From a virus, in IMG/VR virus record IMGVR_UViG_3300045256_000822, positions 1 to 58,085 of that record: a stretch of 58,085 nt of DNA, one strand, 5' to 3'. Positions 1 to 58,085 of the stretch are shown piece by piece. Both the position numbers and the translations under genes were made by a program. The notes beneath the pieces are model-generated. The model saw only the letters and a list, made by a program, of their open reading frames with translations. It ran no database searches and was not told where the DNA came from. How positions within the stretch are numbered: the first letter of the stretch is position 1; every line of letters starts with the position of its first letter.

Positions 1-363
1 ATGAAAGTATTCGGTAGCGTCGTTCGCGCGCTGGTTATACTTGCTGTAACCGGATGCTCCTCTCCCCAATCTTCTGGCCCTTCTGACGAGGTGAAGGAAA
101 AGCTGAAGGCGAATCCGATGTTCGCGGATTGCGGATGCTACGTGAGGGATGGCAGCCGAATCGCCTACTTCAGAAGTCCACCTTGGGGGTCGAGCAACAT
201 CAGTACCGGGCAGAAGGTGGACATAGTCGTTATCAACGGAGACTGTTCGAATCTGTCTTGCTCTATCGGTAACTTGGTGAGTTACGGCGATCTCAGCATG
301 ACCGTTTCTCGCACCCAGGATACGGACCCATTCGCAAAATTTATCATCTATGGCTGGCCTTGA
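1..363 (+). CDS. small lipoprotein, unknown function
   Basis: This encodes 120 residues. The N-terminus has a basic start, a hydrophobic stretch (residues 5-17) and a lipobox-like LAVTGC with Cys19, so it is probably exported and lipid-anchored. The mature part carries several cysteines (C44, C46, and more near residues 82 and 87) that could form disulfides in the periplasm. No family was recognised. A second lipoprotein gene follows 9 bases downstream in the same direction, so the two are probably co-transcribed. They read toward the 3' end of the integrase gene. They could be host genes beside the attachment site or lysogenic-conversion cargo, and the sequence alone does not decide this. 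Confidence 0.7.
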   Translation: MKVFGSVVRALVILAVTGCSSPQSSGPSDEVKEKLKANPMFADCGCYVRDGSRIAYFRSPPWGSSNISTGQKVDIVVINGDCSNLSCSIGNLVSYGDLSMTVSRTQDTDPFAKFIIYGWP

Positions 364-372
364 GGTCTGGCC

Positions 373-846
373 ATGGCAACGAGCTTATCGCCGCTGATCG
401 GCGCTTTCTTGCTCGCAGTTTTTAGCCTCGGTGGTTGCGATCGGCAGCCTAGCACGTCGGACAGCCGGAAGGCTGACTTTCCGGCTTCCGAATGCACATT
501 GCCGAGTTTTCACGTGCCGGGTGAGAACGTGGTCCATGGGGAAGGCCCAAACGATCACGTTGGCAGGGCAACAGTGTATTCAGGCGCTTCGGCGACGGTT
601 TGTTCAAAATTCTTCGATGCGTCGAAGTCGGTGGCTGGCGTCTACTGTAGCGTTGAGCAGAACCCGAGCATTGGGATGGTCGGATGCCCGCTCATTGCCG
701 ACTGCCCGGCGCCGGTTGTGGGTCGCGCAACTTGGGTGTCATTGCGAGATTCGGTCGCGGGAAGTCGACGTCAGATCTGCGGCGACTTCACCAACAGAAC
801 GCAAACGACCATAGGCGCAGAACTGTGGGTGAAGACCGCACCGTAG
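373..846 (+). CDS. small lipoprotein, unknown function
   Basis: This encodes 157 residues with a signal peptide and a lipobox ending at Cys22 (SLGGC). The mature part contains about eight further cysteines, which suggests a disulfide-stabilised periplasmic or outer-membrane-anchored domain. It lies directly downstream of the first lipoprotein gene and probably shares its mRNA. No domain family was recognised. The stop codon lies only a few bases from the 3' end of the convergent integrase gene, so there is almost no room for an attachment site between them unless it overlaps a coding end. Confidence 0.68.
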   Translation: MATSLSPLIGAFLLAVFSLGGCDRQPSTSDSRKADFPASECTLPSFHVPGENVVHGEGPNDHVGRATVYSGASATVCSKFFDASKSVAGVYCSVEQNPSIGMVGCPLIADCPAPVVGRATWVSLRDSVAGSRRQICGDFTNRTQTTIGAELWVKTAP

Positions 847-851
847 CAGCG

Positions 852-2168
852 CTAGACGATATTTTTTTTGGCGTCCTTGGATCTCGGAGGCATCCCGATC
901 GGCATTGCTGCGATGAGCTGCTGTCGCATAGCCTCAACATCCTGCTCATAGCGCTCGATCGACCGGTCATCGCGCCACCCCGCCTGCGCCTTGATGAAGC
1001 TGCGCGGGATCTGCATCGCGCGGCCGTAGGTGGCGAACCAGTGCCGCAGCCAATGCTGAGTGAACTGCCGTACTAGCCGGGCATCCGCTCGCAGCTGGTC
1101 CGCCAGCGCGGGATCGCCGTCCCGCCGGGCGCGCACAGAGGCGCGCAGCAGGGCCCGGATGGCTCGCCGCTTCATCGCATTGAGGCCGGTCTTATTGAAC
1201 CCCGAGGCGCCCTTGTCGAAGGCTTTCCGGCTGTACGGACGACGGTGGTGCGTCAGAAACAGCGGCTCCTTCCGCATGTGCAGGCGGCCGCGCCACTCCA
1301 GATACTCTCGGAGGACCTCGACGGCAGCCGGGTGCAACTTCGCGACCACGTCGTCGCCGTTCTTGGTGTTGTGGAAGGTGACTTGGCAGCGGGCATCCGT
1401 CAGCACGAGGTCGCCTAAGGCGCACCCGAAGATGATGCTTGATACGCGGGCGCCGGTTGACCACTCGGTGTAGAGCTGCGCGCGCAGGCTGATATGTGCG
1501 TGGCCGAAGACAAACACGAGGAGGTCCGGCCGCAGCTCGGCGACGCGCCGGCGAGGGCGGGGTGCCTGGCGCTTCGTCTTCTCGCGGGCGGCATCCGGAT
1601 CCACCAGCGCCGGCACGGCTGGGAGATAGCCGCGGTCCTCGTGAACGCACCATTTGAGGAACGGTCGGACGATGTTGACGTGGCGTTGCCTCGAGTCCTG
1701 AAGGTTGCCGACGTGCCGCGCGTCGAGCCAGTCACGCCAGTCCTTCGACTGTATCTCGGTCAGCAGCCGGAACCCGAACTTCCGCACGACCTCCTGAATG
1801 ATGCCGAAGTCCTTGTGGGACATCTTGGCACCGCGTCCGCCCGGCTTCGGTGTGCCATCCGGCCTTAGTTCGAGGTACTCACTAGCCGCAACCGCGACGG
1901 GCCTGGTCGGCTTGACCCCGTGGATGACCTCGCCACGGATTTCGTCCTCGAGCTTGCGCCGGATGGCGTCGGCGTCTTCCCAGAGATCTGGTCGCGCCGG
2001 CAGTTCAGTACTGCGTCGTACGCGGACTGAATCGCCCTTGACCCTAAGGGTCCCGTGTACGTGCCAGTAGCCGTCCCGCTCGATGATGCGGAGAGCCGTG
2101 TTCCGTGCTTTGCGCTGTCGTGGGCGATGATTGCGGCGCGGAGGGCGCTGTACGTCTGCTCGGTCCAT
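852..2168 (-). CDS. int: tyrosine-family site-specific integrase
   Basis: This encodes 438 residues and should integrate and excise the prophage by site-specific recombination. The catalytic domain occupies roughly residues 205-415. Visible catalytic positions are Arg241 (GARVSS), Lys269 (NTKNGD), His372-x-x-Arg375 (HWLRHW), Trp398 in the His/Trp position and the nucleophile Tyr407 (IERYEQ). A core-binding helical domain lies around residues 90-200. The first 25 residues are Arg/Pro-rich and unlike the rest. They overlap, out of frame, the end of the upstream HTH gene, so the true start may lie further in, or the two proteins may be joined by a frameshift. Its position at the end of the leftward operon fits a prophage boundary, but no att repeat was found. 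Confidence 0.93.
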   Translation of the reverse strand: MDRADVQRPPRRNHRPRQRKARNTALRIIERDGYWHVHGTLRVKGDSVRVRRSTELPARPDLWEDADAIRRKLEDEIRGEVIHGVKPTRPVAVAASEYLELRPDGTPKPGGRGAKMSHKDFGIIQEVVRKFGFRLLTEIQSKDWRDWLDARHVGNLQDSRQRHVNIVRPFLKWCVHEDRGYLPAVPALVDPDAAREKTKRQAPRPRRRVAELRPDLLVFVFGHAHISLRAQLYTEWSTGARVSSIIFGCALGDLVLTDARCQVTFHNTKNGDDVVAKLHPAAVEVLREYLEWRGRLHMRKEPLFLTHHRRPYSRKAFDKGASGFNKTGLNAMKRRAIRALLRASVRARRDGDPALADQLRADARLVRQFTQHWLRHWFATYGRAMQIPRSFIKAQAGWRDDRSIERYEQDVEAMRQQLIAAMPIGMPPRSKDAKKNIV

Positions 2169-2320
2169 CGCTTGTCTCGGCCGATGAAATGGTGGAACTG
2201 GAATAGCCGCTCGGAAGGCCTCCGCAGGGCGTCCTCGCGCAGGCGGTCCTGTAGCCAGCGGACGGACTTGTTCAGTCGGCCAGCTACGACCTCAATAGTC
2301 AAGTCACTGGATGCATTCAT
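1865..2320 (-). CDS. HTH/excisionase-like DNA-binding protein upstream of integrase
   Basis: The open frame encodes 151 residues. The first 70 or so look like real coding sequence: a helical region with a RLNKSVRWLQDRL segment resembling a winged or MerR-like HTH that reads DNA, as excisionases do. From about residue 75 on, the translation is Ser/Arg-rich and low in complexity, while the overlapping integrase frame (-1 relative to this one) takes over convincing coding sequence near position 2100. The functional protein may therefore be about 75 residues with an irrelevant tail, or the HTH may be fused to the integrase by frameshifting or by a sequence error. A role in recombination directionality is inferred from position. 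Confidence 0.5.
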   Translation of the reverse strand: MNASSDLTIEVVAGRLNKSVRWLQDRLREDALRRPSERLFQFHHFIGRDKRWTEQTYSALRAAIIAHDSAKHGTRLSASSSGTATGTYTGPLGSRAIQSAYDAVLNCRRDQISGKTPTPSGASSRTKSVARSSTGSSRPGPSRLRLVSTSN

Positions 2321-2415
2321 ACGGCCATCAATCCCGTCGCGCCTGTCAGGCTATGGAGTTCGATGTATGCTGTCGCAACTTGCAGGAGAAAGGAGACAGT
2401 TGTTACGATCTCGTC

Positions 2416-3078
2416 ATGAGTGCGTTCCCGTCGAAATACATTTGGGCTGCAGTGTTCGGCGCGGCGCTGATCGTGCTCCTTCCGTTCTTCACCGAGCAAT
2501 ACCTTTCGGCCACCACAGATGCGCGCGTGCAGGCTCTTGGCAATATTGTCGGAGGAGTCATCGGCGCTTTCGGAGCGGCTCTCGCAATCATGGTCGCGGT
2601 CAGAATTCAGGAGCATGACGCTGACCGGTTTAACAGAGCACTGACCAATGAGCTTCAAGACGTCGTGGTCGATTTCTACCTGGCTAGGAACATCATCATT
2701 CTTGCACGTACGGTGCACGACGATCTGACTCGGCCGTCTCCGATAAAGAAGCATCGCTTGGGCTATCGCTGGTTCCAAGACATAGTAATACGAAGGCCTT
2801 CTCTTTATCGCGCGATGGCCGAACGAAGTGTCGTCACCGACTATTCTTTGATCCGCGACTTTCTTGTTGTTTATGACGAGATACAGGAGTTCTCGGAATT
2901 CATCAACGAAATCAAATATAAGGTTGGTGACGACGAAATTCAGAAACATGATATCACCGCCGCACATAGGCGTGCGCTTGAGGTTGACATGACGATTTGG
3001 CCCATACTTTCGAAAATGGCTCCGCACCTCTTTGACAGAGAATTCCGCGGAGAAGTTACAGCGCTGCTTGAGCGATAG
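2416..3078 (+). CDS. two-TM membrane protein with cytoplasmic helical domain
   Basis: This encodes 220 residues from the ATG at 2416. Two hydrophobic segments (about residues 8-27 and 38-58, the second containing VGGVIGAFGAALA) form an N-terminal hairpin, followed by a helical soluble domain rich in charged residues. It stands alone on the + strand between the leftward integrase and XRE genes, as an accessory gene would. Another protein in this window, at 15751-16431, has the same architecture and a similar VGAFGA segment, so they may be distant paralogues. Superinfection exclusion is a reasonable guess from topology and context but is not shown. A purine-rich AGGAGAAAGGAG lies 16-30 bases upstream of the ATG. 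Confidence 0.7.
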   Translation: MSAFPSKYIWAAVFGAALIVLLPFFTEQYLSATTDARVQALGNIVGGVIGAFGAALAIMVAVRIQEHDADRFNRALTNELQDVVVDFYLARNIIILARTVHDDLTRPSPIKKHRLGYRWFQDIVIRRPSLYRAMAERSVVTDYSLIRDFLVVYDEIQEFSEFINEIKYKVGDDEIQKHDITAAHRRALEVDMTIWPILSKMAPHLFDREFRGEVTALLER

Positions 3079-3140
3079 CGCGATCCGTCGGGCGAATCGC
3101 CCCTTCTCGTCAGTGCGGCCGCGGCATGACCGAACTATGA

Positions 3141-3572
3141 TCATGACACCGACGGCATCCCGCCGCTTCCGACTGTTCGCATCATGGCGAGCATCGACCG
3201 ACGCACCTTCGCATCCTTGATCCGATAGTAGGCACTTACCAATTTTACTGTCTCGCGCGATGCCATTGGATCGTCGGTTTTGGCTTGCGTAGTGTCGTGC
3301 GGCTTGAAGCGCCGAGCACTCGATCGCGTCTCTTCGAAGAACCAACCGACCGTCACGTCGAGCACCTGGGCGAGGGCATAGAGCCGGCTAGCCGACACGC
3401 GGTTGGTGCCGCGCTCGTATTTCTGGAGCTGCTGGAATGACACGCCGATGTCTTTGGCGAGCTTGTCCTGGCTGAGCCCAAGCAGCGTGCGGCGCAGGCG
3501 GATCCGCGAGCCGACGTGAATGTCGACCGGATCGGGATCGTCGTATCTCTGACCTCTATTGAGCTTTGGCAT
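3141..3572 (-). CDS. XRE-family transcriptional regulator
   Basis: This encodes 143 residues from an ATG at 3572 preceded by AGGAGAGACAG, a clear ribosome-binding site; longer readings start in sequence that lacks one. Residues 18-75 are a classic XRE/SinR helix-turn-helix with GLSQDKLAKDIGVSFQQLQKYERG. The C-terminal half is a Lys/Arg-rich helical tail as found in alphaproteobacterial XRE regulators of this size. It is the last gene of the leftward early operon, overlapping the preceding gene by 17 bases. It is a second XRE protein in addition to the repressor at 9104 and may control integrase or accessory genes; its target is unknown. Confidence 0.9.
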   Translation of the reverse strand: MPKLNRGQRYDDPDPVDIHVGSRIRLRRTLLGLSQDKLAKDIGVSFQQLQKYERGTNRVSASRLYALAQVLDVTVGWFFEETRSSARRFKPHDTTQAKTDDPMASRETVKLVSAYYRIKDAKVRRSMLAMMRTVGSGGMPSVS

Positions 3573-3855
3573 CTGTCTCTCCTGTGGTTGACTGCGTTGC
3601 TGGGCCTGCGTCGTATGGGACCTGTTCGGCTTGTTCGGGGTCACGGGGAAGCTCCGCGGCGAGCTGCCGTAGGCGATCGCGATGCCTATCCACCCACTTC
3701 AGAGTGGCGAGCACTGCTTCCATATTCGCGATGCGCTGATCTGCCTCCGCTTGATCCATGTCCTTGGTGTGGACGCGTTTTGCGTAGACGTTGCGCCGCA
3801 GCCCGATCTCACGGCCGACCTCCTTAATCTGCTCAGCAATAGGGACAGCGGGCAT
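3556..3855 (-). CDS. small helical protein, unknown function
   Basis: This encodes 99 residues. Residues 5-70 are predicted to be helical and rich in charge (AEQIKEVGREIGLRRNVYAK, then QAEADQRIANMEAVLATLKW), a pattern seen in short coiled-coil proteins common in phages of alphaproteobacteria. The C-terminus is disordered. It starts four bases after the stop of the HerA-like ATPase gene and overlaps the XRE gene that follows, so it is translated as part of the leftward operon. No biochemical role can be assigned. Confidence 0.75.
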   Translation of the reverse strand: MPAVPIAEQIKEVGREIGLRRNVYAKRVHTKDMDQAEADQRIANMEAVLATLKWVDRHRDRLRQLAAELPRDPEQAEQVPYDAGPATQSTTGETDAKAQ

Positions 3856-3858
3856 GGC

Positions 3859-5379
3859 TCAGCGCTCGACGACGTTGACCTTCATGCCCTGTACCGAACG
3901 ATAGCTCTTGTCGGTTTCGATGGTCAGGAAACCGTCGGTGACCAGCCCCTTCAGATTCTGATAGAGGTTGCCGTCGTTCACATCGGGACCGGTCCGCTTG
4001 AGTTCGTTCCGGACGGCTGTCTGCTTCTTACCGTCGTCGAAGAAGCCGGCGGCGAGGAGTCGCGCCACGCGGCCGCGGAGGCTCGTGCCGTCGATTTGGA
4101 CGACCTTCCTCGCGACCTCGACCATCAGCTCTGGTTTGTGCGTGAGCACCTTGAACAGAGCAGGATCGGTCGGCAACTCCCTGAGCAGTCGCGCCTTAAA
4201 CGCCGCATAGGTTGCATCGAAATCGGTCGGCATCGCTGGAAAAAGCGACGTTGGGATCGGCGCCGGCGCCACCGCCGCGCGATCGCGCGCCGCAAGCCGG
4301 TCCTCGAGGTCTCGAATCTGCGCCTTGAGCCGGGTGTTCTCCTGCGCCAGTGCCTCGGCTTCCTGTCGGTTCACTTCCTCCTCCTTCGGCTGCGGCCGCC
4401 GCGGCGGCGCTACGGTGCCAATGGGTCTATCGCCGCGCGCGATGTCCGCGGCGGCGTTGTGGCTCATCCAGGCTGGCTGGACGTATGTCAGGACACAGTG
4501 CGTGCCCCAGCACGCGAAAAACTGGCCGCGCTCGAGCCGCGCGATGTCGGCCGGCTTCGGGCGCTTGATGCTGGCCGGGATGTTGGCCAGGTTGCGCTTA
4601 ATCTCGTTCGCCTCGCGTTGAACGCCGATCAGCCACACGGCGGCGCCGCGAAGGATGACCTTGTCGACGCCGGCCATGTCCTGGCTGTCAACCCAGATGT
4701 AATTGCCGAGCGCGGCGCCCTTGCGGACGAGGGTCACCGCCGAGGCCTTCACCGGCGAGCCCTTGCCCTCCGGGATGAACTCCCACGCCTCTGGCACGAG
4801 GACGACGGTGTGCTTCTCGTGCTCGTTCACCCAATCGATGGCCGACTGGACGAACAGCATTTGCATGGGCGTGGCGAAGCCGCTCACGTCCATCACGTTG
4901 AGCCCAGGCTGAAGGTCGAGGCGCGCGGTCAGGCTGGCGCGGCCGATCTCCGGCACGATCAGGTCGAGGTAGGCGTCCAGCTGGGTATAGACGCCCTCGT
5001 TGATGCCCTTGGCTGTCCGCAGCGCTTCCCGAACTGCCTTCTGAACGTCGGCGAGCGTTCGGGTCGTGCGGCATATCCGCATGATCCACGGCCGCAGGAA
5101 CTTGTTCTTCTCCTGCAAGGTCGCGTCGAGGATCGAGGTCACGAACTGCCAGTCTGCGCGATCGCGGAAATAGGGCTGGATCCGCCGGCTATCGTCGAAG
5201 GAGGTCTCGCCGCGCTTCGTCACGAACGCGATCGCCTGCACCCCGGACCGCTTCACCAGCGCTTCGAGCGTAGTGGTTTTTCCGCTCTCTTGGGTCTGCC
5301 CCACTACAGCCATGTGCCGGCGCGGGATCTCGACGGGCCGGCCGCTATCGACCTCGAAGCCGAGATGGACGGCGGTCAT
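3859..5379 (-). CDS. HerA/FtsK-like ATPase with C-terminal winged-helix region
   Basis: This encodes 506 residues. A P-loop is visible at residues 27-35 (GQTQESGKT). The Walker B position is at residues 191-200 (TVVLVPEAWE), where Pro replaces the usual Asp before Glu-Ala. A DSQD at 231-234 could be the sensor Gln region. This arrangement resembles HerA/VirB4-like DNA-translocating ATPases. Residues 345-370 form a coiled coil, and about 390-506 look like winged-helix DNA-binding modules. It lies in the recombination operon beside YqaJ, ERF and an HNH-like gene, overlapping the last by ATGA. That suggests it acts on DNA ends or translocates DNA during recombination or replication. This role is inferred. 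Confidence 0.8.
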   Translation of the reverse strand: MTAVHLGFEVDSGRPVEIPRRHMAVVGQTQESGKTTTLEALVKRSGVQAIAFVTKRGETSFDDSRRIQPYFRDRADWQFVTSILDATLQEKNKFLRPWIMRICRTTRTLADVQKAVREALRTAKGINEGVYTQLDAYLDLIVPEIGRASLTARLDLQPGLNVMDVSGFATPMQMLFVQSAIDWVNEHEKHTVVLVPEAWEFIPEGKGSPVKASAVTLVRKGAALGNYIWVDSQDMAGVDKVILRGAAVWLIGVQREANEIKRNLANIPASIKRPKPADIARLERGQFFACWGTHCVLTYVQPAWMSHNAAADIARGDRPIGTVAPPRRPQPKEEEVNRQEAEALAQENTRLKAQIRDLEDRLAARDRAAVAPAPIPTSLFPAMPTDFDATYAAFKARLLRELPTDPALFKVLTHKPELMVEVARKVVQIDGTSLRGRVARLLAAGFFDDGKKQTAVRNELKRTGPDVNDGNLYQNLKGLVTDGFLTIETDKSYRSVQGMKVNVVER

Positions 5380-5777
5380 CGGATCAGCCCCGCAGCGAGC
5401 CGCGCACGGTGGATGATCCGCATGCCGGCGGCCGTGTCGCCAGACACGCGCCAGAGCGCCGCGGCGATCGCGCGCGCGTCGAGCCCCATGTCACGGAAGT
5501 GCTTCTCGTCGTCGCCGGAGGCGTGCGCCGCCTCGTGCTCCGCGCGGGTCACCGGCACCGCGTCCTTATCCTTGTTCGTCCGGCCCATGCCCTTCGGCAG
5601 GCCGTCGAGGTTGCCCAGGAGGTGGTGCGCGTCCCCGCACGGCTCGATGCCGCTCACGATCGACGGCAGCGTCTTCAGCCAGTCGAGGTGCTTCTGCGAC
5701 ATGCCGGGCGTGCGGGACCGCCGGCGCTGAGTGACGCCGATCGGCAGGGCCGACTTATCGATGCGTGGCGCGCGCAT
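5376..5777 (-). CDS. HNH-like / DUF968-type phage protein
   Basis: This encodes 133 residues from the ATG at 5777, which overlaps the stop of the YqaJ gene in a TCAT/ATGA junction. Residues 48-92 contain GDAHHLLG, then KGMGRTNKDKDAVPVTRAEHEAAHASGDD, a His-rich pattern like the HNH-type fold of phage recombination proteins (DUF968, Nin-region nucleases). The first His pair, Asn68 and the EHEAAH histidines are candidate metal ligands. Its place between the exonuclease and the ATPase supports a role in DNA processing. Nuclease activity is not certain because cysteine pairs found in many HNH proteins are missing. Confidence 0.65.
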   Translation of the reverse strand: MRAPRIDKSALPIGVTQRRRSRTPGMSQKHLDWLKTLPSIVSGIEPCGDAHHLLGNLDGLPKGMGRTNKDKDAVPVTRAEHEAAHASGDDEKHFRDMGLDARAIAAALWRVSGDTAAGMRIIHRARLAAGLIR

Positions 5778-6517
5778 CAGGCGTTGAACCCGTGCTTGGC
5801 GAACTGAGCGAAGGTCTCTTCCCGGAAGCTCCGGCTCATCTGCTGCGAATACTGGATTTCGAGAGGACTCGCGGCGCGCTCGAGGGCCAGGTACACGCCT
5901 AGCGACTGAGCCCGTTCCATCATCCTCGCGAGGAGGTCCTTGAAGGTATCGACAGCGTTGCTCAGTTTTTGGATGTACTCGCGGTCTGGCGCCGTCTGTA
6001 TCAGCGCCGGCGGCATTTGCGGGTGATAGGAGTAGAGGTCCGCGCGATCGAGGTCGGCGATCCAGATTTGGCCCTGTACTTGCGGCTTGTATTCGGGCGC
6101 GGCGCCGTCGAGCAGGTAGCCCAGGTGCACATGCTGGCTGGGGCATTTGATCTCCAGCGCAATGCGCCGATCCTTGCCGTCCATCACCAATCGGTCGGGG
6201 CTGAAGCCGACCGAGCCGTCGTCCGTCGTGATGAATCCGACCTTGATAGTCTTCTTCTCGATGTGGAACTCGTATTGCCGAACGGCGTCGTCCTCAAGCT
6301 CCTTGCCGCGCTCCATCCACTCCTGCCCGTCGATAGTCGCGCTGGGCATGTTGAGGAGCTTTTCCGCGCAGAGCCGCAGTGCGTACTTGTAGGCGGACGC
6401 GGATAGCTCGCACTTCTTCGGCGTCACAATCTGGTCGAAGCACGAGGCAGTCGGGATGCCGAGCCGGAGCTTGAACCACTCGGGCGAACCTTGTTCGACG
6501 TCGGCGTAGATCTTCAT
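5777..6517 (-). CDS. YqaJ-type viral recombinase exonuclease
   Basis: This encodes 246 residues from the ATG at 6517, which overlaps the previous stop (TCAT). It belongs to the YqaJ/lambda-exonuclease PD-(D/E)XK fold, which resects double-stranded ends for single-strand annealing. Visible motifs are SPEWFKLRLG (residues 11-20), the Glu in RGKELEDDAV (about 75), FSPDRLV with Asp108, LEIKCP with Glu122 and Lys124, and a Gln-containing VQGQ helix at 147-150. It is two genes downstream of an ERF annealing protein, the classic exonuclease-annealase pairing of phage recombination systems. Length and motif order are normal for the family. Confidence 0.92.
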   Translation of the reverse strand: MKIYADVEQGSPEWFKLRLGIPTASCFDQIVTPKKCELSASAYKYALRLCAEKLLNMPSATIDGQEWMERGKELEDDAVRQYEFHIEKKTIKVGFITTDDGSVGFSPDRLVMDGKDRRIALEIKCPSQHVHLGYLLDGAAPEYKPQVQGQIWIADLDRADLYSYHPQMPPALIQTAPDREYIQKLSNAVDTFKDLLARMMERAQSLGVYLALERAASPLEIQYSQQMSRSFREETFAQFAKHGFNA

Positions 6518-6762
6518 GACACCAGCCTGTAGCCGGTGCTGCTCGACTTGAACCGAGGCAGCTTGATCTTCGTGGCATGGCCGACAGCCGTCCATCCGGC
6601 CGGCCGGATGGCGTTGTATCGGCCTCGTCCGGGCCCGGCATTGTCACGATCCCGAACTACGACACAGTGAGCGTAATCGCCATCTATCCGTTCAACGGGG
6701 ACCTGACGACCGGCAGCGCGCTTATCGTTGTCAGCCCATATCTGCCCCACAGCGACGGTCAC
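6514..6762 (-). CDS. small phage protein, unknown function
   Basis: This encodes 82 residues that look beta-rich: VGQIWADNDKRAAGRQVPVERIDGD opens the protein and a FKSSSTGYRLV-type segment closes it. Small proteins with a 'GQxWxDNDxRxxGR' start occur in many actinobacterial and proteobacterial phages, but no activity is known to me. It overlaps its neighbours on both sides by four bases (ERF upstream, YqaJ downstream), so it is translationally coupled within the recombination module. A nucleic-acid-binding accessory role is only a guess. Confidence 0.75.
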   Translation of the reverse strand: MTVAVGQIWADNDKRAAGRQVPVERIDGDYAHCVVVRDRDNAGPGRGRYNAIRPAGWTAVGHATKIKLPRFKSSSTGYRLVS

Positions 6763-7607
6763 GGCGCCACCTTCTTCTGTCGCTTCGTCAGCAGCATGTT
6801 CTTCGCCGGGATGTAATTGGCGCGCTGCAGCTCGCCGATGTGCTGGATGCCGAAGGTGCCGGCGAACTTGCGTTCGTCCGTGCCGGTCTCCTCGATAAGC
6901 TTCTGCAGCTCGGCGATCTGCTCATTGGTGATGCGTTGGATGCCGGCGAGTTTCGCGTCATCGTCCTCACCTTCGGTCACGATGTTGAGGGCGGCCGTAG
7001 CGGCGTAGCGCTTGCCGTAGGACATGGCCGAGCCCCAGCCCTGAATGCTGTTCTTGCCCCCGCTCGAATCGCAGGGGACGGGTGGGCCGGCGGTCTCGGT
7101 CGAATGGCCGGCCGAGTGGCGAAGGATGGCGACCATGGTCAGTGCGCCATCCGTGCGCTCACTGCGGAACGAGAGGGCGAACCCGTGCTCTGCGAGGATC
7201 GGCCTGATCGCGTCGTCGATCGCCTCCCAGGTCGCGTAGCGCGACACCAGCTTCTGCTCGCCATCCGGGTCGTTCTTGTTCTTCGGATAGGTGAGCGCGC
7301 CGCCCTTCTTGATCCGTGGCAGCTTCTGCTGCATGGCGAGGAACGCCGTGTTGAAAGCGGATTCGGCCTGCCGCGCCTCCATGCGCTCTTGCATTTTCAA
7401 GAGGGCTTCCATCTTGGTGACGTCGACGGCGGGATCTCGTGCAAGCCGGATGATCGCTGGTAGGAGCGACGTCGGCTCCGGCTCGACGAGGGCAGGGGGC
7501 GGCGCTTCGGTTGCGGGTACGACCGCATTACCGGCTGGCTCGGTCGCCGCAGCGGGCTCCTCGATCACAGCCGCGGGCTCTTCAAGAAGGGCGGGGACGG
7601 TGTTCAT
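6759..7607 (-). CDS. erf: ERF-family single-strand annealing protein
   Basis: This encodes 282 residues. The first 50 residues are a Pro/Ala/Glu-rich disordered leader. The ERF core spans about residues 70-215, with AFLAMQQKLPRIKKGG, then RYATWEAIDDAIRPILAEHGF, and the signature GWGSAMSYGKRYAATAALNI (190-209). The C-terminal part (220-282) is helical and could bind partners or ssDNA-binding protein. ERF proteins anneal complementary single strands made by a partner exonuclease; the YqaJ gene downstream supplies that activity. The ATG at 7607 lies inside the end of a short zinc-ribbon gene, giving a 26-base overlap. Confidence 0.93.
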   Translation of the reverse strand: MNTVPALLEEPAAVIEEPAAATEPAGNAVVPATEAPPPALVEPEPTSLLPAIIRLARDPAVDVTKMEALLKMQERMEARQAESAFNTAFLAMQQKLPRIKKGGALTYPKNKNDPDGEQKLVSRYATWEAIDDAIRPILAEHGFALSFRSERTDGALTMVAILRHSAGHSTETAGPPVPCDSSGGKNSIQGWGSAMSYGKRYAATAALNIVTEGEDDDAKLAGIQRITNEQIAELQKLIEETGTDERKFAGTFGIQHIGELQRANYIPAKNMLLTKRQKKVAP

Positions 7608-7755
7608 GGGCTCTTGGCTCCGTTGACGGGTTGGGAGGCTCGCCGGCGCGTGACAGACGCGCAGCGCCGGGCAGGAAGCCGCAGCGGCGGCATTTCCGCC
7701 GGCCGTCCTTGCGCTTCCGAATCTTGCGCTGTCCGCATCGTGGGCAGCTCGTCAT
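7582..7755 (-). CDS. short zinc-ribbon protein
   Basis: This encodes 57 residues and is easily missed because of its size. It reads MTSCPRCGQRKIRKRKDG, then RRKCRRCGFLPG: two CxxC knuckles (C4/C7 and C22/C25) separated by a basic loop, which is a rubredoxin-like zinc ribbon. The tail is disordered. The stop at 7582 lies 26 bases inside the ERF gene, so the two may be translationally coupled. Zinc ribbons of this kind bind nucleic acid or partner proteins; placement directly before ERF suggests a recombination accessory role, but that is inference. Confidence 0.65.
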   Translation of the reverse strand: MTSCPRCGQRKIRKRKDGRRKCRRCGFLPGAARLSRAGEPPNPSTEPRAHEHRPRPS

Positions 7756-7782
7756 GGCAACCTTTGAAATCGACGGGATTAG

Positions 7783-7821
7783 GGAGGAGGGCCTTCGCCC
7801 TGGGCCTCACGGCCCTCCTCC
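7783..7821. repeat. inverted repeat 1 of 3 (hairpin)
   Basis: GGAGGAGGGCC at 7783-7793 is exactly complementary to GGCCCTCCTCC at 7811-7821, with a 17-base loop. It is the first of three consecutive inverted repeats in the 185-base spacer between two leftward genes. It would fold in the early leftward mRNA. It contains Shine-Dalgarno-like GGAGG on the + strand only, so it does not serve the leftward genes as a ribosome-binding site. Confidence 0.6.
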
Positions 7822-7830
7822 TGCATCCCG

Positions 7831-7859
7831 CTCGCGAGAGATCGAAGATCTCGAGCGAG
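7831..7859. repeat. inverted repeat 2 of 3 (hairpin)
   Basis: CTCGCGAGAGATC and GATCTCGAGCGAG flank a GAA loop. Eleven of thirteen positions pair, with a two-base internal mismatch. It is set between the first and third hairpins and could be an operator or part of a structured leader or attenuator. There is no T-tract, so it is not a simple terminator. Confidence 0.55.
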
Positions 7860-7862
7860 TCA

Positions 7863-7886
7863 TGAGAGTTGCGAATGCAACTCTCA
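7863..7886. repeat. inverted repeat 3 of 3 (perfect hairpin)
   Basis: TGAGAGTTGC at 7863-7872 and GCAACTCTCA at 7877-7886 are perfect complements around a GAAT loop. The stem is ten base pairs. It lies about 55 bases downstream of the stop of the leftward gene at 7941-8375. It may act with the two neighbouring hairpins on mRNA stability, attenuation or protein binding. Confidence 0.65.
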
Positions 7887-7940
7887 GGGAGCCGCTCCTG
7901 TGAGGCTGAGGGCACCAGGTCACAGCTCCCAGTCGAAAGG

Positions 7941-8375
7941 TCAGTCGGCGGCGGCAGCCGATTTCGCCTCGCCGTTCATGGCAGCGATCGGCAGCGCCTT
8001 GATCGTGTCGAGATGATTGGCAAGCAGCGAGCCCGCGAGGTCTTCGCGTTTCTTCCGCAGTTCCGCGCGCTTGATTTCCTGAATGGCGGCCGCTTCCTGG
8101 GCGAGCGTCTGCTCGTAGGCGGCGCGATCGACCTTGCCGATGATCCACTTCACCTGAACGCTGGAGTCGAAGTCGACGTCGACATCGGGTTCGACCACCT
8201 TGACCACCGTCATGTTGTGACGGGTGTCGGTTGGCACGACAACGAAGTCGCCCGCCTTGATCGCCTCGTCGAGCGTCTTGAAGATGGTCCGCGGCGCGTT
8301 GTCACCCTGTTCATAGGTGCACGCGAGTGCGCGCACGTGCTTGTTGATCAGAAAAACGGCTGTTGAGTAGTTCAT
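7941..8375 (-). CDS. conserved phage protein, unknown function
   Basis: This encodes 144 residues from the ATG at 8375, preceded by GAGAGAGGACCGACCG. The N-terminal half (MNYSTAVFLINKHVRALACTY, then a KTLDEAIKAGDFVVVPTDTR segment) looks like a small alpha/beta domain. The C-terminal half from about residue 80 is a long charged helix, AAAIQEIKRAELRKKREDLAG. The family seems common in rhizobial prophages but has no known activity. It sits in the leftward early operon, separated from the recombination genes by the three-hairpin spacer, so its expression relative to ERF may be set by that spacer. Confidence 0.75.
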   Translation of the reverse strand: MNYSTAVFLINKHVRALACTYEQGDNAPRTIFKTLDEAIKAGDFVVVPTDTRHNMTVVKVVEPDVDVDFDSSVQVKWIIGKVDRAAYEQTLAQEAAAIQEIKRAELRKKREDLAGSLLANHLDTIKALPIAAMNGEAKSAAAAD

Positions 8376-8428
8376 CGGTCGGTCCTCTCTCTCCGGTGTG
8401 ATGGACGTGGTCGCCGCGCGGAACGCGG

Positions 8429-8542
8429 TCAGTTCAACTCGCTCCGATAGGTGGCGCCGCGCATGTGCAGCGCGAGGCACCGCTGCCAGAGTGGCGTGTG
8501 GCGGGTGAGGAACCGGGCGAGGAGGCGGCGGAGCCTAGGCAT
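8429..8542 (-). CDS. possible 37-residue basic peptide
   Basis: An ATG at 8542 overlaps the stop of the preceding gene (8535-8537) by eight bases and opens a 37-residue frame beginning MPRLRRLLARFLTRHTPLWQ. The peptide is Arg/Leu-rich and amphipathic, and fills what would otherwise be a gap in a tightly packed operon. Its size, composition and coupled start are the only support. A similar-looking Arg/Leu/Trp-rich small frame occurs at 10407-10550 on the other side of the switch. Confidence 0.4.
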   Translation of the reverse strand: MPRLRRLLARFLTRHTPLWQRCLALHMRGATYRSELN

Positions 8543-8753
8543 TGCACGCCTTCTCCAGCCGGCCGACAGCGTTGGAGATATCGTCGATGAACCGCGCAAT
8601 TTCGTCGCCTAGACCAAGCGCGCCCTCGTCGGCACCGTCGATCTGCTCTTGGAAGCCGCGGGCGATCCGCAGGAGGTCGTCAACGCGGGCCCGATCGCGG
8701 CGCCGCAGCGCGTCCTGATTCTCCTCCTGGGACGCGTCCTCACGCGTCATCAT
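8535..8753 (-). CDS. small helical protein, unknown function
   Basis: This encodes 72 residues, strongly acidic and helical, with the core DDLLRIARGFQEQI and DEIARFIDDISNAVGRLEKA in heptad-like spacing, so a small coiled-coil protein. Its ATG at 8753 overlaps the previous stop by four bases (ATGA), and its stop lies within the start of the 37-residue frame that follows. It is the second gene of the leftward early operon. Function is unknown. Confidence 0.65.
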   Translation of the reverse strand: MMTREDASQEENQDALRRRDRARVDDLLRIARGFQEQIDGADEGALGLGDEIARFIDDISNAVGRLEKACNA

Positions 8754-9007
8754 GGGAGCCGCCGCAGGGCATCGAGCGTCAAGCAGCGATCGAGCGCCTC
8801 GCGGGGCGTCAGGCCGGTCTTTACGACCCCCTCGACGTACTCGGTATCCGTGATGCCCTGACGAAGATAGGCGGCGCCCAGCTGAGCGCGCTTCAGATAG
8901 CGGCCGATCTCGGTGAGCGGGGGGTCAGGCAGGTCTACCGCTGCCAGCCCGACCGGCTGCGCGCCGTCATCGAAAACCAAGACCGGATAAAGCTCGGGCT
9001 GGGCCAT
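8750..9007 (-). CDS. first gene of leftward early operon, unknown function
   Basis: This encodes 85 residues from the ATG at 9007, with GGGAGGG seven bases upstream. It begins MAQPELYPVLVFDDGAQPVG and continues with an alpha-helical segment (EIGRYLKRAQLGAAYL) and a TPREALDRCLTLDALRRL helix. No family was recognised. As the first gene after the left operator and promoter (9042-9083), it should be among the earliest transcripts on induction. Such first genes often encode antiterminators or host-modifying peptides, but nothing in the sequence shows that here. Confidence 0.7.
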   Translation of the reverse strand: MAQPELYPVLVFDDGAQPVGLAAVDLPDPPLTEIGRYLKRAQLGAAYLRQGITDTEYVEGVVKTGLTPREALDRCLTLDALRRLP

Positions 9008-9020
9008 GGTCCCTCCCGCA

Positions 9021-9030
9021 CACAATTGTG
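9021..9030. promoter_or_regulatory. short perfect palindrome in the left leader
   Basis: CACAATTGTG is a ten-base perfect palindrome between the left early promoter and the first leftward start codon. It does not match the repressor operator core, so it might bind a different protein, for instance the Cro-like protein. Ten bases is short and chance is possible. Confidence 0.35.
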
Positions 9031-9041
9031 CGTTGAGGGAA

Positions 9042-9070
9042 AGTCTGGCAGTCCGGTCTTACGTCGTCAA
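9042..9070 (-). promoter_or_regulatory. candidate left early promoter
   Basis: Reading leftward, TTGACG (9070-9065) matches five of six bases of a sigma-70 -35 box. CAGACT (9047-9042) lies 17 bases on as a weaker -10. The -35 box overlaps the end of the operator at 9069-9083, so repressor bound there would block it. The transcript would begin near 9035 and reach the ATG at 9007. Confidence 0.5.
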
Positions 9071-9083
9071 GACATATTGTCTT
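9069..9083. promoter_or_regulatory. left repressor operator
   Basis: AAGACATATTGTCTT is a palindrome with AAGACA/TGTCTT arms and a three-base centre. On the opposite strand it reads AAGACAATATGTCTT, which matches the site at 9522-9536 in 14 of 15 positions. The two sites flank the repressor gene and each overlaps a promoter pointing away from it, as operator pairs of lambda-type switches do. Confidence 0.75.
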
Positions 9084-9103
9084 AAGAAATTCGGCCTTTT
9101 TGG

Positions 9104-9385
9104 CTACTCGGCCAGGTCGATCTTGTTGAGGGGGAGGAGCTTCGGGCGCTCGCCGGGCCCGAACACGAGTCGGTCAATGTCTATACCGAACAGGTAGGCC
9201 AGTCGCACGAGGTCGCCGGGGGAGAGGCTGCGTTGACCTCGTTCGACTTTTCCCAAGTAATCGTCAGAAATACCCAAAGAACCCGCGACTTCCTTACGAT
9301 CCCAGCCGCGATCTTTGCGTAATTTTGCAACGTTCTCGCCTATTCGTTGAGCGACTTGCTTTTCAAACGCTTGGCGGTTCTTCAC
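9104..9385 (-). CDS. XRE-family phage repressor (CI-like)
   Basis: This encodes 93 residues from a GTG at 9385 with GGAGG eight bases upstream. Residues 13-70 form an XRE helix-turn-helix (RIGENVAKLRKDRGWDRKEV, then GISDDYLGKVERG). There is no C-terminal LexA/CI peptidase domain, so it would not be self-cleaved by RecA and induction must come by another route. It lies between two near-identical palindromic operators and faces a divergent Cro-like gene. This context identifies it as the probable lysogeny repressor. Compared with most phage repressors it is short, like the P22 C2-less or alphaproteobacterial minimal types. Confidence 0.85.
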   Translation of the reverse strand: MKNRQAFEKQVAQRIGENVAKLRKDRGWDRKEVAGSLGISDDYLGKVERGQRSLSPGDLVRLAYLFGIDIDRLVFGPGERPKLLPLNKIDLAE

Positions 9386-9511
9386 CGGATTGGCCTCCGA
9401 TCGCCTCTGTTACTGAACTACCAGCATTTTTCGCCGACTGCGTAAAGGGGGGCCGATTAACTCTCCTACCGGTCATGTCGCTCGTGCCGTCGATGATAGG
9501 TACATCGGGTC

Positions 9512-9541
9512 TTGTCTTGGTCAGACAATATGTCTTATCAT
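9512..9541 (+). promoter_or_regulatory. candidate right early promoter (leaderless start)
   Basis: TTGTCT (9512-9517) and TATCAT (9536-9541, five of six matches to TATAAT) are separated by 18 bases. Transcription would start about 9548-9549, which is the A of the ATG of the Cro-like gene. No Shine-Dalgarno sequence precedes that ATG, so the mRNA is probably leaderless. The operator at 9522-9536 fills the spacer and touches the -10 box. Confidence 0.55.
9522..9536. promoter_or_regulatory. right repressor operator
   Basis: CAGACAATATGTCTT is the partner of the site at 9069-9083, in inverted orientation and with one base different. A second pair of half-sites, TGTCT and AGACA with five bases between them (9514-9528), overlaps it upstream. 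The right side may therefore hold a composite operator that binds more than one dimer. Confidence 0.7.
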
Positions 9542-9548
9542 CCGTGGC

Positions 9549-9788
9549 ATGACGGACCTTTGGGCAACCATAGATCGAATCGCGGCGAAACTTGGTGCGA
9601 CGGAGCGCAACCGGGCGAAATGGCGCCAGCGCGGTGTTCCGCACCGTTGGCGGCTCCCGATCCTCCAGGCGGCGGCTAAGGCAGGCATCTTGCTCGATGC
9701 TTCGGCTTTCGAGGCCCGGGCGAAGCGCAAATCCGCACCGCGCAAGGGCCGCCGTGCTGAATCTCTGGGCCTTCAGTCGGCGGGATGA
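9549..9788 (+). CDS. Cro/YdaS-like HTH regulator
   Basis: This encodes 79 residues. Residues 3-50 (LWATIDRIAAKLGATERNRA, then WRQRGVPHRWRLPILQAAAK) match the Cro/YdaS-type helix-turn-helix in which the GVP..WR segment precedes the recognition helix. The tail is basic. It is divergent from the repressor and first in the rightward early operon, which is where Cro sits. The ATG has no ribosome-binding site and lies at the predicted transcription start of the right promoter. It probably represses lysogenic transcription from the shared operators. Confidence 0.82.
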   Translation: MTDLWATIDRIAAKLGATERNRAKWRQRGVPHRWRLPILQAAAKAGILLDASAFEARAKRKSAPRKGRRAESLGLQSAG

Positions 9789-9791
9789 GGA

Positions 9792-10097
9792 ATGGGCGTC
9801 GTCAGCTCATTCCCGTTCGATCGCGCGCGCGAGGGCGTTAACCCTACGCGCCAGCGGAGCACAGTCACCGGCAATGTCAGCCGCGACGGCCTGCAGGCGC
9901 TCCACTACCCGCATCCGGTCGGCATAGCGGATCTGTTCGACGCTACTGCCGACCTGTTCGTCCTGGGCCTTGCCGTTGGCGCGGCATCGGCCCTGATCTT
10001 CGGCACTCTGCTGCATTCGATGGCTGCCGTTCTTCACGCCTCGAAACGTACGAGCGTGAGGGACGGAGTCCTATGTCCGAAAAGGGAAGGCGAATGA
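9792..10097 (+). CDS. possible small membrane protein
   Basis: This frame of 101 residues begins four bases after the Cro-like gene. Residues 48-75 (DLFVLGLAVGAASALIFGTL) are a good transmembrane helix. The first 40 residues are less convincing, and a 76-residue frame on the opposite strand covers the same region, so the call is tentative. If real, it is a single-pass membrane protein in the early operon. It overlaps the next gene by 25 bases. Confidence 0.45.
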   Translation: MGVVSSFPFDRAREGVNPTRQRSTVTGNVSRDGLQALHYPHPVGIADLFDATADLFVLGLAVGAASALIFGTLLHSMAAVLHASKRTSVRDGVLCPKREGE

Positions 10098-10519
10098 CTG
10101 CCGCGGTGGCGCACATTGCGGGCAGTCGCATCGCGCTGTTCTTGCAGCGTGAGTACGAGCGGCCACGGGCCAAGCTGATCGCGAACGATTTCAGCGTCGA
10201 TGACCGCACTGCGAAGTCGTGGCTGAAGACCGGCAAGGTTTCCCCTGCGCACTGGCACGCTATGGTCCAACGCTGGGGCCGGCGCTTCATCGCCTTTGTC
10301 TATGAGCCCGAATTCGACTGGGCCCGCCAGATGCTGCTGGCCGATGAACTGGAGCGCGCTGAAGCGCGCCTCGCGGAGTTACGCCTCAAGCTCGAGGGAA
10401 ACACTGATGCTGCGTCACTTGTTGGCGAGGTTCGCGCAGTGGCGCATGGCACGCCTGCTCAAGCGGGCACGCCACTGGGAGCGCCTGGTACTGCGCCTGG
10501 TCGAGGGGGCGCGCGATGA
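10073..10519 (+). CDS. early operon DNA-binding-like protein, unknown function
   Basis: This encodes 148 residues from an ATG with GGACGGAG upstream. Residues 30-85 (YERPRAKLIANDFSVDDRTA, then SWLKTGKVSPAHWHAMVQRW) resemble an HTH region seen in regulatory proteins of alphaproteobacterial prophages, followed by a coiled-coil helix (DELERAEARLAELRLKLEG). After about residue 112 the translation becomes Gly/Ala/Pro-rich while another frame (10407-10550) looks coding. The stop overlaps the next ATG (ATGA at 10516), which supports this reading frame as annotated. Confidence 0.7.
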   Translation: MSEKGRRMTAAVAHIAGSRIALFLQREYERPRAKLIANDFSVDDRTAKSWLKTGKVSPAHWHAMVQRWGRRFIAFVYEPEFDWARQMLLADELERAEARLAELRLKLEGNTDAASLVGEVRAVAHGTPAQAGTPLGAPGTAPGRGGAR

Positions 10520-10550
10520 ACTCGATCCGGCGCGCGCTGCTGAGCGGTGA
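10407..10550 (+). CDS. possible nested 47-residue basic peptide
   Basis: An ATG at 10407 opens a 47-residue frame beginning MLRHLLARFAQWRMARLLKR inside the end of the preceding gene. The peptide is Arg/Leu/Trp-rich and amphipathic, resembling the small frame at 8429-8542. It extends beyond the overlapped stop into the next gene. Its composition looks more like a real helix than the frame it overlaps, but no ribosome-binding site is obvious. Confidence 0.35.
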   Translation: MLRHLLARFAQWRMARLLKRARHWERLVLRLVEGARDELDPARAAER

Positions 10551-10884
10551 CCCCCCGCAGCTTGTCGCTGCCGCCCTCGGGATCTCGCGCGCTGCTGTCG
10601 AGGAGGTCGATCACCAACTCGCGCTCGACGCGCGCGCACGCGCCATGTCATCGGCCGCCGCCGGCCCAGCGGTGAAACCGCACCCCGCCACTGCGCCGGG
10701 TTCGCGCAGTCTCGAAGAAGGAGGGTGGCAAGCGTTGAGGGAAGAGAAAGGGAAGGCGCCGGCGCGCAGGGCGGCACGCGGGCCGGCGTCTTACATCCCC
10801 GATGAATCCCTCGAGCTTTACCCGTGGCGCCGGACGCACCGGCACATGGCCGACATCCTCGCTGAGGAGCGCGCCGCGTCGTGA
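10516..10884 (+). CDS. early operon protein, unknown function
   Basis: This encodes 122 residues. Residues 1-40 (MNSIRRALLSGDPPQLVAAA, then LGISRAAVEEV) look like a short helix-turn-helix. The middle is disordered and rich in Ala/Pro/Lys, and the end holds an ELYPWRRTHRHMADILAEE helix. Starts and stops overlap the neighbours by four bases on each side, so it is part of a coupled series of small genes. Function is unknown. Confidence 0.65.
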   Translation: MNSIRRALLSGDPPQLVAAALGISRAAVEEVDHQLALDARARAMSSAAAGPAVKPHPATAPGSRSLEEGGWQALREEKGKAPARRAARGPASYIPDESLELYPWRRTHRHMADILAEERAAS

Positions 10885-11402
10885 CCGATAGCGAACTGGA
10901 CGATCTCCCGCCGATTGACCGGGCGCTTGCCGTGCTCGGCCCGGAGCGCGTGGATAAGCGAGCCGATGGGACGTATCTGCTCGACGGCATTCCCGTTGGC
11001 AACGCGGCTCTGGTCGCTGCAGCTAACCAAAAGCTCGTCTTCGGCCACCAACCGCCGATCTTCTATCCCGGCGTCTGGCCGAAGCCGGATCCGGTCCGAC
11101 CGACTGCGCCGCCGCCGCCGGCGCCGGCGACAGAGAAGATTTCGACGCGCCCCCAGAAGGTCGGGCGTTGGTCCTTCCTGTCTGCAGAAGCGGCCGCTGG
11201 CGGCGTGATCTCGGCACCATTCGAAGAGTTGGACGAGCTCGCTGGCGCCCTGAACCGGGTGATGCACGACGATTCCGCCGCAGCGTGGGACATCGCCAAC
11301 GCTCGGGTGGATGTCGCTTTCAAGAAGGTCTGCCAGTTCATGCGCGATCGCTCGCCGCGTCGCGTGCAACAGCCGGCACCACCGGCAGGAGAGGGAACGT
11401 GA
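10881..11402 (+). CDS. early operon protein, unknown function
   Basis: This encodes 173 residues from a GTG at 10881 (GTGA overlap with the previous stop). Residues 8-60 form a compact segment (PIDRALAVLGPERVDKRADG, then LLDGIPVGNAALVAAANQ) followed by a Pro-rich linker and a helical C-terminal part (ELDELAGALNRVMHDD). No family was recognised. The stop overlaps the next GTG start by the same GTGA arrangement, giving tight coupling to the KGG-motif gene. Confidence 0.65.
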   Translation: MTDSELDDLPPIDRALAVLGPERVDKRADGTYLLDGIPVGNAALVAAANQKLVFGHQPPIFYPGVWPKPDPVRPTAPPPPAPATEKISTRPQKVGRWSFLSAEAAAGGVISAPFEELDELAGALNRVMHDDSAAAWDIANARVDVAFKKVCQFMRDRSPRRVQQPAPPAGEGT

Positions 11403-11599
11403 GCAAGGACAAGAGGGGCTTCGCGTCGATGACGCTCGAGCAGCGCCGCGCGATTGCCAGCAAGGGCGGCAAGTCCGTGCCGAGCAACAAGCGGTCGTTC
11501 TCGCAGAACCCGCAGCTCGCCGCGGAGGCGGGCCGCAAGGGCGGGCAGGGCAGCAGCAGCAGGAAGAAAGCAGTCACCGTCGAGCCGACGCGTTCATAG
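11399..11599 (+). CDS. KGG-motif (YciG/Con-10-like) small protein
   Basis: This encodes 66 residues from a GTG at 11399. It contains two degenerate KGG repeats: FASMTLEQRRAIASKGGKSV and FSQNPQLAAEAGRKGGQGS. This is the short repeat of the stress-induced YciG/Con-10 family, which is intrinsically flexible and highly charged. The protein is basic and likely soluble. The role of these proteins in phages is unknown; DNA or nucleoid binding or protein protection are possibilities. It follows directly from the preceding gene by a GTGA overlap. Confidence 0.75.
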   Translation: MSKDKRGFASMTLEQRRAIASKGGKSVPSNKRSFSQNPQLAAEAGRKGGQGSSSRKKAVTVEPTRS

Positions 11600-11627
11600 C
11601 CGGCAGACGAGCCACGGAGGGTCCCGC

Positions 11628-11813
11628 ATGTCTGTCTCCGAATATGGATCGCTCCTCCTCGCGTGGACCGCGATCGGCCTGGTCGTGGCTCTGGCTTTCG
11701 GCCGCGCAAGCACGCTCGACGACCATCCTGAAACCACCACAGCCAAAAACGGAGAGATTGATGGCGAAACGGTTGAAACCCGGCGCGAAGTCGTCGGCGC
11801 CGAACAAGAGTAA
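11628..11813 (+). CDS. small single-pass membrane protein
   Basis: This encodes 61 residues from an ATG at 11628 with CGGAGGG seven bases upstream. Residues 5-24 (EYGSLLLAWTAIGLVVALAF) are one transmembrane helix, followed by an acidic cytoplasmic or periplasmic tail rich in Glu and Thr. The 3' end overlaps the start of the GapR-like gene by 53 bases in another frame. Function is unknown. Confidence 0.65.
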   Translation: MSVSEYGSLLLAWTAIGLVVALAFGRASTLDDHPETTTAKNGEIDGETVETRREVVGAEQE

Positions 11814-12420
11814 GGCCGCAGCGAAGAAGCAGGCGGCACAGGAGAGCCCGCCGAGCGTCGGCCACAACCGCGCGATCACGGAAGCGGACACCGCGCGCGC
11901 CCACGAGCTTCTAGGCCGCCTCGAGAACGCCAAGGAAACCGCGGTCGGCAAGATCCGTCAGGCCTACAAGGACCTGAAGGATCAAGGGCACAACATCAAG
12001 GCGCTGAAGGAAGCGCGGAGGCGCCTGCGCCAGGACCCGCTGGAGGCCCAGCAGGATTTCGACGATTACCTGCTCTATTGCAGTCTCCTCGGCGTCGATA
12101 AGTCCGTCGAGCAGGCCCGCCAACAGAACGAGAACAACGCGAACGCCGCTTCGGTCGATGCGGCCGAGCGCGGAACGGGCCGGCGCAGCCCGACCTTCAG
12201 CCTCGCGGATGTGAAGAAGCTGCCGGCCACGCACCATCTGCGGGGCGTGTATGCCGCAGGCCTGCGCGCCGGGCTCGAAGGCGAAGAATGCGAGCACAGC
12301 TACGAGGACGGCACCGATGCGGCGCTGATCTTCGAGGGCGCGCACAAGGAAGGACTGGAGCAGCGGGCGACCGCTGCGCGCATGGAGCCGAAGAAGAACG
12401 GCGCCGAGGCGCGTCACTGA
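11761..12420 (+). CDS. GapR-like (DUF2312-type) DNA-binding protein
   Basis: This encodes 219 residues from an ATG preceded by GGAGAGATTG. After a Lys/Ala-rich leader (residues 1-40), residues 45-115 resemble GapR. They contain ARAHELLGRLENAKETAVGK, then a DLKDQGHNIKALKEARRRLR segment and a DDYLLYCSLLGV end, matching the GapR order of paired helices, a 'GfDvKaLr..iRlR' turn and a final short helix. GapR binds overtwisted AT-rich DNA ahead of replication and transcription forks in alphaproteobacteria. The extra C-terminal 100 residues are not found in GapR. A phage version could organise phage DNA or interfere with the host protein. Assignment rests on pattern similarity only. Confidence 0.6.
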   Translation: MAKRLKPGAKSSAPNKSKAAAKKQAAQESPPSVGHNRAITEADTARAHELLGRLENAKETAVGKIRQAYKDLKDQGHNIKALKEARRRLRQDPLEAQQDFDDYLLYCSLLGVDKSVEQARQQNENNANAASVDAAERGTGRRSPTFSLADVKKLPATHHLRGVYAAGLRAGLEGEECEHSYEDGTDAALIFEGAHKEGLEQRATAARMEPKKNGAEARH

Positions 12421-12422
12421 CC

Positions 12423-12947
12423 ATGAAGCGGGTCTTCGCCATCGACCAGGCGCTACACACCGGCTGGGCCACCGACATGCCGACTGGTGGCGGCCGTCCG
12501 CTGTGCGGCGTCTGGGACCTGAAGGGTGGCGGGGCGGACTACGAGGCGGCGTACGTCGACCTTGAGGAACGGCTGCTCGAAGCGATCGCGGTCCACAAGC
12601 CGGATGTGATCGTCTTCGAGTCGCCGCTCTTGGTGCACGGCGACAAGGTCATCACCACCGAGGATACGACGCGCTTGTCCTTTGGGCTCGCTTCCGTCGC
12701 CGGGCTGGTCGCGAAGCGCGAAGGCCTTGAGCCGGCCGAAGCCAACAACATGACTTGGAAGAAGCATTTCGTCGGCAATGGCCGCGCGAAAAAGCGCGAG
12801 ACGCAAGAGCGCTGCCGCCTCATGGGCTGGGGAAGCCTCAACAACAACGCCGCAGATGCGTGCGGGATCTGGGCCTACGCGAAGGCGGTGCTCGACCCGT
12901 CGTTCAATTACGTGACCACGCCGATGTTCGCGAGGGCCTCGGCATGA
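12423..12947 (+). CDS. RuvC-like Holliday junction resolvase
   Basis: This encodes 174 residues with an RNase H-like fold. Candidate catalytic acids are Asp8 (VFAIDQALHTGW), Glu66 (DVIVFESPLL) and Asp145 (NNNAADACGIWAYA), in RuvC order. A QERC..MGW helix precedes the last motif. It should cut four-way junctions made during replication and recombination, preparing concatemers for packaging. It is shorter than many phage resolvases but complete in motifs. The stop overlaps the start of the GcrA-like gene (ATGA). Confidence 0.85.
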   Translation: MKRVFAIDQALHTGWATDMPTGGGRPLCGVWDLKGGGADYEAAYVDLEERLLEAIAVHKPDVIVFESPLLVHGDKVITTEDTTRLSFGLASVAGLVAKREGLEPAEANNMTWKKHFVGNGRAKKRETQERCRLMGWGSLNNNAADACGIWAYAKAVLDPSFNYVTTPMFARASA

Positions 12948-13423
12948 ACGAGCCGTTCGCGCTGGCGTTCGAGTGGACGCCCGAGCGCATCGAAAAGCTC
13001 ACCCGCGCATGGAACTCTGGCCTGCCGACCAGCGCGATCGCCGAGTTGATCGGCGACGGCTGCACCAAGAATGCTGTGGTGGGCAAGGCGCACCGGCTCG
13101 AGCTGCCCGAGCGCGAGAACCCAATCAAGCAGCCGACCGCGCGGAAACCGAGCCAGATGCCGGAGCGCGCCATCGTCCGCCGCCAGCAAGCGAGGCACGA
13201 GCAACGCGAGAAAGAGAGCACCGGCAAGCCGGTCACTCCCCTTGCCATCCGGCCGGGGTTCGACGCGCTGCCGCTCGGCAAGAGCCCATGCCGCTTCCCA
13301 ATGTGGCCGCACGGTGCGGAGCCGGATGGCCGCTTCTGCGGAGCGCCAGCGATCGAGGGCAAGCCCTACTGCCCGAAGCACGCCAGCATCTGCTGGACCA
13401 AGAAGGCTGACGAGGCGGCGTGA
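12944..13423 (+). CDS. GcrA-family cell-cycle regulator homologue
   Basis: This encodes 159 residues. Residues 10-60 match the GcrA DNA-binding HTH (WTPERIEKLTRAWNSGLPTS, then AIAELIG and KNAVVGKAHRL). A basic linker leads to a C-terminal Cys/His-containing segment (CRFPMWPHG, FCGAPAIEGKPYCPKH) that is the usual sigma-factor-binding region. In Caulobacter GcrA recruits RNA polymerase at promoters methylated by CcrM. Phage homologues are common in alphaproteobacterial prophages, where they may redirect host transcription or control late genes. The ATG overlaps the resolvase stop. Confidence 0.9.
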   Translation: MNEPFALAFEWTPERIEKLTRAWNSGLPTSAIAELIGDGCTKNAVVGKAHRLELPERENPIKQPTARKPSQMPERAIVRRQQARHEQREKESTGKPVTPLAIRPGFDALPLGKSPCRFPMWPHGAEPDGRFCGAPAIEGKPYCPKHASICWTKKADEAA

Positions 13424-13983
13424 TGCTGAGCCTCGTCGGAGACATCCCGTATTTCCGCTGCCTCGTGCGGCGCGAATACACGCGCAACCTGAAAGACGGC
13501 TTCGGCGAGTACCTCGAGGCGATCGCGCATCAGGTCGTCTGCCGCCGCGGGCACATGCTGGCGTTCAACGTCGTCTTCACGTCGCCCGAGGCCGGCGGTG
13601 CTCTCTGGCACGGCATGCCGATCGAGGCGCTGTGCTGGAAGCAGAGCCAGGCGCCGAAGCAGTCTGACCTGATCGCACCGTGGAACTGTCTGTCGCAGGA
13701 CTTCGCCGTCTCGGAGATGCGCTTCCTCGCGCGTGGCCGCGTGCAGGTCATGGCCGGAGGGCAGCGTCATCCGGGGCGCTACCGCTTCACGGTCGATTTC
13801 TCGGGGAGCGACCTCGCTGACGATCCGGCGCAGCACAAGTGCCTGCATGTCTGCCAGATGGACGCCGGCCACTTCGGCGCCTTCCCGAACAACCGAATCC
13901 TTTTCGAGGACCCGGCCTTCTGGGGCGTGGCCCAGGGGCGGCCGGATTTCACCGAAAGCTACCACGAGTTCACAGGGGAATGA
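13423..13983 (+). CDS. conserved phage protein, unknown function
   Basis: This encodes 186 residues from the ATG at 13423, which shares a base with the previous stop (TGATG); a GTG one codon earlier is also possible. It contains six cysteines and recurring aromatic motifs (DIPYFRCLVRREYTRNLKDG, GALWHGMPIEALCW, HVCQMDAGHFGAFPNNRI), suggesting a metal-binding or compact alpha/beta enzyme-like fold. I recognise the general pattern from rhizobial prophages but know no activity. The stop overlaps the start of the C5 methyltransferase gene, so the two are coupled. Confidence 0.75.
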   Translation: MLSLVGDIPYFRCLVRREYTRNLKDGFGEYLEAIAHQVVCRRGHMLAFNVVFTSPEAGGALWHGMPIEALCWKQSQAPKQSDLIAPWNCLSQDFAVSEMRFLARGRVQVMAGGQRHPGRYRFTVDFSGSDLADDPAQHKCLHVCQMDAGHFGAFPNNRILFEDPAFWGVAQGRPDFTESYHEFTGE

Positions 13984-15599
13984 CCATGGGGGAATACGGA
14001 CTGATCATCGACAACTTCGCTGGAGGAGGGGGCGCCTCCGAAGGCATCCGGCGAGCGCTCGGGCGCGGGCCGGACGTGGCCATCAACCACGATCCGGAGG
14101 CCGTCGCCATGCACGCGGCGAACCATCCCGAGACCGAGCACTACTGCCAGAGCGTCTGGCGGGCGGATCCGCGCGACGTGGTGCGCGGCCGGCCGGTGGC
14201 GCTGGCGTGGTTCTCGCCGGACTGCAAGCACTTCAGCAAGGCGAAGGGCGGCAAGCCGGTCGAAAAGCACATCCGCGACCTCGCATGGGTGGTGGTGCAT
14301 TGGGCCAGGCTGGTGAAGCCGCGCGTGATGATCCTCGAGAACGTCGAGGAGTTCCGCGATTGGGGCCCGCTGATCGAGACGAAGGACGGCGTGCTCGTCC
14401 CGTGCCCGGAGCGCAAGGGCCTGACGTTCCGGCGCTGGGTGCGCGAGATCCGCAAGGAGGGATACGCAGTCGAATGGCGCGAGCTTCGCGCCAGCGATTA
14501 CGGCGCCCCGACCATCCGCAAGCGCCTGTTCGTCATCGCGCGCCGCGACGGCAAGCCCATCGTTTGGCCGGAGCCGACGCACGGGACGGGACTGCTGTCG
14601 TACCGGACCGCGGCCGAGTGTATCGACTGGTCGATCCCGTGCCCGTCGATCTTCGAGCGGGACAAGCCGTTGGCCGAGGCAACCATGCGGCGCATCTTCG
14701 AGGGCATCCGCCGCTACGTCGTGGATGCAGTGGACCCTTTCATCGTGCCGATCACGCACGCCGGTGACTCTCGTGTGCATCCGATCGACGACCCGCTGCG
14801 GACGGTGACGACCGCGCACCGCGGAGAGCTGGCGCTCGTGGAGCCGTTCGTGGCTGGCTGCGGCGGCCGCGCCTCGCAGTCGCCGCCTAAGAGCGTCGGC
14901 CAGCCGTTCAACACGGCGACGACCAAGGCCGATCAAATTTTCGTCGCTCCGTACCTCGTGCCGCGCTACGGCGAGCGGCCGGGCCAGGTCCCGCGCACGC
15001 ATGCGGTCGACAAGCCGATGCCGGTCGTGGTGCCGACGGCCAACGGCGGCAGCCTTGTGGTCGCGCACATGGAGCAGGCGAACACGGGCATGGTCGGGCA
15101 CGACGCGCGCAAGCCGCTGTCCACCATCGTCAGCCGAGGCACGACGCAGCGCCTCGTCACCTCGCACCTCGTGAAGCTCCGCGGCACCTGCAAGGACGGC
15201 CAGGATGTGCACCGCCCCATGCCGACGATCACCGCCGGCGGCTGGCACATCGGCGAGGTCCGCGCCTTCCTGATGAAATACTACTCGTCAGGCGGCCAGC
15301 TGCAGAGCCTGCGCGAGCCGATGCACACCACGACGGCGAAGGCCCGCATGGGGCTCGTCACGGTGCGCGGCGAGGCCTTCCAGATCGTCGACATCGGCAT
15401 GCGGATGCTCGCCCCGCGCGAGCTATTCCGCGCGCAGGGCTTCGGCGACAGCTACATCATCAACCCGCTGTTCCACGGCAAGCCGCTGACCAAGACGGCG
15501 CAGATCCGCATGTGCGGCAACAGCGTCTGCCCGCCGATCGCCGAGGCCCTTGTGCGCGCGAATGTCGCCATGCCGCAGGAAGAGCGCGAGGTCGCGTGA
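13980..15599 (+). CDS. DNA (cytosine-5) methyltransferase
   Basis: This encodes 539 residues. C5 motifs are in order: I at residues 8-20 (IIDNFAGGGGASEG), IV at 78-86 (FSPDCKHFS, with Cys82 as the likely nucleophile instead of the usual Pro-Cys-Gln), VI at 119-122 (LENV), VIII at 171-187 (ASDYGAPTIRKRLFVIA), and IX-X at 478-524 (APRELFRAQGF, CGNSVCPPIAEAL). The recognition region, about residues 268-462, is made of six degenerate repeats of roughly 35 residues with a P(M/L)xTxT core. No partner nuclease lies nearby, so it probably protects phage DNA from restriction or marks it. The ATG overlaps the previous stop. Confidence 0.9.
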   Translation: MTMGEYGLIIDNFAGGGGASEGIRRALGRGPDVAINHDPEAVAMHAANHPETEHYCQSVWRADPRDVVRGRPVALAWFSPDCKHFSKAKGGKPVEKHIRDLAWVVVHWARLVKPRVMILENVEEFRDWGPLIETKDGVLVPCPERKGLTFRRWVREIRKEGYAVEWRELRASDYGAPTIRKRLFVIARRDGKPIVWPEPTHGTGLLSYRTAAECIDWSIPCPSIFERDKPLAEATMRRIFEGIRRYVVDAVDPFIVPITHAGDSRVHPIDDPLRTVTTAHRGELALVEPFVAGCGGRASQSPPKSVGQPFNTATTKADQIFVAPYLVPRYGERPGQVPRTHAVDKPMPVVVPTANGGSLVVAHMEQANTGMVGHDARKPLSTIVSRGTTQRLVTSHLVKLRGTCKDGQDVHRPMPTITAGGWHIGEVRAFLMKYYSSGGQLQSLREPMHTTTAKARMGLVTVRGEAFQIVDIGMRMLAPRELFRAQGFGDSYIINPLFHGKPLTKTAQIRMCGNSVCPPIAEALVRANVAMPQEEREVA

Positions 15600-15718
15600 C
15601 CAACTCGACGTGGCCGAACGTCCTCATTCTCGCTGCGGCGGCCGGCGGCGACTTGCGCGGCGCCGCGCGTCTGAGGCTGTGGTTGCTTGAGCGCGACTGG
15701 CGAGCGACGCGCCAATGA
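15596..15718 (+). CDS. possible 40-residue small protein
   Basis: A GTG at 15596, in a GTGA overlap with the methyltransferase stop, opens a 40-residue frame containing WPNVLILAAAAGGDLRGAAR and an RLWLLERDW helix. Coupled starts are the rule in this operon, which supports it. It could be a short membrane-associated peptide, but hydrophobicity is marginal. Confidence 0.45.
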   Translation: MTNSTWPNVLILAAAAGGDLRGAARLRLWLLERDWRATRQ

Positions 15719-15750
15719 CGCCGTGCGAATTCGGATTACTATGGCTCGAC

Positions 15751-16431
15751 CTAGCCGTTCGGTGGCTGGGCCGCGCCGTCAGAATCCATTTTCATACGAG
15801 CGGCGTTGCCCATGGCGCTGAGCATTTCTTGAAGTGGCTGACCGTCGCTCCACATCAGCTCTATGCCGAAATGGCCGAGGGCTTGCGCTGTCGCGCCGGC
15901 AAGAAATCCGGCCATGTGCTTGAGTCGCCACTTTCTGTCCGCGGTCAGCTCTTTACCGCGAAGATACTCGATGTACCGTGCAAGCTCCCGCTGCCGCTGG
16001 TAGACAATGATCAACCACTTGGCGTGATCAGATGGCAGGAGGTCGAGTTTCGCTGCCATAGCCGTGAAGACTGTTGGCTCGTCGAAATCTCGATCAAGGA
16101 GTACGGACGGGTTCAATTCGCCGTCGACGACTCTTTGAGTCAGGTTGCACGCGAGCCAGACAGAGACAGCTCTGAGACCCAACTCTGCCTTAAGCGCAGC
16201 CATCACCCGGTCTGCCTCGCGTGCGATCCTATCATCGTCGCGCTGACGTTCGGCGTGAATAGTCTCACGAACGCCAAAATACGCGCCAAATGCGCCGACG
16301 AAGCCGCTCGCGATCGTGCCGAGCACTTCGAGCCACTTGTCAGACCCAGAACCGAGGACGCCTGCAAAGGCCGCGCCGGTCAACGCGGCTGTGGCCGCCA
16401 TGAAGAGCAGTGTCGAAATCTTCAGATGCAT
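15751..16431 (-). CDS. two-TM membrane protein, opposite orientation
   Basis: This encodes 226 residues from the ATG at 16431. Two hydrophobic segments (about residues 6-24 and 35-53, the latter with IASGFVGAFGAYFG) are followed by a charged helix (RETIHAERQRDDDRIAREAD) and a soluble helical domain. It is the only leftward gene in the rightward early operon, sitting between two methyltransferase genes, which marks it as an insertion or moron. It shares topology and a VGAFGA segment with the protein at 2416-3078. Superinfection exclusion or phage defence is plausible but unproven. No clear ribosome-binding site was found. Confidence 0.7.
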   Translation of the reverse strand: MHLKISTLLFMAATAALTGAAFAGVLGSGSDKWLEVLGTIASGFVGAFGAYFGVRETIHAERQRDDDRIAREADRVMAALKAELGLRAVSVWLACNLTQRVVDGELNPSVLLDRDFDEPTVFTAMAAKLDLLPSDHAKWLIIVYQRQRELARYIEYLRGKELTADRKWRLKHMAGFLAGATAQALGHFGIELMWSDGQPLQEMLSAMGNAARMKMDSDGAAQPPNG

Positions 16432-16494
16432 ACGGCCAAGCATGCATCTTCAACTGTAAGCACGCAACTGGCCGCACTACCGCAGGTCGCTTAA

Positions 16495-17922
16495 ATGACA
16501 GTGCGCATTCTCATAGGCGACGTGCGGGCGAAGCTCAAGGAGCTGCCGGACGAGTCCGTGCACATGGCGGTGACGTCGCCGCCCTACTGGCGCCTGCGGG
16601 ACTATGGCACCGGCACATGGGTCGGTGGAGATCCCGCGTGCACTCACGAACCGCCCCCGTCGCGGCACCGTGGCAAGCACACCGCCGCATCGCGACATGG
16701 CCATCGCTCGAAGGCCGAGCGCGACCACCGGAGTTGCCGCTGCGGAGCGGTCCGCGAGGACGACCAGCTCGGGATGGAGGAGTCGCCGGCGGACTACATC
16801 GCCACCATGGTCGAAGTCCTCCGCGAGGTCCGGCGCGTGCTGCGCAAGGACGGGACGCTCTGGCTCAACATGGGCGACTGCTACGCGGGACAGTCTGGCG
16901 GCTGGCAAGGCAAGAACGGCTCGAGGGCGTCAAGGACGTTCACCGCGCGCATCCGCGCGAAGAAGGCTGGCGGGCTCTGCATCAAGCGCAAAGACCAGAT
17001 CCTGATGCCAGCGAGGCTGGCGATCGCGCTGTGTGACGACGGCTGGTACATCCGCCGCCGCATCATCTGGTACAAGCCGAACGCCATGCCGGAGAGCGTG
17101 CGCGATCGGCCGGCGAACGCGCACGAGGACGTCTACCTTCTCTCGAAGCGGCCCCGGTATTTCTTCGACGCCGAGGCAGTCAAGGAACCGGCGAGCACCG
17201 AGACGCACGCGCGGGTGGCCGCTGGCAGGAAGAAGCCGGCCGGCTGGGACATGGGCCCAGGTGGACACCGGAGTCTCGCGGGGCGCTACAGCAACGGCGT
17301 GACGCCAAAGACCACGGACGAGCGGAACGGGAACCGCAACAACGCCTCGTTCATGGCGGCGGTCTCGCCGATCGTCGTCGAAACCCGGAACATGCGCGAC
17401 GTCTGGGTCATCCCGACCGAGCCTTATCCCGACGCGCACTTCGCAACGTTTCCGCTGGCCATCCCGGAGCGCTGCATCCTTGCCGGCACGAGCGAGCGGG
17501 GAGTGTGCCCGCACTGCGGTGCGCCGTGGCTGCGCGTCGTGAAACGCCGGCGCGTGAACTCGAGCAATGCCGCGAAGGCCGGGACGAAGATCAAGGGGAA
17601 GGGCCACCCGACCAGCCAGGCGCGCGAGGACCACGACGTCCGGAACGGGCCCGTGGCGATCACGAAGACGGTCGGATGGAAGCCGGGGTGCGGCTGCGCC
17701 GATAACGTTCCGGTCCCCGCGACGGTCCTGGATCCGTTCGGCGGCGCCGGCACCACGGGGCTCGCGGCGGCGCGGCTAAGGCGCAACGCCATCCTCATCG
17801 AGCTCAAGCCTGCCTATGCCGAAATGGCGCACGCGCGCCTCAAGGCGGCGCTGGTCGAGGACGTGAAGGGCGCGAAGCCCCGGATGCAGGCAGGCCCGCT
17901 GTTCGAGGACGTGGCGGCATGA
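16495..17922 (+). CDS. type-beta N4/N6 DNA methyltransferase
   Basis: This encodes 475 residues. Motif IV (TSPPYW, residues 27-32) comes before motif I (DPFGGAGTTG, 413-422), the beta order shared by N4-cytosine and N6-adenine methyltransferases; SPPYW leans toward N4-cytosine. Inserts of about residues 45-80 and 325-410 carry Cys/His pairs (CRCG, VCPHCGAPW, GCGC) that probably bind zinc and help recognise the target. A TLWLNMGDCYAG segment and an RRRIIWYKPN segment are usual for the family. There is no accompanying restriction enzyme. With the C5 enzyme it would give the phage two kinds of base modification. Confidence 0.88.
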   Translation: MTVRILIGDVRAKLKELPDESVHMAVTSPPYWRLRDYGTGTWVGGDPACTHEPPPSRHRGKHTAASRHGHRSKAERDHRSCRCGAVREDDQLGMEESPADYIATMVEVLREVRRVLRKDGTLWLNMGDCYAGQSGGWQGKNGSRASRTFTARIRAKKAGGLCIKRKDQILMPARLAIALCDDGWYIRRRIIWYKPNAMPESVRDRPANAHEDVYLLSKRPRYFFDAEAVKEPASTETHARVAAGRKKPAGWDMGPGGHRSLAGRYSNGVTPKTTDERNGNRNNASFMAAVSPIVVETRNMRDVWVIPTEPYPDAHFATFPLAIPERCILAGTSERGVCPHCGAPWLRVVKRRRVNSSNAAKAGTKIKGKGHPTSQAREDHDVRNGPVAITKTVGWKPGCGCADNVPVPATVLDPFGGAGTTGLAAARLRRNAILIELKPAYAEMAHARLKAALVEDVKGAKPRMQAGPLFEDVAA

Positions 17923-18080
17923 AGCGCCTCAAGCCCACCGATATCCCGCTCGAGGAGATGGCCGCGCGGATGCGCCGCGCCGGCATGTCTAAGAGGACCA
18001 TCGACCAATTCGTTCGCGAAGTGCGGGCGCTGCCGAAGGCCGATCAATCGGAGCCGGAGCGCCGGAGGAAGGCCGCATGA
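17919..18080 (+). CDS. 53-residue HTH-like protein
   Basis: This encodes 53 residues, with LEEMAARMRRAGMSKRTIDQ forming a probable helix-turn-helix and a charged C-terminus. The ATG at 17919 overlaps the methyltransferase stop and its own stop overlaps the next ATG (ATGA at 18077). It might regulate or bind the DNA near the replication genes that follow, but this is only positional. Confidence 0.6.
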   Translation: MKRLKPTDIPLEEMAARMRRAGMSKRTIDQFVREVRALPKADQSEPERRRKAA

Positions 18081-18937
18081 CCAAGAGAGCCGACGCCTGG
18101 ATGCCGGTCTATATCGGCGACTATACCGGCGACACACTCCGGTTCAGCACCGAGGCGCACGGTGCCTACTTCCTGCTGATCATGGACTACTGGCGTCAAG
18201 GTCCGCCCCCGGACGATGACGAGGTTCTGGCGTCCATCACCAAGCTGCCCGTGGCGCGCTGGCGCAAGCACCGTCGCCTGATCGAACCGCTGTTCAAGAT
18301 CAAGGGCGGGCACTGGCATCACAAGCGGATCGACGCCGAGCGGGAGGCGGCGGCCGAGATCACGAGCAAGCGGAGCGAGGCGGGGAAGAGAGGCGCGGAA
18401 GCGAAGTGGCAACGATCTGGCAACGACGATGACAGGCCTGATGGCGGCAACGATGGCAAACCACCGGATCAGCCGATGGCAAACACGATGGCAAATGCCA
18501 AGGCAAACGCCTCGCAAAACGATGCACCTTCACCTTCACCATCACAGTCACCTTCCGGTTCTCCGGAACTCCCTATCGGTCGTTCCTACGAACCGGGCGC
18601 GGCAGGCGCGCCGTCGGGGGAGGCTGACCTGCTGGAAATCCCGCTCGGCCTGCTCAAGACGCCTGACGGCGACTGGTCAAAACCGTTGTTCCGACAAGGG
18701 CTTTCATGGCTTGCTGGCGTGTACGGGAAGCCGCCGAACGCGCTGAGGTCATTCCTCGGACGATGCTTGCAGCAAGCCCAGGGCGACCACAAGCGCGTGT
18801 TCGACCTGCTCGCACAAGCGCAGCGCGAGGCGATAGCGGACCCGCAGGCGTGGATCACGGCCGCCCTGCAGCCCGGCAGCCAGCAGAGCGAGGTCGAGTC
18901 GGCGATCGCGAGCATCCGCAGGAAGCTCGGAGCCTAA
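18077..18937 (+). CDS. DUF1376-type replication-associated protein
   Basis: This encodes 286 residues. Residues 5-85 match DUF1376 (WMPVYIGDYTGDTLRFSTEA, then HGAYFLLIMDYW and ITKLPVARWRKHRRLIEPLF), a winged-helix-like domain at the N-terminus of phage replication proteins such as YdaU. A disordered Ser/Pro/Asn-rich linker (about 105-170) separates it from a C-terminal helical domain (GLSWLAGVYGKPPNALRSFL) with a PQAWITAAL motif. It probably marks the phage origin region or initiates replication. The next gene follows by four bases, so the two likely act together. Confidence 0.8.
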   Translation: MTKRADAWMPVYIGDYTGDTLRFSTEAHGAYFLLIMDYWRQGPPPDDDEVLASITKLPVARWRKHRRLIEPLFKIKGGHWHHKRIDAEREAAAEITSKRSEAGKRGAEAKWQRSGNDDDRPDGGNDGKPPDQPMANTMANAKANASQNDAPSPSPSQSPSGSPELPIGRSYEPGAAGAPSGEADLLEIPLGLLKTPDGDWSKPLFRQGLSWLAGVYGKPPNALRSFLGRCLQQAQGDHKRVFDLLAQAQREAIADPQAWITAALQPGSQQSEVESAIASIRRKLGA

Positions 18938-18940
18938 GCC

Positions 18941-19732
18941 ATGGGCGACCTGTTCAACGAGCCGAAGGCCGCCAAGGAAAAACCGAAGGCCGAGGAGCGC
19001 ATCGACACGCTCAGCGATGCCATGGCGGCCCTCGTCCGGATGTTCCCAAAATATGCGGCCGAGATCGACGCCTGGACGAACGCCTACAAACGCGTGCTCG
19101 GCACGCTCGGTCCGGCGGACCTGCAGCAGACCTGGCAGGCGACGATCGACGCGTGGTCGAGATCCGTGCCGCCGAAGCCCGCCGACTTCGCCGTCCATCG
19201 TCCTGCAGCCGCGCGCGCTCCCAATCCAGAGGCGGCCGCGCAGATCCGGGACATGCGGATCACCATAGCGGCACAGGCCGAGCAGAAGGCTCTTATCGAG
19301 CGCAGCCTGAAGGCGCACGCCGAGACGATGGCGGCGTATTCCCGCCAGATGGCGAGCCTCCCGACGATCTATGCCGGCTCGATCAGCGTGAACGCGGCGG
19401 ACATGGTGCGAAGCGCGTTCGTCTTTCATGTGAAGCGCAAGGCATGGGCAGTTGCGGTCGAGACCGCCCGCGGCGGCCCTTCCATCGACCACATTGACCT
19501 TGTGCACGCCGATTGGGCGACGATTTGCCAGCACGCCGAAACGATGCCGACTGCCGGGGGTAACGCGGCCCGTGCTGCTCAGCGCAAACCGAATCCGTTC
19601 GACGAGCAGCGCCGCGCCGAGATGCGTCGGCGCGCGGACGAGTGGCATGAACGGCACTTCGAACGCGGCGAGCCCGTCACCGCCGACGAGCGGCGCGCCG
19701 GTGCCGAGCGCGACGTGCAGGAGGCTTTATGA
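18941..19732 (+). CDS. replication-region protein, unknown function
   Basis: This encodes 263 residues, mostly helical. Residues 20-80 (AMAALVRMFPKYAAEIDAWT, then a DLQQTWQATIDAWSRSVPPKPADF segment) resemble the small helical domains that load helicase or bind initiator proteins in phages. The C-terminal part is charged and includes FDEQRRAEMRRRADEWHERH. It is placed next to the DUF1376 protein as loader proteins often are, but no ATP-binding motif is visible, so it would act as a matchmaker rather than a motor. The ribosome-binding site is GGAG eight bases upstream. Confidence 0.65.
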   Translation: MGDLFNEPKAAKEKPKAEERIDTLSDAMAALVRMFPKYAAEIDAWTNAYKRVLGTLGPADLQQTWQATIDAWSRSVPPKPADFAVHRPAAARAPNPEAAAQIRDMRITIAAQAEQKALIERSLKAHAETMAAYSRQMASLPTIYAGSISVNAADMVRSAFVFHVKRKAWAVAVETARGGPSIDHIDLVHADWATICQHAETMPTAGGNAARAAQRKPNPFDEQRRAEMRRRADEWHERHFERGEPVTADERRAGAERDVQEAL

Positions 19733-19733
19733 G

Positions 19734-20642
19734 ATGCCGGGCGGGGTGGTCCCCGCTTCCCCGTCCGGCTGGTGTGCGATCGGCCGACCGTGTTTCCCCC
19801 CATCACGGCGCGCCGGTCGCACACTTCCCGCAACACCGAGGCTCAACACCGTGGTCATCCTCGACAGGCTCACGATGATCTTTCTTGGACCCGAGCGGAT
19901 TCCGGCCGAGGCGCGTCCTGATTTGGAGGGACTCGTCCCTTGGCCGGTGTTCTCGAACAACAGCAGCCCGCCGCGATTCTGGCGCCTTGAGGAGGAGGGC
20001 GACTGGATGGCGCCGATCGAGGTGACGGATCAGGTGCGCAGCACGCTCGAACAGCGGTTCACGGCCCACCGCCAGCGGACGTTTCGTGAAGCGAAGGAGC
20101 GCGCCGCACGGCTTAAGGACGAGGCGCCGGAACGGCCGGGCGAGGCGCGCGCGACACAGATCCGCCGCGATCGCGGCGACGTGAAGGCGACCATCCTGAC
20201 CGAGATCGACAAGATCGGCACGCGCACCGATATCAAGGTGCAGATGGCCCAGGACTGGCTGAAGCGGCATTTTCGGCGCGGCGAGATCAGCAAGGTCCAG
20301 TTTGCGGCAGGCGTGCGCTTCCAGCGCACATCGGAGCGCGTGACTGTCGGCGTGCCCAGCCAGCTCGACCCGGACAAGCTCGACGCGCCGCGCGGAACGG
20401 GTACCACCCCAGACCTCCGCATCATCGCGCTCGCCGAAGTCGCGGCCGCCGCGTCCGGCAACTTCAGAGCAGCGCTCGACGCCATGGGCCCGGTGCTCTG
20501 GCCTGTGGTGCTCTGGGTCGTCGTCAGCGGGCGATCAGCAGCCGAGTGGGCGAAGAGCGCCGGCAAGCCCCAAACCGACGGCATAGCTGCCCTTCGCTTG
20601 GGCCTTGATGCCCTCGTAAGGCATTACGGTCGAGAGACGTGA
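19734..20642 (+). CDS. DUF6456-like protein
   Basis: This encodes 302 residues from an ATG with AGGAGG nine bases upstream; an internal ATG at 19875 is the alternative. The first 45 residues look poorly conserved. Residues 140-195 are highly charged, and the C-terminal part (about 225-300, with AALDAMGPVLWPVVLWVVVS and IAALRLGLDALVRHYG) matches the pattern of the DUF6456 domain found in alphaproteobacterial and phage regulators. It is the last gene of the rightward early operon. It may be a late-gene regulator, but the sequence does not show this. Confidence 0.65.
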   Translation: MPGGVVPASPSGWCAIGRPCFPPSRRAGRTLPATPRLNTVVILDRLTMIFLGPERIPAEARPDLEGLVPWPVFSNNSSPPRFWRLEEEGDWMAPIEVTDQVRSTLEQRFTAHRQRTFREAKERAARLKDEAPERPGEARATQIRRDRGDVKATILTEIDKIGTRTDIKVQMAQDWLKRHFRRGEISKVQFAAGVRFQRTSERVTVGVPSQLDPDKLDAPRGTGTTPDLRIIALAEVAAAASGNFRAALDAMGPVLWPVVLWVVVSGRSAAEWAKSAGKPQTDGIAALRLGLDALVRHYGRET

Positions 20643-20704
20643 AGACGGGGAACGAAGGCCGACAGATTTGACCTTTCTACCCTTACGGGTGGAGAGTTGC
20701 TGCC

Positions 20705-21499
20705 ATGGGGTGGATTCGGAAGCACCGGCTCGCGGTGGGCGGCATCTTCGCCCTTGCTCTATCGGGAATCAGCGGGATCAAATGGCTCGTTGGCCTGCTG
20801 GGCGATGTTGATTTTATCATCTCGCGTTGGCAGGACCCTGCTTGGCTGGGGGTTCTGCTCTGGGGGCTTCTAACGCCGGCGCCATGGTGGTCGATTTTTC
20901 TATCACTCGGGTTCGGGCTTGGGCTGCTGGCGCTAGATTATTTAAGCAACAGAGTTGCTCCCGTCGCGTACGCTGCCGGTGAGTCGACTAAGCCGAGTGT
21001 AGCGCCTGCAAGCGCAGCCGCGGCTCACGAGTTGGCAAAGATTCAGAACCGTGCCGACAACGCCAAGGTGGAGGTGCGTTTGGACCAGGACGGTTCGTTC
21101 GTTGTGCGGTCGCCAGTCAACGTCTACGACGTGACGATTTTTCCGGTGGTTCGCTTTCGGACGCCGATGTTCGCCGACGAAGATCTCCCGCATGACGCGC
21201 CGATTGTTTCAGAGGAAACGGTCAAGAACGTTAGTGACGCATTTGCAGCGCTGAGGAAAGCCAGTGACGCGCTTCGAAAATCCGGAAAGCAGGAGCAGGG
21301 CGAGGTCATAGTGCACGTCATCTTCAGGGAGCACGTGGAAGATCCAATGCTGTACGTAACGGTGAAGGACCGGGGCGGCAAATCGTACTATCGAATTGAG
21401 CAGACAACGAACCGATACTGCGCAATCCGGGTGCGGCGCTTCGCGTGCCCATGCAGCATTATGATAGAGGCGGTCCCGCGCGCCGGCGCATCAGTCTAG
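20705..21499 (+). CDS. two-TM membrane protein with soluble domain
   Basis: This encodes 264 residues. Hydrophobic segments cover about residues 10-34 and 46-77. A linker leads to a beta-rich soluble domain starting near residue 115, with VEVRLDQDGSFVVRSPVNVY, and several cysteines at the end (RFACPCSIMI). It lies between the early operon and a leftward moron and does not fit any structural or replication role, so it is likely cargo. It was not recognised. Its own promoter could not be defined. TTGACC at 20668 lacks a good -10 partner. Confidence 0.65.
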   Translation: MGWIRKHRLAVGGIFALALSGISGIKWLVGLLGDVDFIISRWQDPAWLGVLLWGLLTPAPWWSIFLSLGFGLGLLALDYLSNRVAPVAYAAGESTKPSVAPASAAAAHELAKIQNRADNAKVEVRLDQDGSFVVRSPVNVYDVTIFPVVRFRTPMFADEDLPHDAPIVSEETVKNVSDAFAALRKASDALRKSGKQEQGEVIVHVIFREHVEDPMLYVTVKDRGGKSYYRIEQTTNRYCAIRVRRFACPCSIMIEAVPRAGASV

Positions 21500-21580
21500 C
21501 TGCCCCTCCTGCATCCTTGTTCCATTTGCGGGCTTGACACCTAGCCGGTTTAGAGCGAATGAATTTGGTCATCGTGTAGA

Positions 21581-21612
21581 AAAGCGCCCGGGCGGACCTC
21601 CGCACCGGGCGC
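21581..21612 (-). terminator. rho-independent terminator of the beta-trefoil gene
   Basis: GCGCCCGG at 21584-21591 pairs perfectly with CCGGGCGC at 21605-21612, with further pairing inside (GCGG/CCGC) and an ACCT loop. Read leftward, the stem runs into TTTTC. It ends the leftward gene at 21647-22192. Confidence 0.82.
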
Positions 21613-21646
21613 ACTCGTCTTAGCGGGACGATTATCCGCCCCAGAA

Positions 21647-22192
21647 TTAGGGAAGAGAGATCGGCTTAAGCGCATCAGCGGATTCGATGGCGCGCTTCAC
21701 CGTGTCGAACCAATCGGCGCCGCTTTGCGAGAGCTGGCCGTACGGCGACATGATGAATCTCTCCCATGGACCTGCTGACTTGCGATCCGCTGCGACCTCG
21801 CCACCCCACTGAGTGTCCTGGCCCGGCGGTTGGGCGACCAACCACATGTTGTGTGCTCCAAGGAGCGATACTGATTTCCCGTCTCCTGTCGCGTAAACTC
21901 GCCATTCTTCCCACGGTCCAGGCGAGGGGCGATCGCAGACAGCGCGGCCGTTCGGCTCCGCACAGAGCCATTTGTTGGTTCTGACATTTTGGAGCGTGAT
22001 CTTGTTTTGCGAGACACTGAAGATGCGCCAGCGCTCCTCATCGCCGACGTTATCGACCTCTTGGCTCGCATGCATTTCGCCGTTCGTGTAAGACTGAACT
22101 AATCTGCCGTGTGCGCTGATGATGATGAACTGACCGACCGCCGTGAGTGTTGGGGCGGCCGGCGTCGCAATTGTTTGTGAGTCGTCGGACAT
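21647..22192 (-). CDS. fascin-like beta-trefoil protein (moron)
   Basis: This encodes 181 residues from the ATG at 22192, with AGGAGGAAGTCT upstream. It holds repeated beta-trefoil strands of the actin-crosslinking/fascin type: a GEMHASQEVDNVGDEERWRI unit, then ITLQNVRTNKWLCAE, then EEWRVYATG, VSLLGAHNMWLVAQ and PWERFIM. Such domains bind sugars or proteins. There is no signal peptide, so it would act in the cytoplasm or be released on lysis. It runs against the surrounding genes and has its own promoter (22262-22291) and terminator (21581-21612), with lower GC around it. It is therefore an independently expressed lysogen gene. Ligand is unknown. Confidence 0.78.
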   Translation of the reverse strand: MSDDSQTIATPAAPTLTAVGQFIIISAHGRLVQSYTNGEMHASQEVDNVGDEERWRIFSVSQNKITLQNVRTNKWLCAEPNGRAVCDRPSPGPWEEWRVYATGDGKSVSLLGAHNMWLVAQPPGQDTQWGGEVAADRKSAGPWERFIMSPYGQLSQSGADWFDTVKRAIESADALKPISLP

Positions 22193-22261
22193 AGACTTCC
22201 TCCTCTCTGTTGATGAGCACAACGATCATACTGTGAATCTTAAGTGTCGTTGTGTATCTGC

Positions 22262-22291
22262 AGTATACATTAAAGGTTGTTGCTCTGTGAA
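22262..22291 (-). promoter_or_regulatory. sigma-70 promoter for the beta-trefoil moron
   Basis: Read leftward, TTCACA (22291-22286) and TATACT (22267-22262) are separated by 18 bases. Each matches its consensus in five of six positions. The surrounding 100 bases are much richer in A+T than the phage genes. It would start a transcript about 63 bases ahead of the ATG at 22192. Confidence 0.7.
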
Positions 22292-22338
22292 GCTGGCGTC
22301 CGCGCGCGCACTAGGTCATGGAGCGGGGCGAAACTAGT

Positions 22339-22557
22339 ATGAGCAAGCTCAAGGCAGCCCAGCGCAGCGCGCTGCCAGTCGGCTCGTTTGGCCTGCCCGG
22401 CGAGCGCAAGTACCCCGTGCCCGACAAGTCGCACGCGGCGAACGCGAAGAGCCGCGCGACCCAGCAGCTGCGGCGGGGGAACATCACGCCGGCGCAGAAA
22501 GCGCGGATCGACGCCAAGGCCAACCGCGTCCTGCACGGCATCTACGCCAGGCGCTGA
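22339..22557 (+). CDS. small conserved phage protein (DUF6582-like)
   Basis: This encodes 72 residues from the ATG at 22339 (one at 22318 adds seven residues). The pattern KLKAAQRSALP, then FGLPGERKYPVPDKSHAANA, KSRATQQ and RIDAKANRVLHGIY is that of small phage proteins usually found just ahead of structural genes. The protein is basic and probably disordered. It shares a base with the terminase small subunit start (TGATG). Function is unknown. Confidence 0.75.
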   Translation: MSKLKAAQRSALPVGSFGLPGERKYPVPDKSHAANAKSRATQQLRRGNITPAQKARIDAKANRVLHGIYARR

Positions 22558-23195
22558 TGCCCAAGGATCTGACCCCGAAGCAACGCCGCTTCGTCGAGGT
22601 GTACCTTTCCAACGGGCGCAATGGCACCGAAGCGTACCGCGCCACCTATGGCACCAAAGCCTCCGCAGAGGTGGCCGCAGTCGAGGCGCACCGCCTCCTG
22701 CAAAACCCTAAGATCGCCCTAATCGTTGCCGAGGCTGAGCGGCGCGCCGAAGAACGCACCGAGCGCGTCATGGACCGCTACGCAGTGACGCGGGAGCGGA
22801 TCAAGGAGGGACTGGCCAAGCTGGCCTTCTACGATCCGCGTGACGTGTTCACCTGGGATGAGAAGGGCGTGAAGCTGAAGCCGAGCGCCACGATCAGCGA
22901 CGAGGCGGCCTTCGCGATCAGCGAGATCAGCGAAACCGAGAACGGAACCCTGAAGGTGAAGCTGGCGAGCAAGCACGATGCGCTCATCGCGCTGGGCCAG
23001 GACCTCGGAATGTTCGCGCGGACCAACATCAATCTGAACGCCGATCTGGACAAACTATCGGACCATGAGCTCATCGCCAGCATCCGCGCCATCGCCGAAC
23101 AGCTCGGGATTGGTGAAGGAGTTGACGCGGCGCTTCGCCGTCTTGAAGCACAGATTGGACGGGCAGCGGATCCGAAGCTACCGCCCGTACACTAA
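22557..23195 (+). CDS. terS: terminase small subunit
   Basis: This encodes 212 residues. Residues 3-55 match the Terminase_2 N-terminal DNA-binding domain (DLTPKQRRFVEVYLSNGRNG, then TEAYRATYG and EAHRLLQNPKI). The middle forms an oligomerisation region (RYAVTRERIKEGLAKLAFYD, PRDVFTW) followed by a KLASKHDALIALGQDLGMF helix. It recognises phage DNA for packaging. The gene overlaps the start of the large subunit by 80-130 bases depending on the true terL start. Confidence 0.9.
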   Translation: MPKDLTPKQRRFVEVYLSNGRNGTEAYRATYGTKASAEVAAVEAHRLLQNPKIALIVAEAERRAEERTERVMDRYAVTRERIKEGLAKLAFYDPRDVFTWDEKGVKLKPSATISDEAAFAISEISETENGTLKVKLASKHDALIALGQDLGMFARTNINLNADLDKLSDHELIASIRAIAEQLGIGEGVDAALRRLEAQIGRAADPKLPPVH

Positions 23196-24537
23196 GCAGG
23201 CCGATTTCCACGCCGCCGGCGTCTCGAAGAGAGAGCGCGCCAACCTCGCCGGCAACCAGCTCGGCAAGAGCTTCGGCGGCGCGGCCGAACTCTCCTACCA
23301 CCTGACGGGCAACTATCCGGATTGGTGGAAGGGCAGGCGCTTCGATCGCCCCGTCCGCGCATGGGCGGGCTCGGACACCGCGGAGACGACGCGCGACAAC
23401 CCGCAGCGCCTCCTCCTCGGCCTCGAACCGGACTTCGGCACGGCCGCCATCCCGCGCGAGGCGATCGATTTCACCAGCATGACGCGCCGGCGTGGCGTAG
23501 CCGGTGCAATCGACCGTGTCAGGATCAAACACGCATCGGGCGGGTGGTCCTGGCTTCAGTTCAAGAGCTATGACCAAGGCCGCGCGAAATGGGCCGGCGA
23601 GACGCTCGAAGTCGTCTGGTTCGACGAGGAGCCGCCAGAGGAGGTCTACAACGAAGGCCTGGCCCGCACGAACGCCACCAAGGGCCTCGTCTATCTGACG
23701 GCCACCCCGCTGCTCGGCATGAGCAATGTCGTCAGGCGGTTCTACCCGGAGCCGGACACGCCCGACCGTCATCTCACGATGATGACGATCGACGACGCGG
23801 AGCACTACACGCCCGAGGAGCGGGCGAAGATCATCGCCAGCTACGCGGCGCACGAGCGCGACGCACGTGCCAGCGGCATCCCGATGATGGGATCGGGCCG
23901 GATCTTCCCGCTCGCAGAAGAATTGATCCGGGTGCAGGCCTTCGTCATCCCTCGAGAGTGGCCGCAGCTCGGCGCGCTCGACTTCGGCTGGGACCACCCC
24001 TTCGCCGCGGTGAACCTCGCCTATGACAAGGACGCGGACGCCGTCTACGTGACGCGGGCGCATCGGGTGCGAGAGCAAACACCGGTGCTGCACGCTGCCG
24101 CACTGAAGCCGTGGGGCGAATGGTTGCCTTGGGCATGGCCGCATGACGGGCTGCAGCACTCCAAGGACAGCGGCAAGCCGCTCGCCGAGCAGTATCGGGC
24201 CCAGGGGCTGAAGCTGCTGACCGAGCACGCGCGCTACCCGGACAACGCCGACGGCTCACCCGGCACGAACGGCGTGGAGGCTGGCCTGTTCGACATGCTG
24301 GACCGGATGCAGACCGGCCGGCTGAAGGTCTTCGACCACCTTCACGGTTGGTTCGAGGAGTACCGGCAGTACCACCGCAAGGACGGCCAGGTCGTGAAGG
24401 TCAACGACGACCTGTTGAGCGCTACGCGTTACGGGATCATGTGCCTGCGCTTCGCCGAGACGGAGCGCGCCGTGACACCGAAATGGCTAATCGATGCGCG
24501 CCGCGCCGGACGGGGTGCGAGCCCGATGGCAGGCTGA
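23065..24537 (+). CDS. terL: terminase large subunit
   Basis: This encodes 490 residues. The ATPase has a P-loop at residues 62-70 (AGNQLGKSF), a Walker B at 183-190 (VVWFDEEP) and coupling motif TATPLLG (212-218). The nuclease domain starts near 303 with ALDFGWDHPF (Asp306). It cuts concatemers and drives DNA into the head. The start is uncertain: the first 16 residues overlap the small subunit in another frame, and a GTG at 23113 may be the real start, since homologues usually begin about 20 residues before RIRSYRPY. Motif spacing is normal for terminases of P22-like and other podoviruses. Confidence 0.92.
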   Translation: MSSSPASAPSPNSSGLVKELTRRFAVLKHRLDGQRIRSYRPYTKQADFHAAGVSKRERANLAGNQLGKSFGGAAELSYHLTGNYPDWWKGRRFDRPVRAWAGSDTAETTRDNPQRLLLGLEPDFGTAAIPREAIDFTSMTRRRGVAGAIDRVRIKHASGGWSWLQFKSYDQGRAKWAGETLEVVWFDEEPPEEVYNEGLARTNATKGLVYLTATPLLGMSNVVRRFYPEPDTPDRHLTMMTIDDAEHYTPEERAKIIASYAAHERDARASGIPMMGSGRIFPLAEELIRVQAFVIPREWPQLGALDFGWDHPFAAVNLAYDKDADAVYVTRAHRVREQTPVLHAAALKPWGEWLPWAWPHDGLQHSKDSGKPLAEQYRAQGLKLLTEHARYPDNADGSPGTNGVEAGLFDMLDRMQTGRLKVFDHLHGWFEEYRQYHRKDGQVVKVNDDLLSATRYGIMCLRFAETERAVTPKWLIDARRAGRGASPMAG

Positions 24538-24547
24538 GGAGAAGCAC

Positions 24548-24685
24548 ATGGCGAAGGCAAGGCACATCCTGATCGGCCGGGACGCCGGCAGCGGCCGGTT
24601 CATTTCCGTGAAGGCCGCGCGCCGGCGCAAGAAGACCGCCATCGTCCAGCGCGTGCGCAACGTCCTCCCGCGCAGGCGCAAGTGA
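24548..24685 (+). CDS. 45-residue basic protein
   Basis: This encodes 45 residues from an ATG with GAGGAGAAGC upstream. It reads MAKARHILIGRDAGSGRFIS, followed by a Lys/Arg-rich tail (AARRRKKTAIVQRVRNVLPR). The net charge is strongly positive. It lies between terminase and portal genes and might bind DNA or be packaged, though nothing proves it. Confidence 0.6.
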   Translation: MAKARHILIGRDAGSGRFISVKAARRRKKTAIVQRVRNVLPRRRK

Positions 24686-24753
24686 CCATTGTGCTGTGGC
24701 CGGCATCGTTCATGGCCGCCGTCATCCTCATGGTGGCGGCCGTCATTGGCTGA
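24682..24753 (+). CDS. possible 23-residue single-TM peptide
   Basis: A GTG at 24682, overlapping the previous stop (GTGA), opens a 23-residue frame, VTIVLWPASFMAAVILMVAA, then VIG. It is one transmembrane helix. The next gene appears to start inside its end. It could be a real micro-membrane protein or a leader that couples translation. Confidence 0.4.
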   Translation: MTIVLWPASFMAAVILMVAAVIG

Positions 24754-25051
24754 CGAGGATTCCGGCGCATCGATCGACTGGCTCGCCGGCGACATCCGGG
24801 CGGGCCGCGGTCACCAGAGCCACGAAACCCGCGACCCGTCCGAGTTCTCCGGGACCATCCGCAATCTTGGCAACGGCGTGTTCTTCGTCTCGAACGGCAG
24901 GGGCGAAATGCGGCGCGACCTGATCATGGCCATGGGCCGGGCGATCGAGCAGGCCGTGCCTTCGGTGCGCCGGGTCGAATTCGAGCGGGCTGACGGCCGC
25001 CGCTTCGCCCTCGAGCGCGGCGAGCGCGGCTACCGCATCATCAAGGTCTGA
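24746..25051 (+). CDS. small structural-region protein, unknown function
   Basis: This encodes 101 residues if it starts at the TTG at 24746; an ATG at 24689 would add 19 residues that only shadow the preceding tiny membrane frame. The protein has an IDWLAGDIRAGRG segment, an FSGTIRNLGNGVFFVSNGRG segment and a RRVEFERADGRRFALERGER ending. It precedes the portal gene by three bases. Function is unknown. Confidence 0.6.
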   Translation: MADEDSGASIDWLAGDIRAGRGHQSHETRDPSEFSGTIRNLGNGVFFVSNGRGEMRRDLIMAMGRAIEQAVPSVRRVEFERADGRRFALERGERGYRIIKV

Positions 25052-25054
25052 CGC

Positions 25055-26992
25055 ATGCTCCTCGGCGACGCGACAAACCGCAAAGAGCCAGCGCAGGACA
25101 TCGACGTCGTCGCTCTGCAGCTCGATCGCTGGGATAGGGCCTCGACGGCGCAACGCCTGTGGGCCGAGGGAAAGGACGGCACGTCAGGCGCCAAAGCGTG
25201 TGTGAGGATGGTCGAGGGCGACCAGTGGGAGCCGGACGACGAGGCGAAGCTGAAGGCGTCGGGACGGATGCCGCTGCGGTTCAACAAGATCGCACCGCTC
25301 ACACGCATGCTGACCGGCTACTTCCGCCAGAATCGCTACGAGATCCGCTACCTGCCAGGCTCGGACGGCAGCGGTGTCGACGAGACCGCCAAGGCGCTGA
25401 ACCAGACCAACAAGCAGATCGACGAGATCAACCAGTCGCCCTGGAACGACGCGGAGGTCTTCCGGGATGGCATCTTCACCGGGCGCGGCTTCTTCGACGT
25501 GCGTATCGACCAGACACGCAACATCTTCGGTGAGGTGAGGGAACGGGTATTGGACCCATTCTCCGTCTATCCCGACCCCGAGGCCGACGCCTACGACCCG
25601 GACGAATGGGGTTTCGTGCAGACCAGCTACTGGTTTTCGTGGAACGAGATCCTGCTGATGTTCGGGCCGGCCACCGCGGATCTGGTCGACACGCGCGGCG
25701 GGACCGCCGGACGGATGCTCGGCAACATCATCGGCGGGACCCTCGGCGACACCGAAGTGGCGCCGCCGCGTTGGTTCGGCCTTTTCGACTATCTCGGCGA
25801 TGGCGGGCAGGGCTTCCTCTATGCCGGCTCGATCGTGCCAGGCAGCCCTTTCGAGCACGTCGACAAGCACAGGAAGCTGATCCGGCTGATCGAGTGCCAG
25901 CACCGCCAGCTGGTGAAGGTGCGGCAGTTCGTCGACCTCCAGACGGGCCAGAAGAAGACCATCCCGGCGCACTGGGACAACGCACGCATCAAGAAGGTCA
26001 TCGATTACATGACGGCCTTCGACATGCCGCTTACCGTGACCCAAGGGCTCGAGCGAAGGGTGCGGCACACCATCACGGCCGCCGACCTCGTGCTCTACGA
26101 CGACTGGAGCCCGTACGACACGTTCACGGTGGTGCCGTACTTCGCCTATTTCCGCCGCGGCAAGACGCGCGGCATGGTGGACGACCTCATCGACCCTCAG
26201 AGGGAGATCAACAAGCGCCGCTCGGTGTTCCTGCACATCGTCATGACGGCGGCCAACTCGGGATGGATCCACGAGAAGGGCTCGCTCACCGACGAGATGG
26301 CGCAGATGCTCGAAGAGGAGGGCAGCCGGCCCGGCATCCGCGTCGAGTATGAGAGGGGTCACCAGCCGCCGAAGCGCATCGACCCGGCCGTGGCACCGCT
26401 GGCACTCGAACGGCTCGAGCAGAAGGCCACGACCGACCTGAAGGAGATCAGCGGCATCAACGATTCGGCGCTCGGCCAGATCGACCGCGTCCAGTCGGGG
26501 AGGGCGATCAACCTGCGCCAGAAGCAGACGATCATCGGCGCCGAAGACTACTTCGACAATTTCTCGCGCACCCGCGAGCTCAAGGGCCGCAAGCGCCTCG
26601 AGCTGATCCAGAATTTCTACACGGAGCAGCGCCTGATCCGGGTCAGGGGCGAGGACGGCAAGAACATCGACACGATGATCAACCAGCGGCTGGGCGATGG
26701 CCGTGTTCTCAACGATGTGACCCTGGGCTCGTACACGGTGGCGATCGACGAGGCGCCGCTGGCGGCGACGTTCGATCAAGGCCAGTTCCAAGACCTGATC
26801 ACGATGGTCAAGGACCTGGGCATTCCGATCCCGCCCGACATCATCGTCGACGCCTCGAACGTGCCGCGTAAGCGCGAGATCCTCGATCGCATGCGGCCGC
26901 CCGTGCCCGGGCCCGGTGCGCCCGGTGCGCCTCCGGGTGCGCCAGGTGCGCCGCCCGGTCCGCCGTCCAACGTTCCGCCTGGTGTGACATGA
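25055..26992 (+). CDS. portal protein, P22-like
   Basis: This encodes 645 residues, close to the P22 gp1 length of about 725. It has the P22-portal pattern: ACVRMVEGDQWEPDDEAKLK, then MPLRFNKIAPLTRMLTGYFR, DPFSVYPDPEADAYDPDEWG, and FFRRGKTRG-like DLIDPQREINKRRSVFLHIV in the stem region. The C-terminus is a Gly/Pro-rich tail (PGAPGAPPGAPGAPPGPP). It forms the dodecameric ring through which DNA is packaged and ejected. The next gene overlaps its stop (ATGA). Confidence 0.9.
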   Translation: MLLGDATNRKEPAQDIDVVALQLDRWDRASTAQRLWAEGKDGTSGAKACVRMVEGDQWEPDDEAKLKASGRMPLRFNKIAPLTRMLTGYFRQNRYEIRYLPGSDGSGVDETAKALNQTNKQIDEINQSPWNDAEVFRDGIFTGRGFFDVRIDQTRNIFGEVRERVLDPFSVYPDPEADAYDPDEWGFVQTSYWFSWNEILLMFGPATADLVDTRGGTAGRMLGNIIGGTLGDTEVAPPRWFGLFDYLGDGGQGFLYAGSIVPGSPFEHVDKHRKLIRLIECQHRQLVKVRQFVDLQTGQKKTIPAHWDNARIKKVIDYMTAFDMPLTVTQGLERRVRHTITAADLVLYDDWSPYDTFTVVPYFAYFRRGKTRGMVDDLIDPQREINKRRSVFLHIVMTAANSGWIHEKGSLTDEMAQMLEEEGSRPGIRVEYERGHQPPKRIDPAVAPLALERLEQKATTDLKEISGINDSALGQIDRVQSGRAINLRQKQTIIGAEDYFDNFSRTRELKGRKRLELIQNFYTEQRLIRVRGEDGKNIDTMINQRLGDGRVLNDVTLGSYTVAIDEAPLAATFDQGQFQDLITMVKDLGIPIPPDIIVDASNVPRKREILDRMRPPVPGPGAPGAPPGAPGAPPGPPSNVPPGVT

Positions 26993-27504
26993 GCCACTTC
27001 GACGACGACGTCATCGGCAAGCGCCTCGTCCATCAGATTCAGGAAGAGGCGCTCGCGAACCAGTCGATCGACGGCGCCTTCTGGGTCGTCGTGGCGGATA
27101 GCGGTCTGACGCTGCACGCGAAGACGGTCGGTGGCTGCCGCCCGACACCGGAGCAGATGACTTTCGCGCGCTTCGCCTGCACCACGCTCAACCGGCGCTA
27201 TCGTTTCGGCGGCACGTGGATCGTTGTGTGGTGCGAGCGCCGCACGAAGGCATGCGGCACGCCCACCCGCCTGGTCTTCATGTGGAAGGACCCGGACGGC
27301 GACGTGCCGATCGCCTTCGATACCGTGAAGCCGGTCGAGGATCTCGTGACCTGGGGTCCCGTCTGGTTCTGCGAGTCGGCCGAGCGCGCGTTCGTGGCAT
27401 ACCGGGAGCATCTCAAGGCGATCGGTGTGAAGCCCGAGCAGATGATCAAGGCCGCACAGGGACAGACCAGCGTCGACCCGACGGCGGCACCGAGCTATTC
27501 GTGA
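26989..27504 (+). CDS. head-region protein, unknown function
   Basis: This encodes 171 residues of mixed alpha/beta character. Residues 20-60 (LANQSIDGAFWVVVADSGLT) and 70-110 (ARFACTTLNRRYRFGGTWIV, then WCERRTKACG) look like a compact domain with several cysteines. It sits between portal and the scaffold region. It overlaps neighbours on both sides (ATGA and GTGA). It is not a recognised virion protein. Confidence 0.65.
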   Translation: MSHFDDDVIGKRLVHQIQEEALANQSIDGAFWVVVADSGLTLHAKTVGGCRPTPEQMTFARFACTTLNRRYRFGGTWIVVWCERRTKACGTPTRLVFMWKDPDGDVPIAFDTVKPVEDLVTWGPVWFCESAERAFVAYREHLKAIGVKPEQMIKAAQGQTSVDPTAAPSYS

Positions 27505-27698
27505 CGACCTCGGGGGCCCGCGTTTGGGTCTGCGAGATGTACGAGGAAGGCGAGAAGACTGGCCCCGTCCGGGTGTTCTCCAGCGAGCACGCGCTGAATC
27601 TGTTCATCCATCAGCAGCGCGACGAGATCACGACGGTCTCCTATGAGCAGATCGTCGACCAGCCGGAGGCCTTCGATGGCCGCCATCGCATGAACTAG
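27501..27698 (+). CDS. small protein, unknown function
   Basis: This encodes 65 residues from a GTG at 27501 that overlaps the previous stop. It reads VTTSGARVWVCEMYEEGEKT, then RVFSSEHALNLFIHQQRDEI, a compact alpha/beta shape. It is the last gene before the independently controlled secreted-protein gene. Function is unknown. Confidence 0.6.
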   Translation: MTTSGARVWVCEMYEEGEKTGPVRVFSSEHALNLFIHQQRDEITTVSYEQIVDQPEAFDGRHRMN

Positions 27699-27770
27699 GC
27701 GGAATGCCGGAGCAGATGACCAAGCGCCTAAGCCGGCAGGTAACTAACAGAGGTAGAACAGTGGTGGGCG

Positions 27771-27799
27771 TTTACACCGGCGTAAAAGGGAGTCATGAT
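27771..27799 (+). promoter_or_regulatory. promoter with palindromic operator for secreted moron
   Basis: TTTACA (27771-27776, five of six matches) and CATGAT (27794-27799, four of six) are spaced 17 bases. The -35 box lies inside the near-palindrome TTTACACCGGCGTAAA (27771-27786), which is symmetric except for one pair. A dimeric repressor bound there would shut the promoter. The transcript would begin about 27806. Confidence 0.5.
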
Positions 27800-27827
27800 C
27801 GAGTGCCACTTTAGAGGGAGGCGGCAA

Positions 27828-28574
27828 ATGAAGCTCTATCCCATCACGTTGGCACTCACACTAGCTTTAGTTCCCGAAGCCGCTGGGGCAGAAACGCTCT
27901 GTCTCAACTGCCCCGGAAATTTCAAGTTCGCGTACGCGACGAAGGATGTGGATCACGGGGCCAATGCGAATAACCCCGATCCGGGCTGCCTGAACCCAGT
28001 CGACAAAATTGTCGATGCCATCAAAAACGAAGTTGAACCTTGGATCGAGGAGGCTGCCAGCAAGCAGGCGGCGGGTGCGGTCGCAAGTTACGCCGGTCCT
28101 GCAGCAGGAATAGCTTTCGACGCTGTTGTCGGACCCGAAATCGGAAAGAAGGTCGCTACGATCATTCAGAACAATTCGGGCGTGACGAACGCGGCACAGT
28201 GCACGATGCTATGTGTCCTTCTCCCGGAAGGTGCGCTGTTTCAATACTACACATATGGGTCGATGGAGAATCAGTGGCGCATAAACGAGGACGCCGAGAT
28301 CTGGCCGAGACCTAAAGGCGGGGGCAGATTTGAGCACTGCTACGCCAAGGGTCCGAAGGACTGCGCGATTGGGTGGTCTAGGTTTGACGAAACCCCAGTG
28401 CTCTCTTATCCGAGAGCCCGGCAGCCCATGATTTGCTCGGCCTACAAGAATTGGTCGGGCGATCGGAAGCGGCAGGCATTCTTGGGCGTTTGGTACAAGC
28501 TGGGTGGCTCGCAAGGTCCAGCCGGGCAGATTGGTGCAAACTCGTTCCGGACGGTAGATGGCGAGATCCAATAA
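27828..28574 (+). CDS. secreted Cys-containing protein (moron)
   Basis: This encodes 248 residues from the ATG at 27828, with GAGGGAGGCGGC upstream. Residues 1-20 (MKLYPITLALTLALVPEAAG) are a signal peptide, cleaved near AGA-ET. The mature protein has an early CLNC, a Gly/Ala-rich helical middle (AAGAVASYAGPAAGIAFDAV) and a C-terminal half with paired cysteines and a WSRFDETPVLSY segment. About eight cysteines suggest a periplasmic, disulfide-bonded product. It is unrelated to capsid assembly, yet is set between head genes, with its own promoter and terminator. It was not recognised. Confidence 0.72.
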   Translation: MKLYPITLALTLALVPEAAGAETLCLNCPGNFKFAYATKDVDHGANANNPDPGCLNPVDKIVDAIKNEVEPWIEEAASKQAAGAVASYAGPAAGIAFDAVVGPEIGKKVATIIQNNSGVTNAAQCTMLCVLLPEGALFQYYTYGSMENQWRINEDAEIWPRPKGGGRFEHCYAKGPKDCAIGWSRFDETPVLSYPRARQPMICSAYKNWSGDRKRQAFLGVWYKLGGSQGPAGQIGANSFRTVDGEIQ

Positions 28575-28595
28575 CGCTCCTGCACTGAGTCACTA

Positions 28596-28623
28596 GGCGG
28601 CCGCGATCAACGGCCGCCTTTTT
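28596..28623 (+). terminator. rho-independent terminator after secreted moron
   Basis: GGCGGCCG (28596-28603) and CGGCCGCC (28611-28618) pair perfectly around a CGATCAA loop and are followed by TTTTT. It closes the transcript of the secreted protein, and would also reduce read-through from the terminase-portal genes upstream. Confidence 0.9.
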
Positions 28624-28779
28624 GATGCAAGAGCCAAAAGCAAGTTCCGCATCGCGGCCGCGATAGCGCCGTGCGACCCGCCCACGTCACGGGCGAATCC
28701 GCACCGACCGACGCGACAGAGCGGTCCCCGCCGCCGGGGCTCGGGCGATTCCGCATGACCCAAGCGAAAGAGGGCACAG

Positions 28780-29772
28780 ATGGCTCAGCAGGATCAGCAG
28801 CAGGACACCCGCGTCCCGGTCCCCGGCGATGCGGACTACAAGCCGATGCCTCACGACGACGACGCCGAACTGACAGCGGCCCGCAAGGACGCGGAAGCCG
28901 AAGCAGCGGCAGCGTCGGCCGAGGCTGAGGACGGCCAGGCAGGCGAGGCGACGCAGGACGGTGCGCAAGGCGGCGAGCAGCCGCAGGGCGAGCCGGCCGA
29001 GACCGCACCGCCCGCGAGACAGCAGACCCCGATGATCCCGAAGCCGCGCTTCGACGAGGCCGTGCAGGCCGCGTACTGGCGCGGAAGGGCTGAGGCGGCC
29101 GAAAACCTCGCGAAGGGCACTCCGAACGCGCCAGCGGCAGACGATAAGCCGGCCAAGTCTCCCGAAGAGGAGATCGCCGAACTCGACGCCGCCATCGATC
29201 AGGCTGCCGCTCAGTACGATGCGGGCGAACTCAGCTTCGCCCAATTCAACAAGTTGCAGCGCACGAACGAGGCGAAGATCGCCGAACTGCGGCAGGCGCG
29301 CACAGCCCCGGCACAGGGCGACGATCAGACCGCGCGTCAGGAAGACCTCTACCTCGCCGAACGGACCGACGACCTCGCCGTGGAGTTTCCGATCCTGACG
29401 AAACTCTCGGCCGCAGACGTCGAGCCGCTTGTCCCGCTTGCCTATCGCGAAGCCGCGCGTGACCGCGTGCAGATCACGCCGGACAGTCGCGGCGATTACC
29501 TGCTCCGTCGCTACGTCGCCCATGTGGCGACCAAGCTCTACGGAACGGGCGCTCCTGCTCAGCAGCCATCGCAAAAGCCACCGGCGGCCAATGCGGATGC
29601 GGGTCGAAGGAAACTCGCCCTCGCCGCGCGCATGCCGCCTGATCTCACCACAGCAGCCGGAGGCCGTCAGCAGGTCCCCGATCCGGCATCGCCCGAGCGT
29701 CTTGCGACGATGGACGTCGACGACATCGCGGCGCTGCCGGCGGCGACACGGCAACGGATCGCCGGCTACTAG
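28780..29772 (+). CDS. scaffold-like protein
   Basis: This encodes 330 residues. It is acidic and Ala/Gln/Glu-rich with a disordered N-terminus, a helical middle (EEEIAELDAAIDQAAAQYDA, then LSFAQFNKLQRTNEAKIAEL) and a basic C-terminus. Position directly before the major capsid gene, composition and lack of a fold are typical of internal scaffolding proteins that guide procapsid assembly and are then lost. P22 gp8 (303 residues) is similar in size and style. Sequence identity is not needed for this role, so the assignment is by context. Confidence 0.7.
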   Translation: MAQQDQQQDTRVPVPGDADYKPMPHDDDAELTAARKDAEAEAAAASAEAEDGQAGEATQDGAQGGEQPQGEPAETAPPARQQTPMIPKPRFDEAVQAAYWRGRAEAAENLAKGTPNAPAADDKPAKSPEEEIAELDAAIDQAAAQYDAGELSFAQFNKLQRTNEAKIAELRQARTAPAQGDDQTARQEDLYLAERTDDLAVEFPILTKLSAADVEPLVPLAYREAARDRVQITPDSRGDYLLRRYVAHVATKLYGTGAPAQQPSQKPPAANADAGRRKLALAARMPPDLTTAAGGRQQVPDPASPERLATMDVDDIAALPAATRQRIAGY

Positions 29773-29805
29773 CAGGCGCCCGACGGGCGCCAGGAGCGCT
29801 CAGCT

Positions 29806-30924
29806 ATGGCATTGACAGACTTCGGCGCGCTCGCGCCGATGCAAAAGAAGGTTTGGGAAGCGGAGAGCTGGAAGGCCGGCCGCGACAACTCCTTCTTCTT
29901 CGCGTCCGGGTTCATGGGCAGCGGCACCGCCGACTCGCAGAAGCCCATCCACTACGTCAAGGACCTCACCAAGACGGAGCGGGGCGACCAGTGCGTGATG
30001 AACCTGATCCCCGATCTCGTCGGCGACGGTGTGGCCGGCGACAACCTCCTCAAGGGGCAGGAGGAGCAGCTCACGGCATCGGACCAGACCATCCGTCTGG
30101 ACCAGCTGCGGAACGCGGTGCGTTCGCGCGGTGCCATGTCGGAGCAGCGCACGGTCATCCGCTTCCGCCAGGAAGCGCGCGACACGTTGGGCAACTGGCT
30201 CGGCCAGAAATTGGACGAGCTGGGCTTCCTCACCGCGTCGGGCATCGCCTACACGCTGAACCTAGACGGCACGAACCGCGCGGTGGGAAGCCAGTTCCCG
30301 TCGCTCGCCTTCGCCGCCGATGTCACGGCGCCCAGCACGAACCGCAAGTTCTTCCCGGGCACCAACACGTCGACCGCGACCCTGACCGCGGCGGACAAGA
30401 TGACGTGGAATCTCCTGATCTCGGTCATCGCGTTCGCCAAGCGCCGCCGCATCAAGCCGGTCCGGTACAACGGCAAGGCCAAGTACCCGATCGTCATGTC
30501 GACGGAGCAGGGGCGCGATCTGAAGTCCGACCCGAACTATCAGACCAACGTCGGCCGCGCCGCCGATCGAGGCACGAAGAACCCGTTGTTCAACGGTTAC
30601 TTTGCCGAGATCGACGACGCGATCCTGTTCGACCACCCGAAGGTGTTCAACACCCTCGCGGCGGCGAACGGCTCGAAGTACGGGGCGGCGGGTGCGGTCG
30701 ACGGCGCGCAAGCGATGCTGGTCGGTGCCCAGGCCTTGGGCTTCGCGCGCATCGGCCAGCCGAACTGGACGGAGGACGCCGACGACGACTACGGCAACCG
30801 GCAGAACGTCGGTTACGGCACCATCGTCGGCTACAAGAAGCCGGTCTTCCAGTCGATCTACGACGGCAACGCGAACGAGGACTTCTCGACCGTCGCGATC
30901 TTCACGGCGGCTTCGAAGACCTGA
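29806..30924 (+). CDS. major capsid protein
   Basis: This encodes 372 residues. Features such as QKKVWEAESWKAGRDNSFFF, then PIHYVKDLTKTERGDQCVMN and the AMLVGAQALGFARIGQPNWT ending match the N4-gp56/DUF4043 type of HK97-fold capsid protein. It is preceded by CAGGAGCGCTCAGCT and followed by a strong terminator (30955-30978), which would let it be made in excess over later genes. No cleavage or decoration domain is visible inside it. Confidence 0.88.
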   Translation: MALTDFGALAPMQKKVWEAESWKAGRDNSFFFASGFMGSGTADSQKPIHYVKDLTKTERGDQCVMNLIPDLVGDGVAGDNLLKGQEEQLTASDQTIRLDQLRNAVRSRGAMSEQRTVIRFRQEARDTLGNWLGQKLDELGFLTASGIAYTLNLDGTNRAVGSQFPSLAFAADVTAPSTNRKFFPGTNTSTATLTAADKMTWNLLISVIAFAKRRRIKPVRYNGKAKYPIVMSTEQGRDLKSDPNYQTNVGRAADRGTKNPLFNGYFAEIDDAILFDHPKVFNTLAAANGSKYGAAGAVDGAQAMLVGAQALGFARIGQPNWTEDADDDYGNRQNVGYGTIVGYKKPVFQSIYDGNANEDFSTVAIFTAASKT

Positions 30925-30954
30925 TGCGTCCGGCTGACCGGCCGGGCAGGCAGT

Positions 30955-30978
30955 AGGGGCGGCTTCGGCCGCCCCTTT
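30955..30978 (+). terminator. terminator with TTCG loop after capsid gene
   Basis: AGGGGCGGC (30955-30963) and GCCGCCCCT (30968-30976) flank the loop TTCG, and a short T-run follows. TTCG loops make very stable RNA hairpins. The weak T-run suggests partial termination or 3'-end protection, so some transcripts would continue into the decoration-like gene. Confidence 0.8.
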
Positions 30979-31006
30979 CATTTCCACCACTTCGGAGGCC
31001 ATCTCC

Positions 31007-31408
31007 ATGGCAACAGTGACCAAGTTCGAGTTGCCGGCGTCCCGCACGCCGCGCAACCCGACCGACCAGCTCACGCCGTTCTCGTTCGACATCGCCGTGC
31101 AAAACGGCGATGCGGGCAACGGCGATTTCATCAACGTATTCACTCCTCCGGCCGGCGCCCGCATTCTTGGTGCGACGCTGCGCCAAAATGCCTCGTTGGG
31201 CGCCGCTGCCACCGCGCAGCTGCGCATGGGCGGCAATGCGATCACACCGGCCACCACAGCGGCGGCCGCGTCGGGTGTGGTGCAGAACGCCCAAGTCGAG
31301 CCGGCGAACGGCACGACCGACAAGATCGACATCGCGATCGCCGGCGCCGGCATCACCGCGGCCGCAACGCTGCGCGTCGCCGGCATGATGATCATCCCCG
31401 GCGGCTGA
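31007..31408 (+). CDS. capsid-associated (decoration-like) protein
   Basis: This encodes 133 residues. It is beta-rich and Ala/Thr/Gly-rich, with FSFDIAVQNGDAGNGDFINV and later KIDIAIAGAGITAAATLRVA, lacks cysteine and has almost no charge. Its position right after the capsid gene, with its own ribosome-binding site and a terminator downstream, suits a capsid decoration or cement protein. The role is inferred from position and size. Confidence 0.65.
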   Translation: MATVTKFELPASRTPRNPTDQLTPFSFDIAVQNGDAGNGDFINVFTPPAGARILGATLRQNASLGAAATAQLRMGGNAITPATTAAAASGVVQNAQVEPANGTTDKIDIAIAGAGITAAATLRVAGMMIIPGG

Positions 31409-31425
31409 GCCGAGGGCTGACGCAG

Positions 31426-31458
31426 TCGGGGCGGAGACCTTCCGCCCCGACATCTTTT
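31426..31458 (+). terminator. terminator-like hairpin after decoration-like gene
   Basis: TCGGGGCGGA (31426-31435) and TCCGCCCCGA (31441-31450) pair perfectly around GACCT. The following CATCTTTTCC has a short T-run. It is the second such hairpin within 500 bases, so head genes are separated from the tail genes by two attenuators in series. Confidence 0.75.
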
Positions 31459-31477
31459 CCCCAAATCGGAGAGGACC

Positions 31478-31942
31478 ATGACGAACACCGAAACACCGAT
31501 GTGCCAGGCGCGGGACCTTCTGGCCGTCGACGGACCCCGCACGCACGATTTCCCGGACGAGAGCGGCAAGCTGCGCTCGATCACCTTCGAGCCCCGCCGT
31601 TTCGTCGCGGTGCCGATGGATGTGGCCATGATCCTCGTCGGCAACGAGGGCTTCGAGGTCCGCGACCCCAACGGCACGCCCCTCAAGGTGCAGAAGCATA
31701 CGGGCCCCGTCGGCAATCAGGGCATTGTCCTTCGCCCGGACGAGGTGGTCGCCAAGCTCGATGAGCTGTCGACCGAAGCGCTGCTAGAGCGCGCGAAGCG
31801 CTTCCCGGAAGGCGGCAAGCTGAAGAAGGCCGACGGCCGAGCCGCGCTCATCTCGTTCATCCTCAGCGCCGGCGTCCCGCAGCAGGACCTCGACAACGCA
31901 CCGGCCGGCTCGAGGCTCGGCGCTCTGGCCTCGGTGGACTGA
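31478..31942 (+). CDS. head-tail region protein, unknown function
   Basis: This encodes 154 residues from an ATG with GGAGAGGACC upstream. The N-terminal half is beta-rich (SITFEPRRFVAVPMDVAMIL, then VGNEGFEVRDPNG) and the C-terminal half helical. Small proteins with this 'F..G.p..vp...A..L' pattern often lie between capsid and connector genes and may be structural. No precise role can be given. Confidence 0.65.
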   Translation: MTNTETPMCQARDLLAVDGPRTHDFPDESGKLRSITFEPRRFVAVPMDVAMILVGNEGFEVRDPNGTPLKVQKHTGPVGNQGIVLRPDEVVAKLDELSTEALLERAKRFPEGGKLKKADGRAALISFILSAGVPQQDLDNAPAGSRLGALASVD

Positions 31943-31979
31943 CCTGACTTGCGCCGTCTGCAGTCAGGAGTGCGTGCCC

Positions 31980-32135
31980 GTGGAGCACGTCATCGTGATC
32001 GGTGACCCGCGCCGGCCCGAGAAGGTGACGCGCTTCACGCGTGCGCTGCGCTTCGATGCCGCCGCCGACAAGGACTTCTGCAGCGCCACCTGTGCGCTGG
32101 CCGGACACACGAGGCAGCGATGCCGCGCCTCCTGA
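31980..32135 (+). CDS. small Cys-containing protein
   Basis: A GTG at 31980 with AGGAG nine bases upstream begins a 51-residue frame (VEHVIVIGDPRRPEKVTRFT, then DKDFCSATCALAGHTRQRC). The same frame is open further upstream and includes CAVCSQEC, so a longer form with two CxxC-type pairs and zinc binding is possible if an upstream start is used. The 3' end overlaps the next gene by 16 bases. Confidence 0.5.
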   Translation: MEHVIVIGDPRRPEKVTRFTRALRFDAAADKDFCSATCALAGHTRQRCRAS

Positions 32136-32833
32136 CCGCCCTCCAGATCGCGACGGAAGCGCTGATGGAAATCGGTGCTTTCTCGACGAAGGACGTGGCG
32201 CCGGATCCTGACGAGCTCGATCGTGCGCTCTCCGCGCTGGACCTCCGGGTGCAGCAGGAGACCGGGACCATGCGGACCTATTGGCTGATCCCGGCAGACT
32301 TCACTATTCCGCTCGCGGCCGGTCAGGCGTCCTACAACCTCATGACGGTGCTCGGCGCGCAGTATCCGCGCGACGGCATCCAGTTCGCTCTGAGCGCGTC
32401 CCTGCAGCCGCCAGGCGGGCTGGCCCGCATCCCGCTCGACATCATCCGCCGCGACGACCTCGAGGCGCTGAGCCTTCCGACCCAGCCAGGCCAGCCGGAG
32501 AGTGTCTACGTCGATCGCAAGGACCCGCCGACGCTGACGATCACCCCCGTCATCAATCTGCCGGGCTATTCGGTCCTGCTCACAGCGCAGGTGTTTTCGA
32601 CCAACCACACGACCAATAAGGGCGCCGAACAGCACGGCATGCCGGCCGCGTGGCAGCGCTGGGCGATCCTCGCCACGGCAGAGGACATCGGTGCTGGCAA
32701 GGTGCGCCGTCTTCCGCAGATCGAATTGAGCGATCTCCGCGCGCGCAGCAAGGAGGCTTTCGAGAAGCTCGCGGCCTTCAGCAACAAGGAGCGCTTCGGC
32801 CGCAAGCGCTTCACTCAATACCGGGATTTCTGA
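32120..32833 (+). CDS. head-tail connector, P22 gp4-like
   Basis: This encodes 237 residues. Features resembling P22 gp4 (tail accessory factor) are LLTALQIATEALMEIGAFST, the ELDRALSALDLRVQQETG helix and a C-terminal helical segment ending in KERFGRKRFTQYRDF. The protein would attach to the portal and stabilise packaged DNA. It is followed by TGATG, coupling it to the next gene. The gp10-like protein of the same system is encoded at 36717, supporting the assignment. Confidence 0.72.
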   Translation: MPRLLTALQIATEALMEIGAFSTKDVAPDPDELDRALSALDLRVQQETGTMRTYWLIPADFTIPLAAGQASYNLMTVLGAQYPRDGIQFALSASLQPPGGLARIPLDIIRRDDLEALSLPTQPGQPESVYVDRKDPPTLTITPVINLPGYSVLLTAQVFSTNHTTNKGAEQHGMPAAWQRWAILATAEDIGAGKVRRLPQIELSDLRARSKEAFEKLAAFSNKERFGRKRFTQYRDF

Positions 32834-33279
32834 TGGCTGCCATCCGCACCGCGCTCCGCGAGTTCAGCTTGCGCAACGACATCTATGCCGGCGCCAGCGT
32901 GACGGCTTACGTCCCGGACGCGAACGGCAATCCAACCGCGGTGCTGGCAACCCTCTACGCCGCCCAGACTGGCATCAACATCCTGCCCAATCCCCAGATC
33001 CTCGATGGGGAAGGGAAGTTCCAGCAGCCGGTGTATTTCGACGCGGCCGTGGTGCTGACCGTGAACTCGGCTTTTGCCGCCTCGCATAACACGGGCGTCA
33101 TCCGGCCGTCTCTGTCCGACACCGACGTCATCAACGCCCAGGCGGCAGCCACCGCTGCGCAAGCCGCGGCGGCTGCGGCCGCCACGTCCGCTGCAGCCGC
33201 GGACGCTTCGCTCCAGCAGGCCGCCGCCACCTGGCCGACTTACTGGCGTCATCCGTACCTCTCCACCGTCACCCGATAG
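32833..33279 (+). CDS. tail fibre-related protein with Ala-rich coiled coil
   Basis: This encodes 148 residues. Residues 1-90 form a domain with REFSLRNDIYAGASVTAYVP and ILDGEGKFQQPVYFDAAVVL, which looks like the head-binding piece of tail fibres and spikes. Residues 100-135 are almost all Ala with Gln and Thr, a trimeric coiled coil. A short exit with WPTYWRHPYLS closes it. It is probably a small fibre or an adaptor for the proteins encoded downstream. Confidence 0.65.
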   Translation: MAAIRTALREFSLRNDIYAGASVTAYVPDANGNPTAVLATLYAAQTGINILPNPQILDGEGKFQQPVYFDAAVVLTVNSAFAASHNTGVIRPSLSDTDVINAQAAATAAQAAAAAAATSAAAADASLQQAAATWPTYWRHPYLSTVTR

Positions 33280-33288
33280 GAGCCTTCC

Positions 33289-33720
33289 ATGTCGATGCAG
33301 CCGCAATATGCTGCCGCGCCGGTCATCGGCGATGCGCAGTTCAACACGCCGAACGCCGCACGCGACGGCACGGGCGCCATCGCGCAGCTCGTGGTCGCGC
33401 GCATCCCGGGTACCCGCCTGGTCGGCATCCAGTTCTATGCCACCGGCACCACCACCGCAGGCATGCTGCGAATCTTCCGCAAAGCCTCCGGGCTCACCTT
33501 CGCGGGCGACGGTTCGGTTGCCGCGTTCGCGGCGCCGTCCTGGCGGCTCCTTGACGAGGTCGCCGTAGCCGCACTCGTCCCGTCCGCCACCGTCAAGGCG
33601 TTCTCCTCGCTCTGGACGCCGCCGACCGGCGATCTCCAGCTTGGGCCGTTCGAGCAGATCGGCGTCGCCACGAATAACAACGAGCAGTTCAACGCCTTCG
33701 CGATGGGCGGGCACCTCTAA
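33289..33720 (+). CDS. virion protein, unknown function
   Basis: This encodes 143 residues from an ATG with AGGAGCCTTCC upstream. It is beta-rich and almost free of cysteine, with IAQLVVARIPGTRLVGIQFY and MLRIFRKASGLTF segments. It lies between two fibre-type genes, suggesting a tail or baseplate-like part or a chaperone. No family was recognised. Confidence 0.6.
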   Translation: MSMQPQYAAAPVIGDAQFNTPNAARDGTGAIAQLVVARIPGTRLVGIQFYATGTTTAGMLRIFRKASGLTFAGDGSVAAFAAPSWRLLDEVAVAALVPSATVKAFSSLWTPPTGDLQLGPFEQIGVATNNNEQFNAFAMGGHL

Positions 33721-33723
33721 GCC

Positions 33724-34842
33724 ATGAACCCGGGCGTCAAAGGCCTTCCGAAGCGGCGGCGGCTCAGCACCGTCCTGCCGCTGTCCGGCGCCGGGCCCTT
33801 GGACGAGGACGTGAGCGTCGGCTTTCTGATGCCGTTCGGGCAGTGCTACCTCAGCAAGAGCGGCGCCAATCTCCTTCTGGCCAGAGAGAATGGCCGGTTC
33901 CTCTTCATCAACGGGGCGTTCAGGCAGATCCCGGCCGCCGGCCTCACATTGTCCGCTGCCGGAATCCAGGGTGCCGTGGTCGGCGTCTCGCGGGCGCGTA
34001 CCGGGAACGTTGCGACCCTTGTCACGGCGGCGCATGGCCTTCAGAGCGGCGCACTGGCGCTGGTGTTCTCGAACATCGCCATGCAGCCGTCGTCGGCGAC
34101 ATGTACTGCGTGGACGGGAAACCAGACCGTCACGGTTACGAACGCGACCACGTTCACCTTTCCAAACAATGGCGCGGACGTCGGCACGACCGCCGACGTT
34201 ACATTCAGCGTCGTGCCGATCTATTTCATCTATGCCGCAGACGTCGACAACGACGGCATAGCGGACACGCTCGAGCCGTCACAGATCCAGTCGGCCATCG
34301 ACCCGAACCATGGCCATGCGATCAAAGCGGGTGATCCGACCCGTACCCTTGTTGGCATGGCGGTCTCCTATGCCGGCGGCGTATGGGAGGACGATACGAA
34401 CCATGTCGGCGTGCTTTCCTACTTCAACCGCAAGCCGAAGACCGCCAAGGGAGCCTTTACCGCCAACCGAACGACAGGCGCTACATACGCCAACAGGATC
34501 GAGCTAAACATCGAGATCAGAGCGTTCTTCCTTGCATGGGGTGATACGGAGCAGGAGTGCTGGATCAACGCGTGCGCTTCGAGCGACACGAGCGGAACCC
34601 AGCTCAATGCGGTCATTCTGGAAGAGCAACTCAACGACCTCGACTGTTTCAACCAAGTCCATGCCTCGGCGATAAACAACCTCCACTCGATCACTCCGAA
34701 AGCACGAAGAAAATTCGCGCTCGGTGGCCACCTGACCGCCCTTGCGTCCGCAACGGGCACCGGCATCAGTTCCTGGGCCGGAAGTGCCGGTGGCAACGGC
34801 GCAAATCCGCGCTGCACAAACTTAGTTACGACACTCGGCTGA
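33724..34842 (+). CDS. putative tail fibre / receptor-binding protein
   Basis: This encodes 372 residues. The N-terminal 60 residues are a possible virion-attachment region, followed by beta-rich stretches with Thr, Asn and Gly (NQTVTVTNATTFTFPNNGAD, then a FIYAADVDNDGIADTLEPSQ segment). It contains a Ca-binding-like DVDNDGIAD loop. The C-terminal part has several cysteines. It stands immediately before the beta-helix spike, so it may bind or build on host surface receptors. No close family was recognised. Confidence 0.65.
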   Translation: MNPGVKGLPKRRRLSTVLPLSGAGPLDEDVSVGFLMPFGQCYLSKSGANLLLARENGRFLFINGAFRQIPAAGLTLSAAGIQGAVVGVSRARTGNVATLVTAAHGLQSGALALVFSNIAMQPSSATCTAWTGNQTVTVTNATTFTFPNNGADVGTTADVTFSVVPIYFIYAADVDNDGIADTLEPSQIQSAIDPNHGHAIKAGDPTRTLVGMAVSYAGGVWEDDTNHVGVLSYFNRKPKTAKGAFTANRTTGATYANRIELNIEIRAFFLAWGDTEQECWINACASSDTSGTQLNAVILEEQLNDLDCFNQVHASAINNLHSITPKARRKFALGGHLTALASATGTGISSWAGSAGGNGANPRCTNLVTTLG

Positions 34843-34849
34843 GGACGCC

Positions 34850-36715
34850 ATGAGCGCACAGCGAGCACTTCCGGACTTCGAGATCTGGCGGGCCGGCTAT
34901 GCCGGCGCCCAGGTCTTCGTCTTCATCGCCGGCACGACAACGCTGGCCAGTCTTTTCACGGACGAGGCCCTGACCGTCCCGGCCGCGAACCCGCAGGTGC
35001 TCGGCACGCTGACGATCCTCGGCGTTACCTACGGCCGCCTGAACGCACCGGTCTACACGAGCCAGGCGGTCGAGTGGGAGATCAACGGTTCGCGAACCGG
35101 TACGATCCGGCCACCGATCACGGCCATGCAGGGGATCGATGTCTCACGCGCTCTGGTGACGGCGACGGGCGGCAGCAATCCGCGCGATCTGCGCGATATC
35201 GTTGCCAATGTCGTCAACGTCGAGGACTATGGCGTCATCGGCACGTCGGCAGCTACGAACACGGTGGCGCTCAATGCCGCGATCGGCGTCGTCGCAGCGC
35301 GCAACGGCGGCGCCGTCATCCTACCGGAAGGTTCCATCCCTTTCACAACCCTGACCCTGCCGGCCGGCGTCATCCTCGTCGGGCAAGGTCGCGGCGTGAC
35401 GATGCTGGAGAGCACGACGAACGACCGCGTCATCGTGCTCGGTGGCGACCGCGCAGGGCTCGCCACACTCACGCTCGACGGCATCAATCTGATTCCCGCG
35501 TCGGTCGGCATCTTCGCGAAGGGCCGTTCCGAGACCCGGCTCTATGATGTCGAGGTTCGACGCTTCGAGACCGGCATCCACTGCCGCGGCGGCCGCCGTT
35601 CGGACTGGCGGGATCTCTACATCACCAACTGCATCACCGGCGCTAAGCTGCATGGCGACTTGGCCGGCCTGGACGGCGGGGGTGGCGACGAGTGGACCCA
35701 TAATGCGTGGGTCGGCGGGCGCATCGTCCAGTGCACCGGTATCGGCGTCGAACTGTCCTACGAGGACACGTTCTGCCGTCAGAACGCTTTTGTGGATGTG
35801 GGATTCGAGACGAATACGGGCATCGCGCTGAAAGTAAACGGCGCCCGCTTCACGCAGCTGCGCGATGTCTGGATGGACGGTAACACCACCAATCTCAGCA
35901 TGCTCGACGACGACAACGTCGCCAAGGCACTGGAGAACACCGTCCAGAACTTGCAGTGGCGCGGCGGCAGCATCCGCGGCGGCGCCATCCTGCTCCGGGA
36001 CACGCTGCTCGATGTGATCTTCGAGGGATTGAACCTCCGGGGTGTCGCTTTCACCCTCACGGTGCCGAAGAACAACATCCTGCTGCTCGACTGCGTCGAG
36101 GATGCGGCGGTCACCATCGCCGGCAGCGGTCAGTATCTCCTGCGCTTCGAGTCCATAGCCGACGGCGCCTCGACCGGCCTGACGACGGACGCGGCGGCGA
36201 CAAAGGCATGGGCGACGGGCGAGCTTGCGCCCGGCCAGGTCGTCTATCTCGAGGGCAAGGCGATCGGCAACCAGAGGAACGGCCTCAATACGGCGGCGTA
36301 CCACTTCTCGGTTTCCGCCAAGCGGCCGGGTTCGCAGCTCCCCTACGACACACAGACCGCGAATTTCACGGTGGGGGCGATCGTCACCGGCCAGACTTCG
36401 GGCGCCACGGCCAGGATCATCGCGGACGCGGATGCCGGCGCGACCGGCACGCTGACCTTGCGCGACATCGTCGGCGTGTTCGTCGACAACGAGATCATCA
36501 CGGACTCGAGCGGCGGTGCGGCACTCGTGAACGGCGTGCTCATCCCTCAGAACGTCGTCCTGACCGGAGCCGTGACCCGGATCCGCGACTTCGAGGACGT
36601 GGTGGGATGGGACGCGGCATTCGTCGCCAACGGTCCCGAAGTCGAGATGCGCGTGACGGGTGCCGCTGCAACGACGATCGAGTGGACTACCTACGCTTCG
36701 GTCGTAAGCACCTGA
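34850..36715 (+). CDS. beta-helix tail spike
   Basis: This encodes 621 residues. Residues 1-100 are a head-binding-like domain (ALPDFEIWRAGYAGAQVFVF). From about 120 onward the sequence enters a right-handed parallel beta-helix of the pectate-lyase type, with NVEDYGVIGTSAATNTVALN, then GGAVILPEGSIPFTTLTLP and a series of turns such as SDWRDLYITNCITG. The start of the helix matches tail-spike patterns. The C-terminus carries a beta-rich tip with GAIVTGQTSGATARIIADAD. It probably binds and may degrade a host surface polysaccharide, as podovirus spikes do. Catalytic residues were not identified. Confidence 0.85.
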   Translation: MSAQRALPDFEIWRAGYAGAQVFVFIAGTTTLASLFTDEALTVPAANPQVLGTLTILGVTYGRLNAPVYTSQAVEWEINGSRTGTIRPPITAMQGIDVSRALVTATGGSNPRDLRDIVANVVNVEDYGVIGTSAATNTVALNAAIGVVAARNGGAVILPEGSIPFTTLTLPAGVILVGQGRGVTMLESTTNDRVIVLGGDRAGLATLTLDGINLIPASVGIFAKGRSETRLYDVEVRRFETGIHCRGGRRSDWRDLYITNCITGAKLHGDLAGLDGGGGDEWTHNAWVGGRIVQCTGIGVELSYEDTFCRQNAFVDVGFETNTGIALKVNGARFTQLRDVWMDGNTTNLSMLDDDNVAKALENTVQNLQWRGGSIRGGAILLRDTLLDVIFEGLNLRGVAFTLTVPKNNILLLDCVEDAAVTIAGSGQYLLRFESIADGASTGLTTDAAATKAWATGELAPGQVVYLEGKAIGNQRNGLNTAAYHFSVSAKRPGSQLPYDTQTANFTVGAIVTGQTSGATARIIADADAGATGTLTLRDIVGVFVDNEIITDSSGGAALVNGVLIPQNVVLTGAVTRIRDFEDVVGWDAAFVANGPEVEMRVTGAAATTIEWTTYASVVST

Positions 36716-36716
36716 G

Positions 36717-38150
36717 ATGTGGCGCCCGCTGCCGATCGGGAAGTGGTTCGCCAATGCGAGCGAGGCAGTGCTGAGTCGATCATCGGCCGCGATCGAGAAC
36801 GCGTTCATCAATGAGGCTGGAGGGCTTACAGGCTTCTGGGGCCTGCGCCGGTTCGTCACGCTTCCGAGCGGGGGCCGCGTCTACCTCGACGATTGGAAGG
36901 ATTCGGACGGGGATCTGATCGCGGTCACTGGGCAGGGTCGCGTGTTCCGGGTCGACAAGCAGGCCAACGCGACCGACGTGACGAACGTGCCGCTGTCGGG
37001 CGGGCGGCGCCCGACCTTCGCGAAGACCGACGATCAGATGCTCATCGCTGCCGGTGGGCCAATCCTCGCCTACGCCGGAAAGGAGACACAGCCGCTTTCA
37101 TCCGAAGCCCCGGACTCGACGCATGTGGGCTATCTCGACGGCTTCACGATCGCGATCGAGCCGCGGTCCGGTCGCTTCTTCCACACCCAGGCTGGTGTCT
37201 CGACCTCATGGGACCCGTTGGACGTCTTCACGGCGGACGGCAAGCCGGACGATCTGAATGCCTTGGTCGTCACGCCGTTTCGCGAGCTTCTGCTGTGCGG
37301 CGTGGACTCGATCGAGCAGTTCGAGCGGCTTCCGTCCGGTGACCGGCCCTTTGCAAGACGGTGGGCGACAGGCGAAGGCGTTTACGCGCCCTACACACTC
37401 ATCACGGACATCGACGCCGGCACATGGGGGATCAACAGGAAGCGCGAGTTCGTCCGCATGTCGGGGCAGACCTCACGCCCGGTCTCGGACGATATTGGCC
37501 GCGCGATCGCTGTCGATGCGGACGGCGCGCCGCTGGACTACACCGACGCTTGGGGAGCACCGATCCTCGCCTTCGGGCAGAAGTTCCTCCTGCTGCAGCT
37601 GCCGGAGGCGCGCACGCCATACGGCACCAAGGGCCTGACGCTTCTGTTCGATTATCGGGTGGGCCGCTGGTACGCACTCTATGGCTGGGACAATGACCTC
37701 GGGCTGCCGGCGCGCTGGCCGGGATGGTCGGTGCACTCCTGCTGGGGCCGGACCTTCGTGGGCGGTGAGGGCATCATCTTCGAGCTGATCCGGACCGCGC
37801 ACGACAACGACGGCAGCCCGCGGCGAACACTCCTCCGCAGCGCTCACTACCCCGCGTTGGAGTTCGGCGGGAAGGTCGCACGCATCGACAACATCCGCGC
37901 GCGGCTGAAGCGCGGTGCTGCGGCACAGAACAGCGTCACACCCGTGTGCGGCATCCGCCTGCTCAAGGATGGCCGCAAGCCCACGAAATGGGCGCGGCGC
38001 TCCCTTGGACGGTCAGGAGAGACTGGCTTTTTCGTTGAGTTCGGCAGCTTTGGCGAGTGCGAGAGCTTTCAGGTCGAGTTCGTCGCGACCGATGCGGCTG
38101 AACTCGAGCTCGTGTCACTCGAGGCGGACATCACGCCGTTGGCGCGCTGA
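36717..38150 (+). CDS. packaged-DNA stabilisation protein, P22 gp10-like
   Basis: This encodes 477 residues, matching P22 gp10 (472 residues). It has the characteristic WFANASEAVLSRSSAAIENA opening, repeated beta-propeller blades (VTGQGRVFRVDKQANATDVT, then VYAPYTLITDIDAGTWGINR and LLFDYRVGRWYALYGWDND) and a beta-rich C-terminal domain. It plugs the portal after packaging, linking gp4 to the spike. The start follows the spike stop by one base and the stop overlaps the next ATG. Confidence 0.86.
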   Translation: MWRPLPIGKWFANASEAVLSRSSAAIENAFINEAGGLTGFWGLRRFVTLPSGGRVYLDDWKDSDGDLIAVTGQGRVFRVDKQANATDVTNVPLSGGRRPTFAKTDDQMLIAAGGPILAYAGKETQPLSSEAPDSTHVGYLDGFTIAIEPRSGRFFHTQAGVSTSWDPLDVFTADGKPDDLNALVVTPFRELLLCGVDSIEQFERLPSGDRPFARRWATGEGVYAPYTLITDIDAGTWGINRKREFVRMSGQTSRPVSDDIGRAIAVDADGAPLDYTDAWGAPILAFGQKFLLLQLPEARTPYGTKGLTLLFDYRVGRWYALYGWDNDLGLPARWPGWSVHSCWGRTFVGGEGIIFELIRTAHDNDGSPRRTLLRSAHYPALEFGGKVARIDNIRARLKRGAAAQNSVTPVCGIRLLKDGRKPTKWARRSLGRSGETGFFVEFGSFGECESFQVEFVATDAAELELVSLEADITPLAR

Positions 38151-38506
38151 TGTTTCAACAAGCGCGCTCGAACATCCAGGCGCCGCCGCGCATCTTGCAG
38201 GATCTCGCGGCCGCGGCGGAATACCTCTGGCAGCTGTACCGGGAAATCGCGCTGTCGCCGCGCATCCTCGGTGCAACGTTCGTGCTGAAGGACGCGGCAC
38301 TTCAGGTAGCGGTCGATCTCGAGGTCGATCAGGGCGACACCGACTATCAGGTCTTCATCATGCCTTTCGCCCGGACAGGTGCGCCCGCGGCGAATTCCGA
38401 TCAGATCAGCACCATCAAGAAGGAACGCAAGCGCTTCACGGTGACGTTCAAGGCGGCACCGGGGGCAGGCAATTCCATCACCTTCGACTGGCTCACGAGG
38501 AGATAA
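38150..38506 (+). CDS. small tail-region protein, unknown function
   Basis: This encodes 118 residues. The first half is helical (AAAEYLWQLYREIALSPRIL) and the second beta-rich (VDLEVDQGDTDYQVFIMPFA, then FTVTFKAAPGAGNSITFDWL). The last part resembles a small structural domain exposed on virions. It begins at the gp10-like stop (TGATG). Function is unknown. Confidence 0.6.
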   Translation: MFQQARSNIQAPPRILQDLAAAAEYLWQLYREIALSPRILGATFVLKDAALQVAVDLEVDQGDTDYQVFIMPFARTGAPAANSDQISTIKKERKRFTVTFKAAPGAGNSITFDWLTRR

Positions 38507-38509
38507 GTC

Positions 38510-39865
38510 ATGGCAGACGAACCGCTCCGGCCCGGCAGCTACGACGCGACCGGCCGCTACATCCCGGGCCCGGCCGACTTCGCGCCGAACGGCTCGCCCC
38601 GCTCGGTCCGCTCCGCGCGCAGCGGCAATCGCGCGATCGGATATTACGGCTACGGCGTGGGCGACCTTATCGGCCCAACGGCGACACCGCAGCAGCAGCA
38701 GGCGAATCAGGACAGCGGTGCTGCGGCCCTTCGCGGTGTCTTCGCCGATCGCAGCGGAAACCCGGGCGACAACGGTGCTGAGGGGGGTGGCATGGCCGGT
38801 CTCGGCGTCGGTGATGATGCGGTCGGGCCGACCGCGAACACGTCGACCACGACGACGAACAATATCGGCGACCTTGCCAATCTGGGCGTGCTCGGCGGCC
38901 TGATGGGCTTCGGCAAAGAGGCAGTCGATCTCGCGTTGAACCGCGACATCGTAGGGTACGGTCAGAATGAGGACAATCCGATCGGCGGCTACACCGGTAC
39001 GCCGACGAGCACCGAAAGCACTCCGACCGCCGCCTTCGGCGGCGTGACCAACGGAGAGGTTGCCGGCGATCCGGCGGCTGGAATGGGCGGTCGCGGCGAT
39101 ACCGGCGTCGGTACAGCGGCCGCGGGCGGCGTATCGAACGGCGAAGTGGCCGGCGATCCCGCAGCCGGCATGGGCACGTCGAGCGGCGCCGAGGTCGGGT
39201 CAACCGGCCCTGCATCTGGCGCCGGCACCGCCGGCACTGGTACCGCCGGCACCGGTAACGCCGGCAGCGACACCGCCGGCAGCCCTGCGGGCGATGGCAG
39301 CGGGCCCGGGCCAGGCGGCGGCGGTGATGCTGGAACGGGAGATGGCGGCGATGGAGGCTGGGCGCGGGGCGGTGTGATCAGGGGCGGGCGTCCCGGTGCG
39401 CCGCCTCCTGACGACACCATGATCCCGGCGCAGCAGAACGAGTTCGTCGTGGCGAAGCCGAGCATCGCGCGGCTCGGCGCAGGCTCACTGAACGGCGGCA
39501 ACGCGCTTCTGACCCAACTGAACCAGGCGCTGCTCAGCGGCAACACTCAGCTGGCGCAGCGCATCCTGGGAATCATGCAGCGGAACGTCTCGATGCAGGC
39601 TGCGCCGGGCCAGCCTTCCGGCATGCCGCCGCAGCAGCCAATGCCGATGCGCGGCGCGGCACCGATGCAGGCGCCAGCACGCCCGCCGATCGGCCTCCCG
39701 CAAGGTGGCGCACGGCCGCCCGCGCCCCCCGCTGGGCCACAGGGCTACGCGCGCGGCGGCGTCATCAGGGGAACCGCCGCCAAGCCGATCCCGAAGCGGC
39801 CGTTTTTCGCCGACAGGCCGGGGCCGCTCTCGGGCATCAAAGCGAAGCGCCGCGTTTCGCGCTGA
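38510..39865 (+). CDS. Gly-rich, repeat-containing tail-region protein
   Basis: This encodes 451 residues of very low complexity. A GGVTNGEVAGDPAAGMG unit occurs twice (near residues 180 and 210), followed by a long Gly/Thr/Ala-rich linker, and an ARGGVIRG unit also occurs twice (near 285 and 417). Between them is a more ordered stretch, DDTMIPAQQNEFVVAKPSIA, then LNGGNALLTQLNQALLSGNT, a type of segment found near the ends of tape-measure and ejection proteins. The protein may be a flexible injected or fibre-linking part. Confidence 0.65.
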   Translation: MADEPLRPGSYDATGRYIPGPADFAPNGSPRSVRSARSGNRAIGYYGYGVGDLIGPTATPQQQQANQDSGAAALRGVFADRSGNPGDNGAEGGGMAGLGVGDDAVGPTANTSTTTTNNIGDLANLGVLGGLMGFGKEAVDLALNRDIVGYGQNEDNPIGGYTGTPTSTESTPTAAFGGVTNGEVAGDPAAGMGGRGDTGVGTAAAGGVSNGEVAGDPAAGMGTSSGAEVGSTGPASGAGTAGTGTAGTGNAGSDTAGSPAGDGSGPGPGGGGDAGTGDGGDGGWARGGVIRGGRPGAPPPDDTMIPAQQNEFVVAKPSIARLGAGSLNGGNALLTQLNQALLSGNTQLAQRILGIMQRNVSMQAAPGQPSGMPPQQPMPMRGAAPMQAPARPPIGLPQGGARPPAPPAGPQGYARGGVIRGTAAKPIPKRPFFADRPGPLSGIKAKRRVSR

Positions 39866-39867
39866 GA

Positions 39868-39897
39868 TTGTAATCGGCCGAAGCGCTGCCATATAAT
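39868..39897 (+). promoter_or_regulatory. strong sigma-70 promoter, probably leaderless
   Basis: TTGTAA (39868-39873) and a perfect TATAAT (39892-39897) are 18 bases apart. The ATG of the secreted metallopeptidase is at 39903, only five bases past the -10 box. No Shine-Dalgarno sequence fits between them. The transcript would start at or beside the ATG, so it is probably leaderless. Confidence 0.7.
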
Positions 39898-39902
39898 AAG
39901 TC

Positions 39903-40418
39903 ATGAGGATCGCGCTTCTCGCAGCGCTTTGGTTAATCACAGCGCCGGCTGCGGCTCAACAGCAGTGGACCGTGGAGAAGGTCTTCCCGGTGGCCATCAG
40001 CTGGATCGAGCGGAACTCGACCTACAAGAACATCCCTCCGGTCAAGTATTGGATGGAGCTGTCGCAGGACGAGATCTCCGCACGTCTCACACGCGAGGGC
40101 TCGGCGCACGTCTATGCCGAAGCCTTGTACGAGTGCAGTTCCCAGACCCTCATCCTCCGCAAGGACATGAAGCCGGGGAACATCGCGACGTGGGGCATCA
40201 TCATCCACGAACTCACGCATCATGCTCAATGCGTGAACGGCAAGATGGGGGGCGAGCGGTGCGCCCTCGAGCGCGAGGCCTATTCGCTGCAGGCCGAGTA
40301 TTACCGTCAGACAGCGGCGGCGCCGGCGAATGCGGCGAACGCGAAGGAGATCGCGGCTAAGGGCGAGCAATTCGCGAAAATCGCTGACGATGTGTGTGAT
40401 CGACTGAAACAGCGGTGA
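39903..40418 (+). CDS. secreted HExxH metallopeptidase-like protein (moron)
   Basis: This encodes 171 residues. Residues 1-19 are a signal peptide (MRIALLAALWLITAPAAAQ). The zinc motif IIHELTHHAQC (residues 100-110) has His102, Glu103 and His106, and a Glu in CALEREAY (about 123-125) is a likely third ligand, as in small secreted zincins (DUF6647-like). It could cut a host periplasmic protein or peptide. It is unlike its structural neighbours, has a near-consensus promoter just upstream and a terminator downstream, and so is expressed on its own from the prophage. Confidence 0.8.
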   Translation: MRIALLAALWLITAPAAAQQQWTVEKVFPVAISWIERNSTYKNIPPVKYWMELSQDEISARLTREGSAHVYAEALYECSSQTLILRKDMKPGNIATWGIIIHELTHHAQCVNGKMGGERCALEREAYSLQAEYYRQTAAAPANAANAKEIAAKGEQFAKIADDVCDRLKQR

Positions 40419-40456
40419 CCTGTCAGTTCAGCTCTTCTCGACTAGAACCGCGTCCC

Positions 40457-40484
40457 AGCCCCGCTCCGGCGGGGCTTTTTATTT
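40457..40484 (+). terminator. rho-independent terminator after metallopeptidase
   Basis: AGCCCCGC (40457-40464) and GCGGGGCT (40469-40476) pair perfectly around TCCG and end in TTTTTATTT. It lies about 40 bases after the metallopeptidase stop and 13 bases before the next gene, closing the moron's transcript. Confidence 0.9.
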
Positions 40485-40496
40485 CCGGAGCAGCAT

Positions 40497-41297
40497 ATGG
40501 GCTTCTTCGACTCCATCAGCGGTTTCTTCGGCGGTGGCGGCAGCGGGGTCGGGAGCCTCGTCGGGGCCGCCGCCAGCCTCGGCGGTGCGCTCATCGGCTC
40601 AAAGGCGAACAAGGATGCCGCCCGCACGGTCTCGCAAAGCCAAGCGCAGGCAGCGCAGACGGCGGCCGATGCGTATCTGCGCGGCGCCGAAATCATGGCC
40701 GAAGGCAACAAGCAGGCGCAGGCGCGACTGCAGCCGTTGGCCGACACCAGTGCACCGGCGATCAACTATCTGCGCACCGTGATGGCGCAGGACCCGGCGA
40801 CTCTCACACCGAGCCAGGAGACCTTGCGCGCGGACCTGACGCGGCGGGCGAACACACAGCTGGCGAGCTCGGGCCTGCGCGGATCGGGCCGCGCGGTGAC
40901 CGCTTCGATCAACGACGTCGACCGCCGCTTCCGCGACGACGCCTACGATCAGAATCTTCATCGCGCTGACCAGGCGGCAGGCAAACTGGCCGGCACGTAC
41001 ACAAGCACGCTCGGCGACATCGCCGATATCGATCGCCGCACGTCGGAAGGGCGCGCACAGGCCGTGCAGCGCGGCGGCGATGCCTTCGCCGGCGCGACGC
41101 GCGCGGGAGGAGAAGCGGCGGCCGGCGCCGACGTGGCGAACGCCAATCAGTGGGGCAGCGCCATGGGCATGATCAGCTCGCTGCTGGCGCAGGACCGCAA
41201 GGAGCGCACCGGCGCCTACCCAGTAGGCCAGAACATCAAGTGGGACAGCCCGCGCTACAGCGACACCTACGCCGGCACGTCCGACTATTACGCATAG
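40497..41297 (+). CDS. ejection (internal virion) protein
   Basis: This encodes 266 residues. A Gly-rich start (FFDSISGFFGGGGSGVGSLV), a hydrophobic helix (AASLGGALIGS) and a long Ala/Gln-rich helical region (DAARTVSQSQAQAAQTAADA, then LADTSAPAINYLRTVMAQDP) match the P22 gp7 style of DNA ejection protein, which is stored in the head and enters the cell with the DNA. The order before a second ejection-type gene and the giant lysozyme-bearing protein supports it. Confidence 0.75.
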   Translation: MGFFDSISGFFGGGGSGVGSLVGAAASLGGALIGSKANKDAARTVSQSQAQAAQTAADAYLRGAEIMAEGNKQAQARLQPLADTSAPAINYLRTVMAQDPATLTPSQETLRADLTRRANTQLASSGLRGSGRAVTASINDVDRRFRDDAYDQNLHRADQAAGKLAGTYTSTLGDIADIDRRTSEGRAQAVQRGGDAFAGATRAGGEAAAGADVANANQWGSAMGMISSLLAQDRKERTGAYPVGQNIKWDSPRYSDTYAGTSDYYA

Positions 41298-41305
41298 GTC
41301 ACGCC

Positions 41306-42271
41306 ATGGTGCAGTACCTGACCCAGAATCCCGCTGTCGAAGGCTTCCAGGCCGGCATGCGCATGCAGGACGACGCGCGCGCGCGCGAGTTGCGGGATCT
41401 CCAGCTGGATGAAGCCTATCGCCGTCAGGGACAGGAGCGCGCGGCGACCGACGCGCTGCAAAACCTCTATGCGCGCGGCCGGCCGACTCCTGAAGCCTAC
41501 GATCAGGCAGCGGCGGCCCCCGGGCTCGGCGCGCAGCAGCGCATGCAGCTGGCAGGGCAGGGCGAGACGATCCGCCAGCGCAATCTTCAGGAGCGCGAAG
41601 CGGCCGCGCGGGACATGGCGACCTATCTGAAGCTCGGGCACATCCCCGCCGCGCAGGAGGCGGCGTCGCGCGCCGGCATCAATGTCCCGCCCGATTTCTG
41701 GTCGAACCGGGATCAGCAGACGCAGTTGCTGCAAAAGCTCGACATCGAGGCGAAGCAGGCCGACATCGCCCAAAAGCAGGCGCACGCGCAGTTCTGGCGC
41801 GGCGAGGGGCGGCAGACCGCGAGCGGTGCCGGTCACACGAGCGTGTTCCAGCAGAAGATCGCGCTCTACAAGGCAGCCTACCCCGACAAGAGCGATGCCG
41901 AAGTCCTCGAGATGGCGGACGGTCGCAAGCCGCCCAATCCCGCCGACCTCCGCGCGCGCGCGTTCGTCATCGCCCAGAAAGCGACCGATCACCTCGGCCG
42001 CCCACTCTACAAGACGCCGGAGGATCAGCGGCGCGCGGCCGATGAAACGCTGGCCTACATGCTCGGCGGCCAGCCGCAGACCGCTGCCGTGCCCGCGCCG
42101 GCAGCGCCGCCGACGGCGGCACCGCCCGCATCGCCAGCGCCAGCACCCGCTCCCGCAGCGCCGGCTGCTGCCGCGGGGCCGGACATGAGCCAGGCGCGTA
42201 AAGCACCTGACGGGCAGTGGTACGTGCCGGATCCGAGCCGCCCCGGCAAATTCCTTCGGGTCGAGCCGTGA
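41306..42271 (+). CDS. second ejection (internal virion) protein
   Basis: This encodes 321 residues. It is highly helical and Gln/Arg/Ala-rich (ARARELRDLQLDEAYRRQGQ, then GLGAQQRMQLAGQGETIRQR), with a Pro/Ala-rich linker (about 262-292). It has no membrane helix. Its stop overlaps the GTG start of the giant protein, so they are made together. The position and composition match the middle protein of three-part ejection sets such as P22 gp20 or T7 gp15. Confidence 0.7.
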   Translation: MVQYLTQNPAVEGFQAGMRMQDDARARELRDLQLDEAYRRQGQERAATDALQNLYARGRPTPEAYDQAAAAPGLGAQQRMQLAGQGETIRQRNLQEREAAARDMATYLKLGHIPAAQEAASRAGINVPPDFWSNRDQQTQLLQKLDIEAKQADIAQKQAHAQFWRGEGRQTASGAGHTSVFQQKIALYKAAYPDKSDAEVLEMADGRKPPNPADLRARAFVIAQKATDHLGRPLYKTPEDQRRAADETLAYMLGGQPQTAAVPAPAAPPTAAPPASPAPAPAPAAPAAAAGPDMSQARKAPDGQWYVPDPSRPGKFLRVEP

Positions 42272-45200
42272 AGCTCGTCGAAGTCGACCACGATCCCTTC
42301 ACCCAACCCGATCCGCAGCTCGTCGACGCCGTTCTCTCCGTAGAGAGCGGCGGGCGCGCGGATGCGGTCTCGCCGAAAGGGGCGACGGGTGTGGCGCAAA
42401 TCATGCCCGCGACGGCGCGCAGCCCAGGGTATGGCGTCGAGCCGCTGAGCGATCCGAGCGATCCGGAGCAGAGCCGCCGCTTCGGCCAGCAGTATCTCGG
42501 CGCGATGATCCGCAAGTACGGCGACGTCGACACCGCGCTGATGGCCTACAACTGGGGCCCGGGCAACGTCGATCGCTGGATTGCGGGCGGGCGCACCGGT
42601 CCCGTGCCGAACGAGACCAGCAGCTACGTCGAGAAGGTGAAGGCGAAAGGCCCACGCCTCGTTCCGGTCGAAGGCGACCCTTTCAAGCAGCCGTCGCAAT
42701 CCGCGCAGCCGAAGTTCACTCCAGTCGAGGGCAATCCCTTCGAGGCGGCGCCGGCCGAACCGAGCGAACAGCCCGACGAGCCGTTCCTGACCGATCCGCG
42801 CTGGAGGCGTGCGCGGCCGCCGCTGCAGTCCACGATGGTCAAGGAGCGGCTTCGCGCGGGCACCTATGGGCTCGGCGCCGGTCTCAGCGCTGCCGGCGCC
42901 ACGACCGCCGCGAGCATGCTCGACACGTTCGATCGCATCGACAGCGGCGAGAACGTGCCGGAATCCGACGACCCGGTCGGCTACCAGCACATGAACGAGG
43001 AGCAGCGGCGCCAGGCGCGCGCCGACATGCAGGCTTCGCTGGGCCGCAACGTCACGACCATGGTGCAGCGGCAGGCCGAGGCGGGGAAGACTCCTCCCTC
43101 CGAGACGACCCAGCGCGCGCTCAATGCGAAGACATGGGGCGAGTTCTGGGACGCGTTCACAGACGCACCGGGCCGGTTCATCGTCGAGACAGGACTCGAA
43201 TCGCTCCCCGCGTCCGCTCCCGGCCTCCTCCTCGGCGGTGGCGCCGGCGCCTTGCGCGGCCGCGTCGCCGCCATGCTCGGCATGGGCGGCGGCTCGTTCG
43301 CGGTCGACTTCGCAACCCAGCTGGTCGACGCGCTGAACGATGCCGGCGTGGACGTCTCCGATCCAGCCGCGGTCGAAGCCGCGTTGCGAGATCCCGAGAT
43401 GAACCGCGCCATCCGCCAGCGCGCGGCCCTGCACGCGGGACCCGTGGCCGCGCTCGATGCCGCCTCGGCCGGTCTCGCGACGAAAACCCTCGTCCCGCGC
43501 GCGGTCGCAAAGCCGATTGTGCGCGAGGCGCTCAACATCCCCGCTCAGGTCGGCGCACAGGGTGCACTCGGCGGTGCCGGCGAGGCGCTCGGCGAACTGG
43601 CGAGCGGTCAGGAATTGCAGCCCGGCCAGATCATGGCAGAAATCGCGGGCGAGGCCTTCGGCGCACCCGCCGAAGTGGCCTCGCTCGCCGGCGCGCGCGA
43701 CCATGCGGCGCCTGCTACGCCGCCACGTCCCGGGCCATCAGCTGCGGACCTCAAGGAAGTCCTCGAGGACAAACGTCCCGTTGAGGAGATCATGGCCGAG
43801 CGCCAGCGCGCGGCCGAAGCAGAGCACGAGCAGCTCACGCGCGATCGCCTCGTCGCACAGGTCCAGCAGGAGACCGGCGACACGGCCATGGCCGATGCCT
43901 TCCGCAAGGCGCTCGAAGGCAAGGGTGCGCGCACGGAACCGATGGACGTCGAAACCGGTGCGGACGTTGATGCAGCAGCCGCACAGGCAGATCCGGAGCC
44001 GACGCCGGCGCAAGCGGATGCCGGGAACTATCGCAAGGGCCACATCAGGATTGACGGGCTCGACATCGCGATCGAGACCGCGCGCGGCGACGTGCGCACC
44101 GGCATCGGATCGGATGGACAGCCGTGGTCGAGCGTGGCGCCGGCCCACTACGGCTACATCAAGCGCACGGTCGGTAAGGACGGCGATCAGGTCGACGTCT
44201 ATGTCGGGGACAATCCGCAGTCCGGTCTGGTGACGGTCATAGACCAGATCGACCCCGAGACCGGCCGCTTCGACGAGCACAAGATCGTTCTCGGGGCGGA
44301 CAGCCAGGCGGAAGCGCTGGCGCTCTACGACGCCGGCTTCAACGACGGATCCGGAGCAGCGCGGCGCGGCGCCGCCACCACGATGACCATGCCCGAGTTC
44401 AAGGCGTGGCTCGCCAAGGGAGACACGAAGAAGCCCCTCGCTTATCGCCCTGCGGCTCCCGTCTCCTCTCCGGCGGTCGAGCCTGCGGCGCCGCCCCCGG
44501 CTCCGGTTGCGCCTTCCGTCGAGCCGGGGGCGGTTGTCAGCACGATTTCTGTGGGTGCGACGGTCACCGTCGACACAGCGGATGGCGAGCAGGATGGCAC
44601 CGTGCAGGAGCGGTGGTTGCGTCAGGGCGTCCCATACATGCGCGTCGTCGACGACAATGGCGAGACGATTTACGAGGGGCCGATGAGCGCCGCGACCCCG
44701 GTCGCGTCGATGCTTCAGCGCGGTTTTGGCGAGAAAGGCGTCCAGTATTCGCTTGCGCTCGATATCCCGAAGGCGGAGCGTGCGCGCGAGCAGCCGCAGC
44801 CTACATCCGAGCCGGCGCAGTCGGCTCAGGCTCAGAGCGACTTCGAGCGCAGCGCCGTCGCCCCGTCATCGGCGGGCAGGCCGGACCTTGTCGTTCACGA
44901 CACGATAGACGGCCGGCCGGTCACGTACACAGCACCGGACCTCCTTCACAGGCGCCTGTTGAGCTACGCGCTCGACCTCGACGCCGGCCGACGCCGCCCG
45001 CGCGAGCGCAGTGCGCTCTTCAAGGCTTTCAAGCCTCTCATCGTCGAGGACTTCGCGAAGCCCGCCGACCTCGACCAGCTGGCAGCCGACTATCTCGAGA
45101 ACCTCCGCGCGAACGCGCACGATCGCAAGCTGAGCACGCTCAACGCCGAACTCGTCGTCGAGCCGGATCTTCAGGCCGAGTATTGGCGCACGAAGGTCAT

Positions 45201-48200
45201 GGCCGGCCGCAAGGGAGGCTCGCTCTACCACGCCGCCCCAGGTTGGACCGAAGCCCGCATCAAGCGGGAAATCGCGCGCGGCCTGTCGGCGATCGACGAC
45301 CTCTCGCGACGGAAGACCGGCCAGGTCATGGCGGCGATGTATCGGCCGGACCTTGGGCCGATCACGTTCGACTGGGGCCAGCCGGGCACCGGGCCGCGCT
45401 TCAAGAAGGGTGCAGGGGTGAGCCACATCCTCGCCAAGCACGGCGAGGCGGTCCTGAAGCGCATGCCGGAAGTAATCGCCCGCGGCAATATCGACCGGCT
45501 GCAGGGGCCCGAGGTCGGGCGGCGGGTCCATATCAGCTACGACGGGCACAGGGCCGTGCTCTCCCTGTGGCGCCACGGGGCGCAGGAGACCTGGCTTCTG
45601 ACGGGCTGGGATGAAGGGAACCCCGGCGGAATTGGCGGAGTGTACGGTCCGGCCAACCCTACGCTCTCCGGGCCTATGCGTTCTCGTCCCGAAGGGGGAG
45701 CGGGGTCCTCCGGTAATATAAGTGCAGCCAAGCCTGGCAGCAAGTTGCAGGCCGGCATGGCGATTTCCGGGGTCCCAGGCGTGACCCGCGTCGAGCGGGT
45801 GGCTCCGGACATGATCGGCGTCTACCGGTTGACCCCGGAAATGGAGGCGCGCCGCGCCCAGCTCGAGCCGCAGCTGCGCGCGATCGTGCAGCGGATGGCG
45901 GGTGGCAACGCGCCGGCGCTGACCGTCGTAGACACCCTGTTCACCGACAACCCGGACGACCAGGGCGCGCATTTCGGGTCCTACTCGCCACTGGCGAACC
46001 TCATAGCTATCTCGACTCAGTCTCCCGATCCGATCGGCACCGTCCGCCATGAGACCATCCATCTCCTGCGGCAGCTCGGGATCATCGATCGTGCGGCATG
46101 GAGGACCCTCGAAACCACCGCCATGGAGCGGAACTGGATCGGCAAGCACGACATCGAAACCCGGTATCCCGGCGCCGACGGCGATCTGATGCTCGAAGAG
46201 GCGATCGCAGATGAATTCGGCCGGCGCGCGACGTGGCTGCAGCTGCCGCCCGCGGTCAATGCCGTCTTCCGCAAGGTCGACGAGTTCTTCCGGCGCGTGC
46301 GCGCGGCCGTGCGGCGTGTGTTCGGCCGGGAGCCGGACTTCAAGGACCTTTTCACCGCGATCGAGCGCGGGTGGTACGCGGAGCAGCAGCCGTCGGAACC
46401 GGCAACGGAGCGCGCGGCCGCTCAGCGCGCCGTTGAGGATTTCAGCACCATGCAGGCCCAGGCGGTGCGCGACGACACCAGGCCGGAGAAGAAAGAGGCG
46501 ACTCTCCGGTCAGCGCTCGACACGCTGCACTCGAAGCCGCCGACCACTCCGGCACGGCCACTGCCTTTCGAGCATGATCTCGGCGGCTTCCAGCGGTCGA
46601 TGATCCACCCGCGCACGATTGCGGCGATGTACCCAGCCTTCACACCCGTGTGGAATGCCGGCGTCAAGCAATTCGCCACGCGCGATCGCGTTGCCGGCGA
46701 ACTGATCGGCCTGAAGGAGGCTTACGACAAGCTCTCCAACGAGCAGAAGGCGAACGTCAACAAGGTGCTCGAGCTGGGGCGCTTGCAGGGCGAGACGTTC
46801 CGGCCAGGCACCGACGGTCGGATTGTGACGCGCAACACGGTCGGCACGGCCGGAACCGGAAGCATCGGCGGTGCTGCGCTCTCGAAGGCCGGCGAGACCG
46901 TGACGCTGAGCCCGGACGAGGCGCTGGGCTATCTCGCCGTGCGGCGGACGATGGACAGGGCCCTCGACCTGTTCAAGGACCAGATGCTGCGCGAGTGGGG
47001 CTTCGACCCGTCGCTGCCCGGCACGCCCAAGACCGCACGCGAGTTCGAGGAGATGGCCAAGGAGGCCTCGGACGCGGGGGACGCGCCGACGGCGGAACGG
47101 CTGGGCAAGATCGCCAACGTCCTCGCCGAGGTCGAAATGGCACGCAAGCGCGGCTACGTGCCGTTCACGCGCTTCGGCCAGTGGTACGTCACGGTGCGCT
47201 CCGGTGATTCCGACATCGTGCATCGCGAACACTTCGAGGTGCCAGGCGGCACCTGGCGCGGGCCCGTGGGAGCCATCCAGCGCCGCCGCTGGGCGGCGAC
47301 GATCGAGGAGCGCCGGCGCGAGCTGATGCGCATGTACCCGCGAAGCGCCGGCTTCACGGTCTCGAATGTCCAACGCGTCACGCCGAAGACGATCGAGGAC
47401 CTGCCGAGCCTCGCCGATATCAGCGGGCTCCTGTCGGCGGCGCACCTCGACGTTGCGACGGCGGCGCGGGTCGAGGAAGCCGTGAACCGCGTGATCAAGG
47501 AGATGGGCTTTCGCAAGCACTTCATCAACGCGCGGAACGTCGCGGGATATTCGGCCGACTTCGACCGGAGCCTTGCGGACTACGTCACAGGGCTCGCCGG
47601 CTATCTGGGGCGGCGCGCGGCACGGGATGATTTCGAGGAAGCGTTGGCGCGGATTCCGAACGACACGTCGAAGCTGAAGCGCTACGCGACCGACTGGCAC
47701 GAGTACATCCAGGCGCCGAGCGAGGAATGGGCGCGGCTGCGGCAGGCGGGATTCCTCTATTACCTTGCTGGCCGCATTTCGAGCGCCGCGGTGAACCTGA
47801 CTCAGGTCCCCGTCGTCACGATGCCGTATCTCTCGCAATTCGCGGATCCGGCGCGCGTGAACATCCAGCTGGGGCGGGCCTATACCGATCTCTCGCAGAT
47901 GATGTCGGTCGACGCGGCGAAGAAGCTGACCATCTTCGACCCCGACAAGGCGCCCGAGGACGTGCGCGCCGACCTGAAGAAGGCTTTCGCGGACGGGACG
48001 CTTGTCCCGCTCGAAACGTTCCAAGAGATGGCGAAGGCGCACGGACGCACGCCGAGGGGCCGCCAGATCGAGCGAGGTGCCCGGAAGGCGATGGACCTTG
48101 CGGCACTGGCGTTCAGCGCTGCCGAGCGCGTCAACCGCATTGCCACGTTCATCGCCGCACACCGCCTCGCGCGCATGCCCGGCGTGATGGCCAAGGCCAG

Positions 48201-49350
48201 CCACGTCCTCGCCAGCAATGAGCTATGGGCCTCGTCGGACGAGTGGCGGACGCCGGCCGGCTTCGCGAAATGGGCCAGCGACGAGACGCACTACGTCATG
48301 GGTAAGCTGAATCGCCCGACGTTCATGCGCGGGCCCGGCTCGCTGATCTTCCAGTTCAAAGGGTTCACCGCGAACACGCTGGAGCTGTTCTGGCGCATGG
48401 GCTTCATGCACGAGGGGGCGGCGGGGAAGGGGGCTCTCGCTCTGTCCGCGCTGATGCTGCTCGTCTTCGGTGGTCTGTTCGGCCTGCCCGGCGCCGACGA
48501 CCTGAAGGAGTGGGCCGAGTATGTCTACAAGAAGGTCACGGACAAGGATATCGACCTTGAGCGCGAACTGCGCGCGATCGCCGGCGGGGGACTGCTGGGC
48601 CGCATGGTCGCTCGAGGACCCGCGCGCGAGGTGACCGGCGTCGACCTCTCGAAGCGAGTCGGCATGGGCGACATCATGCCGAACCCTGGCTTCGGTGATG
48701 ACGCGCTCCGTCAGGTCGCGCCGCTGCTTGGCGTGCCATTCGATCTTCTCGTGATGCGTCCCCTCGACGCGGGCACGGCCGTCGGCCGCGGTGACCCCCT
48801 CAGCGCCGCAATCCGGCTGTCTCCGGAAGCGATCGCGGACCCGCTCCGTGCCTTGCAATGGCAGACACGCGGATCGGTCGCGCGACTCACGGGGCGGAAG
48901 ATCCTCGACCGCGATCAGACTCTGCCGACTGGCGAGACCCTGCGAGATCCCGCGAACCTCGCGAAGCGGGCCATGGGCTTCCAACCTACTGGTGTTGCGC
49001 GCGCCATGGAGGAATACGGCGCCATCAACCGCGCCTCGCGCGCGGCGAATGACCTTTCGGCGACGTTCAACACGCGCCTTGCGTCCGCAATGGTCGCCGA
49101 ACAGCGCGCCGAGACCCCAGAGGCCCAGGCGAAAGCGCGCGCGGATCAGGAATCGGTGCTGCGCGACATCGAACGGCACAACCTCACGGCACCCGACCAC
49201 CTCCAGGTCGTGCCGTTCCAGAAGGGCCGCCCCAGCCCCGGCCTGCGCGCCGCCCTCGAGCGCGAGAACTACGGGTCCTACGCGACCCAGGACAAGCGCC
49301 TGCCGAAGAAGGCGCGCGGCGAAGCCGAAGCCATCCGTCCACTCTACTGA
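42268..49350 (+). CDS. giant polyvalent DNA-ejection protein
   Basis: This encodes 2360 residues from a GTG at 42268 (GTGA overlap). The domains run in this order. A lytic transglycosylase (SLT) comes first, at residues 15-115, with catalytic Glu26 (AVLSVESGG) and LMAYNWGPGN. An inorganic-pyrophosphatase-like polyvalent domain lies at about 585-725 (NYRKGHIRIDG, GDQVDVYVGD). A barnase/EndoU-type nuclease-like domain spans about 1040-1115 (VSHILAKHGEAVLKRMPEVI, WLLTGWDE). A zinc-protease domain follows, with His1261/Glu1262/His1265 (TVRHETIHLL) and EEAIADEF. The long C-terminal region has polyvalent-type helical modules and a hydrophobic segment near 2055 (LALSALMLLVFGGLFGL). It would be ejected to breach the wall and act in the new host. 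Confidence 0.85.
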   Translation: MKLVEVDHDPFTQPDPQLVDAVLSVESGGRADAVSPKGATGVAQIMPATARSPGYGVEPLSDPSDPEQSRRFGQQYLGAMIRKYGDVDTALMAYNWGPGNVDRWIAGGRTGPVPNETSSYVEKVKAKGPRLVPVEGDPFKQPSQSAQPKFTPVEGNPFEAAPAEPSEQPDEPFLTDPRWRRARPPLQSTMVKERLRAGTYGLGAGLSAAGATTAASMLDTFDRIDSGENVPESDDPVGYQHMNEEQRRQARADMQASLGRNVTTMVQRQAEAGKTPPSETTQRALNAKTWGEFWDAFTDAPGRFIVETGLESLPASAPGLLLGGGAGALRGRVAAMLGMGGGSFAVDFATQLVDALNDAGVDVSDPAAVEAALRDPEMNRAIRQRAALHAGPVAALDAASAGLATKTLVPRAVAKPIVREALNIPAQVGAQGALGGAGEALGELASGQELQPGQIMAEIAGEAFGAPAEVASLAGARDHAAPATPPRPGPSAADLKEVLEDKRPVEEIMAERQRAAEAEHEQLTRDRLVAQVQQETGDTAMADAFRKALEGKGARTEPMDVETGADVDAAAAQADPEPTPAQADAGNYRKGHIRIDGLDIAIETARGDVRTGIGSDGQPWSSVAPAHYGYIKRTVGKDGDQVDVYVGDNPQSGLVTVIDQIDPETGRFDEHKIVLGADSQAEALALYDAGFNDGSGAARRGAATTMTMPEFKAWLAKGDTKKPLAYRPAAPVSSPAVEPAAPPPAPVAPSVEPGAVVSTISVGATVTVDTADGEQDGTVQERWLRQGVPYMRVVDDNGETIYEGPMSAATPVASMLQRGFGEKGVQYSLALDIPKAERAREQPQPTSEPAQSAQAQSDFERSAVAPSSAGRPDLVVHDTIDGRPVTYTAPDLLHRRLLSYALDLDAGRRRPRERSALFKAFKPLIVEDFAKPADLDQLAADYLENLRANAHDRKLSTLNAELVVEPDLQAEYWRTKVMAGRKGGSLYHAAPGWTEARIKREIARGLSAIDDLSRRKTGQVMAAMYRPDLGPITFDWGQPGTGPRFKKGAGVSHILAKHGEAVLKRMPEVIARGNIDRLQGPEVGRRVHISYDGHRAVLSLWRHGAQETWLLTGWDEGNPGGIGGVYGPANPTLSGPMRSRPEGGAGSSGNISAAKPGSKLQAGMAISGVPGVTRVERVAPDMIGVYRLTPEMEARRAQLEPQLRAIVQRMAGGNAPALTVVDTLFTDNPDDQGAHFGSYSPLANLIAISTQSPDPIGTVRHETIHLLRQLGIIDRAAWRTLETTAMERNWIGKHDIETRYPGADGDLMLEEAIADEFGRRATWLQLPPAVNAVFRKVDEFFRRVRAAVRRVFGREPDFKDLFTAIERGWYAEQQPSEPATERAAAQRAVEDFSTMQAQAVRDDTRPEKKEATLRSALDTLHSKPPTTPARPLPFEHDLGGFQRSMIHPRTIAAMYPAFTPVWNAGVKQFATRDRVAGELIGLKEAYDKLSNEQKANVNKVLELGRLQGETFRPGTDGRIVTRNTVGTAGTGSIGGAALSKAGETVTLSPDEALGYLAVRRTMDRALDLFKDQMLREWGFDPSLPGTPKTAREFEEMAKEASDAGDAPTAERLGKIANVLAEVEMARKRGYVPFTRFGQWYVTVRSGDSDIVHREHFEVPGGTWRGPVGAIQRRRWAATIEERRRELMRMYPRSAGFTVSNVQRVTPKTIEDLPSLADISGLLSAAHLDVATAARVEEAVNRVIKEMGFRKHFINARNVAGYSADFDRSLADYVTGLAGYLGRRAARDDFEEALARIPNDTSKLKRYATDWHEYIQAPSEEWARLRQAGFLYYLAGRISSAAVNLTQVPVVTMPYLSQFADPARVNIQLGRAYTDLSQMMSVDAAKKLTIFDPDKAPEDVRADLKKAFADGTLVPLETFQEMAKAHGRTPRGRQIERGARKAMDLAALAFSAAERVNRIATFIAAHRLARMPGVMAKASHVLASNELWASSDEWRTPAGFAKWASDETHYVMGKLNRPTFMRGPGSLIFQFKGFTANTLELFWRMGFMHEGAAGKGALALSALMLLVFGGLFGLPGADDLKEWAEYVYKKVTDKDIDLERELRAIAGGGLLGRMVARGPAREVTGVDLSKRVGMGDIMPNPGFGDDALRQVAPLLGVPFDLLVMRPLDAGTAVGRGDPLSAAIRLSPEAIADPLRALQWQTRGSVARLTGRKILDRDQTLPTGETLRDPANLAKRAMGFQPTGVARAMEEYGAINRASRAANDLSATFNTRLASAMVAEQRAETPEAQAKARADQESVLRDIERHNLTAPDHLQVVPFQKGRPSPGLRAALERENYGSYATQDKRLPKKARGEAEAIRPLY

Positions 49351-49358
49351 GGCTCACC

Positions 49359-49844
49359 ATGATGACCGTGATCGTCTGCGCCCTCGCCGGCGCGGTGCTC
49401 TTCCGCGTGCGCGGCGGCCTTCTCGACCTCTGGCATATCGATATCGGCACCGTGCGAGGTCGGATCGCCTGGTCGTCTCTCGGCGTCCTCGTGGCGCTTC
49501 TTGCCGTCGATTGGAGGCTCGTCGGGCTCTGCCCGCTGCTGCTGGCCGGCACATTCATGGGCTGGCCGCGCTCGATCGACATGGGCCGGAACGAAGGCGA
49601 ATGGCAGGTCGATTTCTACGCGCACATGGGGCGCGGGATCTTCTTCACGTTGCCGTGCGCGCCGCTCCTGTGGCTGGTCACCGGTAACGACTGGTTCGGC
49701 TATGTCGGCCTGCTCGCCGGACCGCTGTACGAACTCGGTTGGCGCACGCCGTCCAAGATACCGGGCTTCTTGCGAGGGGCCGAGATGGGCGAAGCGTATT
49801 TCGGTGCTGCGATCGGCGCCGCACTGGCCGTGGCGGTGCCATGA
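49359..49844 (+). CDS. multi-TM membrane protein of lysis region
   Basis: This encodes 161 residues with four probable membrane segments (about residues 2-14, 36-70, 90-115 and 145-161). It begins MMTVIVCALAGAVLFRVRGG and contains conserved polar stretches such as FMGWPRSIDMGRNEGEWQVD. It is the first of the lysis cassette. It resembles small membrane proteins that precede endolysin genes in rhizobial phages, where a holin or antiholin role is often assumed. Function is unproven. Confidence 0.7.
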   Translation: MMTVIVCALAGAVLFRVRGGLLDLWHIDIGTVRGRIAWSSLGVLVALLAVDWRLVGLCPLLLAGTFMGWPRSIDMGRNEGEWQVDFYAHMGRGIFFTLPCAPLLWLVTGNDWFGYVGLLAGPLYELGWRTPSKIPGFLRGAEMGEAYFGAAIGAALAVAVP

Positions 49845-50098
49845 CCGAAGATGAAGTCCGGAAAATCGTCCAGCAGAGCGTGCACGAGACGCTCACGACG
49901 CTCGGCATGGACGTCTCGGATCCTGAAGCCGTGCTCGCCCTCCAAGCTGATCACGCTTACCTGCGCCGCTCGCGGCTCGGCGCCGACGAAGTCGCGAAAT
50001 GGGTCAAGCGCGGCGTCATCACGGCCGGGACAAGCGGGCTGCTCTACACCGCTTGGGAAGGCTTCAAAGGCGCCCTGCGCCTGAAAGGAGGCGGCTGA
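49841..50098 (+). CDS. small protein of lysis cassette (DUF6127-like)
   Basis: This encodes 85 residues from an ATG at 49841 that overlaps the previous stop (ATGA). It reads MTEDEVRKIVQQSVHETLTT, then DPEAVLALQADHAYLRRSRL and a C-terminal hydrophobic helix (GVITAGTSGLLYTAWEGFKG). This is the pattern of small helical proteins with one C-terminal membrane segment next to endolysins, and may be a pinholin or antiholin. The stop shares a base with the endolysin start. Confidence 0.65.
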   Translation: MTEDEVRKIVQQSVHETLTTLGMDVSDPEAVLALQADHAYLRRSRLGADEVAKWVKRGVITAGTSGLLYTAWEGFKGALRLKGGG

Positions 50099-50490
50099 TG
50101 GACTGGACGTGGCCGCATTTCACGCCGGGCGAACTGGCATGCAAAGGGGACGGAGCACTGAAGTTCCATCCCGGCTTCATGGAAGCGCTCGAGGCGCTGC
50201 GCGTGGCATTCGGCCGCGCCATGACCGTGACCGGCTGCTGCCGGACGAAGGCCTACAACATCCAGATCAACGGCCATCCGCGATCGCTGCACATCTGCGA
50301 CGAGCCGCAGCACCCAGGACAGCAGGGGACGCTCGCGGCCGACATTGCTGTAGCCAGCGTCGTCGACGCGCGCGAGCTCGGGCTGCTCGCCATGACGCTG
50401 GGATGGTCTGTCGGCGTGCCGAAGGCCGGCTTCATCCATCTCGATCGCCGGGACCTCATCGGGCTGCCGCGCGGCCTGTTCGGCTACTGA
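50098..50490 (+). CDS. M15-type peptidase endolysin
   Basis: This encodes 130 residues. It resembles peptidase M15A: HFTPGELACKG at the start, a GRAMTVTGCCRTKAYN strand, and candidate zinc ligands His65 (RSLHIC), Asp82 (AADIAVA) and His114 (GFIHLDRR). It should cut peptide crosslinks in peptidoglycan at lysis. It has no signal peptide, so it needs the holin for export. The ATG shares a base with the previous stop (TGATG). Confidence 0.88.
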   Translation: MDWTWPHFTPGELACKGDGALKFHPGFMEALEALRVAFGRAMTVTGCCRTKAYNIQINGHPRSLHICDEPQHPGQQGTLAADIAVASVVDARELGLLAMTLGWSVGVPKAGFIHLDRRDLIGLPRGLFGY

Positions 50491-50501
50491 GGAGCGGGAC
50501 C

Positions 50502-50693
50502 ATGAACAAGAGTTGGCGGAAGTCGAAGACGCTCTGGTTCAACGCTGTCGTCTCGGGGCTCGTAGCCGCCGAGGCCGGCATGGGCGTCCTGCAGCCGGTC
50601 GTACCGGTGAACATCTATGCGACTGCCGTTTTCGTGCTCGGCGTGGGGAACGCGGTGCTGCGGTTCCTGACTTCTCAGGGCATCGGCAAGTGA
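50502..50693 (+). CDS. holin-like small membrane protein
   Basis: This encodes 63 residues with GAGGAGCGGGACC upstream. After a basic start (MNKSWRKSKTLWFNAVVSGL) come two membrane-length segments, about residues 12-32 and 37-56 (IYATAVFVLGVGNAVLRFLT). The size, charge and place directly after the endolysin gene support a holin role. Its stop overlaps the GTG of the Rz-like gene. Confidence 0.7.
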   Translation: MNKSWRKSKTLWFNAVVSGLVAAEAGMGVLQPVVPVNIYATAVFVLGVGNAVLRFLTSQGIGK

Positions 50694-51067
50694 TCGTGCC
50701 GATCTGGGTGTATGCGGCAGCTGCCGCGGTCATCGCCGTGTCGAGCTTCGTCGCCGGCTCCAAGGTGGCCACCGACCACTGGAAGGCGCAGCTGGTCTCG
50801 GCGCAGCAGGATCACGACGAAGACATGAGGGAAGCCAATGAGCGCAATAACGACCTCGCGCGCCAGCTCGAGGAGAGCCGCGCCAGTGTTCGGGTGGTCT
50901 ACCGCACCATCAACCGCGCGGTGGAGAAGGTGGTCGAGAGGCCTGTATATCGCGCTGAGTGCGTCGACGATGACGGCCTGCGGCTCGCTAACGATGCCCT
51001 CGCAGGACGCGCCCCTGATCCCGGCAAACCTGACGGCGCCGTGCCCGGACCTAAGCCCGCTCGATGA
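50690..51067 (+). CDS. Rz-like i-spanin
   Basis: This encodes 125 residues from a GTG at 50690. Residues 4-22 (PIWVYAAAAAVIAVSSFVAG) are a membrane anchor, followed by a periplasmic coiled coil (DEDMREANERNNDLARQLEE) and a disordered Pro/Gly-rich end. This is the shape of the inner-membrane spanin. The Rz1-type frame lies within and past its end, as in other spanin pairs. It acts in the last stage of lysis to fuse the membranes. Confidence 0.82.
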   Translation: MIVPIWVYAAAAAVIAVSSFVAGSKVATDHWKAQLVSAQQDHDEDMREANERNNDLARQLEESRASVRVVYRTINRAVEKVVERPVYRAECVDDDGLRLANDALAGRAPDPGKPDGAVPGPKPAR

Positions 51068-51173
51068 TAAGACCGGTGCGGCACTCGTCGCGAAGCTGGT
51101 CGAGGTCAGCGAGCAGTATTATGAGTGTCGGGCGCGGCACCGGGCGCTGAGCGAATCTGTCGGCAAACCTTAA
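50838..51173 (+). CDS. Rz1-like o-spanin lipoprotein, nested
   Basis: This encodes 111 residues in a frame nested in the Rz-like gene. Near residue 36 begins a signal-like LYIALSASTMTAC with a candidate lipobox Cys48, followed by a Pro-rich mature part (PSQDAPLIPANLTAPCPDLS) and a helical end (LVAKLVEVSEQYYECRARHR). The N-terminal 35 residues are Arg-rich, so the true start may be later. The nested, lipoprotein-type frame after an i-spanin is the hallmark of Rz1. Confidence 0.75.
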   Translation: MSAITTSRASSRRAAPVFGWSTAPSTARWRRWSRGLYIALSASTMTACGSLTMPSQDAPLIPANLTAPCPDLSPLDDKTGAALVAKLVEVSEQYYECRARHRALSESVGKP

Positions 51174-51361
51174 CGCCCGCGAATCGCAAACACAGCCACC
51201 CTGAGCGGTTCGCAAGGCATTGTTACGCCCCAGATTTTGCGCGCCGCCCCCTGCGACTCGTTAAGAACTGGGACTTTTGGTTATCGGAATCAATGTGTTG
51301 CAGAAGCAAAAAGGCTGACTCATACTTCCGGAACTCCGTGGCCGCCCTCCCGAGTCGTTAG
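51174..51361. other. 188-base spacer between lysis cassette and ShosTA-like pair
   Basis: No gene was found here. The spacer is lower in GC toward its right end (around TTAAGAACTGGGAC and GGTTATCGGAATCAATG), which is where a promoter for the DprA-like gene would be expected. No -10/-35 pair was good enough to call. The DprA-like ATG at 51362 has no Shine-Dalgarno sequence directly in front of it. Confidence 0.5.
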
Positions 51362-52126
51362 ATGTCTTCCGCCGTCCAACGAAGGTTCGATCCGACCGGC
51401 CCCATGCCTTCGAGAACTCGTTACCGCGCCCCGACAGAGATCGTCGCGGTCACGCTCAAGGAGTTGATGGCGGCGACGGGTCGGGCTGCGCTCAAAGAGC
51501 AGCAGTTCGATATGTTGCGTTCTGCGGGCACTGCCGGCGGCCGAGACGACGTGCGCGTCTTCTACGCGGGCGATGTCACATTGCTCAGTCGGCGTTGCGT
51601 GTCGATCGTTGGCACGCGTGAGGTTACCGAAGCCGGCCGGCTGCGTGCGTCACGCTTGGCAAGGGAATTGGTTGCGGCGGGTGTCGCCGTTGTGAGTGGC
51701 CTTGCAAAGGGCGTCGACACTGCGGCGATGACAAGCGCGATCGAAGCCGGAGGCAAGACCATCGGCGTAATCGGGACGCCCCTGAACAAGGCGTATCCCG
51801 CCGAGAACGCGGAACTTCAAGAGCAAGTCTGGAAGCGCTTTTTGCTGCTGACGCCCTTCGCCGTTGGCGAACCCACATTCAAAAGCAGCTTTCCGAAGCG
51901 CAATCGGGTCATGGCCGCCCTCACCGACGCGACCGTGATTGTAGAGGCGTCGGATACGTCTGGAACGCTCCATCAGGCGGCAGAGTGTCAGCGGATAGGC
52001 CGCTGGCTGTTCATCATGAAGTCGGTCGCCGAAGATCCCAGTCTGAAGTGGCCACGTTCGTTCCTGACTGGCCCCAAGACTGCGGTCCTCGAGAATACCG
52101 AGGACATTATTCGCGCGATCGGGTGA
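51362..52126 (+). CDS. DprA/Smf-like protein (ShosA-like)
   Basis: This encodes 254 residues. The Rossmann-like DprA/SLOG core shows CVSIVGTREVTEAG (79-92), VVSGLAKGVDTAAM (110-123), GKTIGVIGTPLNKAYP (131-146), FPKRNRVMAAL (residues 177-187) and an EASDTSGTLHQA segment. These match DprA signatures for ssDNA or nucleotide binding, but without the C-terminal winged domain. It is followed by a phosphoribosyltransferase gene sharing a base with its stop. In ShosTA antiphage modules a DprA-like antitoxin is paired with a phosphoribosyltransferase toxin. Identification rests on this pairing. Confidence 0.8.
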   Translation: MSSAVQRRFDPTGPMPSRTRYRAPTEIVAVTLKELMAATGRAALKEQQFDMLRSAGTAGGRDDVRVFYAGDVTLLSRRCVSIVGTREVTEAGRLRASRLARELVAAGVAVVSGLAKGVDTAAMTSAIEAGGKTIGVIGTPLNKAYPAENAELQEQVWKRFLLLTPFAVGEPTFKSSFPKRNRVMAALTDATVIVEASDTSGTLHQAAECQRIGRWLFIMKSVAEDPSLKWPRSFLTGPKTAVLENTEDIIRAIG

Positions 52127-52794
52127 TGCCCGAGACGCTTCGCGTATGGTCGGTGATCTCCTACCTCACGGAGGTAGAGGGCCTGACGTGGCGCCAAGAC
52201 GACTACACCGCCAACAAGATCATCAAAGCTGTCAAAGGCGAAGAATTCAAAGGGTACTTCGACGTCAAGATCGGGAACCAGCAGAAGCGCTTCGACAAGA
52301 CCAACATCGCCCAGTTTATGCCGGTGCTGTACCAGGCAGTAGGCAACAAGATAAAGGAACTGATAGGCAACCGCGTCACGCTGGTGCCGATCCCAAATTC
52401 TAAGGCTACGATTAGGGATCGGACCGACTTCCGCACGCTCGTCCATGCCCGCGCGATAGCGGAGTCCATCGGCAATTCCGCCGGCGCATCGGCCGCATTG
52501 CGATGGAGGTCGGAAAAGACGCCGGCGCACAAAGGCGGCAGCCGCGACCCTCAGGTGCACTACGAAAACCTCAAGGTGATGGACCTGCCAACCGGCGCGG
52601 TGGTCCTGTTCGATGACGTCCTCACCAGCGGCAGCCAGATCGTCGGGGCTTGCCGGCGATTGACAGCCGCGGGCGTAGAGCCGGTTTTCGCAATCGTGAT
52701 CGGACGCGCAGTCAAAGCGCAGCTTGAGGTCTTCGAGTGGCGACACGAAGACGTGCAGGTTGTGGAACGACCGTTTAATTGGGATGAGTTCTAA
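52126..52794 (+). CDS. phosphoribosyltransferase-like protein (ShosT-like)
   Basis: This encodes 222 residues from an ATG sharing a base with the DprA-like stop. The PRPP-binding signature VVLFDDVLTSGSQ is at residues 159-171, and a VTLVPIPNSKAT strand lies at 84-95. A ComF-like phosphoribosyltransferase is the closest pattern. The N-terminal 80 residues (LTWRQDDYTANKIIKAVKGE, then a FDKTNIAQFMPVLYQAVGNK segment) are unusual for ComF and may be the part that makes it a toxin partner. The pair follows the lysis genes, a usual place for phage-borne defence cargo. Confidence 0.8.
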   Translation: MPETLRVWSVISYLTEVEGLTWRQDDYTANKIIKAVKGEEFKGYFDVKIGNQQKRFDKTNIAQFMPVLYQAVGNKIKELIGNRVTLVPIPNSKATIRDRTDFRTLVHARAIAESIGNSAGASAALRWRSEKTPAHKGGSRDPQVHYENLKVMDLPTGAVVLFDDVLTSGSQIVGACRRLTAAGVEPVFAIVIGRAVKAQLEVFEWRHEDVQVVERPFNWDEF

Positions 52795-52810
52795 CCAGAA
52801 GCCTCCCTGT

Positions 52811-52926
52811 TCAAATGACCCCGGCGCCGAAAGGTGTCAGGGCTTTTTCGTTCAGTGGCCCAAGCACGATGAGAAATAGGAAAAAACCAGCGCCAAACTG
52901 CCGCCCATCATCTCGCCCGGTCCCAT
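52811..52926 (-). pseudogene. frameshifted small membrane-protein gene
   Basis: An ATG at 52926 with GGGAG six bases upstream opens a 24-residue frame (MGPGEMMGGSLALVFSYFSS, then CLGH) that stops at 52852. If a single base is skipped at a run of six T/A bases (near 52878-52883), the frame continues as a hydrophobic helix FFLFLIVLGPL and reaches a stop at 52811. The frame change turns a clear membrane segment into a truncated one. This could be a pseudogene, a sequencing error in a homopolymer, or programmed slippage. Confidence 0.4.
52819..52848 (+). terminator. terminator with GAAA loop after the ShosTA-like pair
   Basis: CCCCGGCGCC (52819-52828) and GGTGTCAGGG (52833-52842) pair with two G-T pairs and one mismatch around a GAAA loop. 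CTTTTTCG follows. It lies 25 bases past the phosphoribosyltransferase stop and would end that operon. Confidence 0.72.
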
Positions 52927-52941
52927 AGTTTACTCCCTAAT

Positions 52942-53131
52942 TTACCGCCTCGTCCGGCGCCCGCCGCAGCTGTTTATTGCCTCGACGATGCGGACCCACA
53001 CGCGTTGGCCATCCGTGTCGTTCTCGGCACCGTACTCGTCAGCGCGCATGGCGGCCTGGATCGCAGACTTCCTCGCCGTAGCGCTTAATGAAGATGTTCG
53101 CCGTGGCGTAGATGTCTCGGTCGGAGATCAT
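52942..53131 (-). pseudogene. frameshifted small gene, helical protein
   Basis: The ATG at 53131 overlaps the stop of the secreted-protein gene (TCAT). It begins MISDRDIYATANIFIKRYGE and hits a stop at 30 residues. Removing one base near 53066-53070 restores a frame, SAIQAAMRADEYGAENDTDG, then QRVWVRIVEAINSCGG, ending at 52942. That joined protein looks like the small 'RHG..A...A..RAD.L...GD..G..vW..i..A' proteins common in rhizobia. It is probably a decayed gene, or the base is a sequencing error. Confidence 0.6.
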
Positions 53132-54096
53132 GGTTGCTTTGCAGACGTCGACCATCCACGAGCTAACACGGCATCTACAAATGGATCGTTATTCGGCCCG
53201 TGAATATACAAACCTTTCTCGGCTGCAATGCTGACAGCAGAGCCCCAAAGGCCCGTAATCCTGCGGACATGTTCACTCCACTTTTCGTCTGCACCAAGAT
53301 CCGCCCTAACAAGGCCGCGTGTCAGCATCAGTCCGCTCAATGACTGATTCTCCTGGAGGAAGCTCGTTAATGCTATTTCGGAGTTGTCAAAACAAAGCGT
53401 CCCATAGCTTGGGACTACCACTTCGCCCGAGAGCGTCTTCTGTTTGATAAACTCAGGTACATAGCGAATCTGAAGACTCAGCTCCGTGCCATAGCGGCAC
53501 GTTCCGAGTACGACGCGCCTGAAGCCTTCGAGGAATCTAATCGCCTGACTGCGCTGTGGTGGGGTTAGGCCATCTGCCGAAACATAACTCAGCCGCAGGT
53601 CGAATACGTAAGTTCCAGCCTGCATCGTCAGCAATGTGGGCGACTTTACTTTTAACAGTTTGGCCTGGGTTGGTATGCCTTTCGCTTCTCGCAGGACCTG
53701 AATCAACGCGATGCGATCGTCACTGTCGTCATCTCGTGCCTTTAAGGCCGCAAGAATGTACGCGTTGTGCCAGCTAATCTGGCGGTTCGCAGGAGACTCA
53801 TAAAGCTGGTCAAAGTACTCGACTATATCGTTAACCACCGTTTGCGGCGGTGTATCGAGCCAATCTCGCGCGAAGCCATAGGATGCCTGATTCCCGATGA
53901 GTCCGTCGGCAATGCTGCGGGCCTGAGCGCCCGCCCAAAAACCTCGAATAACAAAAGATCGAGCGTCATGGCTTAAAGCTCGCCAGCAGCCACCATCCGT
54001 CTTCGCCTCGTTGTTAGCAGTCGAACATGGACGTTCTTGCGCCGAAGCCCCGACTGCAGAAATCAGGATCAAAAGGTAAATGGCTATCCGCTGCAT
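53128..54096 (-). CDS. secreted protein, unknown function
   Basis: This encodes 322 residues from the ATG at 54096, with GGAGGGGGTGCC upstream. Residues 1-19 (MQRIAIYLLILISAVGASA) are a signal peptide cleaved before QERPCST. The mature protein mixes helices and strands, with cysteines at both ends (CSTANN, GGCWRAL and GTLCFDNS), and contains a LGTCRYGTELSLQIRYVPEF stretch. No family was recognised. It heads a short leftward group whose next gene is broken. Base composition is lower in GC than the phage structural genes. Confidence 0.7.
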   Translation of the reverse strand: MQRIAIYLLILISAVGASAQERPCSTANNEAKTDGGCWRALSHDARSFVIRGFWAGAQARSIADGLIGNQASYGFARDWLDTPPQTVVNDIVEYFDQLYESPANRQISWHNAYILAALKARDDDSDDRIALIQVLREAKGIPTQAKLLKVKSPTLLTMQAGTYVFDLRLSYVSADGLTPPQRSQAIRFLEGFRRVVLGTCRYGTELSLQIRYVPEFIKQKTLSGEVVVPSYGTLCFDNSEIALTSFLQENQSLSGLMLTRGLVRADLGADEKWSEHVRRITGLWGSAVSIAAEKGLYIHGPNNDPFVDAVLARGWSTSAKQP

Positions 54097-54136
54097 GGCA
54101 CCCCCTCCGCTGCTCATAGCAGAGCACAACCGGCGG

Positions 54137-54583
54137 TTAATTTGAAGAGCGCGGGGGGTGAACGCCGCAGTAGTCCGGCAGCCGATAACGAACGCGCTGA
54201 ACGATCCCGGCGCGCGGCTCTGAACCGACATACCGCGGACTGTACCGTGGGCAGCTGAGCGCCCATCCGCCGCGGACCATTGCGCCGTTCAGGTCGACCC
54301 CGCCCGCGCTACAGTAGCCCACCGCGCGCCGATGCGTGCGCTCGCCTGTGAGCTCGCAGCGGACTTCCCTGTCGCCGATCAGCCGCCGCATCGCTTCGGT
54401 TGCCTCAGCGCCCCCAGGCTCACCGCGCTCCGGAGCGGCGATGCCCTTCAGCCGCACCGGAACGGCGCCGATCTCGATCGTGTCGCCGTCGATCGTGCGC
54501 GCGTGGCCGGTTAGGATGGCTTCTGCCGCCTGGCCGGGCACGCAAGCCATAGACATAAGTAAGGCGAATAAGAGAGCCTTCAC
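54137..54583 (-). CDS. secreted thermonuclease-like (SNase) protein
   Basis: This encodes 148 residues with a signal peptide (MKALLFALLMSMACVPGQAA). The SNase fold shows RTIDGDTIEIG (29-39), VRLKGIAAPE (43-52) and ERTHRRAVGYC (81-91), with Glu52 and Arg86 as candidate catalytic residues. It would cut nucleic acid in the periplasm or outside. Its start overlaps the end of the IalB-like gene (ATGA), giving a two-gene leftward operon. It may be host or lysogen cargo. Confidence 0.8.
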   Translation of the reverse strand: MKALLFALLMSMACVPGQAAEAILTGHARTIDGDTIEIGAVPVRLKGIAAPERGEPGGAEATEAMRRLIGDREVRCELTGERTHRRAVGYCSAGGVDLNGAMVRGGWALSCPRYSPRYVGSEPRAGIVQRVRYRLPDYCGVHPPRSSN

Positions 54584-55377
54584 GGTCGGGCCCGCGTCGG
54601 CGTGAAGCGCTCAGATGGAAAGACCGCGTCGAAGCAGGACCGAAATTCCTCTCCGTTTCGAGGGATCGGGTTGTTTGCGCACATCGTCGCCGTCGCCGTG
54701 CAGCTCTTGTGATCGTAGTCTTTGCGATCGAAGGCCTTGTCGCAGCGGGTGCGTGCGGCCTCGGCGAGCTTGTTGATCTCGGCCGCATGCCTGCGTTCCT
54801 CGTCGGCTTTCTTCTCGGCGGCGATGCGCGCAATCTGCCCGCGCTCAAGGGAGTCGACCGGCCGAATCGCGGTCGGCTGTGCCGCGGCGGTGCGCAACCG
54901 CTCGAACTCGGCGCGCGCCTCGTCGAGGCCGTCGAGGTTGAACACGAAGTCGCGCGGCATGGGCTGTGCGTCTACACGCAGCAGCAGCTTGCGCCCAGCC
55001 TGGATCTGCGCGGCGAGCTCTCCTTCCTGCTCAAGCTGCGCCATGCACATCTGGGCGCGCTCGTTGCATGCGCGCATTTCGATGGGCTTATGCGTGTCGA
55101 CGCGAGCCAGGGCATTCCTTAACGGCAGTCGGCTCGACACCAGGCGGACCGCGGCGCCTTTATCCGTGTCGCGCCAGCTGAGGAAGACCATCTCCCTCCC
55201 GCCGACTTCAGTGCCGTTGCCGAGCAGGATGCAGGTGGTCTTATCAGTCATTCCGTCGACGGTGCATTGCACCGTCCAGCCGCCGTAGTCCTTGCTCGAA
55301 CGAATATTCTGTGCGCTTGCGACATGCGCGCCTGCAACCAGGGCGGCTGCCGCCGCAATCGTTAACGATCTACGCAT
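54580..55377 (-). CDS. periplasmic protein, IalB-like N-terminal part
   Basis: This encodes 265 residues with a signal peptide (MRRSLTIAAAAALVAGAHVA). Residues 28-150 follow the IalB pattern common in alphaproteobacteria: DYGGWTVQCTVDGMTDKTTC, then MVFLSWRDTDKGAAVRLVSS and MRACNERAQMCMA. A coiled, charged linker (about 155-215, with AARTRCDKAFDRKDY) leads to a C-terminal segment with more cysteines. IalB is linked to invasion in Bartonella, but the family is broad and its mechanism is not known. The gene is co-directional with the SNase-like gene. Confidence 0.72.
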   Translation of the reverse strand: MRRSLTIAAAAALVAGAHVASAQNIRSSKDYGGWTVQCTVDGMTDKTTCILLGNGTEVGGREMVFLSWRDTDKGAAVRLVSSRLPLRNALARVDTHKPIEMRACNERAQMCMAQLEQEGELAAQIQAGRKLLLRVDAQPMPRDFVFNLDGLDEARAEFERLRTAAAQPTAIRPVDSLERGQIARIAAEKKADEERRHAAEINKLAEAARTRCDKAFDRKDYDHKSCTATATMCANNPIPRNGEEFRSCFDAVFPSERFTPTRARP

Positions 55378-55531
55378 CTCGCGACTCCAACCCAGCGGTC
55401 ACGGGCAACCGCAAGATGCAAACATATGGCGGCTGAAATTGAAAGAAGTGGCGTCACCTAACCCAGAGATGAAAGCCGCGCCGGTGAGGGCGGGGCGGAG
55501 TTTATCTAGAGGGAAGGCCCCCGGTTGCTCG

Positions 55532-56209
55532 CTAACTCAGCTCCTCGAGGATTGCCGCATCGTCATTGCGTGGGCTGTTGACGCGCGTGCTGATCTGATA
55601 TGCCCGCATCAGGTCAGCCGGGAAGGGCTCGCACGCTGCCTGGAGTGCCGGCGGATCGGCCGGCTCTTCGCCGAGCCACAGCGCGAAATTTTCCGGCCGC
55701 AGAATCACAGGCATACGGTTGTGGATCGGCGCGACGAGTTCATTCGGCTCGCCGGTGACGATCGTGAATGTCCGGAGCCAATTGCCCTCCGGATCCTTCC
55801 AGTTTTCCCAAAGGCCGGCCATTGCCATCGGCTCGCCCGACTTGAGAGTAATGAACATCGGCTGCTTCGCGCCCCCAGTCTTCTTCCATTCGAAGAACCC
55901 GTTGGCCGGCACGATGCAGCGGCGGCCCTTCGCAAATGCCTGCTTGAACGCAGGCTTGGTCGCCATCGTCTCGACGCGCGCATTGATGCACTGGTTACCG
56001 ATCTTCGGGTCTTTCGCCCACGACGGGATTAAGCCCCAGCGCAACAGGTCCAGCGAACGCGCCTTAGTCTCGGGATTGAAGCGCACCACTGGCGCCAGCT
56101 GCGTCGGCGCCATGTTGTAGCGCGGCGGGAAATTCGGCAGCGGTCCGGTAACCTTGAAGTAGCGCCCGACCTCGTCGGGCGGCAGGGAGACGGAGAATCG
56201 GCCGCACAT
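55532..56209 (-). CDS. SRAP (YedK/HMCES-type) abasic-site protein
   Basis: This encodes 225 residues. The catalytic Cys2 (MCGRFSV), Asn32 (RYNMAPTQ), Glu107 (NGFFEWKK) and His163 (IHNRMPVIL) are all present. SRAP proteins crosslink to abasic sites in single-stranded DNA and protect them. Homologues are common in bacterial chromosomes and in phages. The position at the right end of the prophage makes it unclear which it is. Length and motif spacing are normal. Confidence 0.93.
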   Translation of the reverse strand: MCGRFSVSLPPDEVGRYFKVTGPLPNFPPRYNMAPTQLAPVVRFNPETKARSLDLLRWGLIPSWAKDPKIGNQCINARVETMATKPAFKQAFAKGRRCIVPANGFFEWKKTGGAKQPMFITLKSGEPMAMAGLWENWKDPEGNWLRTFTIVTGEPNELVAPIHNRMPVILRPENFALWLGEEPADPPALQAACEPFPADLMRAYQISTRVNSPRNDDAAILEELS

Positions 56210-56222
56210 GGCTGGAGTTTAT

Positions 56223-56432
56223 CTAGTCGGTTGATTCGCGCGCCAGCAGCCGCTTCATGAACTCGGCGGCGCGCTCGCCATTGCAGTCGCGGGGCCCCCG
56301 AAGCTTCACTCCGGCCGCCCGCAGCCCCTGTAGAATAAGGTCAGCCTGAAGGTCGTGCTTGCGCCACCATCCCAGGGTGGCGCCGCGCTCGAGCGCATCG
56401 ACGATAATAGCCTTCACGTCGTCCCGGGTCAT
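56223..56432 (-). CDS. small protein, unknown function
   Basis: This encodes 69 residues from the ATG at 56432; longer frames extend into sequence without a good start. It is helical (MTRDDVKAIIVDALERGATL, then LILQGLRAAGVKLRGP) and has two conserved-looking Trp residues. It lies 13 bases from the SRAP start, so the two may be transcribed together. Function is unknown. Confidence 0.6.
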   Translation of the reverse strand: MTRDDVKAIIVDALERGATLGWWRKHDLQADLILQGLRAAGVKLRGPRDCNGERAAEFMKRLLARESTD

Positions 56433-56463
56433 GGCACAGGAAGGGTCGGCACATAAGCTGTTC

Positions 56464-57432
56464 CTAAGGAACCTGCCGTGTGTGGAAAGCGTGAACCTTG
56501 CCGTCCTCTGGGCTCCGCATCTGGATAATCCAACGGTCAGAACTCCCGGCCAGGTGAACCATGTGAAGATCGAGCAGGCGTTCAATCCGTCCTATCCACT
56601 CTGCAATCGGACGACCGAAGCGGACGATACGAGGATCAGTGCGAAATGGATTCCGCGTGTGCAAGACCTCGCTGCACTGGTCATAAAGAAAAACGAACTC
56701 GTCTGCCGTTAGAAATCCGTCGTTCACATTCTCTATCTGCCGAACCCGTTGATCATTTGCAGCAGAGACGGAGATAGGTTGCGGATAAAAGTCACGGTGA
56801 ATCTTTGCCATCTCGGCTAGCAGGCGCTTTGCACGCCAATGCGCAGCAAAGTTCGCATGCGCTTGCGCATACGCCTCTTTGTGAGCCGAGAGCGAACTGA
56901 ACGCGATAAGCTCAAGCGACTTGCGTAGGTTTAGACACACGACCTCGGCGTCCATATCTTCATGGCCGCAAGGTGATCTGCCCGACACTACTTCGTTGAT
57001 TAGCAGGACACGGCGCTTCACCTCCTCCATGCATTCGCAGTAAAGCACGATAGATTCTTGGGGTATCGGTGCCGGTTCAGACATTCCGGTCATTTCGGCG
57101 CTGACCGTTCCATCGGGGCGGCGGCATAGATTGAATTCGAAGGCCGATGCCGAGAAGTAGTCGCGAAATTTGCCAGGCCTGCTAGGCGTCCCGGTATCTT
57201 GTTGAAGGAGGAAATAGACGATGGCGATCTCGTGCGGATGCCGGCCGTCGCTATCTTTGATCAATCCCGTCTGCAGAAGATGTTCGACTGCGGCCCTGCT
57301 GACGCCCACCAAGTCAGCGCCAGTGCTCGTTGCCGCCTGCAAGACGTCCTGTTCAAGGGCAGCTACGTCCTTCTCGCCGCCGATCCAAGTGAACACGTGA
57401 CGACCGTCCACATTGACCTTTATTTCGCCCAT
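56464..57432 (-). CDS. protein of unknown function, helical domain
   Basis: This encodes 322 residues. The N-terminal 70 residues are a mixed domain (IKVNVDGRHVFTWIGGEKDV). Residues 155-280 are helical, with CLNLRKSLELIAFSSLSAHK, then AQAHANFAAHWRAKRLLAEM and FYPQPISVS, a shape reminiscent of HEPN-type helical bundles, but no catalytic RxxxxH pair is seen. The C-terminus has a HAFHTRQVP end. Its start overlaps the end of the membrane-protein gene by 13 bases, so the two are a likely pair. It is a candidate accessory or defence component without a recognised family. Confidence 0.65.
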   Translation of the reverse strand: MGEIKVNVDGRHVFTWIGGEKDVAALEQDVLQAATSTGADLVGVSRAAVEHLLQTGLIKDSDGRHPHEIAIVYFLLQQDTGTPSRPGKFRDYFSASAFEFNLCRRPDGTVSAEMTGMSEPAPIPQESIVLYCECMEEVKRRVLLINEVVSGRSPCGHEDMDAEVVCLNLRKSLELIAFSSLSAHKEAYAQAHANFAAHWRAKRLLAEMAKIHRDFYPQPISVSAANDQRVRQIENVNDGFLTADEFVFLYDQCSEVLHTRNPFRTDPRIVRFGRPIAEWIGRIERLLDLHMVHLAGSSDRWIIQMRSPEDGKVHAFHTRQVP

Positions 57433-58085
57433 GCTGTTGCCTTTCGGCGCACGCGGATCCAGCCATCATGAATCCACAATGCGAAGGAGGTCCCGCCGAT
57501 CACCGCACCGGCCACGAAAGCCGCGCAGCTGATGATCGCCGCGGCGATGCCGACATACTGGTGTCGTAGCGCGGCCCTGCCGCGGCGCTTACGTAGGGCT
57601 TCCTCGCGTGCGATTTCTTCGGCGGTCGGGCCCGATGCCTTCGGAACGTGTGGCGACTCCTCCACGTGCGCCTTGTTGCGGACCATCGCTCGGACGTTTC
57701 GCTCAGCCGTGGCGCGATTCGCCCCAGCGTGAAGCGACAGAAAAGCGAATATCGCGGCAATCAGCGCGGCGACGATCCCGAAAGCGTGCGCGCTCAGAGC
57801 GTGGCCTAGGCTGGAAGGGGTCAGCGCACCTTCGAACACCTTTTGGAGCGATGGCCAGACGATTACTGCACCGCTGTTCATGAGGATAAGTGTGCGAATC
57901 GTCATCTGCGCCATGCTGACGGCGGCGCGGCTGGCCTCAACGTCGAAGTTCTCCATGGGCGCGACATCGACCCGATAGCGCTCGAGATAGAGCTTCTCCC
58001 GTTCGATGTGGAGCTTGCTCCGCTCGAGGTTCAGGCGTTCGTGTTCGATCGCCAGGCGCTCCTTTTCGATCTCTGCGTCGGCCAT
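57420..58085 (-). CDS. coiled-coil membrane protein, unknown function
   Basis: This encodes 221 residues ending at the window edge with its ATG. Residues 3-38 are a strong heptad coiled coil (EKERLAIEHERLNLERSKLH). Hydrophobic segments follow at about 67-84 and 99-119 (FGIVAALIAAIFAFLSLH), and another at about 178-200 (YVGIAAAIISCAAFVAGAVI). Charged cytoplasmic loops lie between. It is paired with the protein encoded at 56464-57432. It may be a membrane partner in an unrecognised two-gene system. Confidence 0.65.
   Translation of the reverse strand: MADAEIEKERLAIEHERLNLERSKLHIEREKLYLERYRVDVAPMENFDVEASRAAVSMAQMTIRTLILMNSGAVIVWPSLQKVFEGALTPSSLGHALSAHAFGIVAALIAAIFAFLSLHAGANRATAERNVRAMVRNKAHVEESPHVPKASGPTAEEIAREEALRKRRGRAALRHQYVGIAAAIISCAAFVAGAVIGGTSFALWIHDGWIRVRRKATAWAK

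Follow-up and report, generated by a model that had tools for sequence, protein, structure and literature searches.

A putative polyvalent ejection protein combining transglycosylase, pyrophosphatase-like, nuclease-like and predicted zincin-like modules in a P22-like podophage

The giant gene and its four enzyme-like modules

The window (the whole stretch of DNA analysed, 58,085 bases) is a virus contig classed as linear and possibly a fragment; because the record is linear, its ends may be missing. Its plus strand encodes a P22-like portal protein (25055..26992; PF16510, E 8e-106), a major capsid protein (29806..30924; PF13252, E 2.6e-38), a head-closure Hc3 protein (36717..38150; phrog_578, E 5.7e-18) and a putative polyvalent ejection protein of 2360 aa (42268..49350, +), which begins with GTG and has its stop codon within this range, confirming the single open frame described in an earlier note on this DNA. 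The start codon of this frame and the stop codon of the preceding one share bases (GTGA), as in coupled genes. The giant gene is the final virion gene of a P22-like podophage and lysis genes come next: on its 3' side lie one small frame, a peptidase M15-type protein that is a probable endolysin (49999..50490, +; PF08291, E 1.2e-6), and an Rz1-like LysC (50838..51173, +; PF23793, E 2.3e-6). A DprA-like protein (PF02481, E 1.6e-50) is found at 51362-52126, just 3' of the podophage lysis genes. Two long antisense open frames within the giant gene (42055-43704 and 46510-48204, both on the minus strand) look like GC-rich coding shadows. Exact peptide patterns run against viral contigs and genome contigs retrieved no near relatives of the whole 2360-aa protein.

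An SLT transglycosylase domain occupies residues 15-106 (42310..42585, +; Pfam PF01464, E 1.3e-19, 70.3 bits against a cut-off of 21.3), and the catalytic Glu26 that had been named for it was invariant across the SLT set. Downstream are a region matching phrog_9880 (residues 224-507; 42937..43788, +) and the InPase domain (family I pyrophosphatase-like, residues 581-715; 44008..44412, +; PF18823, E 9.8e-44, 148.9 bits, cut-off 26.8), in agreement with the inorganic-pyrophosphatase-like domain recognised earlier. Residues E603, D638, D640, D643, D669 and K672 are present in the window protein, the metal-binding acidic residues and the Lys being nearly invariant among relatives. The InPase domain also has a relative in a portal chain of solved structure, 9b41, where it makes up the C-terminal part. 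Assignment of the 9b41 "gp19 portal" to phage DEV was considered and rejected, as the DEV portal is gp80.

The region first read as a barnase/EndoU-type nuclease-like domain is a PBECR1 nuclease-like domain (residues 1008-1116; 45289..45615, +), matched by Pfam PF18809 over residues 1023-1116 (E 2.1e-7, 31.8 bits; cut-off 27.6). It has the His in its N-terminal part (His1058) and the Ser/Thr close to its C-terminal end (Thr1112) that mark PBECR1; His1058 was kept in 77% of rows and Thr1112 in 100%, the latter partly a search bias since one search pattern included that Thr.

A zincin-like metallopeptidase (MPTase) was predicted at residues 1194-1376 (45847..46395, +) from homologues and a structural model. 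The HExxH peptidase region expected at residues 1261-1265 was found there as HETIH (46048..46062, +), and it is conserved in homologues; about 0.035 HExxH motifs are expected by chance per shuffled protein of the same make-up. Glu1310-Glu1311 (46195..46200, +), on the next conserved helix, is the candidate third zinc ligand, as judged from conservation and the model. The homologues, including those in viral contig L007 (41% identity over 124 residues) and Ruegeria phage 45A6, retain H1261, E1262, H1265 and E1310/E1311, and both the HExxH motif and the Glu-Glu pair 45 residues past it were invariant in 76 non-redundant rows. The search patterns favoured HExxH and EEA, and this bias was checked by counting the rows that each pattern did not recruit: HExxH was found in 16/16 rows recruited without the HExxH pattern, and EEA in 54/62 rows recruited without the EEA pattern. 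In the AlphaFold2 model of the region (mean pLDDT 85), a helix at the N terminus and strands are accompanied by the HExxH helix, which the Glu-bearing helix follows. This order of HExxH and Glu is that of zincins, and the Foldseek/VIA-align matches of the model were mostly zincins but weak (best E 0.0067, Z of at most 7.6); on the model, a zincin fold is likely. When the alignments of the MPTase, PBECR1 and C-terminal modules were used as profiles against the PDB, no match rose above chance level.

The peptidase family is widespread in phage giants (the profile scan retrieved 80 viral loci), yet the window copy matches no Pfam model: Pfam reported no family and no curated peptidase match for its peptidase region. 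A second, different motif, HEWWH, occurs in the giants of L007 (residue about 1409) and of another locus, L181 (residue 1594), and may mark a second peptidase.

All four enzyme-like regions of the earlier note thus proved real and lie nearly at the residues it named. Their catalytic residues are present in the window protein and conserved among relatives, and domains of several unrelated predicted activities share one polypeptide.

Known polyvalent proteins and the module sets of relatives

Polyvalent proteins were defined by Iyer et al. 2017, and carry the same domain types as are seen here; about 36% of them contain zincin MPTases and up to 26% contain PBECR domains, and the phage-type proteins include InPase as well as MPTase fusions with lysozyme/transglycosylase and PBECR1 (PMC5512222). 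Like the phage-type proteins of that study, the window protein has disparate catalytic domains in one chain and is encoded among virion genes. The nuclease and peptidase domains had been called unexpected, which holds when the comparison is with a plain P22 ejection protein; in the polyvalent class such domains are routine (PMC5512222). What is new is how the modules are combined, all of them being of known kinds: the set and order of the window protein, SLT-InPase-PBECR1-MPTase-tail, was seen in no other retrieved locus; L181 carries 4/5 of its modules.

Among relatives the sets were InPase-PBECR1-tail (21 frames), InPase-tail (21), PBECR1-tail (7) and MPTase-tail (4), counts that come from loci picked by module similarity with near-duplicates included, and that speak to the occurrence of shuffling, not to its frequency. 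The set MPTase-PBECR1-tail was seen in 3 overlapping loci of one contig, where the peptidase precedes the nuclease, the reverse of the window order. At the sequence level, these sets show that modules shuffle freely around the C-terminal part. The SLT of relatives is often its own gene immediately upstream of the giant: in 14 loci it has its own frame, the next large frame is an MPTase or PBECR1 giant in 13 of these, and in 12 of those 13 the two frames overlap or lie within 100 bases of each other. That the SLT is fused here and adjacent elsewhere suggests that it works together with the modules of the giant. In Pseudomonas phage Itty13 (L004), a 3997-aa open frame on the + strand from about 4320 carries PBECR1; GenBank annotates antisense frames over it, and it is probably a misannotated giant gene.

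Two named phages offer giants of comparable build. Gene 60 of Pseudomonas phage F116 shares the C-terminal module of the window protein, with 27% identity over about 740 residues, and directly precedes holin and lysozyme, as the window giant also stands before lysis genes; it has ART, LPD23 and a putative metallopeptidase match, and is without SLT, InPase and PBECR1. The paper on the Antarctic prophage AH14a contains no virion proteomics evidence for an F116-like phage. BcepIL02, a P22/933W-type podophage, has as its last virion gene, as here, the gene for gp70 (4667 aa), which bears SLT (88-174) and a C-terminal LPD38 and is separated from the lysis genes after it by two small genes on the reverse strand. 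Unlike the window protein, gp70 has SNF2 helicase and methylase-type domains and ends in LPD38 instead of the tail-700 module, and direct sequence similarity between the two is limited to the SLT. Mass spectrometry of virions purified on CsCl detected 51 unique peptides of JC1 gp69, a giant of the same Bcep22-like group (PMC9144972); the domains were mapped in BcepIL02 gp70 and the virion data are those of JC1 gp69.

The C-terminal module and internal virion proteins

Residues 1629-2288 (47152..49131, +) form a PLxRFG / tail-700 module of about 660 residues (NCBIfam NF032893, 239.8 bits; cut-off 100), which in the retrieved frames that bear it ends at most 82 residues before the C terminus. 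Residues 1952-2045 (48121..48402, +; ERxNR ... DET ... QFKGFT) resemble the QFKSFT segment of T7 gp16 by a weak profile match. The membrane-like segment reported earlier corresponds to one hydrophobic stretch, residues 2049-2077 (48412..48498, +), the sole strong one in the protein.

The C-terminal model (933 residues) was mostly helical with a mean pLDDT of 78. It found no match in a PDB fold search, where single domains of so large a model can be missed; in the BFVD viral library it matched many polyvalent proteins as well as the "internal virion protein D" of CRP-4 and CRP-5 (E 1e-6 and 4e-6, TM 0.42-0.44), a UniProt name for what the deposited CRP-5 record lists as a hypothetical gene (gp39). 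Single-template profile scores, which are uncalibrated and are not E-values, were compared with permuted or natural controls: the CRP-5 gp39 profile scored 55.8 against the tail-700 module (permuted maximum 29.8), full-length T7 gp16 scored 26.0, below its permuted maximum of 28.6, and the C-terminal part of T7 gp16 scored 27.9 (maximum 25.9 in 40 controls), a weak match in which QFKSFT is aligned with QFKGFT. The segment immediately upstream of Pfam LPD38 scored 52.8 against the N4 vRNAP end, above all permuted (up to 30.3) and natural (up to 36.2) controls, and 29.7 against the tail-700 module, where 1/60 permuted controls reached 30.3 and 0/70 natural ones exceeded 24.0. The direct profile match of the tail-700 module to N4 vRNAP was not significant, and Pfam reported no LPD38 on N4-like C-terminal domains. 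In N4 gp50 (L248), residues about 3363-3461 resemble the segment upstream of LPD38. The tail-700 module and the LPD38 segment never share a frame (113 and 69 frames).

The known ejected proteins share some of the architecture. T7 gp16 (internal virion protein D) has an N-terminal SLT as here, T7 relatives also carrying SLT; unlike the window protein it is without InPase, PBECR1 and MPTase. N4 vRNAP (gp50), an ejected giant, has an HExxH zincin-like segment (C1) ahead of a large helical C-terminal domain (C2, 110 kDa) (PMC12633501), as the window protein has its peptidase ahead of the helical C-terminal part; it carries RNA polymerase, unlike the window protein. The tail-700 module, T7 gp16-like proteins, the LPD38-upstream segment and the C-terminal end of N4 vRNAP may be one old ejection chassis bearing interchangeable cytoplasmic effectors. 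We regard this common chassis as a lead from profile comparison, with slightly less than an even chance of being right.

Proposed course of ejection and competing explanations

We propose, with a probability of roughly 0.8, that the window protein is a polyvalent ejection protein whose chassis is that of an internal virion protein. The family matches, conserved catalytic residues, gene position and relatives all point to the polyvalent class named in the earlier note, and on these sequence-based grounds the protein belongs to that class and is very probably ejected. The fold and profile matches of the tail-700 module to internal virion proteins, together with the presence of a similar giant, JC1 gp69, in virions, give new support for ejection.

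The giant would be packed in the head with the DNA, retained or led out by its C-terminal tail-700 module; this C-terminal packaging role is our proposal, and the N-terminal capsid-targeting signal of phage P1 DarB (PMC9024508) speaks against it. At infection it would exit via the short tail, whereupon the N-terminal SLT would open the murein, and the hydrophobic stretch with the rest of the helical C-terminal part would lie on or within the inner membrane. The cassette in the middle of the chain would enter the cytoplasm, where the zincin-like peptidase would most likely divide the protein into functional fragments, the PBECR1 domain would cleave RNA and the InPase domain would remove pyrophosphate or a nucleotide signal.

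The earlier note suggested that one injected protein could act on host nucleotides, RNA and proteins at once. The MPTase of polyvalent proteins has been proposed to process its own chain, with cleavage of host proteins left possible (PMC5512222), and following that argument cutting of the polyvalent protein itself appears at least as likely as cutting of host proteins. That the peptidase is instead an effector that cleaves host proteins, and no self-processing enzyme, seems to us unlikely although worth keeping in mind: the structural matches of its model include secreted zincins as well as IrrE-type regulators; however, HExxH or HExxxH stands ahead of the tail-700 module in 84/102 of the giants bearing this module with enough upstream sequence, and this occurrence, of the pattern only, fits a general function better than a single target in the host. 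The N4 vRNAP with its MPTase domain is packaged uncut (PMC5512222), which makes the time of any self-cleavage uncertain.

Some of the enzyme-like modules could lack activity and have a structural or binding role instead. The InPase is the best candidate for this, because portal proteins carry it as a fusion too, as in the C-terminal part of the portal chain described above; such near-invariant metal-binding acidic residues and Lys would be unexpected for a dead domain, and we consider this explanation improbable. Least probable of all is a structural or late intracellular protein that is not ejected and whose enzymes act in assembly or lysis, for although the gene adjoins lysis genes and its SLT could aid lysis, distinct endolysin and Rz1-like genes are present, there is a resemblance between the C-terminal module and an internal virion protein, and virions of another phage contain a giant of similar build (PMC9144972).

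Read as an ejected polyvalent protein, the giant offers a compact test case, module by module, for the way in which phages bring several enzymes into a cell as a single chain. Should the chassis link be true, the still little-understood C-terminal parts of T7 gp16 and N4 vRNAP and the large PLxRFG family would have a common origin and role, and the tail-700 proteins in databases would be predicted to be ejected virion proteins.
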